Positions 1 through 43,574 of a DNA stretch of 43,574 nt are shown here, in pieces (positions within the stretch are counted from its first letter, which is position 1; the number at the start of each line of letters is the position of its first letter). The position numbers and the translations under genes are program-made. The notes below the pieces were generated by a model that saw only the letters and a program-made list of their open reading frames with translations, searched no databases and was not told the DNA's origin. The DNA is from a virus: positions 1-43,574 of IMG/VR virus record IMGVR_UViG_3300038309_000034; one strand, given 5' to 3'.

Positions 1-99
1 TTTTTCACCTTTGTTCCTCTGACTGGAACCACTACCATGTCCAATGCATCCATGGGTGATGCATCTATTACCAAGGTATCTGCTGGTGTCGAGCCGACT
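1..99. repeat. Left copy of 99-bp terminal overlap
   Basis: Bases 1-99 are identical to 43476-43574. Both copies lie inside the major capsid coding sequence and the frame is preserved when the ends are joined. This is best explained as the overlap left by a circular (k-mer based) assembly, not as a biological terminal repeat. Confidence 0.95.
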
Positions 100-849
100 G
101 CCGGGTCCATCGAAATGGGCCGACAGATCGTAACCGTAGAGACTCCCATTATCTGCCGGACCATCGTGTCCATGCTTGAGGATGTTCAGGATCGTCTGAG
201 CGTTCGCTCTCGTCTCCCGGAGAACTACGGTCGCCAAATTCAAAAACACGAAGACCGGGTACTCCTGGTTAAAGGTGTGCAGGCGGCTCGTACCGCAGCA
301 GGTCCCGTCTCTGACATCCCCGGTGGTACCGTAAAGACGTATGCCGCTGCTGGTGATGAAACAGACCCCGATGCAGCAGAGGCCCTTGTTCTTTCTCTGG
401 CCCAGGCCATGGATGAAAAAGAGGTTCCCCGTGAAAATGGTATCATGATGGTTGATCCGGAAACCTACTACACCCTGCTCCAGGCCAACAAGCTCATCAG
501 CACCGACTACAATATGAACAACGGTGACTACTCCTCTGTACGTATCCTACGTGCTGGCGGATTCCCGCTGATGGCCACCAACAGGTTCCAGCAGACTGCT
601 GATGACGGCTCTACCTCTGGCTCTATCGGAAACCTCTATGGTTCCGAGTATTACACTGATGCCACAGGTGCCCGCATTAAGGGCCTGTTCGTGACCAATG
701 AAATGCTCATGGTAGCTGAGGCAATTCCCCTGACTCCCAAAGTCTGGTGGAGCGATCAGCTTCTTTGCTGGTTCATTGATGCTTTCAAAGCTATCGGCGC
801 GGCTGTTGACCGTGCTGATTATGCTGCTGGCATCTTCGAACACGCATGA
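1..849 (+). CDS. Major capsid protein, C-terminal 282 residues (5' end at window end)
   Basis: This is the T7 gp10A-type major capsid protein that forms the icosahedral shell. The frame is open from base 1 to the TGA at 847-849. Joined in phase to the ATG at 43338 across the circular junction it makes a protein of 328 residues, close to the T7 length of 345. The ATG at 37 is internal and not a start. The identification rests on the position directly downstream of portal and scaffold genes and upstream of tail tube A, together with the HK97-type mixed alpha/beta composition ending in a hydrophobic C-terminus. There is no in-frame extension past the stop, which is followed at once by TAA in the same frame, so no gp10B-like readthrough product is evident. 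Confidence 0.93.
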   Translation, partial: FFTFVPLTGTTTMSNASMGDASITKVSAGVEPTAGSIEMGRQIVTVETPIICRTIVSMLEDVQDRLSVRSRLPENYGRQIQKHEDRVLLVKGVQAARTAAGPVSDIPGGTVKTYAAAGDETDPDAAEALVLSLAQAMDEKEVPRENGIMMVDPETYYTLLQANKLISTDYNMNNGDYSSVRILRAGGFPLMATNRFQQTADDGSTSGSIGNLYGSEYYTDATGARIKGLFVTNEMLMVAEAIPLTPKVWWSDQLLCWFIDAFKAIGAAVDRADYAAGIFEHA

Positions 850-855
850 TAACTA

Positions 856-922
856 CTAATAATGGGATAGTGTGTGTTACGGAGTATTAACTGGGGATAG
901 CCCAGACACAACCCCATATTAG
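856..922 (+). ncRNA. Structured RNA element 1 in capsid 3' UTR
   Basis: This stretch folds into nested helices. P1 is CTAAT (856-860) with ATTAG (918-922), continued after one bulged base by ATGGG (862-866) with CCCAT (913-917). P2 is TGTGT (871-875) with ACACA (906-910). P3 is CTGGG (891-895) with CCCAG (901-905), stacked directly on P2. The single-stranded parts ATAG, GTTAC and GTATTAA recur at equivalent places in element 2, while the helices differ in sequence but keep pairing. It starts seven bases after the capsid stop codon. No known RNA family was recognised, and its function is unknown. Confidence 0.7.
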
Positions 923-1017
923 AATAGTGGGAAAGCGTGATAGCGCGTTACTGGCCTGTGCACAGGTAAAGGAACAGCGTATTAACTGGGTCGGACCCAG
1001 GCGTAGCTTCCACTATT
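923..1017 (+). ncRNA. Structured RNA element 2 in capsid 3' UTR
   Basis: This is a second copy of the element just upstream. P1 is AATAGTGG (923-930) with CCACTATT (1010-1017), plus AAGC (933-936) with GCTT (1006-1009). P2 is CGC (944-946) with GCG (1001-1003). P3 is CTGGG (986-990) with CCCAG (996-1000). The conserved linkers ATAG, GTTAC and GTATTAA sit in the same order as in element 1. An extra hairpin, CCTGTGCACAGG at 955-966, is inserted between GTTAC and GTATTAA. Different helices that keep their pairing between copies argue for a conserved RNA rather than chance. It ends 18 bases before the terminator. Confidence 0.7.
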
Positions 1018-1035
1018 ATAGTTGTTCTTGTGCTT

Positions 1036-1069
1036 ATGTCCTGCGGATTATTCCGTAGGGCATTTTTTT
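1036..1069 (+). terminator. Rho-independent terminator after capsid gene (T-phi analogue)
   Basis: Bases 1036-1063 form a 12-bp hairpin (two G-T wobbles) with loop TTAT, and the strand continues into a run of seven T at 1063-1069. The position right after the capsid gene matches the T-phi terminator of T7, which stops most phage RNA polymerase after gene 10 and lets part read on into the tail genes. Confidence 0.92.
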
Positions 1070-1087
1070 CATACTTAGGAGAATTCT

Positions 1088-1675
1088 ATGGCAATAACAG
1101 TAAATCAAGATGAACTGACCATCATAAATTCCATGCTGGCAGGCCTGGGTGATCTCCCGGTGGAAGACCTGGAGGAGGCTGCCAGTGATGCAGATGTCCT
1201 CAAGGCAAGACAGCACTTGAAACAAATAATGATCTCTGAACAGACCCTTGGTTGGTGGTTCAATACAGAAACTTGGGAGTTTACCCCGGATGGAACAACC
1301 GGGTATATAGACCTCCCTGATAATACTATTAGGATAAAGGGTCAGGAGCAGTACATAATTAGGGGGGGATTTTTGTATGATGTTACCAATCATACTCTGG
1401 TTATTGATGAAGACACGATAGACCTTAATCTGGTTCTTCTTCTGGACTATGATGAGGTTCCTTACAGCTTCTTCCAGTACATCCAGGCCAAGGCCAGATA
1501 CAGCTTCTTCCTCCAAGAGGACGGAGATCCACAGCAGACACAGCTTTTGGCCAGAGAATACTCAGAGACTCTCAGGGTTATACAGGATGAGAATATTCAA
1601 TTCAAGTCTCCTAATGCCTTTACGAAGAACCCCACGGTACAACGGGTATTCAGCGGCTGGACCAGTAGGAGGTAA
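1088..1675 (+). CDS. Tail tubular protein A (gp11-like)
   Basis: This 195-residue product matches the length of T7 gp11 (196 residues), the gatekeeper ring that joins the portal to the nozzle of the short tail. It opens with a helical segment (VNQDELTIINSMLAGLGDLP) followed by residues of the typical W-W-F-N-T-E-T-W-E-F block around position 55, a pattern seen in tail tube A proteins of T7-like phages. The start is an ATG preceded by TTAGGAG. It follows the capsid terminator and precedes tail tube B by two bases, so it is expressed by readthrough from the capsid promoter. Confidence 0.9.
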   Translation: MAITVNQDELTIINSMLAGLGDLPVEDLEEAASDADVLKARQHLKQIMISEQTLGWWFNTETWEFTPDGTTGYIDLPDNTIRIKGQEQYIIRGGFLYDVTNHTLVIDEDTIDLNLVLLLDYDEVPYSFFQYIQAKARYSFFLQEDGDPQQTQLLAREYSETLRVIQDENIQFKSPNAFTKNPTVQRVFSGWTSRR

Positions 1676-1677
1676 GC

Positions 1678-4176
1678 ATGTCAACTTTAACAGGAACAGT
1701 GGGTAATCTAATTCAAGGAGTATCCCAGCAAGATCCACATGTTAGAGCGCTCGGTCAGGTAACTGAGCAGATTAATATGAGGAGTAACACTGCTCTTGGA
1801 CTGGTTCGTAGACCTGGCACTAAATTTGAGTTTGCTATACCGGCAGATCTTACTATTGATCAAGACACTGCCGTGTATGAATACACATCAGGTGACGATA
1901 AATACATCGTATTCCTTCGTCCTGACGGAATGGCCGTTCTGGATTACGAGGGAAACTATCAGGCTATTTCTGGTGGATATGACGCCTATACTGCTGAGTT
2001 CAAGGACCCGGCCCTTTCCGCTGTTCATAATTTATCTGACTATGTTGGTTCTGCGGAATCTTCAGAGAGCCTTATGGCCCACACCGTAGCTGATACAACT
2101 TTTATTCTAAACAAAGAGGTTACAGTAGGGGACACACAGACATCAGCATATGTAAGTTCCGCTAATACCCGTAGTTATATCTATGTAAAAAAGGTAGAAT
2201 ACGGAGCCGCCTATGTTATCAACGAGAACACTGGAGGGAGTGCAATAACTGCCGCCTCTATAGTTCTGCCTACATCTAAAACAGTGGCCGCGGGCAGCGT
2301 TAACCTGGAAAACCTGACCTCTCCAAGCAACGTAGCCTTTTATCTGGCAGACGCTTTAATTCTGGCTGGATACACAGCGTATGTAGTAGGAGATTCTACA
2401 ATTGCAGTTGTAGGAAAAGACATGTCAGTTGACTCGGATTATCCGGATAACATCTTAGTGTATAAAGACAAGATTGCCAGATATGAGGATCTTCCCCCTA
2501 TTGGCGATGACATTCAGGACGTTCAGATAGTCGGAGACACTAATGCAGAGAATAAGTACTACGTAAAGGGCACTGGAGCTAAGTATTCAAAGACGAGTGT
2601 TCCTTATCAGAATCCCTTAGTTACCACAGTGTCTATTCTCGTTGGAACTTTCACACAATATCTATTTACGGATTTCAGATGGGATGAGGTAGCAGATGAT
2701 TTACAGGCTGAGGATCTAAACGGAATAGATCCGTACTCTATGCCTCACCTTCTAAGCAAAACGGCTTCTGGATTTTTAGTATCCATTGGCGACTGGGAGA
2801 ATCGGCCTGCGGGAGATGGGGACACCAATCCGGCTCCTAAATTTATAGGGCGGACTATCTCAGATATCTCCGATTACCAGAATCGCCTGGTATTTCTCGC
2901 GGGGAGATACCTGTGTGCCAGTAGAACAGATGAATGGTTCGCCTTCTGGAAAGACACAGTAATAACGGTTAATCCCGCAAACCCTGTGAATATCTCAGCA
3001 GGCACAGAATTATTCAGTTCAGCGAAGGTAGCTGGAGATTTCATTGCATTTTCTACTAATGGTCCCTACAGGGTCTTTGGGCAATCAGAGCCATTTACTG
3101 CGTCTTCTCCTCTTGTTAAGGTTGCAGACCTGCAAATATCAAAACGAGCCAATCCGAAGACCACAAAACTTGGGGTGATAGCTGCGTATTCCTCTGGGGT
3201 AAACACAAATCTTCAGGAATTGGTTGTTACAGGGGACTCTCGATTGATCCTCCCGTTGCCCCTGACAAGTCACATACCCTCCTATATTGAGCATGATGTA
3301 GTTCAGATTGAAATGCATAATGCATATAATATGGCTTTTGTGCGTACAAAGAATGGATACGCCCCATCAATGGAGCTATATGTATACGAGGGGGGTTCAG
3401 ACTCATCTGGTAAACAGGTACAACAATCTTGGGGAAAATGGGTATTCGGTTCTTTAACCTACCCAGACCATATCAGGCATATGTGGCTAAACGAGAACAC
3501 TCTGTATCTTATACTGGCACACCGAGATGACGCAACTAAGTGCTACGTCTACAGTATTCCCCTTGATCCGGCCTACACTGAGTACCTTACAGGATTCAGA
3601 CCAACAGTGGATAGGATGCAAGAAGTAACCACAGAGGCCCTCAATCCTACAGAGGCTGATATAAATTGTGGGGATACCATAGTGTGTATACTTACGGATG
3701 ACGACTCAGGAGCCCAGTTGGCGGCCACCAGTTCAGGAGACAGGCTGTACATTGACGATCCTACAATTGACGTGCCGACAGACGTACTTGTTGGACGGCC
3801 CATGGAAAGTTCAGTTACCTTGAGTCCCCTATATCTAAGACACGCCGACGGATCTCCGAGAATCACAAGCAGGACACAGTTAAAAAGAATGTGGTTGAAT
3901 TATGTAGCTACTGGACATATAGAGGTTGAAGTAACCGACAAGGCAGGGACAGTCACAACAAAAGTATGGGACTGTTCAGAGGATGCTATTAATGGTATAT
4001 GGGACAGTCTGGCTCTACAGTCAGGAAGCCTCACAGTGCCGTTAAGGGGAACTAACACGGATGTAACCATCAAAATTAAAAGCTCTGATTATAAGCCCTT
4101 GAGTGTAACATCTTTGCAGTTTACTGCAAGGTATGGAAGACGGGCATCTACTCGGGCTAAGAATACAGTAATTTAA
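1678..4176 (+). CDS. Tail tubular protein B (gp12-like)
   Basis: The 832-residue product corresponds to T7 gp12 (794 residues), the nozzle of the tail. The N-terminus GNLIQGVSQQDPHVRALGQV is the family's signature opening (query on 'gVSqQ...r...Q...Q.N'). The protein is rich in beta strands and contains the usual block on tail protein fold with 'RTISDISDYQNRLVFLAG' near residue 395. AGGAGG directly precedes the ATG. It lies between tail tube A and the first internal virion protein, in the same order as in T7. Confidence 0.92.
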   Translation: MSTLTGTVGNLIQGVSQQDPHVRALGQVTEQINMRSNTALGLVRRPGTKFEFAIPADLTIDQDTAVYEYTSGDDKYIVFLRPDGMAVLDYEGNYQAISGGYDAYTAEFKDPALSAVHNLSDYVGSAESSESLMAHTVADTTFILNKEVTVGDTQTSAYVSSANTRSYIYVKKVEYGAAYVINENTGGSAITAASIVLPTSKTVAAGSVNLENLTSPSNVAFYLADALILAGYTAYVVGDSTIAVVGKDMSVDSDYPDNILVYKDKIARYEDLPPIGDDIQDVQIVGDTNAENKYYVKGTGAKYSKTSVPYQNPLVTTVSILVGTFTQYLFTDFRWDEVADDLQAEDLNGIDPYSMPHLLSKTASGFLVSIGDWENRPAGDGDTNPAPKFIGRTISDISDYQNRLVFLAGRYLCASRTDEWFAFWKDTVITVNPANPVNISAGTELFSSAKVAGDFIAFSTNGPYRVFGQSEPFTASSPLVKVADLQISKRANPKTTKLGVIAAYSSGVNTNLQELVVTGDSRLILPLPLTSHIPSYIEHDVVQIEMHNAYNMAFVRTKNGYAPSMELYVYEGGSDSSGKQVQQSWGKWVFGSLTYPDHIRHMWLNENTLYLILAHRDDATKCYVYSIPLDPAYTEYLTGFRPTVDRMQEVTTEALNPTEADINCGDTIVCILTDDDSGAQLAATSSGDRLYIDDPTIDVPTDVLVGRPMESSVTLSPLYLRHADGSPRITSRTQLKRMWLNYVATGHIEVEVTDKAGTVTTKVWDCSEDAINGIWDSLALQSGSLTVPLRGTNTDVTIKIKSSDYKPLSVTSLQFTARYGRRASTRAKNTVI

Positions 4177-4185
4177 GGAGGAACT

Positions 4186-4740
4186 ATGGCAGGAGCCGCA
4201 GCATATCAAGTTGCCAGCACAAGTATTCAAATATACGGTGCCTTAAGCAGCATTTACATGCAGAAAATAAACAGGGACCTCCAGAAGCGCGCCCTTAAGC
4301 GGCAACTGCTGAAAGCTCAAGAGGTTTCTCTACAGAACTCCCAGGCGGCCCTCAATCTCTTGAGGGATCTCCGGGATGAGAAGATGAGGGGGTCTCTTAG
4401 TATCCAAAAACAAAAAGCGCAGGCCAAAGGGCAGGCGAGGGTACAGGCAGCCCAGATAGGTGGAAGTGCAGAACCGGCAGTTGCAGCCATCGAGCTTGCT
4501 GCCGGAGATGCTTCCACTGAACTGGCTGTTAGACACGAGGCAGCAGTAGCAGACATTGACAGTCAGGCCAGAAAAGCAGTTCAGGGAGTCAAGGATAGTT
4601 TATTCAGTATGGATATGACAATTGATCCTTATGATATTATCTCTCCGTTACTTCAGATTGGATCGGCTGCCACTGGACATGCAGTGAACATGTATTCCAT
4701 GGGAAAAAATATCTATGGCCAAGACATTGACAGGAGTTGA
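4186..4740 (+). CDS. Internal virion protein (gp14-like)
   Basis: The product has 184 residues, near the 196 of T7 gp14, which leaves the capsid core and is thought to make the pore in the outer membrane during ejection. The N-terminal 30 residues are moderately hydrophobic and alanine-rich, and the centre is a long charged helix with many Gln, Lys and Ala residues. No enzymatic motif is visible. The assignment relies on position between tail tube B and the two large internal proteins and on length. The stop precedes the next gene's ATG by two bases. Confidence 0.75.
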   Translation: MAGAAAYQVASTSIQIYGALSSIYMQKINRDLQKRALKRQLLKAQEVSLQNSQAALNLLRDLRDEKMRGSLSIQKQKAQAKGQARVQAAQIGGSAEPAVAAIELAAGDASTELAVRHEAAVADIDSQARKAVQGVKDSLFSMDMTIDPYDIISPLLQIGSAATGHAVNMYSMGKNIYGQDIDRS

Positions 4741-4742
4741 TA

Positions 4743-7700
4743 ATGAGTAGAGAATTTTTTAGAAGTGTTCCTGGGCCTCCTCGGGCACCGCATGTTTCCT
4801 ATGATAAGACAGCCCAGGCATTAAACAACTTGGCTGCTAATGTAGGGGCCTTTGCCGGAATCAGTAATCAGCAGAACAAGGAACTGCAACAGGCCAGGGC
4901 CCAAGCAGATCTCTTTGCTGGATACATTAATCCTGAGGACTATGAAAGGGATGCAGCATACAGTAGGACCGTGAGCAGCACTCAGAACCAGGAATGGATG
5001 CAGAGCCAGTATGACGAAATAAAGGCCTTTGCCGATGACCCCTCGCACTCTTTCGGCTCAATGTCCAATGAGGACTATCAGAAGTATCTATATGATAACT
5101 TCAACAGCAGACTCAAGAGCCTTGAAGAGGACAAATTCAAGAATCTCAAGAGTGGTGACCTTACTCAACTCTTCTCAGAAAACATCAGCAAACTCACTGC
5201 AAATTTCAGTAAGATCAAAACAGCCCAGACGCAAGAGAAGCTTATCAGATCAACAACTGAGTATGTGACCAGTTTATTCAGTGATCCCAATAGGGACCCT
5301 GCGATGATCAATGAAAACATCTCTAAGCTTGAATCTATCAAGCACATCACAAAAAAAGAGATGGCTGGTATTTTCATGTCGGCTGCTACCAAGGCGGCGG
5401 CTGATGGGAGATCTGTTGGAATTGATTATATCGAATCCTCTGTTATCGGAAGCTTTCCTGAACTTCAGGGACAACTGAATTCAGCCAAAGGGATTCTTGC
5501 AAGAAAGCAGAATGACATCAATGCAAAACTGGTTTATGATACAAGACAGGATATCGCACTAAAGGCAGAAAACGGGCTATTCTCCAGAGAAGATGCAGAC
5601 AGTCTTCGAGTGGACGAGCGCTATGCCGCTATATCCGACTCTGAGCTGATAAGTGCAGTACACAGAAGCCGAGAGGCTTCCCAGAAGCTGGGACACTTAC
5701 AGGGACTTGAGGCTGCACTTATAGAGGGAACTACAATCCCCTCTGCCAGTTCCTCCGATCTAAACAGGGCGGCCGATAATGTCTACGATAGGTTTCAGAT
5801 CGATGGAGACCCGCATACCTCAATTAGCAACTATCTTCCTACTGTTCTTAAGAGCGGCGTAATGGCAAGAAAGGCTAAGGGGTACATTGAGCGGGCGCTG
5901 GTTCCTAATGAGCCTGGAGATACAGCAAGTCCCGAATTTGCAAATATCTTAACCTGGTACAAAGAGTTCAGTGATGAAGGGAAGGCTGGACTATTTGGCC
6001 TCTCAGAGGACCAGGCATTAGCATTGAAATACGCATATAATTCATTTAATCTTGCAGGAGATCCAAACGAAGCTGTAAAGGCTGCCCAGAACTCCTATTA
6101 TCAGTTTCTTACAAATAAAGCCAAGGGCGTAGTCCCTGCTATTATTCAGAATAGAAAGGCATTCTCAAAGGCAGTCCAAGTTAAGATGCAGGATATTGCT
6201 GAAGAGAGCAGGAGTGTATGGAAGTGGGACTCAGACGACGAGGTATCCATGGAAGTCCAGGCCCACCTTGAGGACACTGCCTATAACCTCTCCATGAAAT
6301 ACAACTATGACAACCCAAAGGATGCCCTGGATGCAGCCTGGGAGGCTATGCAGGGAGCAGGAACCGTTGGCCGCTTTGGCAAATACATGTACAAAGAACC
6401 TGAAGCCGGTCTAAAGAATATCATGCAGGTATCCGACGTCTCCGAAGTCCATGATTATCTGAAGGATTCAGTATGGCTCAAGAGTGTTCTCCCCGGTGTT
6501 GATACAGATGAAGTCAAGTTCAGTATAGTGGGATCTCCTGACGGATCTGATGCCCTGATCTATGTCTCAACTCCTGACAGTGTGGTTCAGCCTCATATAT
6601 TGGCATCCAAGGCAGCAGAGATGTATCGAGCCGATACTCTGGCCAAGGAACAGCTTGCAGCCATTGATAGCTTTGGAAATCTCTTGGATAAACGTAAGAA
6701 AGTGCAGGCCGCTAAAGAAGCTGAGGCCCAACGTTTGCTTAATCAACAATCGGATTATCAGAACGGTAACAGTCCGTACAGACAGGCTCCGTCCTTTGCA
6801 TTCCGGCAGATATACCTGAGCACAGATAATCCGGATACTCGGGAAATTCTCATGGATGCCTGGAAGAGTTACCAGAGGTCTCCCGATAAGCAAAAGCTCA
6901 AAGTGGCAATGAAAGGAGTATTTGGTGAACTCTCAGATAGGGTCCTGGAGGCGGTGACGGCGAATGACAGGACTATGGTAACTCAGGAACTCCTTGATCT
7001 CATAGGAGCCAGAGGAACTTCTGTTGATCCTCTTATTGAAGCAGAAGCGATAAGCCACGCTAAAGCAGTCAAACAGATGCCAGAGATTGGATTCCTTTCA
7101 AAGGTTGCCGAGTCTGCCTCTAAACTATTCCACAAGAAAGCCTTCTCTATGACCAATGAAAAGGAACTGGAGTCTGCTGATATTCCTGAGGTAGTTCATC
7201 AGGCTATGACAGAAAGATTCCCTGGGATGCAAGAACTATTATCCTCCTATGGAATAAGTGAAGATTTGTCAGCACCTGTAGAGATGTTTCCTGCCTCGGC
7301 AACATTTACCCAGGTCCCAGGAGACTATGAGAACACAGGGGCCTATCCATATGAAACAGCCATGGGTATTGTCATTGGGTCATCTGAGGGTGGAATAAAC
7401 TGGAGTGATGATCCAGCGGGGACCTCCGGTAATCCATTAAAGGGTACCAGTGTGTCTTCACAGTATGATCACAACTGGGCTTTTATGGGCATCAATACAT
7501 CCTCCTTTCCTAATTGGGAAGGCTGGAAGCTCATCAAAGGAATTGTTGATGATCCCAATATTCAGGACAAGACAGGTGCCGTAAACGAGCTTCTGCATGA
7601 TCCTGATGTGCGAACCTCAGCGGCAAAGTTGTACAAAGAGCAGTACTATGATCCTACATGCCAGTATCTAAATGATACCCGACTCTCAACATTGGCCTTT

Positions 7701-8093
7701 AATATTGGGATGAATACTTCTCTCCCGGTTAGGGGGACCGATGGTAAATACAAGAACCTATATGGTGCTGCCTTGCTTAGGCGCGCTGTTAATATTGTAA
7801 AGACCAACAAGGAGGGCACATGGGATACCACGGAAATCTCAAAAGAGGAAGCAAAATACATGAATTCAAATGCAGATGCAATCATGCCTGTGTTTGTTCA
7901 GGTCATCAAAGACTACTATGCTGCGGTGATCAAGAGTCATCCCTCCAAAGAGAAACACCGTAAAGAGTGGATGTCGAGAACAGAATCTGTAGCGGAGCAG
8001 TCAGGACTGCCCTTTGAGGATCTTCCTGAGGCAACCAAGCAGAGCTATCTTGAAAACCTTGCGGTACAAGAATATCAACGAGGAGTTAAGTAA
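4743..8093 (+). CDS. Internal virion protein (gp15-like) with C-terminal GH108-like muramidase domain
   Basis: The product has 1116 residues from the ATG at 4743; AGGAG lies upstream and an in-frame TTG at 4737 is disfavoured. Its position matches T7 gp15 (747 residues), a periplasmic ejection-tube protein, and the N-terminal 850 residues are mostly helical and Gln/Lys/Ala-rich as in that family. The C-terminal part, roughly residues 865-1010, differs: it has an E-G-G at 882-884 followed by D-D-P-A-G-T, a later G-I, and a STLAFNIGMN block. This resembles glycoside hydrolase family 108 (E-G-G...D-P-G-G-T...G-I, then V-N-x-G). E882 would be the catalytic acid. I infer local peptidoglycan cleavage during DNA entry. 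The lytic function in T7 sits on gp16 instead. Confidence 0.8.
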   Translation: MSREFFRSVPGPPRAPHVSYDKTAQALNNLAANVGAFAGISNQQNKELQQARAQADLFAGYINPEDYERDAAYSRTVSSTQNQEWMQSQYDEIKAFADDPSHSFGSMSNEDYQKYLYDNFNSRLKSLEEDKFKNLKSGDLTQLFSENISKLTANFSKIKTAQTQEKLIRSTTEYVTSLFSDPNRDPAMINENISKLESIKHITKKEMAGIFMSAATKAAADGRSVGIDYIESSVIGSFPELQGQLNSAKGILARKQNDINAKLVYDTRQDIALKAENGLFSREDADSLRVDERYAAISDSELISAVHRSREASQKLGHLQGLEAALIEGTTIPSASSSDLNRAADNVYDRFQIDGDPHTSISNYLPTVLKSGVMARKAKGYIERALVPNEPGDTASPEFANILTWYKEFSDEGKAGLFGLSEDQALALKYAYNSFNLAGDPNEAVKAAQNSYYQFLTNKAKGVVPAIIQNRKAFSKAVQVKMQDIAEESRSVWKWDSDDEVSMEVQAHLEDTAYNLSMKYNYDNPKDALDAAWEAMQGAGTVGRFGKYMYKEPEAGLKNIMQVSDVSEVHDYLKDSVWLKSVLPGVDTDEVKFSIVGSPDGSDALIYVSTPDSVVQPHILASKAAEMYRADTLAKEQLAAIDSFGNLLDKRKKVQAAKEAEAQRLLNQQSDYQNGNSPYRQAPSFAFRQIYLSTDNPDTREILMDAWKSYQRSPDKQKLKVAMKGVFGELSDRVLEAVTANDRTMVTQELLDLIGARGTSVDPLIEAEAISHAKAVKQMPEIGFLSKVAESASKLFHKKAFSMTNEKELESADIPEVVHQAMTERFPGMQELLSSYGISEDLSAPVEMFPASATFTQVPGDYENTGAYPYETAMGIVIGSSEGGINWSDDPAGTSGNPLKGTSVSSQYDHNWAFMGINTSSFPNWEGWKLIKGIVDDPNIQDKTGAVNELLHDPDVRTSAAKLYKEQYYDPTCQYLNDTRLSTLAFNIGMNTSLPVRGTDGKYKNLYGAALLRRAVNIVKTNKEGTWDTTEISKEEAKYMNSNADAIMPVFVQVIKDYYAAVIKSHPSKEKHRKEWMSRTESVAEQSGLPFEDLPEATKQSYLENLAVQEYQRGVK

Positions 8094-11000
8094 TGCCAAT
8101 CAATAATGAAATTGGGGTCCCCGGAGGGGGACCTCTGGATGTAGTGCAGTCTCCCTTAATGCAGGCACGCAGAGTAAAAGATGCCAGGGAGGAATATGAA
8201 CTTGATGTTGCTGCCCAGGCAGAAGCAGAGGCTGCGGCAGAGCGTAAATCATATGCCAATTTAACCAGTGGGGCCTTTATGCACGAAACCTTTATCGGAG
8301 GTGCATTAAAGAAGATTCTTGAGAGGGCATATGTAGGGGACCAACCACTTGACCCTAATTTCAATATTGATGAAGCCTTGCCTAACTCCAAAATAATGCA
8401 GTACCCGGAGGAACTTCATGAGTATCTTCTGGAGTCCACCAGTCAGACTGAACTGGAGTATAGGCTGGACGAAGCCGAAATAATCAAGGACTACGAGAAA
8501 CAGATAGGATACTGGGGACTCAAAGGTCTTCCGGCTATCATGGTGGGGAGTGCTATTGGCGATCCCAGTACGTACTTCACTGGAGGATACGCTGCTGCCG
8601 GTAAGGGGGTTAAGGCAATGACTGCGGTACAGACCCTCAAGACCGCTGCTGTGGCTACTGGTGTGGATCTGTTATCTGCTAAAGCAGTACAGGAGCATCA
8701 ATCCTGGGGAGACGTAGCTGGCGGGGCAGCAGGCTCGATGGCCTTTACAACAACTGCCCTCGCTTTGGCCGGTTTAGGAAAAGGAGCAAAGGCCCTATCC
8801 ACGGCCACTCAGGATGTAGCTGATGAATTCCATGTCCGGAAAGCCAAAGATACATTCAAAAAGCAGGCCATTGACCAAGGGAAGCTGCGTGCCCCTAAGA
8901 CAGAAGCAGAAGAACTCTGGCAGGACAAGTGGGTGGATGACGTCTTTGAGTACCACGAACTACGTAACGAGAGGGTTCGTCTTAAGGCTGCTATTCCCAA
9001 ACTGAATGCCATTCTTGATAAGACTGGTGATCCCAATATACGGGCTGAATTATCCCTACGGCGTAAAGAAATGAATGACAGGATCTTGAGCCTCGATAAA
9101 CAACTGGAAAAGAGAAGTGAGCCTGAGTATGTCGTTGGTGGAGAAAAGACACTGAGGAGCATTACCGGGACTGAGTCGATCACCACAGATGAAGCTGCCC
9201 TCTTTAAGAGCAGCCAGAAGCTCGCCAGGGACCTTAGGCCATATATTGATAAATTTGCCAAGAGTATCGGAGGAACCCTTCTAAACAGCTCCAATGACGT
9301 GACGTTGGCCCTGGGATATAGGCTTGCTGAATATGCTCCGGGGTTTGGTGGAAAGTACACCAGGGGACGTACGGCGGCTAACTGGAGAGAACTCTATGAT
9401 AGGCGGTTTATGTCAAAGTGGGCCGGGGAGTATAAAAAGGCTGAAGACCTCTGGCATAAAGATTCAGGAATTAATCCCTTGAATCTCTGGGCGAAAGAGA
9501 GCACACAGGCGGATTTTAACCTGGCCATCAATCGTGAGCTGAATGCCCGTAGGTTTAATCCTGAAGAGAGCATCGCTAAAAAATACAAGACGGGTGCCCT
9601 GACAGCAAAAGACAAGGCGGTTAAGCGGGCTGCTGATGCTATGGCCAATGTAAGAAAGGATCTTCTATTTCAGGCAAAAGATGCAGGAGTTGAACGATTC
9701 ATGGATGCGGGCTATAGAGAATTTACCCTTTCCCGTAAATGGGTTCCCTCGAATTTCTATAGAATGGCCCAAGATCCGGGGATGGGGTGGGATGGAATCA
9801 CCGAGATGCTCCATAAAGCCATCAGGAAGGCACTTGATACGAATCTTAAGGGTGCAGTAGCTGGATCAGCAGAAGATGTCCCAGAGAGGCTTTCTCGGGC
9901 CTGGGCTGAGGCTATTGTGGCCCGTAATAAATCAAGCATGAAGAACTCCCTGGGATTCACCAATGATCTCTTTTCTGTGGCCGACCGTGGATTCATTGAG
10001 GGCCTGCTTAAGAAGGTAGGAGTTGATGAGCACGGCCAGGAAACTTTCATGAGGGCTTTGGATAAAACCAGAGCAGAGAATACAACCGGTGATGTCATTG
10101 AAATGGACTTGAACGTTTCTCACAACGGTCATGACATCTGGGAACTTCTTGACCCGAACATCCAGGCAAACCTCATAAGGGAAATCAAGAGGACTGCCGG
10201 AGAGATCTCACTGGCCAAGGTCGGAATTAAATCAGACAAGCAGTTCAATGACCTTCTTAGATCAGTTCAGAATTATGGACTGTCCAAGGGTTTGGCTAAA
10301 GAGGACATAGATACTGATGTAAAGTACCTGGATGCTACCCGTAAACTTCTCCTCGGGGAAACCCTTGAGAGGTCCCCAGATAGTGCCTCTGCTAAATCTC
10401 TGGCACTACTCCGGGACGTTACCCAGCTTGGCACATTGAACTGGGCCGGGTTTGCTCAGGCTGCTGAATCTGGTAAGATTGCCGCAAGACTCGGCATCAA
10501 AGCTATGCTGGAAACCCTTCCTCTCATGAAGACACTCAGAAGAGACATGCAGACAGGTAAAATGAAGAACACCTGGCTTGCAGACTTCGAAGAGGCTACC
10601 GAAACATGGATAGGTGTTGACCACATTAATAACAATCCACAATACCGTATTGATGCCAATAACTTTGGTTTGCAGGAATCCTGGGATTCACAGTCCATGC
10701 AGAAATTTTCCGGCCTTATCCGAAGAATGAAGCATGTTCAAGGTTTTATTAATGGAATGAACTGGATCAAGAAACAGCAGGATGTTATTTACACCCAGGG
10801 AATCATCAAGAAGATTGCAGACCAGGTAGAGGCCAGAATGACCGGCACTTTAAAAGAAGGTGAACTAAGACGCATGGCGGATATCGGTATAGATGAACAG
10901 ATGATTCCCAGGATTCATAAGCAGATGCAGGCTCAAGACTGGAAGGCCAGGAAATCCCTCGGGATGGCCAACTGGGACGATCAGGAAGCAGCCGATACAA

Positions 11001-11671
11001 TCACCCTTGCAGTACAGAGGGCCTGGATGCAGGATATCCAGCGCAGTGCTGTTGGTGAGCAGTACCTGTGGACCCAGAGGAGTCTCGGAAAGGTATTCGC
11101 ACAATTCCGGACCTTTACTCTCGGAGCTATTGAGAAACAAACCATGCATTCCCTAAAGATGCGTGATGTAGAATCCATGATGCAGCTAACCTGGGGAATG
11201 CTGTTCGGCACAACTGCGTATCTGGCCAAGACATTTGTTAAGGCAGCAGGTAGAGAGGACTCTCAGGAGTACCTTAAAGATCGTCTGAATCTTCAGGCAA
11301 TAACTGCCGGAGGGGCAGCCCTTGTAGGGTCTACGAGTATTATTCCTGATCTATCTCATATGGTTGGAAACCTAACTGGGCAACCCGAGTGGGATCCTTT
11401 CCGGTACAGTATGCAAATGGGAACCGGGGTTACCAGGAGAAGCAGTGGTATCAGTTTTGCAAGTCTGGCACCAAGTACGGGATATCTGGATAGACTCTAC
11501 AGAGTTGCAACAAACAGTATACGGTCTGCCGTTGATCCTGAATTCAATATGAGCAGAAGGGACTTTGAGGATATGATCAAGCTGTTCCCAATGGGGGACT
11601 CCGTGTTCCTTGGGGTAATGTATAATCAACTCCTCAAGCAGGCTCCTGAGTCGAACCATGAGGATTTTTAA
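8093..11671 (+). CDS. Internal virion protein (gp16-like)
   Basis: The product has 1192 residues, near the 1318 of T7 gp16, the largest ejection protein that spans the inner membrane during DNA entry. The start ATG overlaps the previous stop by one base. The N-terminus (MPINNEIGVPGGGPLDVVQS) is followed by a helical region with a hydrophobic alanine/glycine-rich stretch at about 140-230 that could contact membrane. The T7 gp16 N-terminal lytic transglycosylase domain is not seen: no ESG...QVS/GLMQ-type motif is present. The rest is long amphipathic helix with many Lys, Arg and Asp residues. Identification rests on order, size and composition. Confidence 0.8.
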   Translation: MPINNEIGVPGGGPLDVVQSPLMQARRVKDAREEYELDVAAQAEAEAAAERKSYANLTSGAFMHETFIGGALKKILERAYVGDQPLDPNFNIDEALPNSKIMQYPEELHEYLLESTSQTELEYRLDEAEIIKDYEKQIGYWGLKGLPAIMVGSAIGDPSTYFTGGYAAAGKGVKAMTAVQTLKTAAVATGVDLLSAKAVQEHQSWGDVAGGAAGSMAFTTTALALAGLGKGAKALSTATQDVADEFHVRKAKDTFKKQAIDQGKLRAPKTEAEELWQDKWVDDVFEYHELRNERVRLKAAIPKLNAILDKTGDPNIRAELSLRRKEMNDRILSLDKQLEKRSEPEYVVGGEKTLRSITGTESITTDEAALFKSSQKLARDLRPYIDKFAKSIGGTLLNSSNDVTLALGYRLAEYAPGFGGKYTRGRTAANWRELYDRRFMSKWAGEYKKAEDLWHKDSGINPLNLWAKESTQADFNLAINRELNARRFNPEESIAKKYKTGALTAKDKAVKRAADAMANVRKDLLFQAKDAGVERFMDAGYREFTLSRKWVPSNFYRMAQDPGMGWDGITEMLHKAIRKALDTNLKGAVAGSAEDVPERLSRAWAEAIVARNKSSMKNSLGFTNDLFSVADRGFIEGLLKKVGVDEHGQETFMRALDKTRAENTTGDVIEMDLNVSHNGHDIWELLDPNIQANLIREIKRTAGEISLAKVGIKSDKQFNDLLRSVQNYGLSKGLAKEDIDTDVKYLDATRKLLLGETLERSPDSASAKSLALLRDVTQLGTLNWAGFAQAAESGKIAARLGIKAMLETLPLMKTLRRDMQTGKMKNTWLADFEEATETWIGVDHINNNPQYRIDANNFGLQESWDSQSMQKFSGLIRRMKHVQGFINGMNWIKKQQDVIYTQGIIKKIADQVEARMTGTLKEGELRRMADIGIDEQMIPRIHKQMQAQDWKARKSLGMANWDDQEAADTITLAVQRAWMQDIQRSAVGEQYLWTQRSLGKVFAQFRTFTLGAIEKQTMHSLKMRDVESMMQLTWGMLFGTTAYLAKTFVKAAGREDSQEYLKDRLNLQAITAGGAALVGSTSIIPDLSHMVGNLTGQPEWDPFRYSMQMGTGVTRRSSGISFASLAPSTGYLDRLYRVATNSIRSAVDPEFNMSRRDFEDMIKLFPMGDSVFLGVMYNQLLKQAPESNHEDF

Positions 11672-11683
11672 TAAGGAGTACAA

Positions 11684-13780
11684 ATGACTGACTATCTTAG
11701 CAGAGTTCAAGTTACAGCAACGGCAGGACAGACCTCCTTCACTGTAGATTTTGAGGATGGCTTAATAGATATAGGAAGTTCCGAGGATACAGTGGAGGTT
11801 TATGTTAACAGTGCCCTGGAATTAGGTATTTCGGTTACCTGGACCTCAAGTACAACTCTGGAGATCTCTGGAAGCCCGGTACTATTAGAGGGAGACATCA
11901 TAGAGTTCCGCAGGGTAACCCCCAATACAGAGATGTTTGTAGACTTTACAGCAGGAAGTTCTCTCAGGACTGCCCCTGTGGATCTTAATATGCGCCAACT
12001 GCTGCATCTTACGCATATGGCACAGGATCAAGCTGATGCCGCCTATGATGCATCAAGCGGTGCTGCAAGAGATGAAGCAGTGGCTGCTGCGGCTGCGGCT
12101 ACGTTGGATGCTGACAGGGCAGAGGCAGCGGTTAATTCTGTGGCCCATAGATTCTCTTCTGTAGCATCTATGGTCTCATATACACTACATCAGATCGGAG
12201 ATATAGTACAAACTACAGCATATCCGAGCACTCAAGATGGTGGTATGGGGGTATACAGGATTGTGGCGGCTGGTACTGGCACGGTAGACGGATGGAGGTA
12301 CATAAATCTCACTGGAAGCAGCCTTCAGGCAGAACTTATAGACCCAGATTCTCACGTTGATGTACGCTCAGCGGGGGCTTTGGCTGATGGTTCTGATGAC
12401 TCCGCAGCAATCAATGTTTTCGACAGTATATCGGGATATCCGATTATAAAATTACCGTTAGGTGACTATACAGTATCCTCGTCTATATTGTTGCGAAAAA
12501 TATCCGGTATTGTGGGGGCCGGGTACACCAATGCGCGCGAGGGTCTTGGCTCTCCCGGTTATCCAAAGGGAACTGTTATTACGGCAGGGAGTACGGGCGT
12601 CTCCAACTTATTGACAGTCCAGACAGAAGGCGTTTCCCCCGAGTCTGATTACAACCAAAATAATTTGGTGATTGAAAACTTCGCACTGTATCATAGGGGC
12701 TCAGGATCAGGGCTCATAATCGATAATATAGTACAATCACACTTAAAAAACATAGGCGTGTTCTGTAACAATGAGGGCGCTGTAGGAATCGAACTTACAA
12801 ACTGGTCATTCCTGTCAAAACTTGAAAACGTCTATGTAAAAAACTTCACGGATGTCGGCATTTATGTCGCAACAGATGGTTCACAGACTACGATCGAGAA
12901 CCCATTTCTAACCGCAGGAGTTGCTGCAAATTACGGAATCGAGACACTCAACGTCAACACAATTATCCGCGGGGGGCAAGTATCTATAACATCAGGGAAG
13001 AATATATACTTTCACAACGTTGCAACATCATCCGTGGAAGGTGGTCTTGTATATGGAACCCTCTTCGAGGCAGGTGTAGGAATTAGGATAGATGGAGATA
13101 CTCACCAATTCAAAAATGTAATTGTGAAAAACACACGGCACACTCTCGGTTCAGGTCAGACTGGTATCGAATTCGGCCCATTGGCCGCAAATTGCAAAAT
13201 GATTGATCCGTCCGTTAATTCACCTACCGGAGGAACCATCGCAGTATGGGAGGCGGGTTCTACTAACTGCGGCATCATTGGTGGGTATGATATGGGCCGG
13301 GCCGGAATGACTGTTAGTGCATCTGCAATCGGTGCATATGTTGTGATCGACGAGCCTATTGGTTATTCACAACGTGCGAATTTGACAACAGATTCAAATT
13401 TAACCGTTACAGTAGAGGATTGTCAATATGTTGGTAAAACACGCCATAACGGCACAGCATGGGATAAGTTTTACTATGATATGACGGATAACTCTGCGGT
13501 TTCTATTACGCCCCCAACGGACTACGGACATATTGAACTGTATGTTGAAGCAGCAGCAGGGTACGCCCTTGTTTCATTTTCTCCAAATATTATCGTTGCT
13601 GATATCGTCAGTCAAGGTGTTACAGTTAATCTTACGAGTGGGACACTGAGTGGAACAACAGGCGTAGATGGAGAGTTTACTATACGAAAAGACGCCACCT
13701 CAGATGACTTCTATATGGAAAACAGACTTGGGGCGACAAGGGCTGTAATAGTTAAATTTGTGGATAGAACAAGGGATTAG
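11684..13780 (+). CDS. Tail spike/fiber with gp17-type N-terminus and beta-helix body
   Basis: The 698-residue protein has a T7 gp17-like virion anchor in residues 1-150, including the E-F-R-R-V-T...V-D-F-T-x-G-S-S-L-R block and an alanine-rich coiled coil (about 115-150). From about residue 225 it continues with D-V-R-S-A-G-A-L-A-D-G-S-D-D-S-A-A-I, the entry motif of pectate-lyase-like right-handed beta-helices, and repeated short strands up to about residue 540. The C-terminal 150 residues are beta-rich and may be a trimerisation or sugar-binding domain. The architecture is that of a capsule- or O-antigen-degrading tail spike rather than the plain T7 fiber. Substrate and catalytic residues cannot be read from sequence alone. 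Confidence 0.85.
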   Translation: MTDYLSRVQVTATAGQTSFTVDFEDGLIDIGSSEDTVEVYVNSALELGISVTWTSSTTLEISGSPVLLEGDIIEFRRVTPNTEMFVDFTAGSSLRTAPVDLNMRQLLHLTHMAQDQADAAYDASSGAARDEAVAAAAAATLDADRAEAAVNSVAHRFSSVASMVSYTLHQIGDIVQTTAYPSTQDGGMGVYRIVAAGTGTVDGWRYINLTGSSLQAELIDPDSHVDVRSAGALADGSDDSAAINVFDSISGYPIIKLPLGDYTVSSSILLRKISGIVGAGYTNAREGLGSPGYPKGTVITAGSTGVSNLLTVQTEGVSPESDYNQNNLVIENFALYHRGSGSGLIIDNIVQSHLKNIGVFCNNEGAVGIELTNWSFLSKLENVYVKNFTDVGIYVATDGSQTTIENPFLTAGVAANYGIETLNVNTIIRGGQVSITSGKNIYFHNVATSSVEGGLVYGTLFEAGVGIRIDGDTHQFKNVIVKNTRHTLGSGQTGIEFGPLAANCKMIDPSVNSPTGGTIAVWEAGSTNCGIIGGYDMGRAGMTVSASAIGAYVVIDEPIGYSQRANLTTDSNLTVTVEDCQYVGKTRHNGTAWDKFYYDMTDNSAVSITPPTDYGHIELYVEAAAGYALVSFSPNIIVADIVSQGVTVNLTSGTLSGTTGVDGEFTIRKDATSDDFYMENRLGATRAVIVKFVDRTRD

Positions 13781-13824
13781 GGCTGAGCGTGAATGACTGC
13801 CGCTACTATAAAAAAAGGAACATT

Positions 13825-14022
13825 ATGGAATATATAAATTCAATCGTATACACGGCTGGAGCATGGATTTTGGCCCATGCGGTCCCAATAGCGGGTTTTA
13901 TTGCACTCTGTATGCAGATCGCTTGGTTATACTACAAGATCCGTGTAAGCAGGCTCGAAGCCGAGACACTCAAAAGAGGCCTACAGAAGAACTCAAAGGA
14001 GGATACTGATGGGTCCGTATGA
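13825..14022 (+). CDS. Small membrane protein, probable holin (class II-like)
   Basis: The preferred start is the ATG at 13825 behind AAAAAAGGAA; an upstream in-frame ATG at 13789 lacks a ribosome binding site. The 65-residue product has one hydrophobic helix (about residues 14-37) followed by a charged, coiled-coil-like tail rich in Arg, Lys and Glu. Size and placement right after the tail fiber match T7 gp17.5, the holin (67 residues). It overlaps the next gene by 14 bases, which suggests translational coupling. One predicted membrane segment instead of two leaves open a pinholin or spanin-like role. Confidence 0.6.
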   Translation: MEYINSIVYTAGAWILAHAVPIAGFIALCMQIAWLYYKIRVSRLEAETLKRGLQKNSKEDTDGSV

Positions 14023-14542
14023 GAACCAACTCAGACACACAAGGCCTACAATTCAACTCATTGACACTCTTGGGGATGGAACAGGGACGCACCTATGGGG
14101 AGCTATTTCCGCTACTCCGGAGGCCCCTGTAGATCTTCTTATTACTGCTCCTGCGAGTTTCGAGTATTATCTAAAGAGCGTAGTCATAGCCATGTATGCA
14201 GCTACCAACCAGGTAATGACGGGCTTCGGTTCCATCTCCGCCCTTACAAATGGTCTACTTGTTGGTATGCTGGACCCAGAAGACACGTTTCATCAGTTCG
14301 CCTTCCCGGCTATCACAAAGAACTGTTGCTTTGCCAGATGGGGATGCACTATTGAACCAGTGGCCGGGGTGGCCACTACTCATCTTGCAATTACATTTGA
14401 CTGGGAAAAGGCATTCAAAGGTCTTGAACACATTAAGCCAGGCTGGTCCCTGTGTCTAAGGTTCCAGGATGACCTAACTTCTCTCGGGACCACATATCCA
14501 ACAGGAGCAACTGGATTCTTCCTGAGCAGAAAGCTACTGTAA
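14009..14542 (+). CDS. Unknown protein between holin-like gene and small terminase
   Basis: The 177-residue product was not assigned to a family. It has no signal peptide or membrane helix and appears beta-rich, with alternating hydrophobic residues, several aromatic residues and a motif-poor composition typical of virion or tail-associated proteins. AAAGGAGG precedes the ATG. The gene sits within the late operon between the holin-like gene and terminase, so a structural role is possible, but nothing in the sequence proves it. It does not resemble a lysozyme or amidase. Confidence 0.7.
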   Translation: MGPYENQLRHTRPTIQLIDTLGDGTGTHLWGAISATPEAPVDLLITAPASFEYYLKSVVIAMYAATNQVMTGFGSISALTNGLLVGMLDPEDTFHQFAFPAITKNCCFARWGCTIEPVAGVATTHLAITFDWEKAFKGLEHIKPGWSLCLRFQDDLTSLGTTYPTGATGFFLSRKLL

Positions 14543-14554
14543 TTAGGAGGTACT

Positions 14555-14854
14555 ATGGAGAATATCACAAAGAAGGATACCCAGAAACTCAATGCAGTGT
14601 ATCATAGGGTTCTTGATCGGTATCTTGATTCTGTGGTTAAGGATAACAGTCTGATAGATCCCAGGATGCTCTCACTGGTAGAGGCCTACTTGAAACGCAA
14701 CGGCACCACTGCCATTGAAGAGGATGTAGAAGCCATGGAAGCCAAGAGGAAAGCCGTGGCTGAGGCCAGAGGTCGTCAGAACAAGAAGCGGGAAACAAGC
14801 GATACTCCAGAGTTCTTCGATATCTTGAATGAAAGGAAGAAGCGTCTTGGATGA
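14555..14854 (+). CDS. Terminase small subunit (gp18-like)
   Basis: The 99-residue product is close to T7 gp18 (89 residues), which recognises concatemer DNA and regulates the packaging motor. The N-terminal half is helical and the C-terminal half is highly charged and ends in FFDILNERKKRLG. TTAGGAGG lies before the ATG. It overlaps the large terminase start by 26 bases, the usual arrangement of the pair. Confidence 0.88.
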   Translation: MENITKKDTQKLNAVYHRVLDRYLDSVVKDNSLIDPRMLSLVEAYLKRNGTTAIEEDVEAMEAKRKAVAEARGRQNKKRETSDTPEFFDILNERKKRLG

Positions 14855-16739
14855 TTTCATAGATTTAGAAGATACTGAATTAAGTGACAGCGAGTTGTCT
14901 CGTCTTGAAGCCCATCTCAGTAACTTGAGTCTCTCTGAGTTGACCAAGATGCAGGAATGCCTGGAGGAAGTCGAGAATCTCCAGAGGATGTATCCTGAGT
15001 TCCCTGCGTTCTATTATGATGTGTCGGTCGAGTTGTTGGGCTTTACACCGTCTGCTATGCAGATGGATATAGCCCACAGCTTGGCACACAGTCCGAAGTA
15101 TTACATGATACAGGCCCAGCGAAGGGAAGCTAAGACGACTATTGCCGGTGCCTATGCTGTCTGGTGTATCATCCATAATCCGAGATTCAGAGTATTAATC
15201 GTTACGGCTGATAGTAAGTTTGCCCAGGACGTAATGCTCTGGTGCACCCAGATCCTAGATATGATGCCAGTTCTGCATGTTCTCTCGGACAAGGCTACCG
15301 GAAAGGAACGCCGGAATACTCTTCAGTATGACGTCAATCTTCTTTTAAAGGGGGCCGACAAGTCCCCAAGCATTGCCTCTGTTGGTATCTTCGGGACCCT
15401 ACCAGGTAAACGCTCTGACCTTACCCTGGTAGACGATATCGAGACCAACAAGAACAGCTACACTGAGGTAATGAGGGAGCGACTTAAGGACTGCACATTT
15501 GAATTCAAGAGAATAAACCCAGAGGGAAAGACATTATACCTTGGGACACCTCAGAATACAAATTCAATTTACGGCTCCTTACCGGCCCGTGGATGCACGA
15601 TCGATATCTGGCCGGGACGTATCCCCACAGAAAAAGAGATCGTCAACTACGAGGGCCATTTGAGTGCCTACGTGCAGCATCTGTATGATACATACCCGGA
15701 TCTCCGGACTGGGTTCGGCATGGAGGGCGACCGCGGTGCTCCCACTGATCACGTCATGATGTCCGAAGAGATGCTCCTGGAGGCAGAGCGTGATGGAAAG
15801 GCAGGGTTCCTCTTGCATTACATGCTGGACACTTCTCTGCTGGATAAAGACAAGTATCCTCTGAAACCCAAGGACTTGATCTTCTATTCTCTGGATGCAG
15901 AGCGGGCACCGGTAGACTTCGCCTGGACAAATAATCCTATGTGCCAGTTGCCTCTGGTTCCAGGCCAGATTGCCAAGCAGCTGTATTATCTGCCTTCCTA
16001 TGTATCCCCAGACTTCCTCCCGTATGAACAGCGGGTGATGGCTGTAGATCCGGCCGGTGGTGGTCAGAATGGTGATGAAAACGGCTACTGTGTGCTCTTT
16101 ACCTTGGCAGGTAGGATCTTCCTGATGGAAATCGGAGGGGTCCAGGGTGGTGCCTCTGATACGCAACTGGATGCCCTATTGGACATAGCCAAGAAATGGA
16201 AGGTCCAGAAGATCATCTGCGAGAAGAACTTCGGCCACGGCATGTTCACAGCTGCTATGCAGAAAAGGCACATGGAGCGCAAGGCCGAGGGAATAGAGTT
16301 CGAGTGCGGAATAGTTGAGGTCTATAGTACCGGGCAGAAGGAAGCCAGAATAATTGATGTGCTGGAGCCAGTGATCTCAGGTCATAACCTGATTGTGAAC
16401 TCAGCCTGCATCCAGGACAACATCGATAACATCCAGAAGTATTCAGCAGACGTTCGGGTGTGCTTTAGTCTGTTTCATCAGATGGCCAATCTAAGCAGAG
16501 ATCGAGGGTCCCTCGTAAAGGATGACCGGATAGATTCCCTGGCCATCGGAGTACAGGAACTCATGCTGACCATTCAGCAGACTGCTTCAGAGGCTATCAA
16601 GAAGAAAAAGATTAACGAGCATAACGAGCGGCTCAAGGACAAGAATAACATTTGGTCCCACGCCTATGGGGGGATCAATAACCTGCTGGTACAACCAAAA
16701 GTTGGAATCATGCAGCGATTAAGCAAAAGGAGACGTTAA
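14829..16739 (+). CDS. Terminase large subunit (gp19-like), ATPase and nuclease
   Basis: The 636-residue protein is the DNA-packaging motor and headful nuclease (T7 gp19, 586 residues). The ATPase domain carries a deviant Walker A, Q-R-R-E-A-K102-T-T, and a Walker B region TLVDDIE near residue 198. The RNase H-like nuclease domain has MAVDPAGGG near residue 404, an ICEKNFGHGMF block and the late acidic motif KDDRIDSLAIG. The ATG at 14829 lies inside the small subunit gene; an in-frame TTG at 14847, better spaced from AAAGGAAG, could be the real start. The stop overlaps the next gene's ATG. Confidence 0.93.
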   Translation: MKGRSVLDDFIDLEDTELSDSELSRLEAHLSNLSLSELTKMQECLEEVENLQRMYPEFPAFYYDVSVELLGFTPSAMQMDIAHSLAHSPKYYMIQAQRREAKTTIAGAYAVWCIIHNPRFRVLIVTADSKFAQDVMLWCTQILDMMPVLHVLSDKATGKERRNTLQYDVNLLLKGADKSPSIASVGIFGTLPGKRSDLTLVDDIETNKNSYTEVMRERLKDCTFEFKRINPEGKTLYLGTPQNTNSIYGSLPARGCTIDIWPGRIPTEKEIVNYEGHLSAYVQHLYDTYPDLRTGFGMEGDRGAPTDHVMMSEEMLLEAERDGKAGFLLHYMLDTSLLDKDKYPLKPKDLIFYSLDAERAPVDFAWTNNPMCQLPLVPGQIAKQLYYLPSYVSPDFLPYEQRVMAVDPAGGGQNGDENGYCVLFTLAGRIFLMEIGGVQGGASDTQLDALLDIAKKWKVQKIICEKNFGHGMFTAAMQKRHMERKAEGIEFECGIVEVYSTGQKEARIIDVLEPVISGHNLIVNSACIQDNIDNIQKYSADVRVCFSLFHQMANLSRDRGSLVKDDRIDSLAIGVQELMLTIQQTASEAIKKKKINEHNERLKDKNNIWSHAYGGINNLLVQPKVGIMQRLSKRRR

Positions 16740-17068
16740 TGCAAGAAACCCTGGATAAACAATTCTTTGGTGATCATTCCGGAGAGGGGACCATCATTGA
16801 CCCCACTATCCATAAAGATGGAGACACCAGGATGCAGCAGATGGATCCCATGAAGGACAATCTGAGGCTTGTAGAGAATGGCAAGCTTGACAGAAAAACC
16901 GGCAAGAGAATCCCCCTGACATCTAAGGCTCAGACTATCATGCAGAGGAACTTGTGCCCCTCCACGGCGTACCTTGATGGTTTCGATCAGATTAAGTGGG
17001 ATGCTCCTCAGAAGGGGTCCCAGCGCAAAGGATATAAAGTTAACTATACCGGCAAGTGGTACGTATAG
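16739..17068 (+). CDS. Unknown right-end protein
   Basis: This 109-residue protein has no recognised domain. It is hydrophilic, with an acidic N-terminal third and a basic C-terminus (RKGYKVNYTGKWYV). AAAAGGAGA precedes the ATG, which overlaps the terminase stop by one base, so it is probably co-translated. Its place after the large terminase corresponds to the small gp19.2/19.5 region of T7, but no similarity is claimed. Confidence 0.7.
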   Translation: MQETLDKQFFGDHSGEGTIIDPTIHKDGDTRMQQMDPMKDNLRLVENGKLDRKTGKRIPLTSKAQTIMQRNLCPSTAYLDGFDQIKWDAPQKGSQRKGYKVNYTGKWYV

Positions 17069-17075
17069 TATAAAC

Positions 17076-17099
17076 TGAAGTTACCCTTCAATAACTTCA
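17076..17099 (+). other. Hairpin with conserved loop, copy 1
   Basis: TGAAGTT (17076-17082) pairs with AACTTCA (17093-17099) around the loop ACCCTTCAAT. A second hairpin at 17878 has a different stem but shares ACCCTTCAAT in its loop. Both precede small genes and are followed by CTATA and AAGGAT before the start codon, so the two 5' regions look related. Confidence 0.6.
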
Positions 17100-17107
17100 A
17101 TTAGTTA

Positions 17108-17130
17108 GTATTAATTAATCCTATAGAAAG
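17108..17130 (+). promoter_or_regulatory. Candidate phage RNA polymerase promoter (weak match)
   Basis: TTAATTAATCCTATAGAA resembles the recurring CTTTAACCCTATAGRA site, with start expected at G17126. It differs at one C of the CCC block and in the upstream part. It lies 14 bases before the ATG at 17140. Its GAAAGGA also serves as the ribosome binding site, so the similarity could be partly accidental. Confidence 0.4.
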
Positions 17131-17139
17131 GATAGTTTT

Positions 17140-17451
17140 ATGAACAAATTAACACTTATTAAAGAAGCGCTGCTTGGTGTCATTTCTTTGGTCATCTCAA
17201 ACTCCAGCAAGATTACCAATAAAGTTGCTGTTATTATCTGCACATGTATTATTGCCCTCGTATTCTACTTCTGCATCGGATGCGTCGCAACAGGTCTACG
17301 TGTGACTAACAGCAGAACAGGAAACTCCATGGCTGTCACAGATGAGTCCGTAAAGGTACTGGTTGATGACATTCAGGTGGAAATGCAGTACAAAGAAACC
17401 GAGGAAGAGAAAGTCTTCAGTGAGGAAATACAGCGAGTACTGGCTGAGTAG
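17140..17451 (+). CDS. Small membrane protein, possibly spanin-like
   Basis: The 103-residue product has a basic, helical N-terminus, one strong hydrophobic segment at about residues 28-50 containing several Cys residues (F-C-I-G-C), and an acidic C-terminal helix rich in Glu and Lys. GAAAGGA precedes the ATG. The hydrophobic segment ending in G-C could be either a transmembrane helix or a poor lipoprotein signal. Spanins of T7-like phages lie in this part of the genome, but no spanin family motif is recognised, so the role is only a guess. Confidence 0.6.
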   Translation: MNKLTLIKEALLGVISLVISNSSKITNKVAVIICTCIIALVFYFCIGCVATGLRVTNSRTGNSMAVTDESVKVLVDDIQVEMQYKETEEEKVFSEEIQRVLAE

Positions 17452-17508
17452 CCTATCTACTTAATTCATTAATCATATTTAACAATACAATATTAAAGGA
17501 GCACCTTA

Positions 17509-17865
17509 ATGAAATCTTATAAACTTAATGATCAATTCCCCGTGGGCTTTGAACTGAATTCTAAAACCTGGACGATCAGTGACACTGCCAACACTACTTC
17601 CGGAACAGTGCTGAATGATGGCACCAGTGATGTAAAAACTACTGCATCCTGCGCCGGTTCTGATGGTCTGGCTCCCCTTATCGGTGCCAGGATTCAGAGT
17701 CACATTGAGGCACTGGTATATGCTGCTTTCGATGAGTCCGCCGAGGCCGAGGGCACTTATGCTACAGCCCTTAAAGACAATGCTACTCTGATTACAGAAG
17801 TGGCAGAGAACCTCCAGGATATCTTTGATACCATGGTGTTCCAGAGCAATATCGATAGAAGCTAA
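17509..17865 (+). CDS. Unknown small protein
   Basis: This 118-residue protein has no recognised family. It is acidic and rich in Thr, Ser and Ala, with an N-terminal half that looks beta-stranded and a C-terminal half that looks helical. TTAAAGGAG precedes the ATG. It is flanked by AT-rich spacers and by the two hairpins that share a loop sequence, and lies in the right-end block of the late region. Confidence 0.65.
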   Translation: MKSYKLNDQFPVGFELNSKTWTISDTANTTSGTVLNDGTSDVKTTASCAGSDGLAPLIGARIQSHIEALVYAAFDESAEAEGTYATALKDNATLITEVAENLQDIFDTMVFQSNIDRS

Positions 17866-17877
17866 TACATTGAACTG

Positions 17878-17910
17878 AGATGCCAGCTACCCTTCAATTA
17901 ACTGGCATCT
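17878..17910 (+). other. Hairpin with conserved loop, copy 2
   Basis: AGATGCCAG (17878-17886) pairs perfectly with CTGGCATCT (17902-17910) around a 15-base loop CTACCCTTCAATTAA. The stem is unrelated in sequence to that at 17076, but the loop core ACCCTTCAAT and the flanking AACTGA are the same. No T run follows, so it is not a normal terminator. Confidence 0.65.
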
Positions 17911-17925
17911 CTATAAAGGATTCTT

Positions 17926-18375
17926 ATGTCAGAAATAAAGAGAGATGATTTAAACCAAGAAGACGTAGATCGCTTCTTTGAGTACTGCTGCCGGAAACTC
18001 ATGGGTCTCCAAGAGTACCTTATGCTGCAAGTCTGGAGTGGGCATCTGTATGATGCCTCAGAGAACCTTCTGGAGGACTCAGCAGCCGCTTGGATTGATA
18101 TTGACTATAAATATTACAGATACAGTATCAATGCAGATATTCAGTGGCTCTATATGAAGACCATACAGGAAGACTGGAGCGATGTCACTGGAATTCTATT
18201 ACACGAGCTATGTCATATCATTGTAGATAGGATGTACCTGATCAGTCACAAGAAAGTGCCTGTGGCTCACCAGGACTTCCTGCTGGAATCTCGGGAGCAG
18301 GCTGTTCAGCATATCGCTATGCTTGCCCTTCAGGGACTCCCCGATGATCTTCTGATTGGTCCTGACTTTGAATAG
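17926..18375 (+). CDS. Putative zinc metallopeptidase-like protein (HExxH)
   Basis: The 149-residue product contains ILLHELCHIIVD with H93-E94-L-C-H97, the zincin zinc-binding motif, inside a hydrophobic helix. A Glu-rich helix about 30 residues later (ESREQAVQHIAM) could supply a third ligand. There is no signal peptide. It is the last gene before the long non-coding region. Roles to consider are a protease acting on host or virion protein, or a peptidoglycan peptidase for lysis, since no other free endolysin is recognisable. Only the motif is firm; family membership was not established. Confidence 0.6.
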   Translation: MSEIKRDDLNQEDVDRFFEYCCRKLMGLQEYLMLQVWSGHLYDASENLLEDSAAAWIDIDYKYYRYSINADIQWLYMKTIQEDWSDVTGILLHELCHIIVDRMYLISHKKVPVAHQDFLLESREQAVQHIAMLALQGLPDDLLIGPDFE

Positions 18376-18799
18376 ACTGTAGTACTGCTGGGAGTTCCTT
18401 GGAGGTTCTCCCGGTGGTTCATCCTGTAGTCCCTTAGGTGTTTTCAAAAATCTGATATAAATTTCTGAGCACTGACTAACGTCCGGCGGACCTCCTGAGT
18501 TCCCCCATAGGGCACCCTGAGGACCTGGCACGGGAATTGCAGGCTGTTCCCTCTGAGGGCACCAAATAGCCTCTCTAAGACCATCAGGTTGTCCTCTGGT
18601 GTATCTGCCTTCCTTTAGTATAGAAGTTCTCTTAGAGGACCTCTTTGGGGCCCCCCCTTTGGATTCTTGGCTGGTTCTTGTGGCCGGACTCGGGTCGGCA
18701 CTCCGGTCTGCACTCCAGGCGGGACCCTCAGAGGATGGCCAGATGAGCACCAGAAGGGCCGCTGGGAGTGCCTAAAGGGTCCTCTAAGGGCCATTATAG

Positions 18800-18982
18800 G
18801 GTCTTATTGACGAAGTCAATGGTTCTCTGGGATAGGTTACTTTTTTGTTTGAACACCTGGGAAACACCGGAGGGACACTTGTGGGAACATCTGAGAGGAC
18901 ACCAGGAAGACTACCAGGTACCTATTGACCGTATTATTGACATGTTCCTCTATATAGTACCATTGACTTCGTCAATAAGACC
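18800..18982. repeat. 24-bp perfect inverted repeat with 135-bp spacer
   Basis: Bases 18800-18823 are the exact reverse complement of 18959-18982. Each arm contains a smaller dyad, ATTGAC-TTC-GTCAAT or its complement. Two further ATTGAC words lie near the right arm (18923 and 18936). The spacer encodes nothing convincing. It may mark a genome end, a replication or packaging structure, or an RNA hairpin. Confidence 0.85.
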
Positions 18983-18988
18983 TACTGG

Positions 18989-19079
18989 AATACATACAAC
19001 TAATACCTTTAGTTTGTATATCATATTTATTAAATCGAAGTATTACCTTAATTGATATATCTATTAATACATACAACTA
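18989..19079. repeat. 14-bp direct repeat AATACATACAACTA
   Basis: The word AATACATACAACTA occurs at 18989-19002 and 19066-19079, 77 bases apart. Part of it (ATACAACTATT) recurs at 35693-35703, in both cases about 12-14 bases upstream of a CTTTAACCCTATAG site. It may be an upstream promoter element or part of the flanking stem. Confidence 0.65.
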
Positions 19080-19093
19080 TTATATATTATATA

Positions 19094-19113
19094 CTTCTTT
19101 AACCCTATAGAAG
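19094..19113 (+). promoter_or_regulatory. Phage RNA polymerase promoter at left end
   Basis: CTTCTTTAACCCTATAGAAG matches the recurring site; expected start is G19110. It lies in the non-coding region ahead of the early genes, the position of phi-OL in T7. ATACATA (19067-19073) and TATGTAT (19158-19164), with ATTATA/TATAAT inside, form arms around it. Confidence 0.75.
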
Positions 19114-19277
19114 AGTCCACAGGAAGAACTAATAGTTCTATTAATAGTATAATCTAATATGTATCTATTATATTCTTAGTTAGTATCTTATTAATATATA
19201 ATCTAAGAGTATCATATAATAGAACTCTTATGATACTTCCTGGTACATCCTTTGCATTATTCAATTATCATGCCAAA

Positions 19278-19327
19278 AGATCGCTGAGTGTTCCCTTAGA
19301 GGGTGCAATCGACGATCTAATTTTTTT
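19278..19327 (+). terminator. Possible terminator upstream of early promoter
   Basis: AGATCG (19278-19283) pairs with CGATCT (19313-19318), with an inner CCCT-TAG-AGGG hairpin, followed after two bases by seven T (19321-19327). It could stop readthrough from the right end or left-end promoter before the early host promoter. The internal loops make it weaker than the two other terminators. Confidence 0.4.
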
Positions 19328-19471
19328 AGACCTGAGATACCAGTGAACTATCAAAGTGCCTCAGATCGTCTATTTGGTGTCTTAAATTCGATGTTCAGCC
19401 ACAGGTAACACTGGCCTTATGGCATGCCCTTTGCAATTCCTTTAATACACTTCCGGTAGTCCTCAAGCTGT

Positions 19472-19489
19472 ACTGTTCAATTGGCCAGT
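19472..19489. promoter_or_regulatory. 18-bp palindrome site 1
   Basis: ACTGTTCAATTGGCCAGT is a member of the family with consensus ACTGGYCAATTGRCCAGT. It lies about 52 bases upstream of the -35 box of the early sigma-70 promoter. Confidence 0.65.
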
Positions 19490-19541
19490 GAAAGTTACTC
19501 TGATGGTAACGTTAAAAAAGACAAGACGCATTAAAAAGTCC

Positions 19542-19569
19542 TTGACATGAAAATTCATTCGTGTATAAT
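19542..19569 (+). promoter_or_regulatory. Consensus sigma-70 early promoter
   Basis: TTGACA (19542-19547) and TATAAT (19564-19569) are both perfect, with a 16-base spacer. Transcription should begin near 19576, about 60 bases before the first early gene at 19636. This is the expected entry point for host RNA polymerase into the early region, comparable to the A promoters of T7. Confidence 0.9.
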
Positions 19570-19635
19570 GAGAACCATGGTTGGATATACCGGCCAGCGT
19601 CAGGGCGACTCCCTGAATGTAACAAGGAGGATATC

Positions 19636-19986
19636 ATGGATTGTCATAGAAGAGCATATCTTAAACAATATGAGGCAGGAGGGGCTGATAAAGATTCAAC
19701 GGAGTCTTTGACATTTGCCAAAATCAAAGCTAAAGTACTGGGGGACATGCGTGACCTCTATAAAGGACTCTCTGAGGACTCCCAAAAGGATCTTAGGCAA
19801 GCCTATAAAGCACACCTTAGTGCGGCCCATGGTGGGACCTTTAGAAACTACCTGTCGGACTTTATAGACGGCCTGGATGCATTCGAACGTATGGCCCTGG
19901 AAAAGGTCATCACTGAGAACAGCCGAACTATAACCCATAGGTACGCTATTATGGATCAGGCGGTAAAAAGGTGGACTTCGGTATGA
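19636..19986 (+). CDS. First early gene, unknown product
   Basis: The 116-residue product starts at the ATG at 19636 behind ACAAGGAGG; an in-frame GTG at 19561 overlaps the -10 box and is rejected. The protein is charged and helical, with no recognised family. As the first gene after a consensus host promoter it stands where T7 encodes gp0.3 (Ocr), so a host-takeover or anti-defence role is plausible by position only. Its TGA overlaps the next small gene's ATG. Confidence 0.75.
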   Translation: MDCHRRAYLKQYEAGGADKDSTESLTFAKIKAKVLGDMRDLYKGLSEDSQKDLRQAYKAHLSAAHGGTFRNYLSDFIDGLDAFERMALEKVITENSRTITHRYAIMDQAVKRWTSV

Positions 19987-20105
19987 AGGGCATGAGAACC
20001 CGTATGAAAACTATGAGGTACTTTAATAGGATTTACAGGCTGGTACGTGTTTATATATTCGTACCGGTTAGCATCGTAGGTTTGGCCATTGTGGCCATGC
20101 TTTAA
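19983..20105 (+). CDS. Forty-residue basic membrane peptide
   Basis: An ATG at 19983 overlaps the previous TGA as ATGA, the usual sign of translational coupling. The 40-residue peptide starts with a strongly basic half (MKGMRTRMKTMRYFNRIYR) and ends with a hydrophobic segment (VYIFVPVSIVGLAIVAML) that would span or insert in a membrane. No family is recognised. Its early position suggests action on the host envelope or on a membrane protein. Confidence 0.6.
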   Translation: MKGMRTRMKTMRYFNRIYRLVRVYIFVPVSIVGLAIVAML

Positions 20106-20139
20106 TAAAGATATAACTCTAAGCACAAGGAGAACTATC

Positions 20140-21108
20140 ATGAAAAAGACTAATAAGACTACCAAAAAAGAAACCAAAGAAACAAAAGAAATCGTTATCA
20201 ACAAGAAAGCTGATGGCACCAGGGAAACCAAGCAAGTAACCCTAACCCAGGATGAGAACAAAACCCTCAGGTCCTCTATCACGAAGATCCGTAATGCCTT
20301 TAAAAGCTTTGTTATCATTGGGCAGGAACACGGAAGAATACAAGACCTGGTACTCAGGAAGTACAAGACAATGAAGTCTTTTATTGAGTCTGAGCTTGGT
20401 ATGCCGGAATCAGCCTACTACAAGAATGTACGGGCTTATGATGTATACAAGGCCCTTCAGTCTTCAGGTATCAATCCCTTACCGCATGTTGAATCGGTTT
20501 GCCGTGCCGTAACCCTTAATGTAATTACGGAAAAAGCCACGGCCATGGGAATTGACAAGACCCCTGAGAACATCCTGTGTGAGATCTGGCAAAACGCCGT
20601 GGATACTCGGACCAAGAAAGACGGAAAGAAGCCATCAAGGCTTACAGCCCTGGACGTTGGCCGTGCTAAGGAAGCATGGATAAAAGATCATACCGAGACT
20701 CTCAAGGATGCACCCAAAGGTAAACAGGGCGCTTCCGCCCAGGCCACGAACAATGTCCCTACCCTTCCCTCAGGTGTATCCGGTCTGGTATCAGGTGAAG
20801 GTCCAGGTAAGGTCACCTCTGGGACTACAGGCCGGACTCCTAAAGAAACACCCAGGGAAACGCCGGACGTTTCCGAGAAATCCTTTAAGGCTAAATTCGC
20901 TGAACAGCGTACTGAACTTGCAAAGGCACGTAAGGAAGCCGCTAACTTGAGAACGCTGGTTAAGGCTACGGATTGGCAAACCTGTGATCTGTTTAAAGAG
21001 ATATTTGAGGTGGGTAAAAAGGCCGTTGTGGCAAAGGCCCTGGAAACCAATGACACTGACCTGATCAATGCCGTTGCCAAACTCGAACGTGAGGTCTTCC
21101 GGGTATAG
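20140..21108 (+). CDS. Large early protein, unknown (possibly DNA-binding)
   Basis: The ATG at 20140 follows AAGGAGA; an in-frame ATG at 20089 lies within the previous gene. The 322-residue product has a Lys/Thr-rich N-terminus, a helical domain at about residues 45-215, a Pro/Gly/Thr-rich linker at about 216-265, and a C-terminal coiled-coil-like region. The part I-I-G-Q-E-H-G...M-K-S-F-I-E-S-E-L-G-M-P-E-S-A-Y-Y-K-N-V-R vaguely recalls DUF3102-type helix-turn-helix segments of mobile element proteins. This is a weak resemblance only. A terminator follows the gene. Confidence 0.7.
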   Translation: MKKTNKTTKKETKETKEIVINKKADGTRETKQVTLTQDENKTLRSSITKIRNAFKSFVIIGQEHGRIQDLVLRKYKTMKSFIESELGMPESAYYKNVRAYDVYKALQSSGINPLPHVESVCRAVTLNVITEKATAMGIDKTPENILCEIWQNAVDTRTKKDGKKPSRLTALDVGRAKEAWIKDHTETLKDAPKGKQGASAQATNNVPTLPSGVSGLVSGEGPGKVTSGTTGRTPKETPRETPDVSEKSFKAKFAEQRTELAKARKEAANLRTLVKATDWQTCDLFKEIFEVGKKAVVAKALETNDTDLINAVAKLEREVFRV

Positions 21109-21137
21109 GCCAACGGTACAAACCTTAACCATTTAGG

Positions 21138-21172
21138 AAGCCTTCTTGTTCGCTCAGGGGGGCTTTCTTGTT
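21138..21172 (+). terminator. Terminator-like hairpin after the large early gene
   Basis: AAGCCTTCTTG (21138-21148) pairs with CAGGGGGGCTT (21155-21165), 11 bp including three G-T pairs, around TTCGCT. TTTCTTGTT follows. It sits between two early genes and could reduce transcription into the polymerase gene or process the mRNA. Confidence 0.55.
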
Positions 21173-21189
21173 AACACATGGAGGATACT

Positions 21190-21372
21190 ATGAGACGTAA
21201 ATGGGTATATCATCGGCATTTAAGTAGTAGAATGCAAGTATATGCGTTAAGAAGGAGGCTTACTCATGCATGGTATGCTGGACACATGGTCAAGTATGAG
21301 ATTGATATCAGTCAAGCATTCCCTCTGAGAGATCCAGAAAGAACTATTTGGACTTCCAAACAGAGGCCTTAG
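21190..21372 (+). CDS. Small basic early protein
   Basis: The preferred start is the ATG at 21190, seven bases after GGAGG; an in-frame ATG at 21178 overlaps that binding site. The 60-residue product is very basic in its N-terminal half (many Arg, several His and Tyr) and has no recognised family. Small basic early proteins of T7-like phages often target host enzymes, but no target is inferred here. Confidence 0.6.
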   Translation: MRRKWVYHRHLSSRMQVYALRRRLTHAWYAGHMVKYEIDISQAFPLRDPERTIWTSKQRP

Positions 21373-21460
21373 CAGTATATCTCCGGGGAGTCTATACCGA
21401 CGTACCATGGAGTGTACATTAACGTCTTAAATGGCCTATTTAGGCCTGTGAGGTGCAACT

Positions 21461-21679
21461 ATGAAGAGAGAAAAAGACCAAGTTATAATTAAACGATGGA
21501 CTTACCTGCCTTTAATCACTGCCGAGGGTTTTAGTGTACACACCTGCCATGTGTGGGATGTATACCAGGGAAAACAGCAGGTCGGCGGGCCATATGCCTC
21601 TGTGGAAAATGCCCGCAGGTTTCACCCAAAGGCCAGATTGAGGACTCAAGAGGAAATCCGGGACAATCCCAAGGATTAG
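21461..21679 (+). CDS. Small early protein upstream of RNA polymerase
   Basis: The 72-residue product has a strand-rich core (IIKRWTYLPLI...HTCHVWDVYQG) and a basic tail ending in an acidic patch. The ATG follows GAGGTGCAACT. A GGCCTA/TAGGCC inverted repeat lies 30 bases upstream. No family is recognised. It precedes RNA polymerase by about 90 bases, which contain one 18-bp palindrome. Confidence 0.6.
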   Translation: MKREKDQVIIKRWTYLPLITAEGFSVHTCHVWDVYQGKQQVGGPYASVENARRFHPKARLRTQEEIRDNPKD

Positions 21680-21714
21680 ACAAGCGCATGCAGTGTTACC
21701 ATTAGAGGAACTTT

Positions 21715-21734
21715 CACTGGTCAATTGTCCAGTG
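21715..21734. promoter_or_regulatory. 18-bp palindrome site 2
   Basis: CACTGGTCAATTGTCCAGTG belongs to the palindrome family, with one mismatched pair. It lies 38 bases upstream of the RNA polymerase start codon, a place suited to control of that gene. Confidence 0.7.
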
Positions 21735-21772
21735 ATTCTGAGATAACCCTTAAAAGTAAACAAGAGGGAACC

Positions 21773-24487
21773 ATGAAGAATGCCCAGGAATCCGATTATA
21801 TGTATGATCTGAATATCGCTCACGAGAACCGCCTTATATCCATGGGGGAGGACCGATTCATAACGGAACAAAAGAAGGGACGTGAGCGCCTTGTTAACGG
21901 CAAGAGAACAAAGGTACAGGAAGAAAGCAACACCATGTACGGTGCCTTACTGGTCAAAAAATATAGTGCCAAGCTGGCCTATTACATTGAGGCTTGGGTT
22001 GATGAATTCAAGGAAACCAAGGGAAGAACTCCGGATATCATTCTCTTGCTTCGGGCTTTGGATGTAGCGAACATAGCGTATATAACAGTGAGTACAGTTG
22101 TGGATGCTATAAGTATTCTTCCAGGCCAGACTGCTATTGCTGTTCACATATCTAAACGAATAGAGGATCAGGCCCGGTTTTGGCTGTTCAATCAGGCACA
22201 CCCAAGCATGATGAAGCGTCTTAAGAAGGATTGGGACACCCGGCATGTACAGAACTATACCTACAAGAGGAAACAACTCATTACAATGGAAAGGGTTATC
22301 CGGGAGAATGAAACCGATCCTGATAAGAAAGAAGCCATGCCAGTGTGGAATCCCTGGGACATAAAGACCCATATGAAACTTGGCTATGCTATGCTTGACT
22401 GTCTGATCAATAGTTCCTCTGACTGGACCGACGATGGGAAGAGAATTATAGGATCAGGACTCATTGAAAGGGAGCTGGAAACCACTAGCAAACATGGAAA
22501 GGTCAAGACAAAGTATACTGTTGTGGCGACTGGAAAAACCCTTGAGATGATTAAGGACGTACTCTATAAGAACGGATCAATGTTCCCTATTCATGCCCCT
22601 ATACTGTGCCCTCCCAGGGATTGGCATACACCTACTGATGGGGGTTATCATACCAAGGAAATGAGAAAGACCACACCTCTTGTGAAGGTCAAAACTGCCT
22701 TTGAGCGGGCCTTTATGGAAAACTGTATACCCAGCTATGAGGATGGAATGAAAACAGTCTACGATTCCCTAAATGCGATTCAAGCTGTACCTTACCGGGT
22801 CAATAAGAAGATATATGAAGTACTGGAGCACGAGACACATCGGGAGGATGGGGCCGGACTCCCTCAGCTTTCTGAACTTGTGATACCGGACTGTCCAATT
22901 GGCCAGTTAAATCGTGAAGACTTTAGTTCCTACAAAGAATGGAAGGAAGTGCGACAGGAGAAGCTTGACGGACTTATGTCTGATGAAAAACGTGCCCTCG
23001 GAAAGTGGATCGAAGAGGCCCGCGAGTTGCGCTCAAAGGAACTCAAGAGGAAGGGAAAGTGGCTTGGTGTTTATCAGACACAATACATGGCCAGAATGAT
23101 GAAGGATCATGAGCGATTTTGGTACGTCTGGAACCTTGATACAAGAGGCCGGGCCTATCCACTGTGTACCTCCATGAGTCCCCAGGGAGATGAAATAGGT
23201 AAGGCCCTGGTGGAGTACGCTGATGCCAAACCGATAGGATCAGGAATTGAGGCTATAATAACATACACCGCCACCGAAGCCGGAATGGATAAGCTGACAG
23301 TTAACCAGATGAAATCATGGGTTAGAGAGAATGCTCAGATGATTTATGATATCGGCCAAGATCCTATTGAATACCGTGAACATTGGATTAACGCTGATGA
23401 ACCTTGGGGTTTCTTGGCGTGCTGCATTCACTTCGGTCTGGCTATAATTATGTGGGCCAAAGGCATGGATGTATCTAAGATTGAAACCAGAGGCCGTGTG
23501 CATTTTGACGGCAAGTGTAACTCCACTCAGCATTTCAGCATGATGACACGGGATCTCAATGGTGCCCGTCAGGTCAATCTTCTGCCCTTGTCTGATGATG
23601 AGACGCCTACTGACATCTACGGCGTGACATCTGATAACCTCCTGGAGAAACTCAAGGGTATTCTTGTGACAGGATCTCCCCTGGATAGGCAATATGCTCA
23701 GGGAATTATGGCCTTTGGAGTAGACCGGAGTCTTCTTAAAAAGCCCACTATGACGTTCACCTATGGAGGAACACAATCGGGGTGTCTGGAGTACCTCACA
23801 GAGTACCTCATGGAGAACATGCAGGAGTGTCTCGGGGTGTGGACTACAGAGGAACCCGACGGGACCGTCAAGACCCATGGGGGATATCTCAGATATGCCA
23901 AATGGCTGGCTCCCCTGATGTACGGTAGCGAAAAGGAAGTGATGGGAGGAGTTACCCAGGCTATGGAATATATCAGGAAAGTTGGGTGGTCCGTGGCTAA
24001 CAGTTCCAATAATGCCATGGTCTTCTACACTCCTTTAGGATTCCCTGTCCTGCACTGGTCTGAAGACGTTAAGATGAAACAGGTACATATTTATTTGCAC
24101 GGGAAGGTAATCGTGCCTAAGATCGGGGTTGAAACTGGAAAGAGCAATCAATGGAAGATGAAATCCAAGTTACCTCCTACGTTTGTGCATAGCCTTGATG
24201 CAAGTCATATGCACACTGTAGCAACAAAACTAAGCGGCTATGGTATTGAGCTGACCCCTGTTCATGACAGCTATGGAGTACGGCCATGCTATGCTCAGGT
24301 AGCTACCCAGGTGATCCGGGATGAATTTGTTGACATGTACCGTGAAGATATCCTCCAGAAGTTCGCAGAGGAACAGCGTATTCTTAACCCACAGGCCGCT
24401 GACTTGATTCCTGACGTAGATGAACATATTGAATACGGCGACCTTGACATTGAACTCGTGAGGGATGCAAAGAGAAGTTTCTTTTAA
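21773..24487 (+). CDS. Single-subunit DNA-directed RNA polymerase (T7 gp1-like)
   Basis: The ATG at 21773 follows AGAGGGA; the product has 904 residues (T7: 883). It transcribes middle and late genes from phage promoters. Motif A has D579 in VHFDGKCNSTQHFS, equivalent to T7 D537. Motif B is R652-S-L-L-K656...T-F-T-Y664-G, equivalent to R627, K631 and Y639. Motif C is H831-D832-S-Y-G, equivalent to D812. The WNLDTRGRAYPL block lies before motif A. The specificity loop before motif C differs from T7, in line with the non-T7 promoter CTTTAACCCTATAG found here. A palindrome copy lies upstream, one inside and one just after the gene. Confidence 0.97.
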   Translation: MKNAQESDYMYDLNIAHENRLISMGEDRFITEQKKGRERLVNGKRTKVQEESNTMYGALLVKKYSAKLAYYIEAWVDEFKETKGRTPDIILLLRALDVANIAYITVSTVVDAISILPGQTAIAVHISKRIEDQARFWLFNQAHPSMMKRLKKDWDTRHVQNYTYKRKQLITMERVIRENETDPDKKEAMPVWNPWDIKTHMKLGYAMLDCLINSSSDWTDDGKRIIGSGLIERELETTSKHGKVKTKYTVVATGKTLEMIKDVLYKNGSMFPIHAPILCPPRDWHTPTDGGYHTKEMRKTTPLVKVKTAFERAFMENCIPSYEDGMKTVYDSLNAIQAVPYRVNKKIYEVLEHETHREDGAGLPQLSELVIPDCPIGQLNREDFSSYKEWKEVRQEKLDGLMSDEKRALGKWIEEARELRSKELKRKGKWLGVYQTQYMARMMKDHERFWYVWNLDTRGRAYPLCTSMSPQGDEIGKALVEYADAKPIGSGIEAIITYTATEAGMDKLTVNQMKSWVRENAQMIYDIGQDPIEYREHWINADEPWGFLACCIHFGLAIIMWAKGMDVSKIETRGRVHFDGKCNSTQHFSMMTRDLNGARQVNLLPLSDDETPTDIYGVTSDNLLEKLKGILVTGSPLDRQYAQGIMAFGVDRSLLKKPTMTFTYGGTQSGCLEYLTEYLMENMQECLGVWTTEEPDGTVKTHGGYLRYAKWLAPLMYGSEKEVMGGVTQAMEYIRKVGWSVANSSNNAMVFYTPLGFPVLHWSEDVKMKQVHIYLHGKVIVPKIGVETGKSNQWKMKSKLPPTFVHSLDASHMHTVATKLSGYGIELTPVHDSYGVRPCYAQVATQVIRDEFVDMYREDILQKFAEEQRILNPQAADLIPDVDEHIEYGDLDIELVRDAKRSFF
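22890..22907. promoter_or_regulatory. 18-bp palindrome site 3 (inside RNA polymerase gene)
   Basis: ACTGTCCAATTGGCCAGT matches the family. It lies within coding sequence (residues CPIGQL), so it may be a weak site or a roadblock-type operator. Confidence 0.5.
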
Positions 24488-24498
24488 TCCACAGAATC

Positions 24499-24516
24499 AC
24501 TGGTCAATTGACCAGT
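24499..24516. promoter_or_regulatory. 18-bp palindrome site 4
   Basis: ACTGGTCAATTGACCAGT is a perfect 18-bp palindrome, located between the RNA polymerase stop and its terminator. Confidence 0.75.
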
Positions 24517-24534
24517 AAATAGAACAACCGGAAG

Positions 24535-24566
24535 GCCCACTGGCAGAAATGCTGGTGGGCTTTTTT
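24535..24566 (+). terminator. Rho-independent terminator after RNA polymerase
   Basis: GCCCACTGGCA (24535-24545) pairs with TGCTGGTGGGC (24550-24560) around a GAAA tetraloop and is followed by six T. It ends the early transcription unit, as TE does in T7, although here it comes directly after the polymerase gene. Confidence 0.95.
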
Positions 24567-24574
24567 GCGTTTAA

Positions 24575-24595
24575 ACTTGTCTAATCCAATAGGAA
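24575..24595 (+). promoter_or_regulatory. Variant phage RNA polymerase promoter
   Basis: ACTTGTCTAATCCAATAGGA aligns with the promoter consensus but has T for the first C and A for the T of CCCTATAG. Expected start is G24592. A better site follows 52 bases later, so the pair resembles phi1.1A and phi1.1B of T7. Confidence 0.45.
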
Positions 24596-24626
24596 TATAA
24601 CCATTTGCCGCAGGATAAGCAGTGAA

Positions 24627-24647
24627 ACTTCTCTAACCCTATAGGAA
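24627..24647 (+). promoter_or_regulatory. Phage RNA polymerase promoter after early terminator
   Basis: ACTTCTCTAACCCTATAGGA matches the family; start is expected at G24644, 70 bases before the gene at 24714. It would restart transcription by the phage polymerase just after the early terminator. Confidence 0.75.
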
Positions 24648-24680
24648 ATAAGGCATTTAGGTTCAACAGCTTAACAACCC

Positions 24681-24698
24681 ACTGGCCAATTGACCAGT
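24681..24698. promoter_or_regulatory. 18-bp palindrome site 5
   Basis: ACTGGCCAATTGACCAGT lies between the phage promoter (start near 24644) and the gene at 24714. It is therefore in the transcribed leader, next to the ribosome binding site. Confidence 0.7.
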
Positions 24699-24713
24699 AC
24701 ATAGGAGGCTACC

Positions 24714-25055
24714 ATGAAAGACTCAAAGAAAACACCCAAACCAATCGTTGTATTTAACTCAAACGTCCATACCAACGGAAACGATCAGGTCTGGATTGTA
24801 CAGCACGAGTACATTCCGGGAACAGATGAGATTATGCTCGGACTTACATTCGGGGAAGAACAGATGACAATGCTGTCTGACGAAGCTGGGAACCCCGCTG
24901 AATTTTCACCGGTATACAAGGGAACCAAGGGCCAGGAGGCTGAGTATACTTTCCTGGGTAACATCAAGAGGATCACCATGGCCGAAGCAGAAAACCATCA
25001 CACGATCATCAAGACCGGTCGGCTGGAAACCAGCAAGTACTACGGGATATTCTGA
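24714..25055 (+). CDS. Unknown protein, first gene after early terminator
   Basis: The 113-residue product is acidic with alternating hydrophobic residues, suggesting a small beta-rich fold. No family is recognised. ATAGGAGG precedes the ATG and an 18-bp palindrome lies just upstream, so its translation or transcription may be controlled. Its stop overlaps the next gene's ATG by one base. Confidence 0.7.
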   Translation: MKDSKKTPKPIVVFNSNVHTNGNDQVWIVQHEYIPGTDEIMLGLTFGEEQMTMLSDEAGNPAEFSPVYKGTKGQEAEYTFLGNIKRITMAEAENHHTIIKTGRLETSKYYGIF

Positions 25056-25240
25056 TGAGTCCATCAGCAAGACGTCGAATGGGGCGCAAGGCGTACGAAT
25101 CCGGGTATACAAGAGAGGTTCCTGCATATCTTAACTCAAGAGGATTAGCCAAGGACTGGCTTGAGGGGTACGATGAGGCCGCCCGGTTGGATGGCTCCCA
25201 GAGGAAGACTCTTATGGAGCATGATACAAAGGATCAATGA
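25055..25240 (+). CDS. Small protein resembling ribosome modulation factor
   Basis: The 61-residue basic product has the pattern R-M-G-R-K-A-Y-E-S-G-Y...P-Y/A-Y-L...W-L-E-G-Y-D-E-A. This recalls the Rmf family, in which a G-Y segment is followed by a conserved W-L-x-G-W/Y-x-E-A helix. Rmf dimerises ribosomes in starved gamma-proteobacteria. I infer a possible ribosome-binding role but cannot exclude another small helical protein. It starts on the stop of the previous gene and precedes two tRNA-like genes, a translation-related neighbourhood. Confidence 0.55.
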   Translation: MSPSARRRMGRKAYESGYTREVPAYLNSRGLAKDWLEGYDEAARLDGSQRKTLMEHDTKDQ

Positions 25241-25313
25241 CTTGTGGGCAGAGGATCTCCCGGTTGATCTTTTTCATCTTCTTGAGGAGATCGTCAGAAA
25301 GATACACGAATAA
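25191..25313 (+). CDS. Possible 40-residue overlapping ORF
   Basis: A reading frame from ATG 25191 to TAA 25313 overlaps the previous gene and encodes a peptide with a basic start and an amphipathic acidic tail (DLPVDLFHLLEEIVRKIHE). No good ribosome binding site is seen. It ends three bases before the first tRNA-like gene. It is recorded because it fills the gap and has a protein-like helix, but it may be chance. Confidence 0.3.
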   Translation: MAPRGRLLWSMIQRINDLWAEDLPVDLFHLLEEIVRKIHE

Positions 25314-25316
25314 TAT

Positions 25317-25401
25317 GCCGGTGTGGTTGTCGGAGCCATTAGTCTATGGAAGTAGCTAATCTAATAGATGATTGCAGGTTCGAGCCCTGCCACCGGCTCC
25401 A
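25317..25401 (+). tRNA. Aberrant tRNA or tRNA-like RNA, isotype unclear
   Basis: The acceptor stem GCCGGTG (25317-25323) pairs with CACCGGC (25391-25397), followed by T73 and an encoded CCA. The T arm is canonical: GCAGG-TTCGAGC-CCTGC (25374-25390). The D region is short, with only TGG/CCA pairing around TTGTCGGAG. The anticodon arm can form ATTAG/CTAAT (25338-25342/25356-25360), but that leaves a 13-base loop instead of 7, with GGA in its middle. A 13-base variable segment follows. It could be a decayed tRNA-Ser-like gene or a tRNA-like RNA with another use. Confidence 0.5.
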
Positions 25402-25409
25402 AAAAAATC

Positions 25410-25427
25410 ACTGTCCAATTGGACAGT
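25410..25427. promoter_or_regulatory. 18-bp palindrome site 6
   Basis: ACTGTCCAATTGGACAGT is a perfect palindrome located between the two tRNA-like genes. Confidence 0.7.
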
Positions 25428-25440
25428 AAACGTAACTTAC

Positions 25441-25526
25441 AGGTCAATCGCATAATGGTATTGTACTGGACTCCAAATCCAGCGGACACACGTCCATTGC
25501 GGGTTCGAATCCTGCTTGGCCTGCCA
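25441..25526 (+). tRNA. tRNA-Trp (anticodon CCA) with extended variable arm
   Basis: The acceptor stem AGGTCAA (25441-25447) pairs with TTGGCCT (25516-25522), followed by G73 and an encoded CCA. The anticodon arm is CTGGA-CTCCAAA-TCCAG, giving anticodon CCA at 25473-25475. The T arm is GCGGG-TTCGAAT-CCTGC. A1-U72, G73 and CCA are the bacterial tryptophanyl-tRNA synthetase identity elements. The variable region is 16 bases (25483-25498) with a GGAC-ACAC-GTCC hairpin, which is class II length and unusual for tRNA-Trp. Confidence 0.85.
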
Positions 25527-25565
25527 ATTTCCCGGCCTATGAATAAAATGCGGAGGCTGGCCGAT

Positions 25566-25618
25566 GCCGCATTTGCGGCCCAGATAGACCGGGATTGCTT
25601 TATAGCATAGAATGCTAT
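25566..25618 (+). other. Two hairpins between tRNA-Trp and next gene
   Basis: GCCGC-ATTT-GCGGC (25566-25579) and ATAGCAT-AGA-ATGCTAT (25602-25618) are perfect short hairpins. The second ends just before AGGAGG of the gene at 25631. They may protect or process the RNA end after tRNA maturation, or regulate translation of that gene. Confidence 0.45.
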
Positions 25619-25630
25619 TAGGAGGACATC

Positions 25631-26062
25631 ATGAAAGACAGCAAAGAAACAGCCAGAAAGCACAATGACATGACTCGGGAGAAGTTCCCCAGGTTTCAGG
25701 TACTGAGTTATCAGGAGGGTTGTAGGCCGAGCATTGCCTATGATGTACTTGCCACAGTAGTCTCGAATAAACAGACTGTCATAAAACACTCCTTGGGATC
25801 TGGGGAAGGAAAGCTGGAGGATTCCCTGGTTATCATTGGAGCGAATCCCAAGGAGGTCAGCAGGATTGCCACGGAGTACTTTAAGCAGATCTGTATACTC
25901 GACGTGCTGCCCAACCGGGAGGCTTATCTGGTGTTCGCTGATGGGCACAGGGAGTATGCCGGTCACTGGGAATCCGTGGGGAAACTCCCACCTTCCGATG
26001 ACGAGAACTTCACAGTGTACAACGGGGAATATTTTGTGTGCCGGAAGTACGAGGAGGAGTAA
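25631..26062 (+). CDS. Unknown protein
   Basis: The 143-residue product is hydrophilic, with no recognised family. The C-terminal part (YLVFADGHREYAGHWESVGKL) has an alternating aromatic pattern suggesting a beta-rich domain. TTAGGAGG precedes the ATG with a hairpin immediately upstream. Its stop overlaps the next gene's start. Confidence 0.7.
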   Translation: MKDSKETARKHNDMTREKFPRFQVLSYQEGCRPSIAYDVLATVVSNKQTVIKHSLGSGEGKLEDSLVIIGANPKEVSRIATEYFKQICILDVLPNREAYLVFADGHREYAGHWESVGKLPPSDDENFTVYNGEYFVCRKYEEE

Positions 26063-26391
26063 TGACTCAGTTCACTGATTTGGTAGAGGCTAAACTCACC
26101 GGTAAACAAGTAGCTCTTCCCTCTAAACTCAGGATCGAGGAGTCACACATGGGTGTTGACCACATTATGCCGAGCCTCTACGAGTATACTATCAATATTT
26201 CATTTGGATTTAAGGCAATAAGCTCTCCCTCAGATCTTCAGCACTTTAAACGGTTATGTGCTGATAGCTTCAAAGAGCACATTTACCGGGAGTTCCGAGA
26301 AAAGATGATTGACCTGGATATAGCTATCTGGGAGCAGGATATGGATGCAGCCAGAAGACTCATAAGAGAAATACGGGAGGAAATACGATAA
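26062..26391 (+). CDS. Unknown protein, helical C-terminus
   Basis: The ATG at 26062 follows GAGGAGGAG and overlaps the preceding TAA; an in-frame upstream ATG lies inside the previous gene. The 109-residue product has a strand-like centre (YEYTINISFGF) and a long charged C-terminal helix rich in Arg, Glu and Asp. No family is recognised. An eight-codon ORF (26391-26417) bridges its stop and the next start with overlapping stop/start codons. Confidence 0.65.
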   Translation: MTQFTDLVEAKLTGKQVALPSKLRIEESHMGVDHIMPSLYEYTINISFGFKAISSPSDLQHFKRLCADSFKEHIYREFREKMIDLDIAIWEQDMDAARRLIREIREEIR

Positions 26392-26413
26392 TGTCAAAGA
26401 AAGGAGCAAGCAA

Positions 26414-26815
26414 ATGAACCGCAGAGAGAAACTTCAGTTTTATATGCAGGAAAAGAACTATCTCATTGAATACCTTACCGGCCTGGAGTTGTACCAGGAG
26501 GAAGACTATGATTTCCCCTGGGAAATGGAAACAGAGGATATCCAGGAATTCTTTTTGATACTTGTCCATTTCCTGGAAAGGGCTCCGGGTTGGGTCGGCC
26601 CTGAAAGGATCATAGGATCAACGGCATGTCCTCAATGCCATAAGTGGCTGCATGGGTCTGGATGTATTTACTGCACATATTCTCAAGCCCCCTGCTGTAC
26701 CTCTGAGGGATCAAGATGGGAACATATAAGGGAGAGGACATGCTCCTCTCCAAGTTCGCAGAAAAGAGCCAAGGAACTTTTAACCCTTATTCGGTGGAAC
26801 AAATTACACCACTAA
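26414..26815 (+). CDS. Unknown protein with zinc-ribbon-like cysteines
   Basis: The 133-residue product has an acidic helical N-terminal half and then a C-P-Q-C-H...C-I-Y-C...C-C cluster around residues 73-95, typical of a small zinc-binding domain. Residues after the cluster are basic and Ser-rich and look less protein-like, and the same DNA encodes a plausible peptide in another frame (26716-26829). The true C-terminus may therefore differ if a frameshift is present. The ATG follows AAAGGAGCAAGCAA. Confidence 0.6.
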   Translation: MNRREKLQFYMQEKNYLIEYLTGLELYQEEDYDFPWEMETEDIQEFFLILVHFLERAPGWVGPERIIGSTACPQCHKWLHGSGCIYCTYSQAPCCTSEGSRWEHIRERTCSSPSSQKRAKELLTLIRWNKLHH

Positions 26816-26829
26816 AGGAGGATCAATGA
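26716..26829 (+). CDS. Possible 37-residue overlapping ORF
   Basis: ATG 26716 follows GAGGGA by seven bases. The peptide (MGTYKGEDMLLSKFAEKSQG then TFNPYSVEQITPLKEDQ) has a balanced, protein-like composition, better than the overlapping frame. Its TGA overlaps the next gene's ATG as ATGA. It may be a real small gene or the shifted C-terminus of the zinc-ribbon-like protein. Confidence 0.4.
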   Translation: MGTYKGEDMLLSKFAEKSQGTFNPYSVEQITPLKEDQ

Positions 26830-27071
26830 GTTTTATTAACAATATAAAAAACCTGGCGGCGGCCTTTAGCCCCGTTAAATCTGATATTCAATTTCCTGGA
26901 TGGGATTCTTCCAGAAAAGGAACATTTAACATAGGCCGAAACAAACTCAAGAGAGTTCGAACGCTTCTCAAGGCTAAGAAACAGCAGGAGATCCGACGAA
27001 TGAAACATCAACTGGGACGTAAGCTTGCTCCCAAAGAGTACAAGGAGGCAGGAAATGCAAAAGTTGCCTGA
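26826..27071 (+). CDS. Small basic protein
   Basis: The 81-residue product has a neutral N-terminal third and a strongly basic C-terminal helix (KRVRTLLKAKKQQEIRRMKH), suggesting nucleic acid contact. No family is recognised. AAAGGAGG precedes the ATG. It overlaps the nucleotidyltransferase-like gene by 17 bases. Confidence 0.65.
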   Translation: MSFINNIKNLAAAFSPVKSDIQFPGWDSSRKGTFNIGRNKLKRVRTLLKAKKQQEIRRMKHQLGRKLAPKEYKEAGNAKVA

Positions 27072-27462
27072 AACAGATCTCAAATGGTTTATCACCGGAA
27101 CCGCCGCCTATGGTCCCCAGGGAGAATCATCGGATTTGGATATTGTGGTTTGTGATGAGTATTATCATGAACTCAAGGCCAGATTCCCTCAGCATAATCT
27201 GATATTTAATCCGGTATGCCCTGCTGAGGGAAATTACCCCTCTTCAGCCACTGGCTATATCGAATTGGGTCCCTTGCAGATCAACATCATCCTCCTGGAT
27301 TCTAAACTGAAATACCGGGCGTGGTATTGGGCCACACAGTTTCTCAAAGGCATTCCAGCAATTGAGGACAGGTCCCACAGAGTGGGATATTTTAAGGCCC
27401 TCGTAGAGTATTACGAGGAAGCAAAGAACAAGGAGGTATTCCCTGATGCTACCTACTTTTAA
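27055..27462 (+). CDS. Nucleotidyltransferase-fold protein
   Basis: The ATG at 27055 follows AAGGAGG. The 135-residue product begins with the polymerase-beta-type signature T-G-T-A-A-Y-G-P...S-S-D27-L-D29-I-V-V, with INIILLD further on as a candidate third acidic strand. Such proteins transfer nucleotides to proteins, RNA or small molecules. It is a minimal, single-domain version; substrate unknown. It lies between a basic small protein and DNA ligase, and overlaps the ligase start by 17 bases. An anti-host or anti-defence modifier, or a repair accessory, are both possible. Confidence 0.7.
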   Translation: MQKLPETDLKWFITGTAAYGPQGESSDLDIVVCDEYYHELKARFPQHNLIFNPVCPAEGNYPSSATGYIELGPLQINIILLDSKLKYRAWYWATQFLKGIPAIEDRSHRVGYFKALVEYYEEAKNKEVFPDATYF

Positions 27463-28402
27463 CACCAAGCCACTCCCCTACATGGGAGCCAAGCCATACG
27501 ACCGGGAGAAGATCAGTAAACTACTGGACAAAGCCAAGAAGAACAACCAGACTATCCTATGTGAGCATAAGATGGATGGAGTGTATTTCAGCTATAATCT
27601 ATTTCTTGGAGTAGCCAGTCTACGGTCTGGTAGGGAAGTCCCGGTATCCTGCCTCGGGACACTCGGTGTTACCCTTCAGAGTATCTCCCAGAGGTGCCCA
27701 AGGGGCCATATCCTCGGAGAACTTATGATCAAGACGGAGGCCAGTTGGCTCCGCCGAGAGGAAACCAGCGGATACCTCAACTCCCTCATGCAGGGCGGTG
27801 ACTTAATCCCAGGGAATGTATTTCATCTGTTCTCCTGGGGACTCTGGACGTCTCCCGAGGATACCATTCAGGACAGCAAGGATTATCTCACTGATGTATA
27901 TGACTATGATCCGTGCCTCCATAAGGTGGTTACTTTAGATACTTCCTCTCTAAATGATCCATTGGATGAGGGCCTTGCCAGAAAGGCGCTACAGAGGTGG
28001 AGGCAGGAAGCATATGTACCAAACCGAGATGGCTTCATCTATAAACTTGCAGAGGGGACCTTCAAGGAAGGAAAGCCGGGGTATTGCCTGAAGTTCAAGC
28101 CGCCGAAAACTGCCTATCTCAAGGTTATTGGCTTTAAAGCACACAAGAAGGACACGGGACTTATAGGAAGTTTCCTTATGGGAACCCTTGATGGATTAGT
28201 CGAAGTGTACGTTGGTTCTGGACTCACTGATGAACTCAGGGAATCCTCCAGAGGGTCCTTCCTGCACTCCACCTGGGAGGTAGAGTATGAGGACCTCACA
28301 GAGGAAAACAAGAAGGGTGTTCGCAGCCTTACGCTGCCTCGATTGAAGGGCTTTACACTTAAACCTGTGTCCTCTCTGAAGGACATTCTGGAGGACAACT
28401 GA
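27446..28402 (+). CDS. ATP-dependent DNA ligase (gp1.3-like)
   Basis: The 318-residue protein (T7: 359) seals nicks during replication. Motif I is C-E-H-K42-M-D-G with K42 as the adenylated lysine. A further block ILGELMI follows, then RDGFIYKLAEG (motif IV) and YCLKFKPPKTAYLKV (motif V). A C-terminal OB-like domain covers about residues 225-318. AAGGAGG precedes the ATG. It is co-transcribed with the genes on either side. Confidence 0.93.
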   Translation: MLPTFNTKPLPYMGAKPYDREKISKLLDKAKKNNQTILCEHKMDGVYFSYNLFLGVASLRSGREVPVSCLGTLGVTLQSISQRCPRGHILGELMIKTEASWLRREETSGYLNSLMQGGDLIPGNVFHLFSWGLWTSPEDTIQDSKDYLTDVYDYDPCLHKVVTLDTSSLNDPLDEGLARKALQRWRQEAYVPNRDGFIYKLAEGTFKEGKPGYCLKFKPPKTAYLKVIGFKAHKKDTGLIGSFLMGTLDGLVEVYVGSGLTDELRESSRGSFLHSTWEVEYEDLTEENKKGVRSLTLPRLKGFTLKPVSSLKDILEDN

Positions 28403-28560
28403 TGAAACATGTTTGTTCTAATTGTAGGCACAATGAGTTTACCTGGGATGTAGATCCGTGCGATACATGCATAAAGCACATTACTTGGGAACACAAGGAA
28501 TACGCCAGTGTACAGGAAATGAAGAGGAGAATAAAGAAAGTATGGAACTTGGAAATATAA
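28402..28560 (+). CDS. Small zinc-finger-like protein, 52 residues
   Basis: The ATG at 28402 shares a base with the ligase stop (TGATG). The peptide has two C-x2-C pairs, C5-S-N-C8 and C20-D-T-C23, spaced as in a small zinc finger, with a basic C-terminus (KRRIKKVW). No family is named. It ends inside the N-terminal part of the next reading frame and overlaps it by 19 bases. Confidence 0.65.
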   Translation: MKHVCSNCRHNEFTWDVDPCDTCIKHITWEHKEYASVQEMKRRIKKVWNLEI

Positions 28561-29387
28561 CTGCCCGTGAGACTGGGTTCAAGATGAATGACCGTGTGAT
28601 TCATAGGAAGTACGGAGAGGGGACCGTAATAGGACTCAAAGACAACCGAGTCCGTTTAACGGTAGAGTTTGATAACGAGCATGGGGATTTACATAGTGGA
28701 GCTGGCCTATCCTCAGAGAGTCGCTGTTGGCACTTTGGTCCCCGTGGTGCTCCACTTTCGGATATCTCATTAATTCCCACTGAAATGCCCCAAGAGGACC
28801 ATTTTGTAGGATTTAAAGTGAAAGACAGAGTAACCCATAAAATATTCGGTGACGGGACTTTTCAAGAGGTTGTAGATAATGGGGAGATGATGCTGGTTGA
28901 GTTTGATCGCGAAAACCCTGTGCTTCATTCTGGAGGCTTAGGAAAAGTGCCGCACAAAAAACACAGTTGCTGGTACTTTGGGCGGCGCGGGGAAGATCCA
29001 GGAAACCTCTCTCTTCTTACTCCCCTGCCGAAGGCACCAGAGGACACTTCAGAGTACCACTCACGCAAGTTCGACAAAGGGAAACCCGATCTGGCCATCC
29101 TGAAGTGCCTTGGAAGGGCACTTGTTGCTGTAACAGGGGTGCTTCAGGCCGGGGCAATGAAGTACGAAGAAGACAGTTTCGCCTCTGTCCCCAATGCTAT
29201 AAGACGTTACGATTCCGCTATGATGAGACACTGGCTGGAAAAACCAGTGGACCCCGTGGAGGACATGCAGGAGTATGCGGATACGCTGGGTATTGAGATC
29301 ACTCACGATATGGCCGTGGCAGTCAATGCATTATTCAAGCTGGAGATCCGGCTGAGAGAAAAGGAGAAGACTGATGAAAGCAATTAA
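28542..29387 (+). CDS. Two Tudor-like repeats fused to dNTP diphosphohydrolase-like domain
   Basis: The start ATG 28542 is preferred; ATG 28584 is possible, and the frame is open further upstream over the zinc-finger ORF. The 281-residue protein has two related segments: residues 13-80 with M-N-D-R-V-I-H-R-K-Y-G-E-G-T-V, and 92-160 with V-K-D-R-V-T-H-K-I-F-G-D-G-T-F, each ending in C-W-(H/Y)-F-G-x-R-G. They resemble small SH3/Tudor barrels. The C-terminal part (about 175-281) has F-D-K-G-K-P-D-L...A-G-A-M-K-Y-E-E-D-S...A-M-M-R-H-W...V-N-A-L-F-K-L-E, the pattern of the DUF5664 dATP/dGTP diphosphohydrolase-like family. It may alter dNTP pools. Confidence 0.75.
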   Translation: MELGNITARETGFKMNDRVIHRKYGEGTVIGLKDNRVRLTVEFDNEHGDLHSGAGLSSESRCWHFGPRGAPLSDISLIPTEMPQEDHFVGFKVKDRVTHKIFGDGTFQEVVDNGEMMLVEFDRENPVLHSGGLGKVPHKKHSCWYFGRRGEDPGNLSLLTPLPKAPEDTSEYHSRKFDKGKPDLAILKCLGRALVAVTGVLQAGAMKYEEDSFASVPNAIRRYDSAMMRHWLEKPVDPVEDMQEYADTLGIEITHDMAVAVNALFKLEIRLREKEKTDESN

Positions 29388-29754
29388 ATACCTCATTGTA
29401 TGTTGCATAAGTCTTATGGCTTTTGCTTGCACAGATGCCCAGGTGGCAGCAAGTAACCTAAGCAAAGCAGCAGACATGTTTGAGATTACCAGACGTGTGG
29501 TATTCTATAATGGCATAACAGGAGAATACATGCTTTCCATTGAGGGAAACTGCTCCATACGTGTGGATACACAGGACAATCAGCTTGAGCTTACATGCAA
29601 AGTGGACAAGGGAGAGTTCAAGAAGCATTACCTGGGATTATCTGATAACGTAACTTACTTTGCCGAGCAAATTGAGTCCTCAAAGGCATCTGATTCTAAT
29701 TACAGAGTCATCTTTAAACCCGGAGCAATAGTTCCAGAAATGGAGGTACGATGA
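29374..29754 (+). CDS. Beta-sandwich lipoprotein
   Basis: The 126-residue product starts with a lipoprotein signal: K residues, a hydrophobic stretch and A-F-A-C19 as the lipobox. The mature part contains L-S-K-A-A-D-M-F-E-I-T-R-R-V-V-F-Y-N-G-I-T, then G-E-Y-M-L and H-Y-L-G-L-S-D-N-V-T-Y-F, a conserved pattern of widespread phage beta-sandwich lipoproteins. By analogy with other phage lipoproteins it could modify the envelope or block superinfection, but the role of the family is not settled. It overlaps both neighbours by a few bases. Confidence 0.75.
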   Translation: MKAIKYLIVCCISLMAFACTDAQVAASNLSKAADMFEITRRVVFYNGITGEYMLSIEGNCSIRVDTQDNQLELTCKVDKGEFKKHYLGLSDNVTYFAEQIESSKASDSNYRVIFKPGAIVPEMEVR

Positions 29755-30194
29755 AACAAATCAGGTTTAATGGAAACTATATACCAGGTATGGAGTACTC
29801 CAGTGAGTCCCTTCAGGAAGACGTAGAGCGGCAGAAAAAGCGCCTCAAAAGGCATATTAATTCAGCATACAAAAGATTACTCTGGGCGGTAAAATTAGAA
29901 CGGGACTTGGGATTCCCCGTGAGTGCCCCGTATGAGACCATTCATGTAATAAAGAGCATACAATCCTCAGATAACTATGATAGGGAGTTTCTACTTATTC
30001 TTGAGCCAGTGTGCGATAGTTTGGGCATAGATATTGCTGAGCGTAGTATAACTAAAAAAAAAGACTTCATTGAGTGCTGGATATTTGGGCCAGTAGATGT
30101 TCTCGTAAAGCTGGTTGTGGCTGATGGAGATGTCTGCATTCCCGTAACTGAAACTATAACTGTTACTCATACAACTTACGTATGCAATTCATAA
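29751..30194 (+). CDS. Unknown protein
   Basis: The 147-residue product has a strongly basic helical segment at about residues 26-50 and a beta-rich C-terminal half ending in Thr/Val repeats and a Cys. It starts within ATGA overlapping the lipoprotein stop. No family is recognised. It is the last gene before the phage promoter at 30240. Confidence 0.6.
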   Translation: MKQIRFNGNYIPGMEYSSESLQEDVERQKKRLKRHINSAYKRLLWAVKLERDLGFPVSAPYETIHVIKSIQSSDNYDREFLLILEPVCDSLGIDIAERSITKKKDFIECWIFGPVDVLVKLVVADGDVCIPVTETITVTHTTYVCNS

Positions 30195-30198
30195 CCGT

Positions 30199-30216
30199 GC
30201 TGGTCAATTTACCAGT
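30199..30216. promoter_or_regulatory. 18-bp palindrome site 7
   Basis: GCTGGTCAATTTACCAGT is a member with one mismatched pair. It is 15-24 bases upstream of a phage promoter, a place where a bound protein could affect polymerase access. Confidence 0.6.
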
Positions 30217-30223
30217 GAACTAA

Positions 30224-30243
30224 TAACACTAACCCTATAGAAT
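30224..30243 (+). promoter_or_regulatory. Phage RNA polymerase promoter before the 30268 operon
   Basis: TAACACTAACCCTATAGAAT matches the promoter core, with start expected at G30240. It lies 28 bases before the ATG at 30268 and would drive the replication genes. A palindrome sits immediately upstream. Confidence 0.7.
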
Positions 30244-30267
30244 AACTATAGACACAAGGAGAACACC

Positions 30268-30708
30268 ATGAAAGAAAAACAGAACACCGAAACAGCAGTG
30301 CCCGAAGAAGCCACCGAGAACATCAGCCTCATTACCCGCCTCGGCCTGGCCCTATCCCTTGATGAACAGGCCGATACCTTTACAGAAGTCTCCCAACGTA
30401 TCCTGGAACTCACCACAGGACTCACCGGGGACCCCTCTGGCTATTCCTCCAAGAAGGCCTTCAGAGAGGATTTCAAGGAACTCCGTGAACTTTCCCTGGC
30501 ATTTAAGAAAGCCCTTGATCGCTTCAGAAACAACGGCCTTATGATGGAGCATAAAGACATCATGCTGGATTCCATTAAACCCGGCAACAGGCCCAGCCTG
30601 GAGGCCCTTGAAGAGAAGCACCAGAAGATCCTGGTCCAGATGGCCAAGGCCAAGAAAGCCGCCGGGAAAGACCTGAGCGACGACGAAGCGGCACTTTTGG
30701 AGGATTAG
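30268..30708 (+). CDS. Unknown helical protein, first gene of replication block
   Basis: The 146-residue product is almost all charged helix (Glu, Lys, Arg) with an acidic C-terminus (KDLSDDEAALLED). ACAAGGAGA precedes the ATG. Being first after a phage promoter, it should be strongly expressed. No family is recognised; a single-stranded DNA or protein-binding role cannot be tested from sequence. Confidence 0.65.
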   Translation: MKEKQNTETAVPEEATENISLITRLGLALSLDEQADTFTEVSQRILELTTGLTGDPSGYSSKKAFREDFKELRELSLAFKKALDRFRNNGLMMEHKDIMLDSIKPGNRPSLEALEEKHQKILVQMAKAKKAAGKDLSDDEAALLED

Positions 30709-30710
30709 GC

Positions 30711-31058
30711 ATGACTGACCAGATTACTATAGTAAAGAAGTCTGGTGGAGAATGCTCTGACTGCTGTTTGGATTGTCTGGGAGTAGACGGCGTTAGATCA
30801 TGCAGGGGTGCTAATCTTGCCAGGAATCTCGGGATACTCATTGGAAATTGCGGGAACTGGCATTTTGAGGTAGAAAAGAAGTGGGTCCAAAGTACTCCAG
30901 AGAATACCTCGGTGGGTTCCACGGTGCGTGTCAAGGAATCATGCTTTGATAGAGAAGTAGTAGGTGCTTACGGGAATTCTGTATTTGTGACAACAAGACC
31001 TATGTACCCCCAAGATGCCGTTGTCAAGAGATATTCAGAACTCGAAGTCCTCATTTAA
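30711..31058 (+). CDS. Cys-rich small protein, paralogue A
   Basis: The 115-residue product has an N-terminal cysteine cluster (C-S-D-C-C-L-D-C and more) followed by K-W-V-Q-S-T-P-E-N-T-S-V-G-S-T-V-R-V and a C-terminal strand-rich part ending in E-L-E-V-L-I. The protein at 31826 has the same organisation, with E-W-V-P-A-T-P-E-N-C-T-I-G-C-T-T-R-I, so the two are duplicates placed on either side of the primase gene. Metal binding and an SH3-like domain are suggested. Function is unknown. Confidence 0.65.
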   Translation: MTDQITIVKKSGGECSDCCLDCLGVDGVRSCRGANLARNLGILIGNCGNWHFEVEKKWVQSTPENTSVGSTVRVKESCFDREVVGAYGNSVFVTTRPMYPQDAVVKRYSELEVLI

Positions 31059-31067
31059 GGAGCCTGC

Positions 31068-31829
31068 ATGATAAACCCAACACAGTACACAATACCACCA
31101 GTCGGGGTATCCGTCAAGGAAGTCCATCAAGGGTGCTCAGTAAGCGGCTCCCCTGCAATGAAGATAGAAACCACTCCGGAGGGTACGTGGTTTTACTGTT
31201 TTGGGTGCCGAGAGAGTTTCTTCTTGAGGGCCAAAAGTACATATTCCGAGTATAGACAGCGGACCCAGCAGGCTACACAAGCAGAGATGCAGAAGAGGGC
31301 CTCTAAGGACTGGTCTTTACCTGCGGATGCTTCCCGCAACCTACCTGCGGATGCCCTTGTCTGGCTCACTAAGATGCACTTTGGCCCTCATCTCATCAAT
31401 GAAACCGGCATTCAGTACTCCGATAAGCTCGACCGGGTGATCTTCCCGCTTGACATCGGGTGGCAAGGCCGGTGCCTGGACCACAAGACCAAAAGGGCAC
31501 CTAAGTGGGTCACGCACAGCCCCAGCAAGTATCAGATTTACGGCCATAGTACAGGCCGGATAGTCCTTGTGGAGGATATCCCGAGTGCCATCAGGGTATA
31601 TAAGGCTGGGTACTCCGTGCTGTGTCTTATGGGGACCCCTCATAGGATGCCGGTGCTCCTTCATGAAACCCAACGGGCTACCCTATGGCTGGACTATGAT
31701 AGGGCAGGGGGTGGGGCAGCCAGTGTCTTGAGAAGAGAGCTACTTTGGTCTACAACGGTGGACAGGGTAGCCTCTAAAAAGGACCCAAAGTATTATTCAA
31801 ACAAAGAAATAAGGGAGATCTTAGGATGA
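31068..31829 (+). CDS. DNA primase (gp4 N-terminal half equivalent)
   Basis: The 253-residue protein makes RNA primers. Residues 18-47 hold a zinc-binding unit with H-x2-C...F-Y-C-F-G-C, as in gp4-type primases. The TOPRIM core has IVLVEDIPSAIRVYKAGY near residue 165 and ATLWLDYDRAGGGAA near residue 205, giving the E and D-x-D acidic residues. There is no helicase part: the ATPase is encoded separately at 32140. In T7 both are one protein. AAGGAG precedes the ATG. Confidence 0.9.
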   Translation: MINPTQYTIPPVGVSVKEVHQGCSVSGSPAMKIETTPEGTWFYCFGCRESFFLRAKSTYSEYRQRTQQATQAEMQKRASKDWSLPADASRNLPADALVWLTKMHFGPHLINETGIQYSDKLDRVIFPLDIGWQGRCLDHKTKRAPKWVTHSPSKYQIYGHSTGRIVLVEDIPSAIRVYKAGYSVLCLMGTPHRMPVLLHETQRATLWLDYDRAGGGAASVLRRELLWSTTVDRVASKKDPKYYSNKEIREILG

Positions 31830-32140
31830 AGGCAAAGAAACTTGAACTTGTAGAAGGCCCAGTTAAGTATACTTGTACGGGTTGTTATTTCTATGAACAT
31901 TGCACAGAAGCTGGTGCAATCTTATCAATGGGGTGCTCTGAAAATACCATATGGAAGCTCATCAAAGAGTGGGTCCCGGCTACACCTGAAAACTGCACTA
32001 TAGGATGCACTACGCGCATAGCGGGAAGGTCAAGTTCACGTAAGGTGATTGGCCGGTATGAAAACTTGGCCTGGGTTGCCCTTGGATCTCTCACAAATAC
32101 CTTTAACCTGGAACACCTGGAGGTGCTCAAGGAGGAATAA
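31826..32140 (+). CDS. Cys-rich small protein, paralogue B
   Basis: The 104-residue product has Cys pairs at the N-terminus (C-T-G-C...C...C) and the W-V-P-A-T-P-E-N-C-T-I-G block shared with the gene at 30711, ending in L-E-H-L-E-V-L. It starts inside the primase stop (ATGA) and its TAA overlaps the helicase ATG, so it is coupled between primase and helicase. It could act as a physical bridge between the two enzymes, but that is inference. Confidence 0.65.
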   Translation: MKAKKLELVEGPVKYTCTGCYFYEHCTEAGAILSMGCSENTIWKLIKEWVPATPENCTIGCTTRIAGRSSSRKVIGRYENLAWVALGSLTNTFNLEHLEVLKEE

Positions 32141-33378
32141 TGTTTCAAGTTCACAAAACTCTTCTTCAGCTATGTAAACATCGGCTGTTCTACGAGGAGT
32201 ACAAAGGACAGATCCCCAAGAGTGGCCTTGATGCAATCTCAGAGTTATACCTGAAGGTCTATGAGAAGTTCTTCAAGCAGTTCCCAGAGACAGATACTGT
32301 CCAATTGGACAGCCTTCTGAGTCTTATGTCCCAACTGAAGCACTCCCAGGATGACCTGGATAAGATCCAGACAACCTGGGGGAACATCCAAGAGGACCCT
32401 GACGAAGATACCACCAGAGGACTCACAAAGGGACTTGCAGAACTCAAGGCCAGTGAAGCCCTGGGGAAACTCCTAATTGAGTACGAAGGTGGCGCAGACA
32501 TTGACCTATTCGACAACGCCAGTGAAATCGTGGATAACCTTGGAAGACAGCAGAGGATCGCCATAGAGCCAGCATCGGATGATTGGGCGGTGATTAAGCA
32601 GTCTGTACATGATCCTGGAAAACTCCTAAAGTTCCCCCTGGATTGCCTGAATGCCAGTGCTAAGAATGTGACCACCAGGACCCAGATAATCCTGGCCGCC
32701 CGGCCAGACATTGGCAAGACCAGCCTGTGTGCCTTCTTTGCAGTGAATTACGCCAAGCAGATACCCGATGACAGGACAGTCCTGGTTTTCAATAACGAGG
32801 ATACCCAGGAAGAATGGATGGAGTCCTGTTACCGTAGTGCCCTCGGCCTGGAATCTGACCGACTACTTGCCATGGATACCCTGGAGGTCACGGGGAAGTT
32901 CTACCAGGAGATCGGCAGGAACAAGATTAAGATCATAAATGCGCATAACTTTAACTTGAGGACCTGTGAGCGGCTCATCCAGAAGCACCGGCCAATGGTG
33001 GTCTTTTGGGACATGCTTGATAACGTCAGGGGATATGAAGAAAAGCAGCGTGAGGATCTTATCCTGGAAGGGAAGTATCAACACGCCAGGGGTCTGGCCA
33101 TCACATACGACTTCCTCTCCTTGCCGACCTCTCAGATTAACATCTCAGGAGAAGGCATAGAATTCCCGCATAAGGGAATGCTGAAGGGTTCCGGGACTGC
33201 CAAGCAGGGGGCCTGCAAAGGTATCCTCATGATGGGCCACAGTGCTCAACCAGGGAAGGAACGTGAACGATACTTCGGGTTTGTAAAAAACAAGTACACC
33301 CAGAAGCCCGGTGCGAGGAAAGACTGCGGGAAGGCCGTGGTATTCGACTGGGAGATAGCAAGGTTCAGAGAACCGTAA
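32140..33378 (+). CDS. Replicative DNA helicase (gp4 C-terminal half equivalent)
   Basis: The 412-residue DnaB/gp4-family helicase has a long helical N-terminal region (1-150) and a RecA-like motor. Walker A is ILAARPDIGKTSL near residue 190, and Walker B is MVVFWDMLDNVRG near residue 285. A later G-S-G-T-A-K-Q-G-A-C-K segment with M-G-H follows, the place of motif H4 in this family. It lacks its own primase domain; primase lies upstream. It is followed by DNA polymerase after nine bases. A palindrome copy lies in its coding sequence at 32296. Confidence 0.9.
   Translation: MFQVHKTLLQLCKHRLFYEEYKGQIPKSGLDAISELYLKVYEKFFKQFPETDTVQLDSLLSLMSQLKHSQDDLDKIQTTWGNIQEDPDEDTTRGLTKGLAELKASEALGKLLIEYEGGADIDLFDNASEIVDNLGRQQRIAIEPASDDWAVIKQSVHDPGKLLKFPLDCLNASAKNVTTRTQIILAARPDIGKTSLCAFFAVNYAKQIPDDRTVLVFNNEDTQEEWMESCYRSALGLESDRLLAMDTLEVTGKFYQEIGRNKIKIINAHNFNLRTCERLIQKHRPMVVFWDMLDNVRGYEEKQREDLILEGKYQHARGLAITYDFLSLPTSQINISGEGIEFPHKGMLKGSGTAKQGACKGILMMGHSAQPGKERERYFGFVKNKYTQKPGARKDCGKAVVFDWEIARFREP
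32296..32313. promoter_or_regulatory. 18-bp palindrome site 8 (inside helicase gene)
   Basis: ACTGTCCAATTGGACAGC has a perfect 16-bp core. It lies in coding sequence. Confidence 0.5.
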
Positions 33379-33387
33379 GGAGAAGCC

Positions 33388-35688
33388 ATGAGAGCCACAA
33401 TAGATATAGAAACAAGCTATAAGGAGGAGTATGGAAGAGTTGGTAATCCATGGGGGAGTACTTGCCTTTGCAGTTACGGGATGCTCCACGGTGATATTTA
33501 TGCTGATGGATACGTGGTCACGGGAGAACCAAGAGAAGGACAGGCCTTCAAGGATATCAAAAATCTTCCGTTTAATATGGATGGTGTCACTTTCCTTTGC
33601 GGGCATAATATCACTTTTGATCTTCTTTGGTTCTGGAAGACTCCTGAGTTACGGGCTTGGTTAAAAGCCGGGGGACGCATTTGGGACACAGCATACGCTG
33701 AATACCTGCTATCCGGCCAGGTATATCACGTAGGGCATAAAGACCCCAAATACAATGTATCCCTGAAGTCCACAGCAAAGAGGCGCCTGGGAATCGATGA
33801 CCAGAAGCTTGATGTAGTGCAGGCTATGTGGGATAAGGGCATTCCCACAGAGGATATTCCCGAAGAGGTCCTCCTGGAGTACCAAGAGCAGGATATCAGG
33901 ATTACCGACAAGATTGCCGTGCAGCAAATGCAGGAAGCCAAAGAGAAAGGCATGGTGCAGAACATCCTGGACCGCATGGAAGGACTCCTGGGGACCATTG
34001 AAATGACCTATAATGGTCTTTATGTGAACCAGGAAACAGCCGAAAAGAATCGGGAACTTCTTGTAAAAGATATCGAGGCCTTTGAACACAGGCTCAACGA
34101 CTGCCTAACTCAATATAACCTGCCGGAAGAACTGGAGTTCAACTGGGGGTCCTCCGCCCAGAAATCAGCGTATATCTTTGGTGGTTCCGTTAAATACGAA
34201 GTACGAGAACAGAAGATTGATGAGGCCGGAGATCCCCTGTACTGCCAAAAGACCATCAAAGTTCCAGTTCTCCAGGATGGGAAGCAGGTATACTATAAAT
34301 CAGGAAAGCAGGTGGGGCAGCCTAAGTTCAGGAACGAAATCGTACCAGACTATGAGAAACCTAAAATGCACACTGTAGAATACTTCTTTGATCTCCCTGG
34401 GGTACTCCCTGACCAATACAAGAAACCATCCTGGAAGACCTCTACGGGCCTTTATTCAACGGCTGAGTCTATAATGGAGGAACTTGAGAAACTTCCGGTG
34501 GATATCCCTGAACTGAAACTCATGCTGGACTACCAGGGTGCACGTAAAGATCTCTCAACATACTACTATGTTACCCAGGCCAATGGGAAACAAAAGGGAA
34601 TGCTCACGATGGTATCCCCAGATGGATTCATCCACGGGCACCTTAATCATTCCGTTACGGTTACCACCCGGTTATCCTCAAGTAAGCCAAACATGCAAAA
34701 TTTGTCCAGCGGGGAGGAAGATGAAGATGAAGGTTTTCAGGGTAAGTCCAGGGTGAAGGAGCTTTTTAGTTCCCGCTTTGGCACCGAGGGGGTTATGATA
34801 GAGGCCGATTATAGTCAGCTTGAGGTTGTCTGTAAGGCTGTTCTGTCTAAGTGCCCAGACTTGGCCCGGTTTATTCTGGAGAAGATGGACGAGCACTGTG
34901 TGTGGGCCGCCTTGTTGAACAACCTGACTTACGATGAGGTGTACCAAGGGGCCAAGATACAGGGTCTTGCCAAATACAAGCACATGCGCCAGCAGGCTAA
35001 GGGTGTAACCTTCCTGGAGAAATACGGCGGGGGTGCTGCGTCCTGTAGCGAACAGACCGGAATCCCAGTGGATGTCATCAAGGCAGCCATGGAGAGGAGA
35101 CGCATGGAATATCCCCGGATGTACCAGTTTGATGATGAGGTTATGGCCGAGGTGGAAGCCAGCAGGCAACTCAGCCCCTTCCAGACCGCCCTGGGATTCT
35201 CCGCAGGTATTGGTTGGTACGTCTGTGTAACCAAGACAATATATAGCTTTATTGAACAGGATGCTCCCAAGTGGAAGATAGATCGGGATAAAGTGTACAC
35301 CGGATTCAAACCAACTACTATCAAGAATTATCCATCCCAAGGACTCGGTGGCTTGATCATGCAGGTTGCTATTGGAAGGATCTTCCGGTGGCTACTCCAG
35401 AATGATTTCTTCGAGGAGAAAGCCTTGATGGTAAACACTGTGCATGACTGTGCCTGGTCTGACTGCCACAAGGATGTAGCTGGATTTGTAGCCGGAGGTA
35501 TACAGAGGATCATGCAGGATGCCAGAGGGTACTTCAACAAATTCTATAAAACAGAATGGAAACTTCCCTTTCCTGCCCCGGTGAATGCTGGTCCAGATAT
35601 GCTTCATCTTGGACATATCGAAATTACCAATGAATTGCCGGAGTGTGTAATAAGTTCCTACTATTCCCCTGTTTTGTATGATACCTGA
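33388..35688 (+). CDS. DNA polymerase, Pol I family with 3'-5' exonuclease (gp5-like)
   Basis: The 766-residue enzyme (T7: 704) replicates phage DNA. The exonuclease domain has D6-I-E8-T, GHNITFDLLW and YQEQDIRIT. In the polymerase domain motif A is IEAD474-YSQLE, motif B is R-Q-Q-A-K-G-V-T-F-L-E-K-Y-G, and motif C is VHD687-CAW. The residue matching T7 Y526 is Phe. AAGGAGA precedes the ATG. No thioredoxin-binding loop was identified with confidence. It ends the operon before the AT-rich spacer with the next promoter. Confidence 0.95.
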   Translation: MRATIDIETSYKEEYGRVGNPWGSTCLCSYGMLHGDIYADGYVVTGEPREGQAFKDIKNLPFNMDGVTFLCGHNITFDLLWFWKTPELRAWLKAGGRIWDTAYAEYLLSGQVYHVGHKDPKYNVSLKSTAKRRLGIDDQKLDVVQAMWDKGIPTEDIPEEVLLEYQEQDIRITDKIAVQQMQEAKEKGMVQNILDRMEGLLGTIEMTYNGLYVNQETAEKNRELLVKDIEAFEHRLNDCLTQYNLPEELEFNWGSSAQKSAYIFGGSVKYEVREQKIDEAGDPLYCQKTIKVPVLQDGKQVYYKSGKQVGQPKFRNEIVPDYEKPKMHTVEYFFDLPGVLPDQYKKPSWKTSTGLYSTAESIMEELEKLPVDIPELKLMLDYQGARKDLSTYYYVTQANGKQKGMLTMVSPDGFIHGHLNHSVTVTTRLSSSKPNMQNLSSGEEDEDEGFQGKSRVKELFSSRFGTEGVMIEADYSQLEVVCKAVLSKCPDLARFILEKMDEHCVWAALLNNLTYDEVYQGAKIQGLAKYKHMRQQAKGVTFLEKYGGGAASCSEQTGIPVDVIKAAMERRRMEYPRMYQFDDEVMAEVEASRQLSPFQTALGFSAGIGWYVCVTKTIYSFIEQDAPKWKIDRDKVYTGFKPTTIKNYPSQGLGGLIMQVAIGRIFRWLLQNDFFEEKALMVNTVHDCAWSDCHKDVAGFVAGGIQRIMQDARGYFNKFYKTEWKLPFPAPVNAGPDMLHLGHIEITNELPECVISSYYSPVLYDT

Positions 35689-35691
35689 TAA

Positions 35692-35798
35692 GATACAACT
35701 ATTGTATTAAATGAATTCTTTAACCCTATAGGAGACCAAGGGAAGAATAAATAGTATAATTATATATAGTATATAATATAATACATCAATAGAGTATC
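35692..35798. repeat. Imperfect inverted repeat around SSB promoter
   Basis: GATAC (35692-35696), CTATT and GTATTA (35699-35709) pair with TAATAC (35779-35784), AATAG (35788-35792) and GTATC (35794-35798), 16 pairs with small bulges. The phage promoter start at 35731 lies within the loop. Confidence 0.6.
35713..35733 (+). promoter_or_regulatory. Phage RNA polymerase promoter before SSB candidate
   Basis: AATTCTTTAACCCTATAGGA matches the consensus and is identical to the capsid promoter through the TATAG. Start is expected at G35731, giving a 110-base AT-rich leader before the ATG at 35841. Confidence 0.85.
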
Positions 35799-35840
35799 CA
35801 TAAAGCATAAGAATAAACTATAACATAAGGAGAACAACTA

Positions 35841-36842
35841 ATGGCAATTAAATATGATACTAAAGTGGCAGAAGAAAAATCCAAGGAATCCGGCTCCAGT
35901 GAGGAGTATCATGTGACCTCCGGGTATCACGTAGTGAATCTCGTCAGCTACGCTGAACTGGGAAGGCACCAGGGAAGCTTTAAGGGAAAACCCGATACAT
36001 ACCAGAGTGGGAATAAGGCAGGCCAGATTAAGCCTGATGAAATGTTCATAAGTCTGGTATTTGAGTTCAGCGGGGCAGCCTTCACAGGGGGCTTCCCTCA
36101 TGCCTATATCACTTCCATATACAACGGCAAGGAATTCTTCAACCGGCTCTCAGTATCGGAAACCTTTATGGAAAATACACTTTCTCCGCAGTATGCTAAC
36201 AAGACGGGCTTCAAGAAATACCTGGATGCCATCAATCTGCATTACAACAAGAACTTTCAGGGACTGGACGAAGCCGTGGGTATGGCTCTGGCAGTTAAGG
36301 TTGACACCCTCGCCATATACGAAGTGGACGGAAAGAAAATTAAGTGTGCTGACAATGCAGTGCCTGGCTACAAGAAAGAGGAAGCTCACAAGAATCTCCC
36401 CGGTGTAAAGTATTACACTACCATCAAACCTGAAAGCATTGTACCTATGGTTCAGGACTTCGGAGTAACAGTAGTGGACCTCTCAAGCAAAATCGTTGAT
36501 CCCGTCGATGAGTACACCGCAGTATTCGATTGGGGTGCCCCTACAAAAGCCGACTTCATGGGACTTAAGTCCTTCCAGAAGAAAGCCATTGTAAATGCCA
36601 CAGACTTCAGGGAATCCGCCTTTGCTGCTCTCGTGCAGGCAGATGAAGAACTCCAGAAGGAAGTCAAGGAGGCCCGTGATGGATCAAACGGAGGAAGTGA
36701 TGAAGGCAACGCCAAGAAGAGTGATGATTCCCAGGTTCCGGCCAATCAAGGGAACACCGATGGAAAAACTGATGGCACTGTGGGTGGTCCCACTGGTATG
36801 GCTCCTGATGAAAACTCTGGTGTTCCTGAACTGCCGGTATAA
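35841..36842 (+). CDS. Probable single-stranded DNA-binding protein (gp2.5 position)
   Basis: The 333-residue product lies between DNA polymerase and exonuclease, behind its own phage promoter. It has a beta-rich N-terminal and central domain and a disordered C-terminus (about residues 275-333) rich in Asp, Gly, Ser and Pro. Phage SSBs of the gp2.5 type are shorter (232 residues) but also end in an acidic tail for protein contacts. No aromatic F-terminal residue is present; it ends in P-V. The call is by position, tail and expression signals. ATAAGGAGA precedes the ATG. Confidence 0.6.
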   Translation: MAIKYDTKVAEEKSKESGSSEEYHVTSGYHVVNLVSYAELGRHQGSFKGKPDTYQSGNKAGQIKPDEMFISLVFEFSGAAFTGGFPHAYITSIYNGKEFFNRLSVSETFMENTLSPQYANKTGFKKYLDAINLHYNKNFQGLDEAVGMALAVKVDTLAIYEVDGKKIKCADNAVPGYKKEEAHKNLPGVKYYTTIKPESIVPMVQDFGVTVVDLSSKIVDPVDEYTAVFDWGAPTKADFMGLKSFQKKAIVNATDFRESAFAALVQADEELQKEVKEARDGSNGGSDEGNAKKSDDSQVPANQGNTDGKTDGTVGGPTGMAPDENSGVPELPV

Positions 36843-36859
36843 TCTGGAAAGGAAGACTC

Positions 36860-37765
36860 ATGGCTATACTCGTAAAGGCACCCTCGGCAAAAGCTGAGAG
36901 GATCGAGCGGCGTATAGCACTGATTGACGCGGATGTCGTGGCATACTACTCCAGCTTCGGACTGGACGATATGCCACGGCAGGCTGCTGAGACTAAGTGC
37001 TGGCAACGCTGCAACCAAATCGAACAGGAAACCCAGGCAAGTCACTTCCGGTATTATCTGTCTGGACCACCAAAGGAGAACTTTAGAAATGGCATTGCCA
37101 GACTTAAACGATACAAGGGTGATCGCTATGATGAAGCAGGCAATCGCCTCAAAGACCAACCAAAATGGCTACAACATGTTCGGCAATGGCTCATTTCCAA
37201 TAAGCACGCTGATGTCGCAGAACAACAAGAGGCAGATGACACAATTTCAATTGCAGCCAGGAAGATCCGTGACCAGGGATACTTCGAGTCATGTATCAGT
37301 ACAGTCGACAAGGATCTCGGCATTAATCCCGGATGGTTCCATAATCAGATGAAGAATACTGTGGAATTCTACGATGAATTCGGTGAGATCCATATGGAAG
37401 GGACTGCCCTCAAGGGGCACGGCTTGAAGTTCTTTTATGCTCAGCTCCTCATGGGAGATCCCACTGACTGGATTCCTGGATTGCCCAAGGTAACTCCATG
37501 GATGAAAGAGGAGTTCGGTATTGCAAGACTTGGCGGTTGTGGCCCCAAAGCGGCTTTCTGTGCCCTCGAAACGGCCAAGGATATACCTGAGTGCCAGGAA
37601 AGGGTAAAGTCCTGTTACAGGTCATATTGGGAGGGCAGAACGTGGTCCGACTGGAGGGAACCCAAAAAGGAACTCCAGGCTAACTGGGAGGAGATGCTGA
37701 CAGAGCAAGGTAGGCTCCTCTGGATGAGACAAAAGGAGGGTGAATTGTGGACCATTCAATTCTGA
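36860..37765 (+). CDS. 5'-3' exonuclease (gp6-like, FEN family)
   Basis: The 301-residue enzyme (T7 gp6: 300) removes primers and degrades host DNA. The N-terminus has R-I-A-L-I-D23-A-D25, then R-L-K-R-Y-K-G-D-R, then E-A-D-D-T-I-S, then S-T-V-D-K-D-L, and G-D-P-T-D-W-I-P-G-L, which together give the acidic two-metal site of the FEN fold. AAAGGAAGACTC precedes the ATG. A small GTG-started gene overlaps its end by 19 bases. Confidence 0.92.
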   Translation: MAILVKAPSAKAERIERRIALIDADVVAYYSSFGLDDMPRQAAETKCWQRCNQIEQETQASHFRYYLSGPPKENFRNGIARLKRYKGDRYDEAGNRLKDQPKWLQHVRQWLISNKHADVAEQQEADDTISIAARKIRDQGYFESCISTVDKDLGINPGWFHNQMKNTVEFYDEFGEIHMEGTALKGHGLKFFYAQLLMGDPTDWIPGLPKVTPWMKEEFGIARLGGCGPKAAFCALETAKDIPECQERVKSCYRSYWEGRTWSDWREPKKELQANWEEMLTEQGRLLWMRQKEGELWTIQF

Positions 37766-37941
37766 TAGATGATATCAAGGAAGACTTGTTTTCTGAATTA
37801 ACCAGGGCTGCCAGAAGGAGGAGGCGACGCAGGATGAGAGCATTCTGGATGGGATTTCCAGCAGAAAGAGAGCAGTTGCTTGCCAAAAGAAAGTTGGCCC
37901 ACTGGTCAGATCTCTGTGAGGAGGCGATATGGTCCCTTTAG
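37747..37941 (+). CDS. Arg-rich small protein, paralogue A
   Basis: A GTG at 37747 follows AAGGAGGGTGAATT. The 64-residue product has seven Arg in a row with neighbours (AARRRRRRRMRAF) and ends in K-L-A-H-W-S-D-L-C-E-E-A-I-W. The next gene has a very similar C-terminus (K-L-A-K-W-S-D-W-C-E-R-R-I), so they are probably tandem duplicates. Likely nucleic acid binding, role unknown. Confidence 0.55.
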   Translation: MDHSILIDDIKEDLFSELTRAARRRRRRRMRAFWMGFPAEREQLLAKRKLAHWSDLCEEAIWSL

Positions 37942-38153
37942 AGGCCCTGTTGAGGGCTCAATACGTATTGAGGCTTAAATATGTAGAATTATGGCACCAT
38001 AGACGTAGATGGTATCATCGTTACCTATGTAGAAGATGGTCGAGGGTGAGTGTGCCTTATGTGCGGTCTGATATCGGTGCCCAACAGCGTAGGAGCACCT
38101 ATAAGCTCGCCAAGTGGTCAGACTGGTGTGAGAGGAGAATTCATGCTGATTAG
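37929..38153 (+). CDS. Arg-rich small protein, paralogue B
   Basis: The ATG at 37929 follows GAGGAGGCG. The 74-residue product has a basic, His/Arg/Trp/Tyr-rich middle and the same C-terminal block as its upstream neighbour. It overlaps both neighbours (13 and 11 bases), consistent with coupled translation. Function is unknown. Confidence 0.55.
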   Translation: MVPLEALLRAQYVLRLKYVELWHHRRRWYHRYLCRRWSRVSVPYVRSDIGAQQRRSTYKLAKWSDWCERRIHAD

Positions 38154-38319
38154 AATGTTCAAAGGAGACGCAGGAACACCCGCAAGATTCTGGCCTGTAG
38201 CCTGGGCCGAGAATACAGAGGAACTCCAAGAGCTGCTTGACGACGGGTATGTGGTGGATCAACAGAATCTCTTCGGTCCAGACGGAAAGTATCCCAGTGA
38301 GGTGCCAAGTGGCAGTTAA
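38143..38319 (+). CDS. Small unknown protein
   Basis: The preferred start is ATG 38143 behind AGAGGAG; upstream in-frame starts lie inside the previous gene. The 58-residue product contains a W-A-E-N-T-E-E-L-Q-E-L-L-D-D-G-Y helix and a polar Gly/Pro/Ser-rich end. No family is recognised. It overlaps the endonuclease gene by 11 bases. Confidence 0.6.
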   Translation: MLIRMFKGDAGTPARFWPVAWAENTEELQELLDDGYVVDQQNLFGPDGKYPSEVPSGS

Positions 38320-38707
38320 CATAACCGGAATGCCGGTACTCTTAAGTAAGAGCCAGTGTGACAACCTGAGGGCAGAACTCGTGAAACTCCAGAAAGGACG
38401 TTGTGCCCTCTGTGGGATTCGCTTTAGTGACGTAAAGGGAACCCCCTGTCTGGATCACGATCACAAAACCGGACTTGTCCGGGCGGCCCTATGCAGGAAC
38501 TGTAACGGTATTGAGGGCAAGATCCTGGACTATGCAACCAGGGCAAAACGAAAAAGGACCCCAGAGGCCTGGCTGAAAGATCTGCTGGCCTACTGGGAAT
38601 TTCATAAGAACAACCCAAGTGATTCTATTTATTACAATCATGGGAAACCAAAGAGGAGAAAGAGGCGTGGCCAAACAACCGGATTCTATAAGTGCATCAA
38701 AGAGTAA
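38309..38707 (+). CDS. Recombination endonuclease VII-like nuclease
   Basis: The preferred start is GTG 38309, five bases after GAGGT; ATG 38330 is possible. The 132-residue product has C32-A-L-C35 and C62-R-N-C65 zinc pairs around D49-H-D-H-K-T-G-L-V-R, the His-Me finger core of endonuclease VII. Such enzymes resolve branched DNA before packaging. T7 uses the unrelated gp3 for this; no gp3-like gene is seen, so this enzyme probably replaces it. The C-terminus is basic and Gly-rich. Confidence 0.85.
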   Translation: MAVNITGMPVLLSKSQCDNLRAELVKLQKGRCALCGIRFSDVKGTPCLDHDHKTGLVRAALCRNCNGIEGKILDYATRAKRKRTPEAWLKDLLAYWEFHKNNPSDSIYYNHGKPKRRKRRGQTTGFYKCIKE

Positions 38708-38990
38708 ACCCCTGACAGAAACCCAGGAGTTCCTGGAAACTGCCAAGAAAGAAATCGATCTGCTAAAGGAGATCACAGAACACGTAACAACCCTCACAGA
38801 CGCCGGATTCTACTGTGAGGTCATGTTTGACTCCGTGCGGAACCTCCACGGGGCACCTCCAGTCTCCGGGATAACTGTGCTGGAACTCAAGGAAAAACAA
38901 AAAGCCAGGACCCTGATGATGTACCGGGTTCCCGCTGATATCAACAAAGTCATATCTGGGTTACGGAAGCTGACCGGCAAGGGGGTTTAA
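38667..38990 (+). CDS. Unknown protein overlapping endonuclease VII
   Basis: A GTG at 38667, nine bases after AGGAG, gives 107 residues; an ATG at 38643 gives 115. The product has a helical N-terminal half (LETAKKEIDLLKEITEHV) and a strand-rich C-terminal half with MMYRVPADINKVISGL. It overlaps the endonuclease gene by about 40 bases and its stop overlaps the phosphoesterase start. No family is recognised. Confidence 0.6.
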   Translation: MAKQPDSISASKSKPLTETQEFLETAKKEIDLLKEITEHVTTLTDAGFYCEVMFDSVRNLHGAPPVSGITVLELKEKQKARTLMMYRVPADINKVISGLRKLTGKGV

Positions 38991-39757
38991 TGAACCTTCT
39001 TGTAATCGGGGATATTCATGCCCCCGGCAACTTGAGATCCTACTTAAGGCACATCAAGGATACAGCAGAAAGATTCAATATTGATCGGCTCGTCCAAATA
39101 GGGGATCTGGTGGATTTCCACTATATATCTCGGCACCCCACCGAGACAGATGCCCTGAATGCCATACAGGAACTCGATGAAGCCAAAAAGGAAATTAAAA
39201 GATGGACCAGGGAGTTCCCGGATATGCAGATCTGTCAAGGAAACCATGACATGATCCCGTATCGCCAAGCAAGTTCTATGATGATTCCTCCTGAGTTTAT
39301 GCGCTCATTGAACGATCTGTTGGACCTGCCGGACACTTGGACCTGGCACAGACACATCAAGATCGGAAATACAGTCATTGAACATGGCCTTGGGTCTGGT
39401 GGAATGTACGGAGCCAAGAGGACTGCTGAAAAGTACCGCTGCAATTACATCCAGGGACACACGCATTCCTATGGAGGAGTCTGGTGGCTGGATGGTCCCT
39501 TTGACCGCCTGTTCGCAATGCAGGTGGGATGTGGGGTGGATACCAGTAAGTACTTTATGCGGTATGGGCGGGATATATTTAAACATAACGTGGCACTGGG
39601 TTGCGGGGTTGTGCTTGACGCCGACTCAAAGAACCCCTTACCAATCTATGTACCTATTAAGGAGAAGCATGCACATAGCATCAACGGAAAGACGAATAGC
39701 GTTCAGAAGGCAGAAGCTCATGGACGATCTCCAGGCAGAAGTGTTGGCCGGAACTAA
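38990..39757 (+). CDS. Calcineurin-like metallophosphoesterase
   Basis: The 255-residue protein has the complete metallophosphoesterase set: G-D8-I-H10, G-D-L-V-D, G-N-H-D and G-H-T-H, which bind two metals. Phage members act on nucleotides, DNA ends or phosphorylated proteins; the substrate is not given by the sequence. It starts on the stop of the previous gene (TAATG) and overlaps the next one by 89 bases. Confidence 0.88.
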   Translation: MNLLVIGDIHAPGNLRSYLRHIKDTAERFNIDRLVQIGDLVDFHYISRHPTETDALNAIQELDEAKKEIKRWTREFPDMQICQGNHDMIPYRQASSMMIPPEFMRSLNDLLDLPDTWTWHRHIKIGNTVIEHGLGSGGMYGAKRTAEKYRCNYIQGHTHSYGGVWWLDGPFDRLFAMQVGCGVDTSKYFMRYGRDIFKHNVALGCGVVLDADSKNPLPIYVPIKEKHAHSINGKTNSVQKAEAHGRSPGRSVGRN

Positions 39758-39929
39758 GGCCACTGATATAAAAAAGAAATACAAAAAGCAAGCGGAGGAA
39801 TTGAACATTGAGCTTGATGACCAGATTGCCTTCTTCGAAAGCTACAGTCTCCCCAGTAAATCGACCAAAGTGCTCATTGGCCATGCTTCAGTGGATCAAA
39901 GAGGCATTTCCGATAAGAGTTCCTCCTGA
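39669..39929 (+). CDS. Small unknown protein, largely overlapping the phosphoesterase end
   Basis: ATG 39669 follows AAGGAG by four bases and gives 86 residues, with 89 bases shared with the phosphoesterase in another frame. A shorter form from ATG 39720 is possible. The product has a charged helical segment (LAGTKATDIKKKYKKQAEEL) and a Ser-rich tail. Terminase small subunits and helix-turn-helix proteins can look like this, but no family is recognised. Confidence 0.55.
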   Translation: MHIASTERRIAFRRQKLMDDLQAEVLAGTKATDIKKKYKKQAEELNIELDDQIAFFESYSLPSKSTKVLIGHASVDQRGISDKSSS

Positions 39930-40032
39930 TGATATCATGGGGGACCCCCAGAAACTTTTGGCCTTTGCCAATAAACAGAAAGGAGAACAGGATGTCATTA
40001 AGCTTATGGAATCGTGCGTTGACTCCTTTTAG
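39883..40032 (+). CDS. Small unknown protein, 49 residues
   Basis: The frame from ATG 39883 to the TAG at 40032 encodes W-I-K-E-A-F-P-I-R-V-P-P-D-D and a following helix (PQKLLAFANKQKGEQDVIKL). The composition is protein-like, but no strong ribosome binding site is visible. It overlaps both neighbours. A start at ATG 39937 cannot be excluded. Confidence 0.45.
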   Translation: MLQWIKEAFPIRVPPDDIMGDPQKLLAFANKQKGEQDVIKLMESCVDSF

Positions 40033-40429
40033 GATACTCATGTGCTCACTGCGCATTATTGCGCCGTGGAACAGGGCGGTGTATCATGTGAAGGTTGACA
40101 ACGTGGTACTGGGAACCCTAACAGTGAGGTACATTGGAAAACTTACCGGACTCTCCATAGGGAATGTTCATGCAGACTTTAAGGGGGATGCCATGAAGTG
40201 GGTCTTTAGTGACGTGAGACGAATAGTGAGGGCACTCAATGCTTATCATGATGCCCTTCTCAAAATAAAGTCATCTGGAATTGGAATTCTTCAGGCAGCC
40301 ATAGATGATAAAGACCTTACACCTAACCTTAATAGACTACTCGGACAGGGGGGATTCCAAGCAACCACACGAGTAGCCGGAAAAACAATATACAGGAGAG
40401 AACTATGGGAGATCCCTTCACTTCAGTAG
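39992..40429 (+). CDS. Unknown protein upstream of tail assembly gene
   Basis: ATG 39992 follows AAAGGAGA; upstream in-frame starts lie inside the previous genes. The 145-residue product resembles an acyltransferase-free small phage protein, with a basic N-terminus (LSLWNRALTPFRILMCSLRI), a strand-rich centre and a helical C-terminal half. It lies where T7 has genes 6.7-7. No function is assigned. Confidence 0.6.
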   Translation: MSLSLWNRALTPFRILMCSLRIIAPWNRAVYHVKVDNVVLGTLTVRYIGKLTGLSIGNVHADFKGDAMKWVFSDVRRIVRALNAYHDALLKIKSSGIGILQAAIDDKDLTPNLNRLLGQGGFQATTRVAGKTIYRRELWEIPSLQ

Positions 40430-40734
40430 TTGCAGCCGTTAGCATCTCCTACTGGCAAGGAGAAGAGGCTAAAAAGGAAGCCGAACGAGCCGAACGTAGG
40501 CAGGCTCTTGCTGAGCGCAGGGCTGAGCTTATAGATGCAGCCAGGAGACGGCAGGCAGCAGACGAAGAGCGACGCCAACGTGAATTACTGCCCCCTATCA
40601 TTGGAAGCCAGACACCACAGTCAGAACTCGGCATAGCCGCATTGGAAGCCGATGTAACCCAAGAAGACCAGACAGATGAAACACCTTCTGGGGTACAGAT
40701 TGGGACTACTAAGAAACAGACAGGAGGGGCTTGA
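40405..40734 (+). CDS. Probable tail assembly/virion protein (gp7.3 position)
   Basis: The 109-residue product has a short non-polar N-terminus, a strongly charged coiled-coil-like helix at about residues 20-62 (many Glu, Arg, Ala), and a polar tail rich in Gln, Thr and Asp. It directly precedes the portal gene and its TGA overlaps the portal ATG, as T7 gene 7.3 does upstream of gene 8. T7 gp7.3 is a 99-residue virion protein needed for tail fiber assembly. The assignment is by position and composition. Confidence 0.5.
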   Translation: MGDPFTSVVAAVSISYWQGEEAKKEAERAERRQALAERRAELIDAARRRQAADEERRQRELLPPIIGSQTPQSELGIAALEADVTQEDQTDETPSGVQIGTTKKQTGGA

Positions 40735-42278
40735 TGGCAACAATGACACCCCAAGAATATGCAGAGAGTGCCAAGAGTACCTACCAGAAGCTGGAGGGCC
40801 TGAGGAACCAGTTCCGCGACCGTGCCAGGAAGTACTCCAGGCTGACCCTGCCGTACATTCTTCCTGATGATTCAAGTGATACTGCCAGTCAGGACCTAAT
40901 GCAGGGGTACAGTGCAGAGGGCGGCATAGGCGTTAATACCTTGGCCAACAAGTACGTCAACAGGATGTTCCCGCACTACAGCTACTTCAAGCTGAATGTG
41001 CCGGATGAATTCATTGAATCAAGTGGACTCACCAAGGCCGATGTAGTTAGAACCTCTGTGGCCCTCGAAAAGAAATCCATGAAGCACCTCCAGAAGATCG
41101 GAGCCAGGGCACAGTTTCTTGAAATCAAGAAGCACTTGATTATTACTGGGAACTATCTCCTGCACAAAGCAGAGGATGAAGGACAAGAGCTTGTTGGCTA
41201 TACTATTGATAACTACGTGGTACAGAGGGACCAGCGCGGCAAGCTTCTCACCTGCATTGCCAAGGACAGGACATATCTAAGGGCGCTTCCGGAGGATATT
41301 CAGGCTTTAGTTATTAGGGAACTGGAGGTCTCTGAGGAGGAAGTCTACACAAAAGAGGTAGACTTGTATACCCGCATTGAATACATTGAGGGGGAATACC
41401 TGGTAGTTCGCTCCGCCGAGAGTGCATATCTGAATGACGAAAAGAGGTACAAGCCGGAGAAACTCAGATGGGAACCACTGGTGTGGCATCGGTATCGTAA
41501 GGAACCTTATGGGCGTGGTCTTGTAGAAGACATCTACAATGCCATTTATACACATGACGTCTCCAGTGAGGTGGTATTGCGGGCAGGAGCAATTGCTGCC
41601 GATATTAAGTTCTTTGCCACCAGAGACTCGGGCATTGATATTGATGCAGTTAATGCAGCAGAGTCTGGAACATGGCACTACGGGGATGTCAACAAAGCCG
41701 GAACCTTGCAGGTCAATAAGAATGCTGATCTTCAGATCATGAAATACCTCATGGATGATGCAAAGCAGCTTATAGGCCAGGTATTTATGCGCCTTAATTC
41801 TGCCCTTCGAGAGGGGGAGCGGGTGACAGCCGAGGAGAACCGCATGAGGGCCATTGAGTTGGACCAGATGCACGGAGGTATCTTCTCAGCCCTGGCCAAT
41901 AGTCTCCAGTACAAGGTAGCTGTATGGACCCTGGATGACGTAGGGGCTGATATTGAGGGGACGGAGATTGATGTTACAATCGTTACCGGAATAGATGCCC
42001 TCGGGCGCCAAGCAGAAGCGGAACAGGCAGTTTACCTGGTCAGTGACCTGGCCCAGTGGCAGAATGTTCCTGAGGATATCCGTGACTGGGTTAAGTTCGA
42101 TGCCTGGGTAGCCTTTGTATCCGCAGGCCGTAATATTGATGTAAGCTCTATTATCCGTAACCGGACAGAGTACGAAGAATACATGAACCAAAAAGCGCAA
42201 CAGCAACAGGCATTCAGGGGGACCCAAGGAGGTTCCCAGGAAATGTCTCCTGAAGTTGCAGCACAAGGAGGAATTTAA
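40734..42278 (+). CDS. Portal protein, head-tail connector (gp8-like)
   Basis: The 514-residue protein (T7: 536) forms the twelve-fold ring through which DNA is packaged and ejected. The N-terminal helix (EYAESAKSTYQKLEGLRNQF) and the following R-D-R-A-R-K-Y-S-R-L-T-L-P are typical of T7-like portals, as are the RLNSALREGERVTAEE segment near residue 365 and the Gln-rich C-terminus. GGAGG precedes the ATG, which overlaps the previous stop. Confidence 0.94.
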   Translation: MATMTPQEYAESAKSTYQKLEGLRNQFRDRARKYSRLTLPYILPDDSSDTASQDLMQGYSAEGGIGVNTLANKYVNRMFPHYSYFKLNVPDEFIESSGLTKADVVRTSVALEKKSMKHLQKIGARAQFLEIKKHLIITGNYLLHKAEDEGQELVGYTIDNYVVQRDQRGKLLTCIAKDRTYLRALPEDIQALVIRELEVSEEEVYTKEVDLYTRIEYIEGEYLVVRSAESAYLNDEKRYKPEKLRWEPLVWHRYRKEPYGRGLVEDIYNAIYTHDVSSEVVLRAGAIAADIKFFATRDSGIDIDAVNAAESGTWHYGDVNKAGTLQVNKNADLQIMKYLMDDAKQLIGQVFMRLNSALREGERVTAEENRMRAIELDQMHGGIFSALANSLQYKVAVWTLDDVGADIEGTEIDVTIVTGIDALGRQAEAEQAVYLVSDLAQWQNVPEDIRDWVKFDAWVAFVSAGRNIDVSSIIRNRTEYEEYMNQKAQQQQAFRGTQGGSQEMSPEVAAQGGI

Positions 42279-43207
42279 TGACACATCCCAATGTAACACC
42301 GCCCAACTACATTCAACAGGGACCTGGAGGTTTTCACGTTTCCCCGAATATCACCGGAATTAACCAGCAGCAGGCCTCCCAGTCCGTAGTGACCCAGTCA
42401 GTGGCCCCGGAAGCTTCCGTGATCCAGCGTCCTGCTCCTGTGTATAACAGGCCTGATCCCGCTCAGCCGGGGCCGGAACAGTCCGTCCAGGGTCCCCCGA
42501 TGCAACAGGTTGGGCCGAACTATTATGCAAATCCTGTAATGCCCGCTCAACCCGAAGCACCTCCCGCCCCAGCACCTCAGGCACCGCCTGAAAAAGCACA
42601 GGGCATCGTACAAATGCCAGAGAGCGCCCCTGCTGCATTCTCTATTGGAAGCACCCCCGTGGTATCCCCAGCCGGAGAAGAGAGCACAGAGGCCGAATTG
42701 AAGCGTCTTCGAGAGGAAGTGGCAGCATTTCAGGCCAAGAGAACAAATGAGGTTAATAATATTGTCAAGACCGCTACGCGGGACGCTGCTGGAAAGGCCC
42801 TGCTGGACAAGTGGGTAGATGCTAATCTGTCTTCCTATGAGAAACAGGCCATCAACAGCATTCTGGCTTCTGGAAGCATAAGTGAAGTACAGGATACAAT
42901 GAACAGCTTGGTAACTCGGTACATTGATGCACAAAAAGTTCCAGCTGGTGATGTTATAACAACTCCAGGTAAGCCCCAGACGAATACTCCCAGATATGAA
43001 ATCTCTGGAGGAATAGCCCAAGCATTCAACCCGACAAGTACCCCGGCTGTTGCTCCTGCCAGTACCTACATGAGTGCTCAGGCCTATGAAGCCGCCATGA
43101 TGACCCCGGAGTACAACAGGAATCCTGCTTATAAACAGCAGGTGGATGCTGCACGCCTTGCCAGCATAAAAGTTGATATGTCTCAAAGAGGTCCTAATAG
43201 ACGGTAA
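42278..43207 (+). CDS. Scaffolding protein (gp9-like)
   Basis: The 309-residue protein (T7: 307) guides capsid assembly and leaves before maturation. The N-terminal 140 residues are Pro-, Gln- and Ala-rich and probably disordered; a coiled coil starts at about residue 138 (EAELKRLREEVAAFQ), and the C-terminus is polar and helical. ACAAGGAGG precedes the ATG, which overlaps the portal stop. Order portal-scaffold-capsid is as in T7. Confidence 0.92.
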   Translation: MTHPNVTPPNYIQQGPGGFHVSPNITGINQQQASQSVVTQSVAPEASVIQRPAPVYNRPDPAQPGPEQSVQGPPMQQVGPNYYANPVMPAQPEAPPAPAPQAPPEKAQGIVQMPESAPAAFSIGSTPVVSPAGEESTEAELKRLREEVAAFQAKRTNEVNNIVKTATRDAAGKALLDKWVDANLSSYEKQAINSILASGSISEVQDTMNSLVTRYIDAQKVPAGDVITTPGKPQTNTPRYEISGGIAQAFNPTSTPAVAPASTYMSAQAYEAAMMTPEYNRNPAYKQQVDAARLASIKVDMSQRGPNRR

Positions 43208-43228
43208 CAGTTGTGTCTTCCTTTAGAT

Positions 43229-43324
43229 CTGTGTTCTTATACAAAACATGAATTCTTTAACCCTATAGAAGGGTAGCTAAAATCTCAGTAAAAAAAGAAG
43301 AATCGTAACAGTATAAGAACACAG
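43229..43324. repeat. 14-bp perfect inverted repeat around capsid promoter
   Basis: CTGTGTTCTTATAC (43229-43242) is the exact reverse complement of GTATAAGAACACAG (43311-43324), with a 68-base spacer holding the promoter. The right arm touches the ribosome binding site AAGGA (43326-43330) of the capsid gene. Confidence 0.9.
43251..43271 (+). promoter_or_regulatory. Phage RNA polymerase promoter for capsid gene (phi10 analogue)
   Basis: AATTCTTTAACCCTATAGAA matches the consensus; start is expected at G43268, giving a 70-base leader before the capsid ATG. The position corresponds to phi10 of T7. Confidence 0.88.
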
Positions 43325-43337
43325 AAAGGAAATTATA

Positions 43338-43574
43338 ATGCCCGTACTTGATTATTCAGGATATTTGAACCACCCCGGTCAGTTGAACCTTGCTGGCGAT
43401 GAATTCGCCCTTGCAATCGAACAATTCAATGGTCGGGTAAAGAACAGTGCCATGTGGGCACAGCAGGTGAAACCGTTTTTCACCTTTGTTCCTCTGACTG
43501 GAACCACTACCATGTCCAATGCATCCATGGGTGATGCATCTATTACCAAGGTATCTGCTGGTGTCGAGCCGACT
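43338..43574 (+). CDS. Major capsid protein, N-terminal 79 residues (continues at base 1)
   Basis: The ATG at 43338 follows AGAAAGGA. The first 46 codons, up to 43475, are found only here; the next 33 codons repeat bases 1-99. The N-terminus is MPVLDYSGYLNHPGQLNLAG. Continuation in frame at base 1 gives the full 328-residue capsid protein. The gene follows the scaffold after a 130-base regulatory spacer. Confidence 0.93.
   Translation, partial: MPVLDYSGYLNHPGQLNLAGDEFALAIEQFNGRVKNSAMWAQQVKPFFTFVPLTGTTTMSNASMGDASITKVSAGVEPT
43476..43574. repeat. Right copy of 99-bp terminal overlap
   Basis: This is the exact copy of bases 1-99 and should be removed once when the genome is treated as circular. 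Confidence 0.95.

Follow-up and report, generated by a model that had tools for sequence, protein, structure and literature searches.

Tandem copies of a predicted RNA fold between the capsid gene and its terminator in an uncultured T7-like podophage

Transcription unit of the capsid gene

The window analyzed here (IMGVR_UViG_3300038309_000034; the whole stretch of DNA, 43,574 nt) is the complete T7-like podophage genome of an uncultured virus of bacteria. Its ends, positions 1-99 and 43476-43574, are identical and represent a 99-nt terminal repeat through which the genome closes. Among the genes identified are those encoding a T7-type single-subunit RNA polymerase (phrog_414), a DNA polymerase, the portal, scaffold and capsid proteins, tail tubular proteins, an internal virion protein with a lytic domain, a tail fibre and a terminase. 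The features that delimit the capsid transcription unit are as follows:

43253..43271, + strand: phage RNA-polymerase-type promoter TTCTTTAACCCTATAGAAG, upstream of the capsid gene, identified by motif matches
1..849, + strand: C-terminal part of the major capsid gene (phrog_267, E 1e-51), which starts at 43338 and continues through the terminal repeat
1036..1063, + strand: intrinsic terminator, a 12-bp stem followed by a run of T (T7), with a folding z of -6.2
1088..1675, + strand: tail tubular protein A gene (phrog_446, E 5e-50), the first gene past the terminator

The capsid frame is closed by two stops, TGA TAA, at 847-852 (stop codon at 847-849). These and further in-frame stops, together with a -1 frame that ends within ~40 nt, led to the rejection of a T7-type capsid frameshift.

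Further copies of the capsid promoter were found at 19095, 24629 and 35716, with shorter core matches at 30230 and 17116; four matches to the motif had ≤3 mismatches, compared to 0.03 expected in shuffles, and the promoter sequence TTCTTTAACCCTATAG is present at 43253 and at five other sites, with a mismatch at the 17116 site. No promoter of the capsid type was found between 1064 and ~17116 and the 16-kb block past the terminator therefore appears to depend on read-through. Taking into consideration the promoter at 43253, the terminator at 1036-1063 and the lack of a promoter until ~17116, the elements described below are located at the boundary of the capsid unit, where capsid transcription and tail-to-terminase transcription part. 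In T7, gene 10, the capsid gene with its own promoter, is followed by a leaky intrinsic terminator, T-phi, and then by the tail gene 11. By comparison, the T7 junction has a terminator only, whereas the junction analyzed here has additional tandem elements.

A perfect 15-nt inverted repeat (TCTGTGTTCTTATAC / GTATAAGAACACAGA, at 43228-43242 and 43311-43325) flanks the capsid promoter and leader, with its 3' end just upstream of the ribosome-binding site. In a read-through mRNA this repeat is predicted to form a hairpin of -32 kcal/mol; a capsid mRNA started at the promoter would be devoid of the 5' arm and is predicted to be nearly without structure. The repeat could represent a candidate processing site or a start-dependent translation switch for the capsid.

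Two copies of one predicted fold

The 3' UTR of the capsid gene contains the following features:

850..855, + strand: 5' strand (TAACTA) of a possible closing helix, P0, pairing with TAGTTG at 1019-1024
856..922, + strand: element copy 1, with stem P1 (856-866/913-922), ATAG (867-870) and stem P2 (871-875/906-910)
876..905, + strand: inner parts of copy 1, with GTTAC (876-880), a GGA triloop, GTATTAA (884-890) and stem P3 (891-895/901-905)
923..1017, + strand: element copy 2, with stem P1 (923-932 and 935-936 / 1006-1017) and GTG-ATAG (937-943)
944..1003, + strand: inner parts of copy 2, with stem P2 (944-946/1001-1003, uncertain), GTTAC (947-951) and an insert (952-978)
955..966, + strand: hairpin CCTG-TGCA-CAGG, predicted by folding, in copy 2 only
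979..1000, + strand: further inner parts of copy 2, with GTATTAA (979-985) and stem P3 (986-990/996-1000)
1019..1024, + strand: 3' strand (TAGTTG) of the possible helix P0, from the minimum-energy fold of the 3' UTR

The original prediction described two tandem structured RNAs, sharing one order of words and helices, between the capsid stop codon and the terminator, and both the arrangement and the location were confirmed. The stop codon (847-849) and the terminator (1036-1063) flank 856-1017, and the pattern GTTAC-N(1,31)-GTATTAACTGGG-N5-CCCAG was found exactly twice in the 43,574 bases and in 0 of 100 dinucleotide-preserving shuffles. Copy 1 begins six bases past the capsid stop codon, the two copies abut with a zero-base spacer between 922 and 923, and copy 2 ends 18 bases ahead of the terminator. 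A hairpin inserted in the second copy only had also been predicted correctly. This hairpin is a perfect 12-nt palindrome (CCTGTGCACAGG) that could pair between two RNA molecules.

Conservation between the copies is unevenly distributed. As predicted, the copies agree at all 16 bases of the single-stranded words ATAG, GTTAC and GTATTAA and throughout the P3 stem CTGGG/CCCAG (10/10 bases), whereas the P3 loops have 0 of 5 bases in common. In a structure-guided alignment 44 of 59 columns are identical, and all 15 substitutions fall outside the 26 columns of the words and the P3 stem (chance of 2.6e-5, calculated post hoc). The fact that these words and the P3 stem are unchanged while the apical loop and the inner helix have diverged suggests selection on a fold.

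As MAFFT misaligned the copies owing to the insert in copy 2, covariance models built from single copies were used. Searched against both strands of the whole genome, the model from copy 2 alone recovered copy 1 in full (26.7 bits, E 4.5e-4). The reverse search, with a model from copy 1 alone, gave a weak match to copy 2 (13.5-17.9 bits, E 0.2-0.33), in which the junction was aligned as originally described. Consensus folding of the hand alignment gave -14.5 kcal/mol, compared to -2.6 ± 1.7 kcal/mol in column shuffles (0 of 500 equalled it), a contrast that is somewhat overstated given that the alignment was hand-fitted to the structure. Scores from single-sequence folding were modest, with z of -1.9 and -2.9 for the single copies and -3.1 for the whole stretch minus the terminator. 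In the joint ensemble, P1 and P3 of both copies had pair probabilities mostly >0.85 and the terminator stem had pair probabilities of 0.90-1.0; elements and terminator fold independently and no overlapping antiterminator helix was found.

Other structural claims held in part. P1 had been described as differing in sequence between the copies yet staying paired. Pairing was supported; the outer 8 bp, by contrast, have nearly the same sequence in both copies (AATAATGGG / AATAGTGGG), and the differences consist of a bulged A in place of a G-C pair, one change from G-C to G-U and a 4-bp inner extension in copy 2. For P2, divergence of the inner helix was borne out, but pairing in copy 2 was not, as its P2 (CGC/GCG) costs 5 kcal/mol relative to the minimum-energy fold, or 10 kcal/mol together with a UAC/GUA arm; the minimum-energy fold pairs GCGU/GCGU and GCGCGU/ACAGCGU instead. 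Because this competing fold is 5-10 kcal/mol lower, the exact middle of copy 2 is uncertain. In the predicted structures P1 and P3 are thus solid in both copies, and P2 and the small arm, as proposed, come solely from the comparison of the two copies. Covariation was likewise present, with three pairs in which both bases differ (one of these depends on the alignment), but did not exceed chance, as 57 of 500 column shuffles equalled this number. The six-base helix P0 might close both elements into one three-way junction, but would contribute just ~1.1 kcal/mol; with a chance of ~0.01 for such a helix, it is suggestive at most.

A recent tandem duplication of a meaningless hairpin, with similarity reflecting age only, would account for two copies in a single genome and for a number of double changes within the range of column shuffles. 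This explanation is nevertheless extremely improbable considering the uneven conservation, the pairing kept despite indels in both helices and the consensus folding that none of the 500 shuffles equalled. The most that can be said from these two sequences is that they appear to represent a duplicated fold under constraint.

Comparison with known RNA families and search for homologues

The elements were compared to the 4227 families of Rfam 15, where a score at or above the gathering cut-off of a family was considered a match. A scan of the whole window identified only a tRNA at 25441. A scan of the element region alone, with E up to 10, listed VrrA, VqmR and NsiR1, all below their cut-offs (27 bits for VrrA, compared to a cut-off of 50) and all driven mainly by the terminator. 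These results agree with the original statement that no known riboswitch or ribozyme family could be recognized. One alternative raised by the scan is that the capsid 3' UTR gives rise to a small RNA, ended by the terminator, that acts in trans on host or phage mRNAs. Small RNAs derived from 3' UTRs usually show this arrangement, in which a structured UTR precedes a strong terminator with a T run, and the weak matches to VrrA and VqmR point in the same direction; two mostly paired homologous domains, on the other hand, would leave little free seed, and with the matches below cut-off this alternative is very unlikely.

Equally, a pair of self-cleaving ribozymes that trims the capsid mRNA would be highly improbable. 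Small nucleolytic ribozymes carry ~15 conserved core bases around a junction, tolerate loop insertions and may occur in tandem copies, and the word conservation seen here resembles such a conserved junction core, this being the one computed feature that speaks for catalysis. Against it, no Rfam ribozyme model (hammerhead, twister, pistol, hatchet, twister-sister, HDV or similar) matched the region alone up to E 10, the cores of hammerhead, twister, pistol, hatchet and twister-sister do not fit the words by eye, and there are no homologues from which to judge an invariant core.

Several other classes share features with the elements. Tandem riboswitches are similar in that a pair of homologous folds precedes a terminator and a gene, but no Rfam riboswitch matched and no helix exchange with the terminator is predicted; a tandem riboswitch with an expression platform was therefore rejected, as no helix is exclusive with the terminator, whose pairs have probabilities of 0.90-1.0 while P1 and P3 stay formed. 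In the 3' UTR of flaviviruses, tandem exonuclease-resistant RNAs stop 5'-to-3' decay by means of a threaded ring pseudoknot. These RNAs are also tandem paralogous junction folds in a 3' UTR ahead of a terminal hairpin, yet they differ in the pseudoknot, which was not identified in the elements, and no Rfam match was found. REP/BIME hairpins are imperfect palindromes behind bacterial genes that can slow 3'-to-5' exonucleases; they are found in many copies across a chromosome, whereas the elements are present in two copies only and the unpaired words are the conserved part. In their action, the elements may be comparable to REP-type stabilizers or to tandem exonuclease-resistant RNAs. A solitary unit resembling a CRISPR repeat was rejected because of P3 loops with 0 of 5 bases in common, a spacing of 95 nt and a long enclosing P1, and a group I intron was rejected because no Rfam match was found. 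No known family thus agrees with the elements in all of its membership tests; the kind of RNA, a cis-acting folded phage RNA in a 3' UTR, is known, and the fold is new as far as the searches show.

The original prediction assigned the elements to a conserved RNA family, which was not supported, as no members are known beyond the two copies described here. No homologues were found in IMG/VR or GTDB genomes (exact-word scans), in phage records, including by BLASTN of 50,697 such records, or in the literature, where no description of such an element was found. When 2.8 Mb of retrieved sequence were scanned with a descriptor, and 86 sources and 50 whole records were searched with covariance models, only the two copies and chance matches were obtained; the proposed covariance search thus connected one copy with the other but found no homologue in related phages. 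Neither were elements found at ~85 loci of capsid relatives, where the closest capsid has 37% identity. Homologues with compensatory changes, on which the family assignment had been made to depend, are accordingly absent from the databases searched; this search is a weak rather than a decisive test, as exact-word scans detect unchanged words only and the relatives examined are distant (capsid ≤37% identity).

Single-protein searches with the capsid and the terminase found no relatives, and a capsid alignment search gave 80 loci with ≤37% identity; the nearest capsids have 35% (Alteromonas phage H4/4) and 37% (IMG/VR) identity. The gap between capsid and tail genes is 238 nt here, compared to mostly 11-130 nt in ~80 relatives, and the words in the order of the element are absent from the gaps of these relatives, which suggests that the elements were added to an otherwise ordinary junction of capsid and tail genes.

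A number of candidate matches were rejected. An intergenic site at 17080-17114, with GTTAC and GTATTAA similarly spaced, has no P3 hairpin and folds differently. IMG/VR contigs with GTATTAACTGGG...CCCAG are apparently coding coincidences, many of them in one common sequence context; none has P2' and none has both GTTAC and ATAG in place. Among the matches listed (at least 120 in the first scan), no IMG/VR or GTDB contig with the words ATAG-GTTAC-GTATTAA continues with P3 and P2'. Two model matches in one record (L178), one within the capsid gene (16.7 bits, E 0.44) and one on the opposite strand (16.4 bits, E 1.5), were taken as chance.

A related phage (L136/L199) has a different non-coding stretch of 290 nt between capsid and tail gene (3865-4154), with two 5-bp hairpins of differing stems and the same GAAAGA loop (GGTAG-GAAAGA-CTACC and GTCGG-GAAAGA-CCGAC); no Rfam match was found for the L136 stretch. 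In another record (L181, 1647-1931), a group I intron match (RF00028, 51.8 bits, just over the cut-off) is located at the 3' end of a related capsid gene.

Possible roles at the capsid-tail boundary

In T7-like phages, the excess of capsid over tail protein is usually credited to the promoter and a leaky terminator. A specific folded RNA pair at the capsid-tail boundary, if confirmed, would represent an extra RNA layer of control. As a tentative preference, with a probability of roughly 0.37, the elements are proposed to act as a folded cap in the 3' UTR, by which the 3' end of the capsid mRNA is fixed or protected. The two copies would be paralogous cis-acting RNA domains in the 3' UTR of the mRNA that extends from the 43253 promoter to the 1036-1063 terminator. 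In each of them, the closing stem P1 would carry the ATAG internal loop, followed by a second stem and then by a three-way junction; the arms leaving this junction would be the conserved CTGGG/CCCAG hairpin (P3) and a variable arm. Abutting each other, the elements occupy the space from six bases past the stop codon to just before the terminator, and would halt 3'-to-5' decay once the terminator hairpin has been nibbled or a read-through transcript has been cut beyond the elements, such that the capsid message would outlive the tail part of the operon. We infer that the RNA adopts this fold in vivo, that exonucleases are stopped by it and that capsid expression rises relative to tail expression as a consequence. 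In favor of a cap are the position at the boundary, the independent folding of elements and terminator, a gap larger than that of relatives, the location of substitutions away from the words and P3, and the pairing retained in both copies. Against it, a strong terminator hairpin is usually sufficient to protect a 3' end, no homologue lends support to the fold and, in the middle of copy 2, an alternative structure is favored by 5-10 kcal/mol. Moreover, little conservation of sequence would be expected of a simple roadblock to exonucleases; the identity of 16 unpaired bases and of the P3 stem in copies that have otherwise diverged points toward specific recognition through a protein, a ligand, tertiary contacts or catalysis.

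This conservation could instead reflect a protein site, in which the words ATAG, GTTAC and GTATTAA and the P3 stem are shown to a phage or host RNA-binding protein, for example the capsid or scaffold protein acting in autogenous control, or a host RNA chaperone, with two copies raising avidity. A protein that recognizes the junction and stem would be consistent with unpaired words and a P3 stem that are identical next to a P3 loop in which every base has changed; copy 1 also begins six bases past the stop codon, a position at which it would be opened by ribosomes that terminate there. As no RNA-binding partner was identified among the proteins of this genome, a protein site is considered rather unlikely.

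Another possibility, in our view a doubtful one though second in likelihood to the cap, is read-through control, where the nascent tandem RNA would act on the polymerase or a factor to set passage past the terminator and would tune the capsid-to-tail ratio via the 16-kb block of tail, lysis and terminase genes. The apparent dependence of these late genes on terminator passage is consistent with such control. On the other hand, late transcription is expected from the phage single-subunit polymerase (phrog_414) rather than from the host enzyme, T7-like phages manage with leaky terminators alone, and an antiterminator acting through a terminator-melting helix was rejected since elements and terminator fold independently. 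A further argument in favor comes from the put RNA of phage HK022, a cis-acting antiterminator of ~70 nt with two adjacent stem-loops with internal loops (PMC9378689); put binds the beta' zinc-binding domain of the host RNA polymerase. The elements likewise form two adjacent stem-loops with internal loops, a resemblance in outline only. In the description considered, put acts on early transcripts made by the host RNA polymerase and its stem-loops are not presented as copies of one element, whereas the elements are two homologous units with a total of 162 nt, located before a terminator in a late unit probably transcribed by the phage polymerase.

It has also been considered that the elements contain a processing site at which a host endonuclease, for instance RNase III, would separate capsid from tail mRNA upon read-through of the terminator. 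RNase III cuts T7 mRNAs at long hairpins with internal loops, and P1, P2 and P3 are predicted to stack into hairpins of this type; such a site would nevertheless not need conserved unpaired words, the helices are broken into pieces of 3-12 bp and the terminator already ends the transcript, making this explanation improbable.

Finally, the elements could belong to a new class of compact phage RNA, found in this T7-like phage as two tandem copies where the capsid and tail genes meet. The conserved junction (ATAG, GTTAC, GTATTAA and the CTGGG hairpin) would then have a specific activity, namely stopping an exonuclease by a three-dimensional fold, cleaving itself or causing a single-subunit RNA polymerase to read through a terminator; this is possible, though we regard it as unlikely. 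If exonuclease-resistant or self-cleaving, the elements would be a tool for stabilizing or trimming bacterial mRNAs.

Other potential regulatory sites were observed elsewhere in the genome. A palindrome of 18 nt (type ACTGTCCAATTGGCCAGT) is repeated about eight times, at 19472, 21716, 22890, 24499, 24681, 25410, 30198 and 32296; many of the copies are near gene ends in the early region, and they resemble operator sites for a putative DNA-binding protein. A 27-nt inverted repeat (18800-18826 / 18956-18982, 96% complementary, 129 nt apart) is located near a short ORF at 18768-19055. The 505-nt stretch at 19056-19560, in which the + strand carries no listed gene of ≥60 aa, holds the phage promoter at 19095 as well as a perfect sigma-70 promoter, TTGACA-16-TATAAT, at 19542-19569, and possibly represents an early control region or encodes small RNAs.
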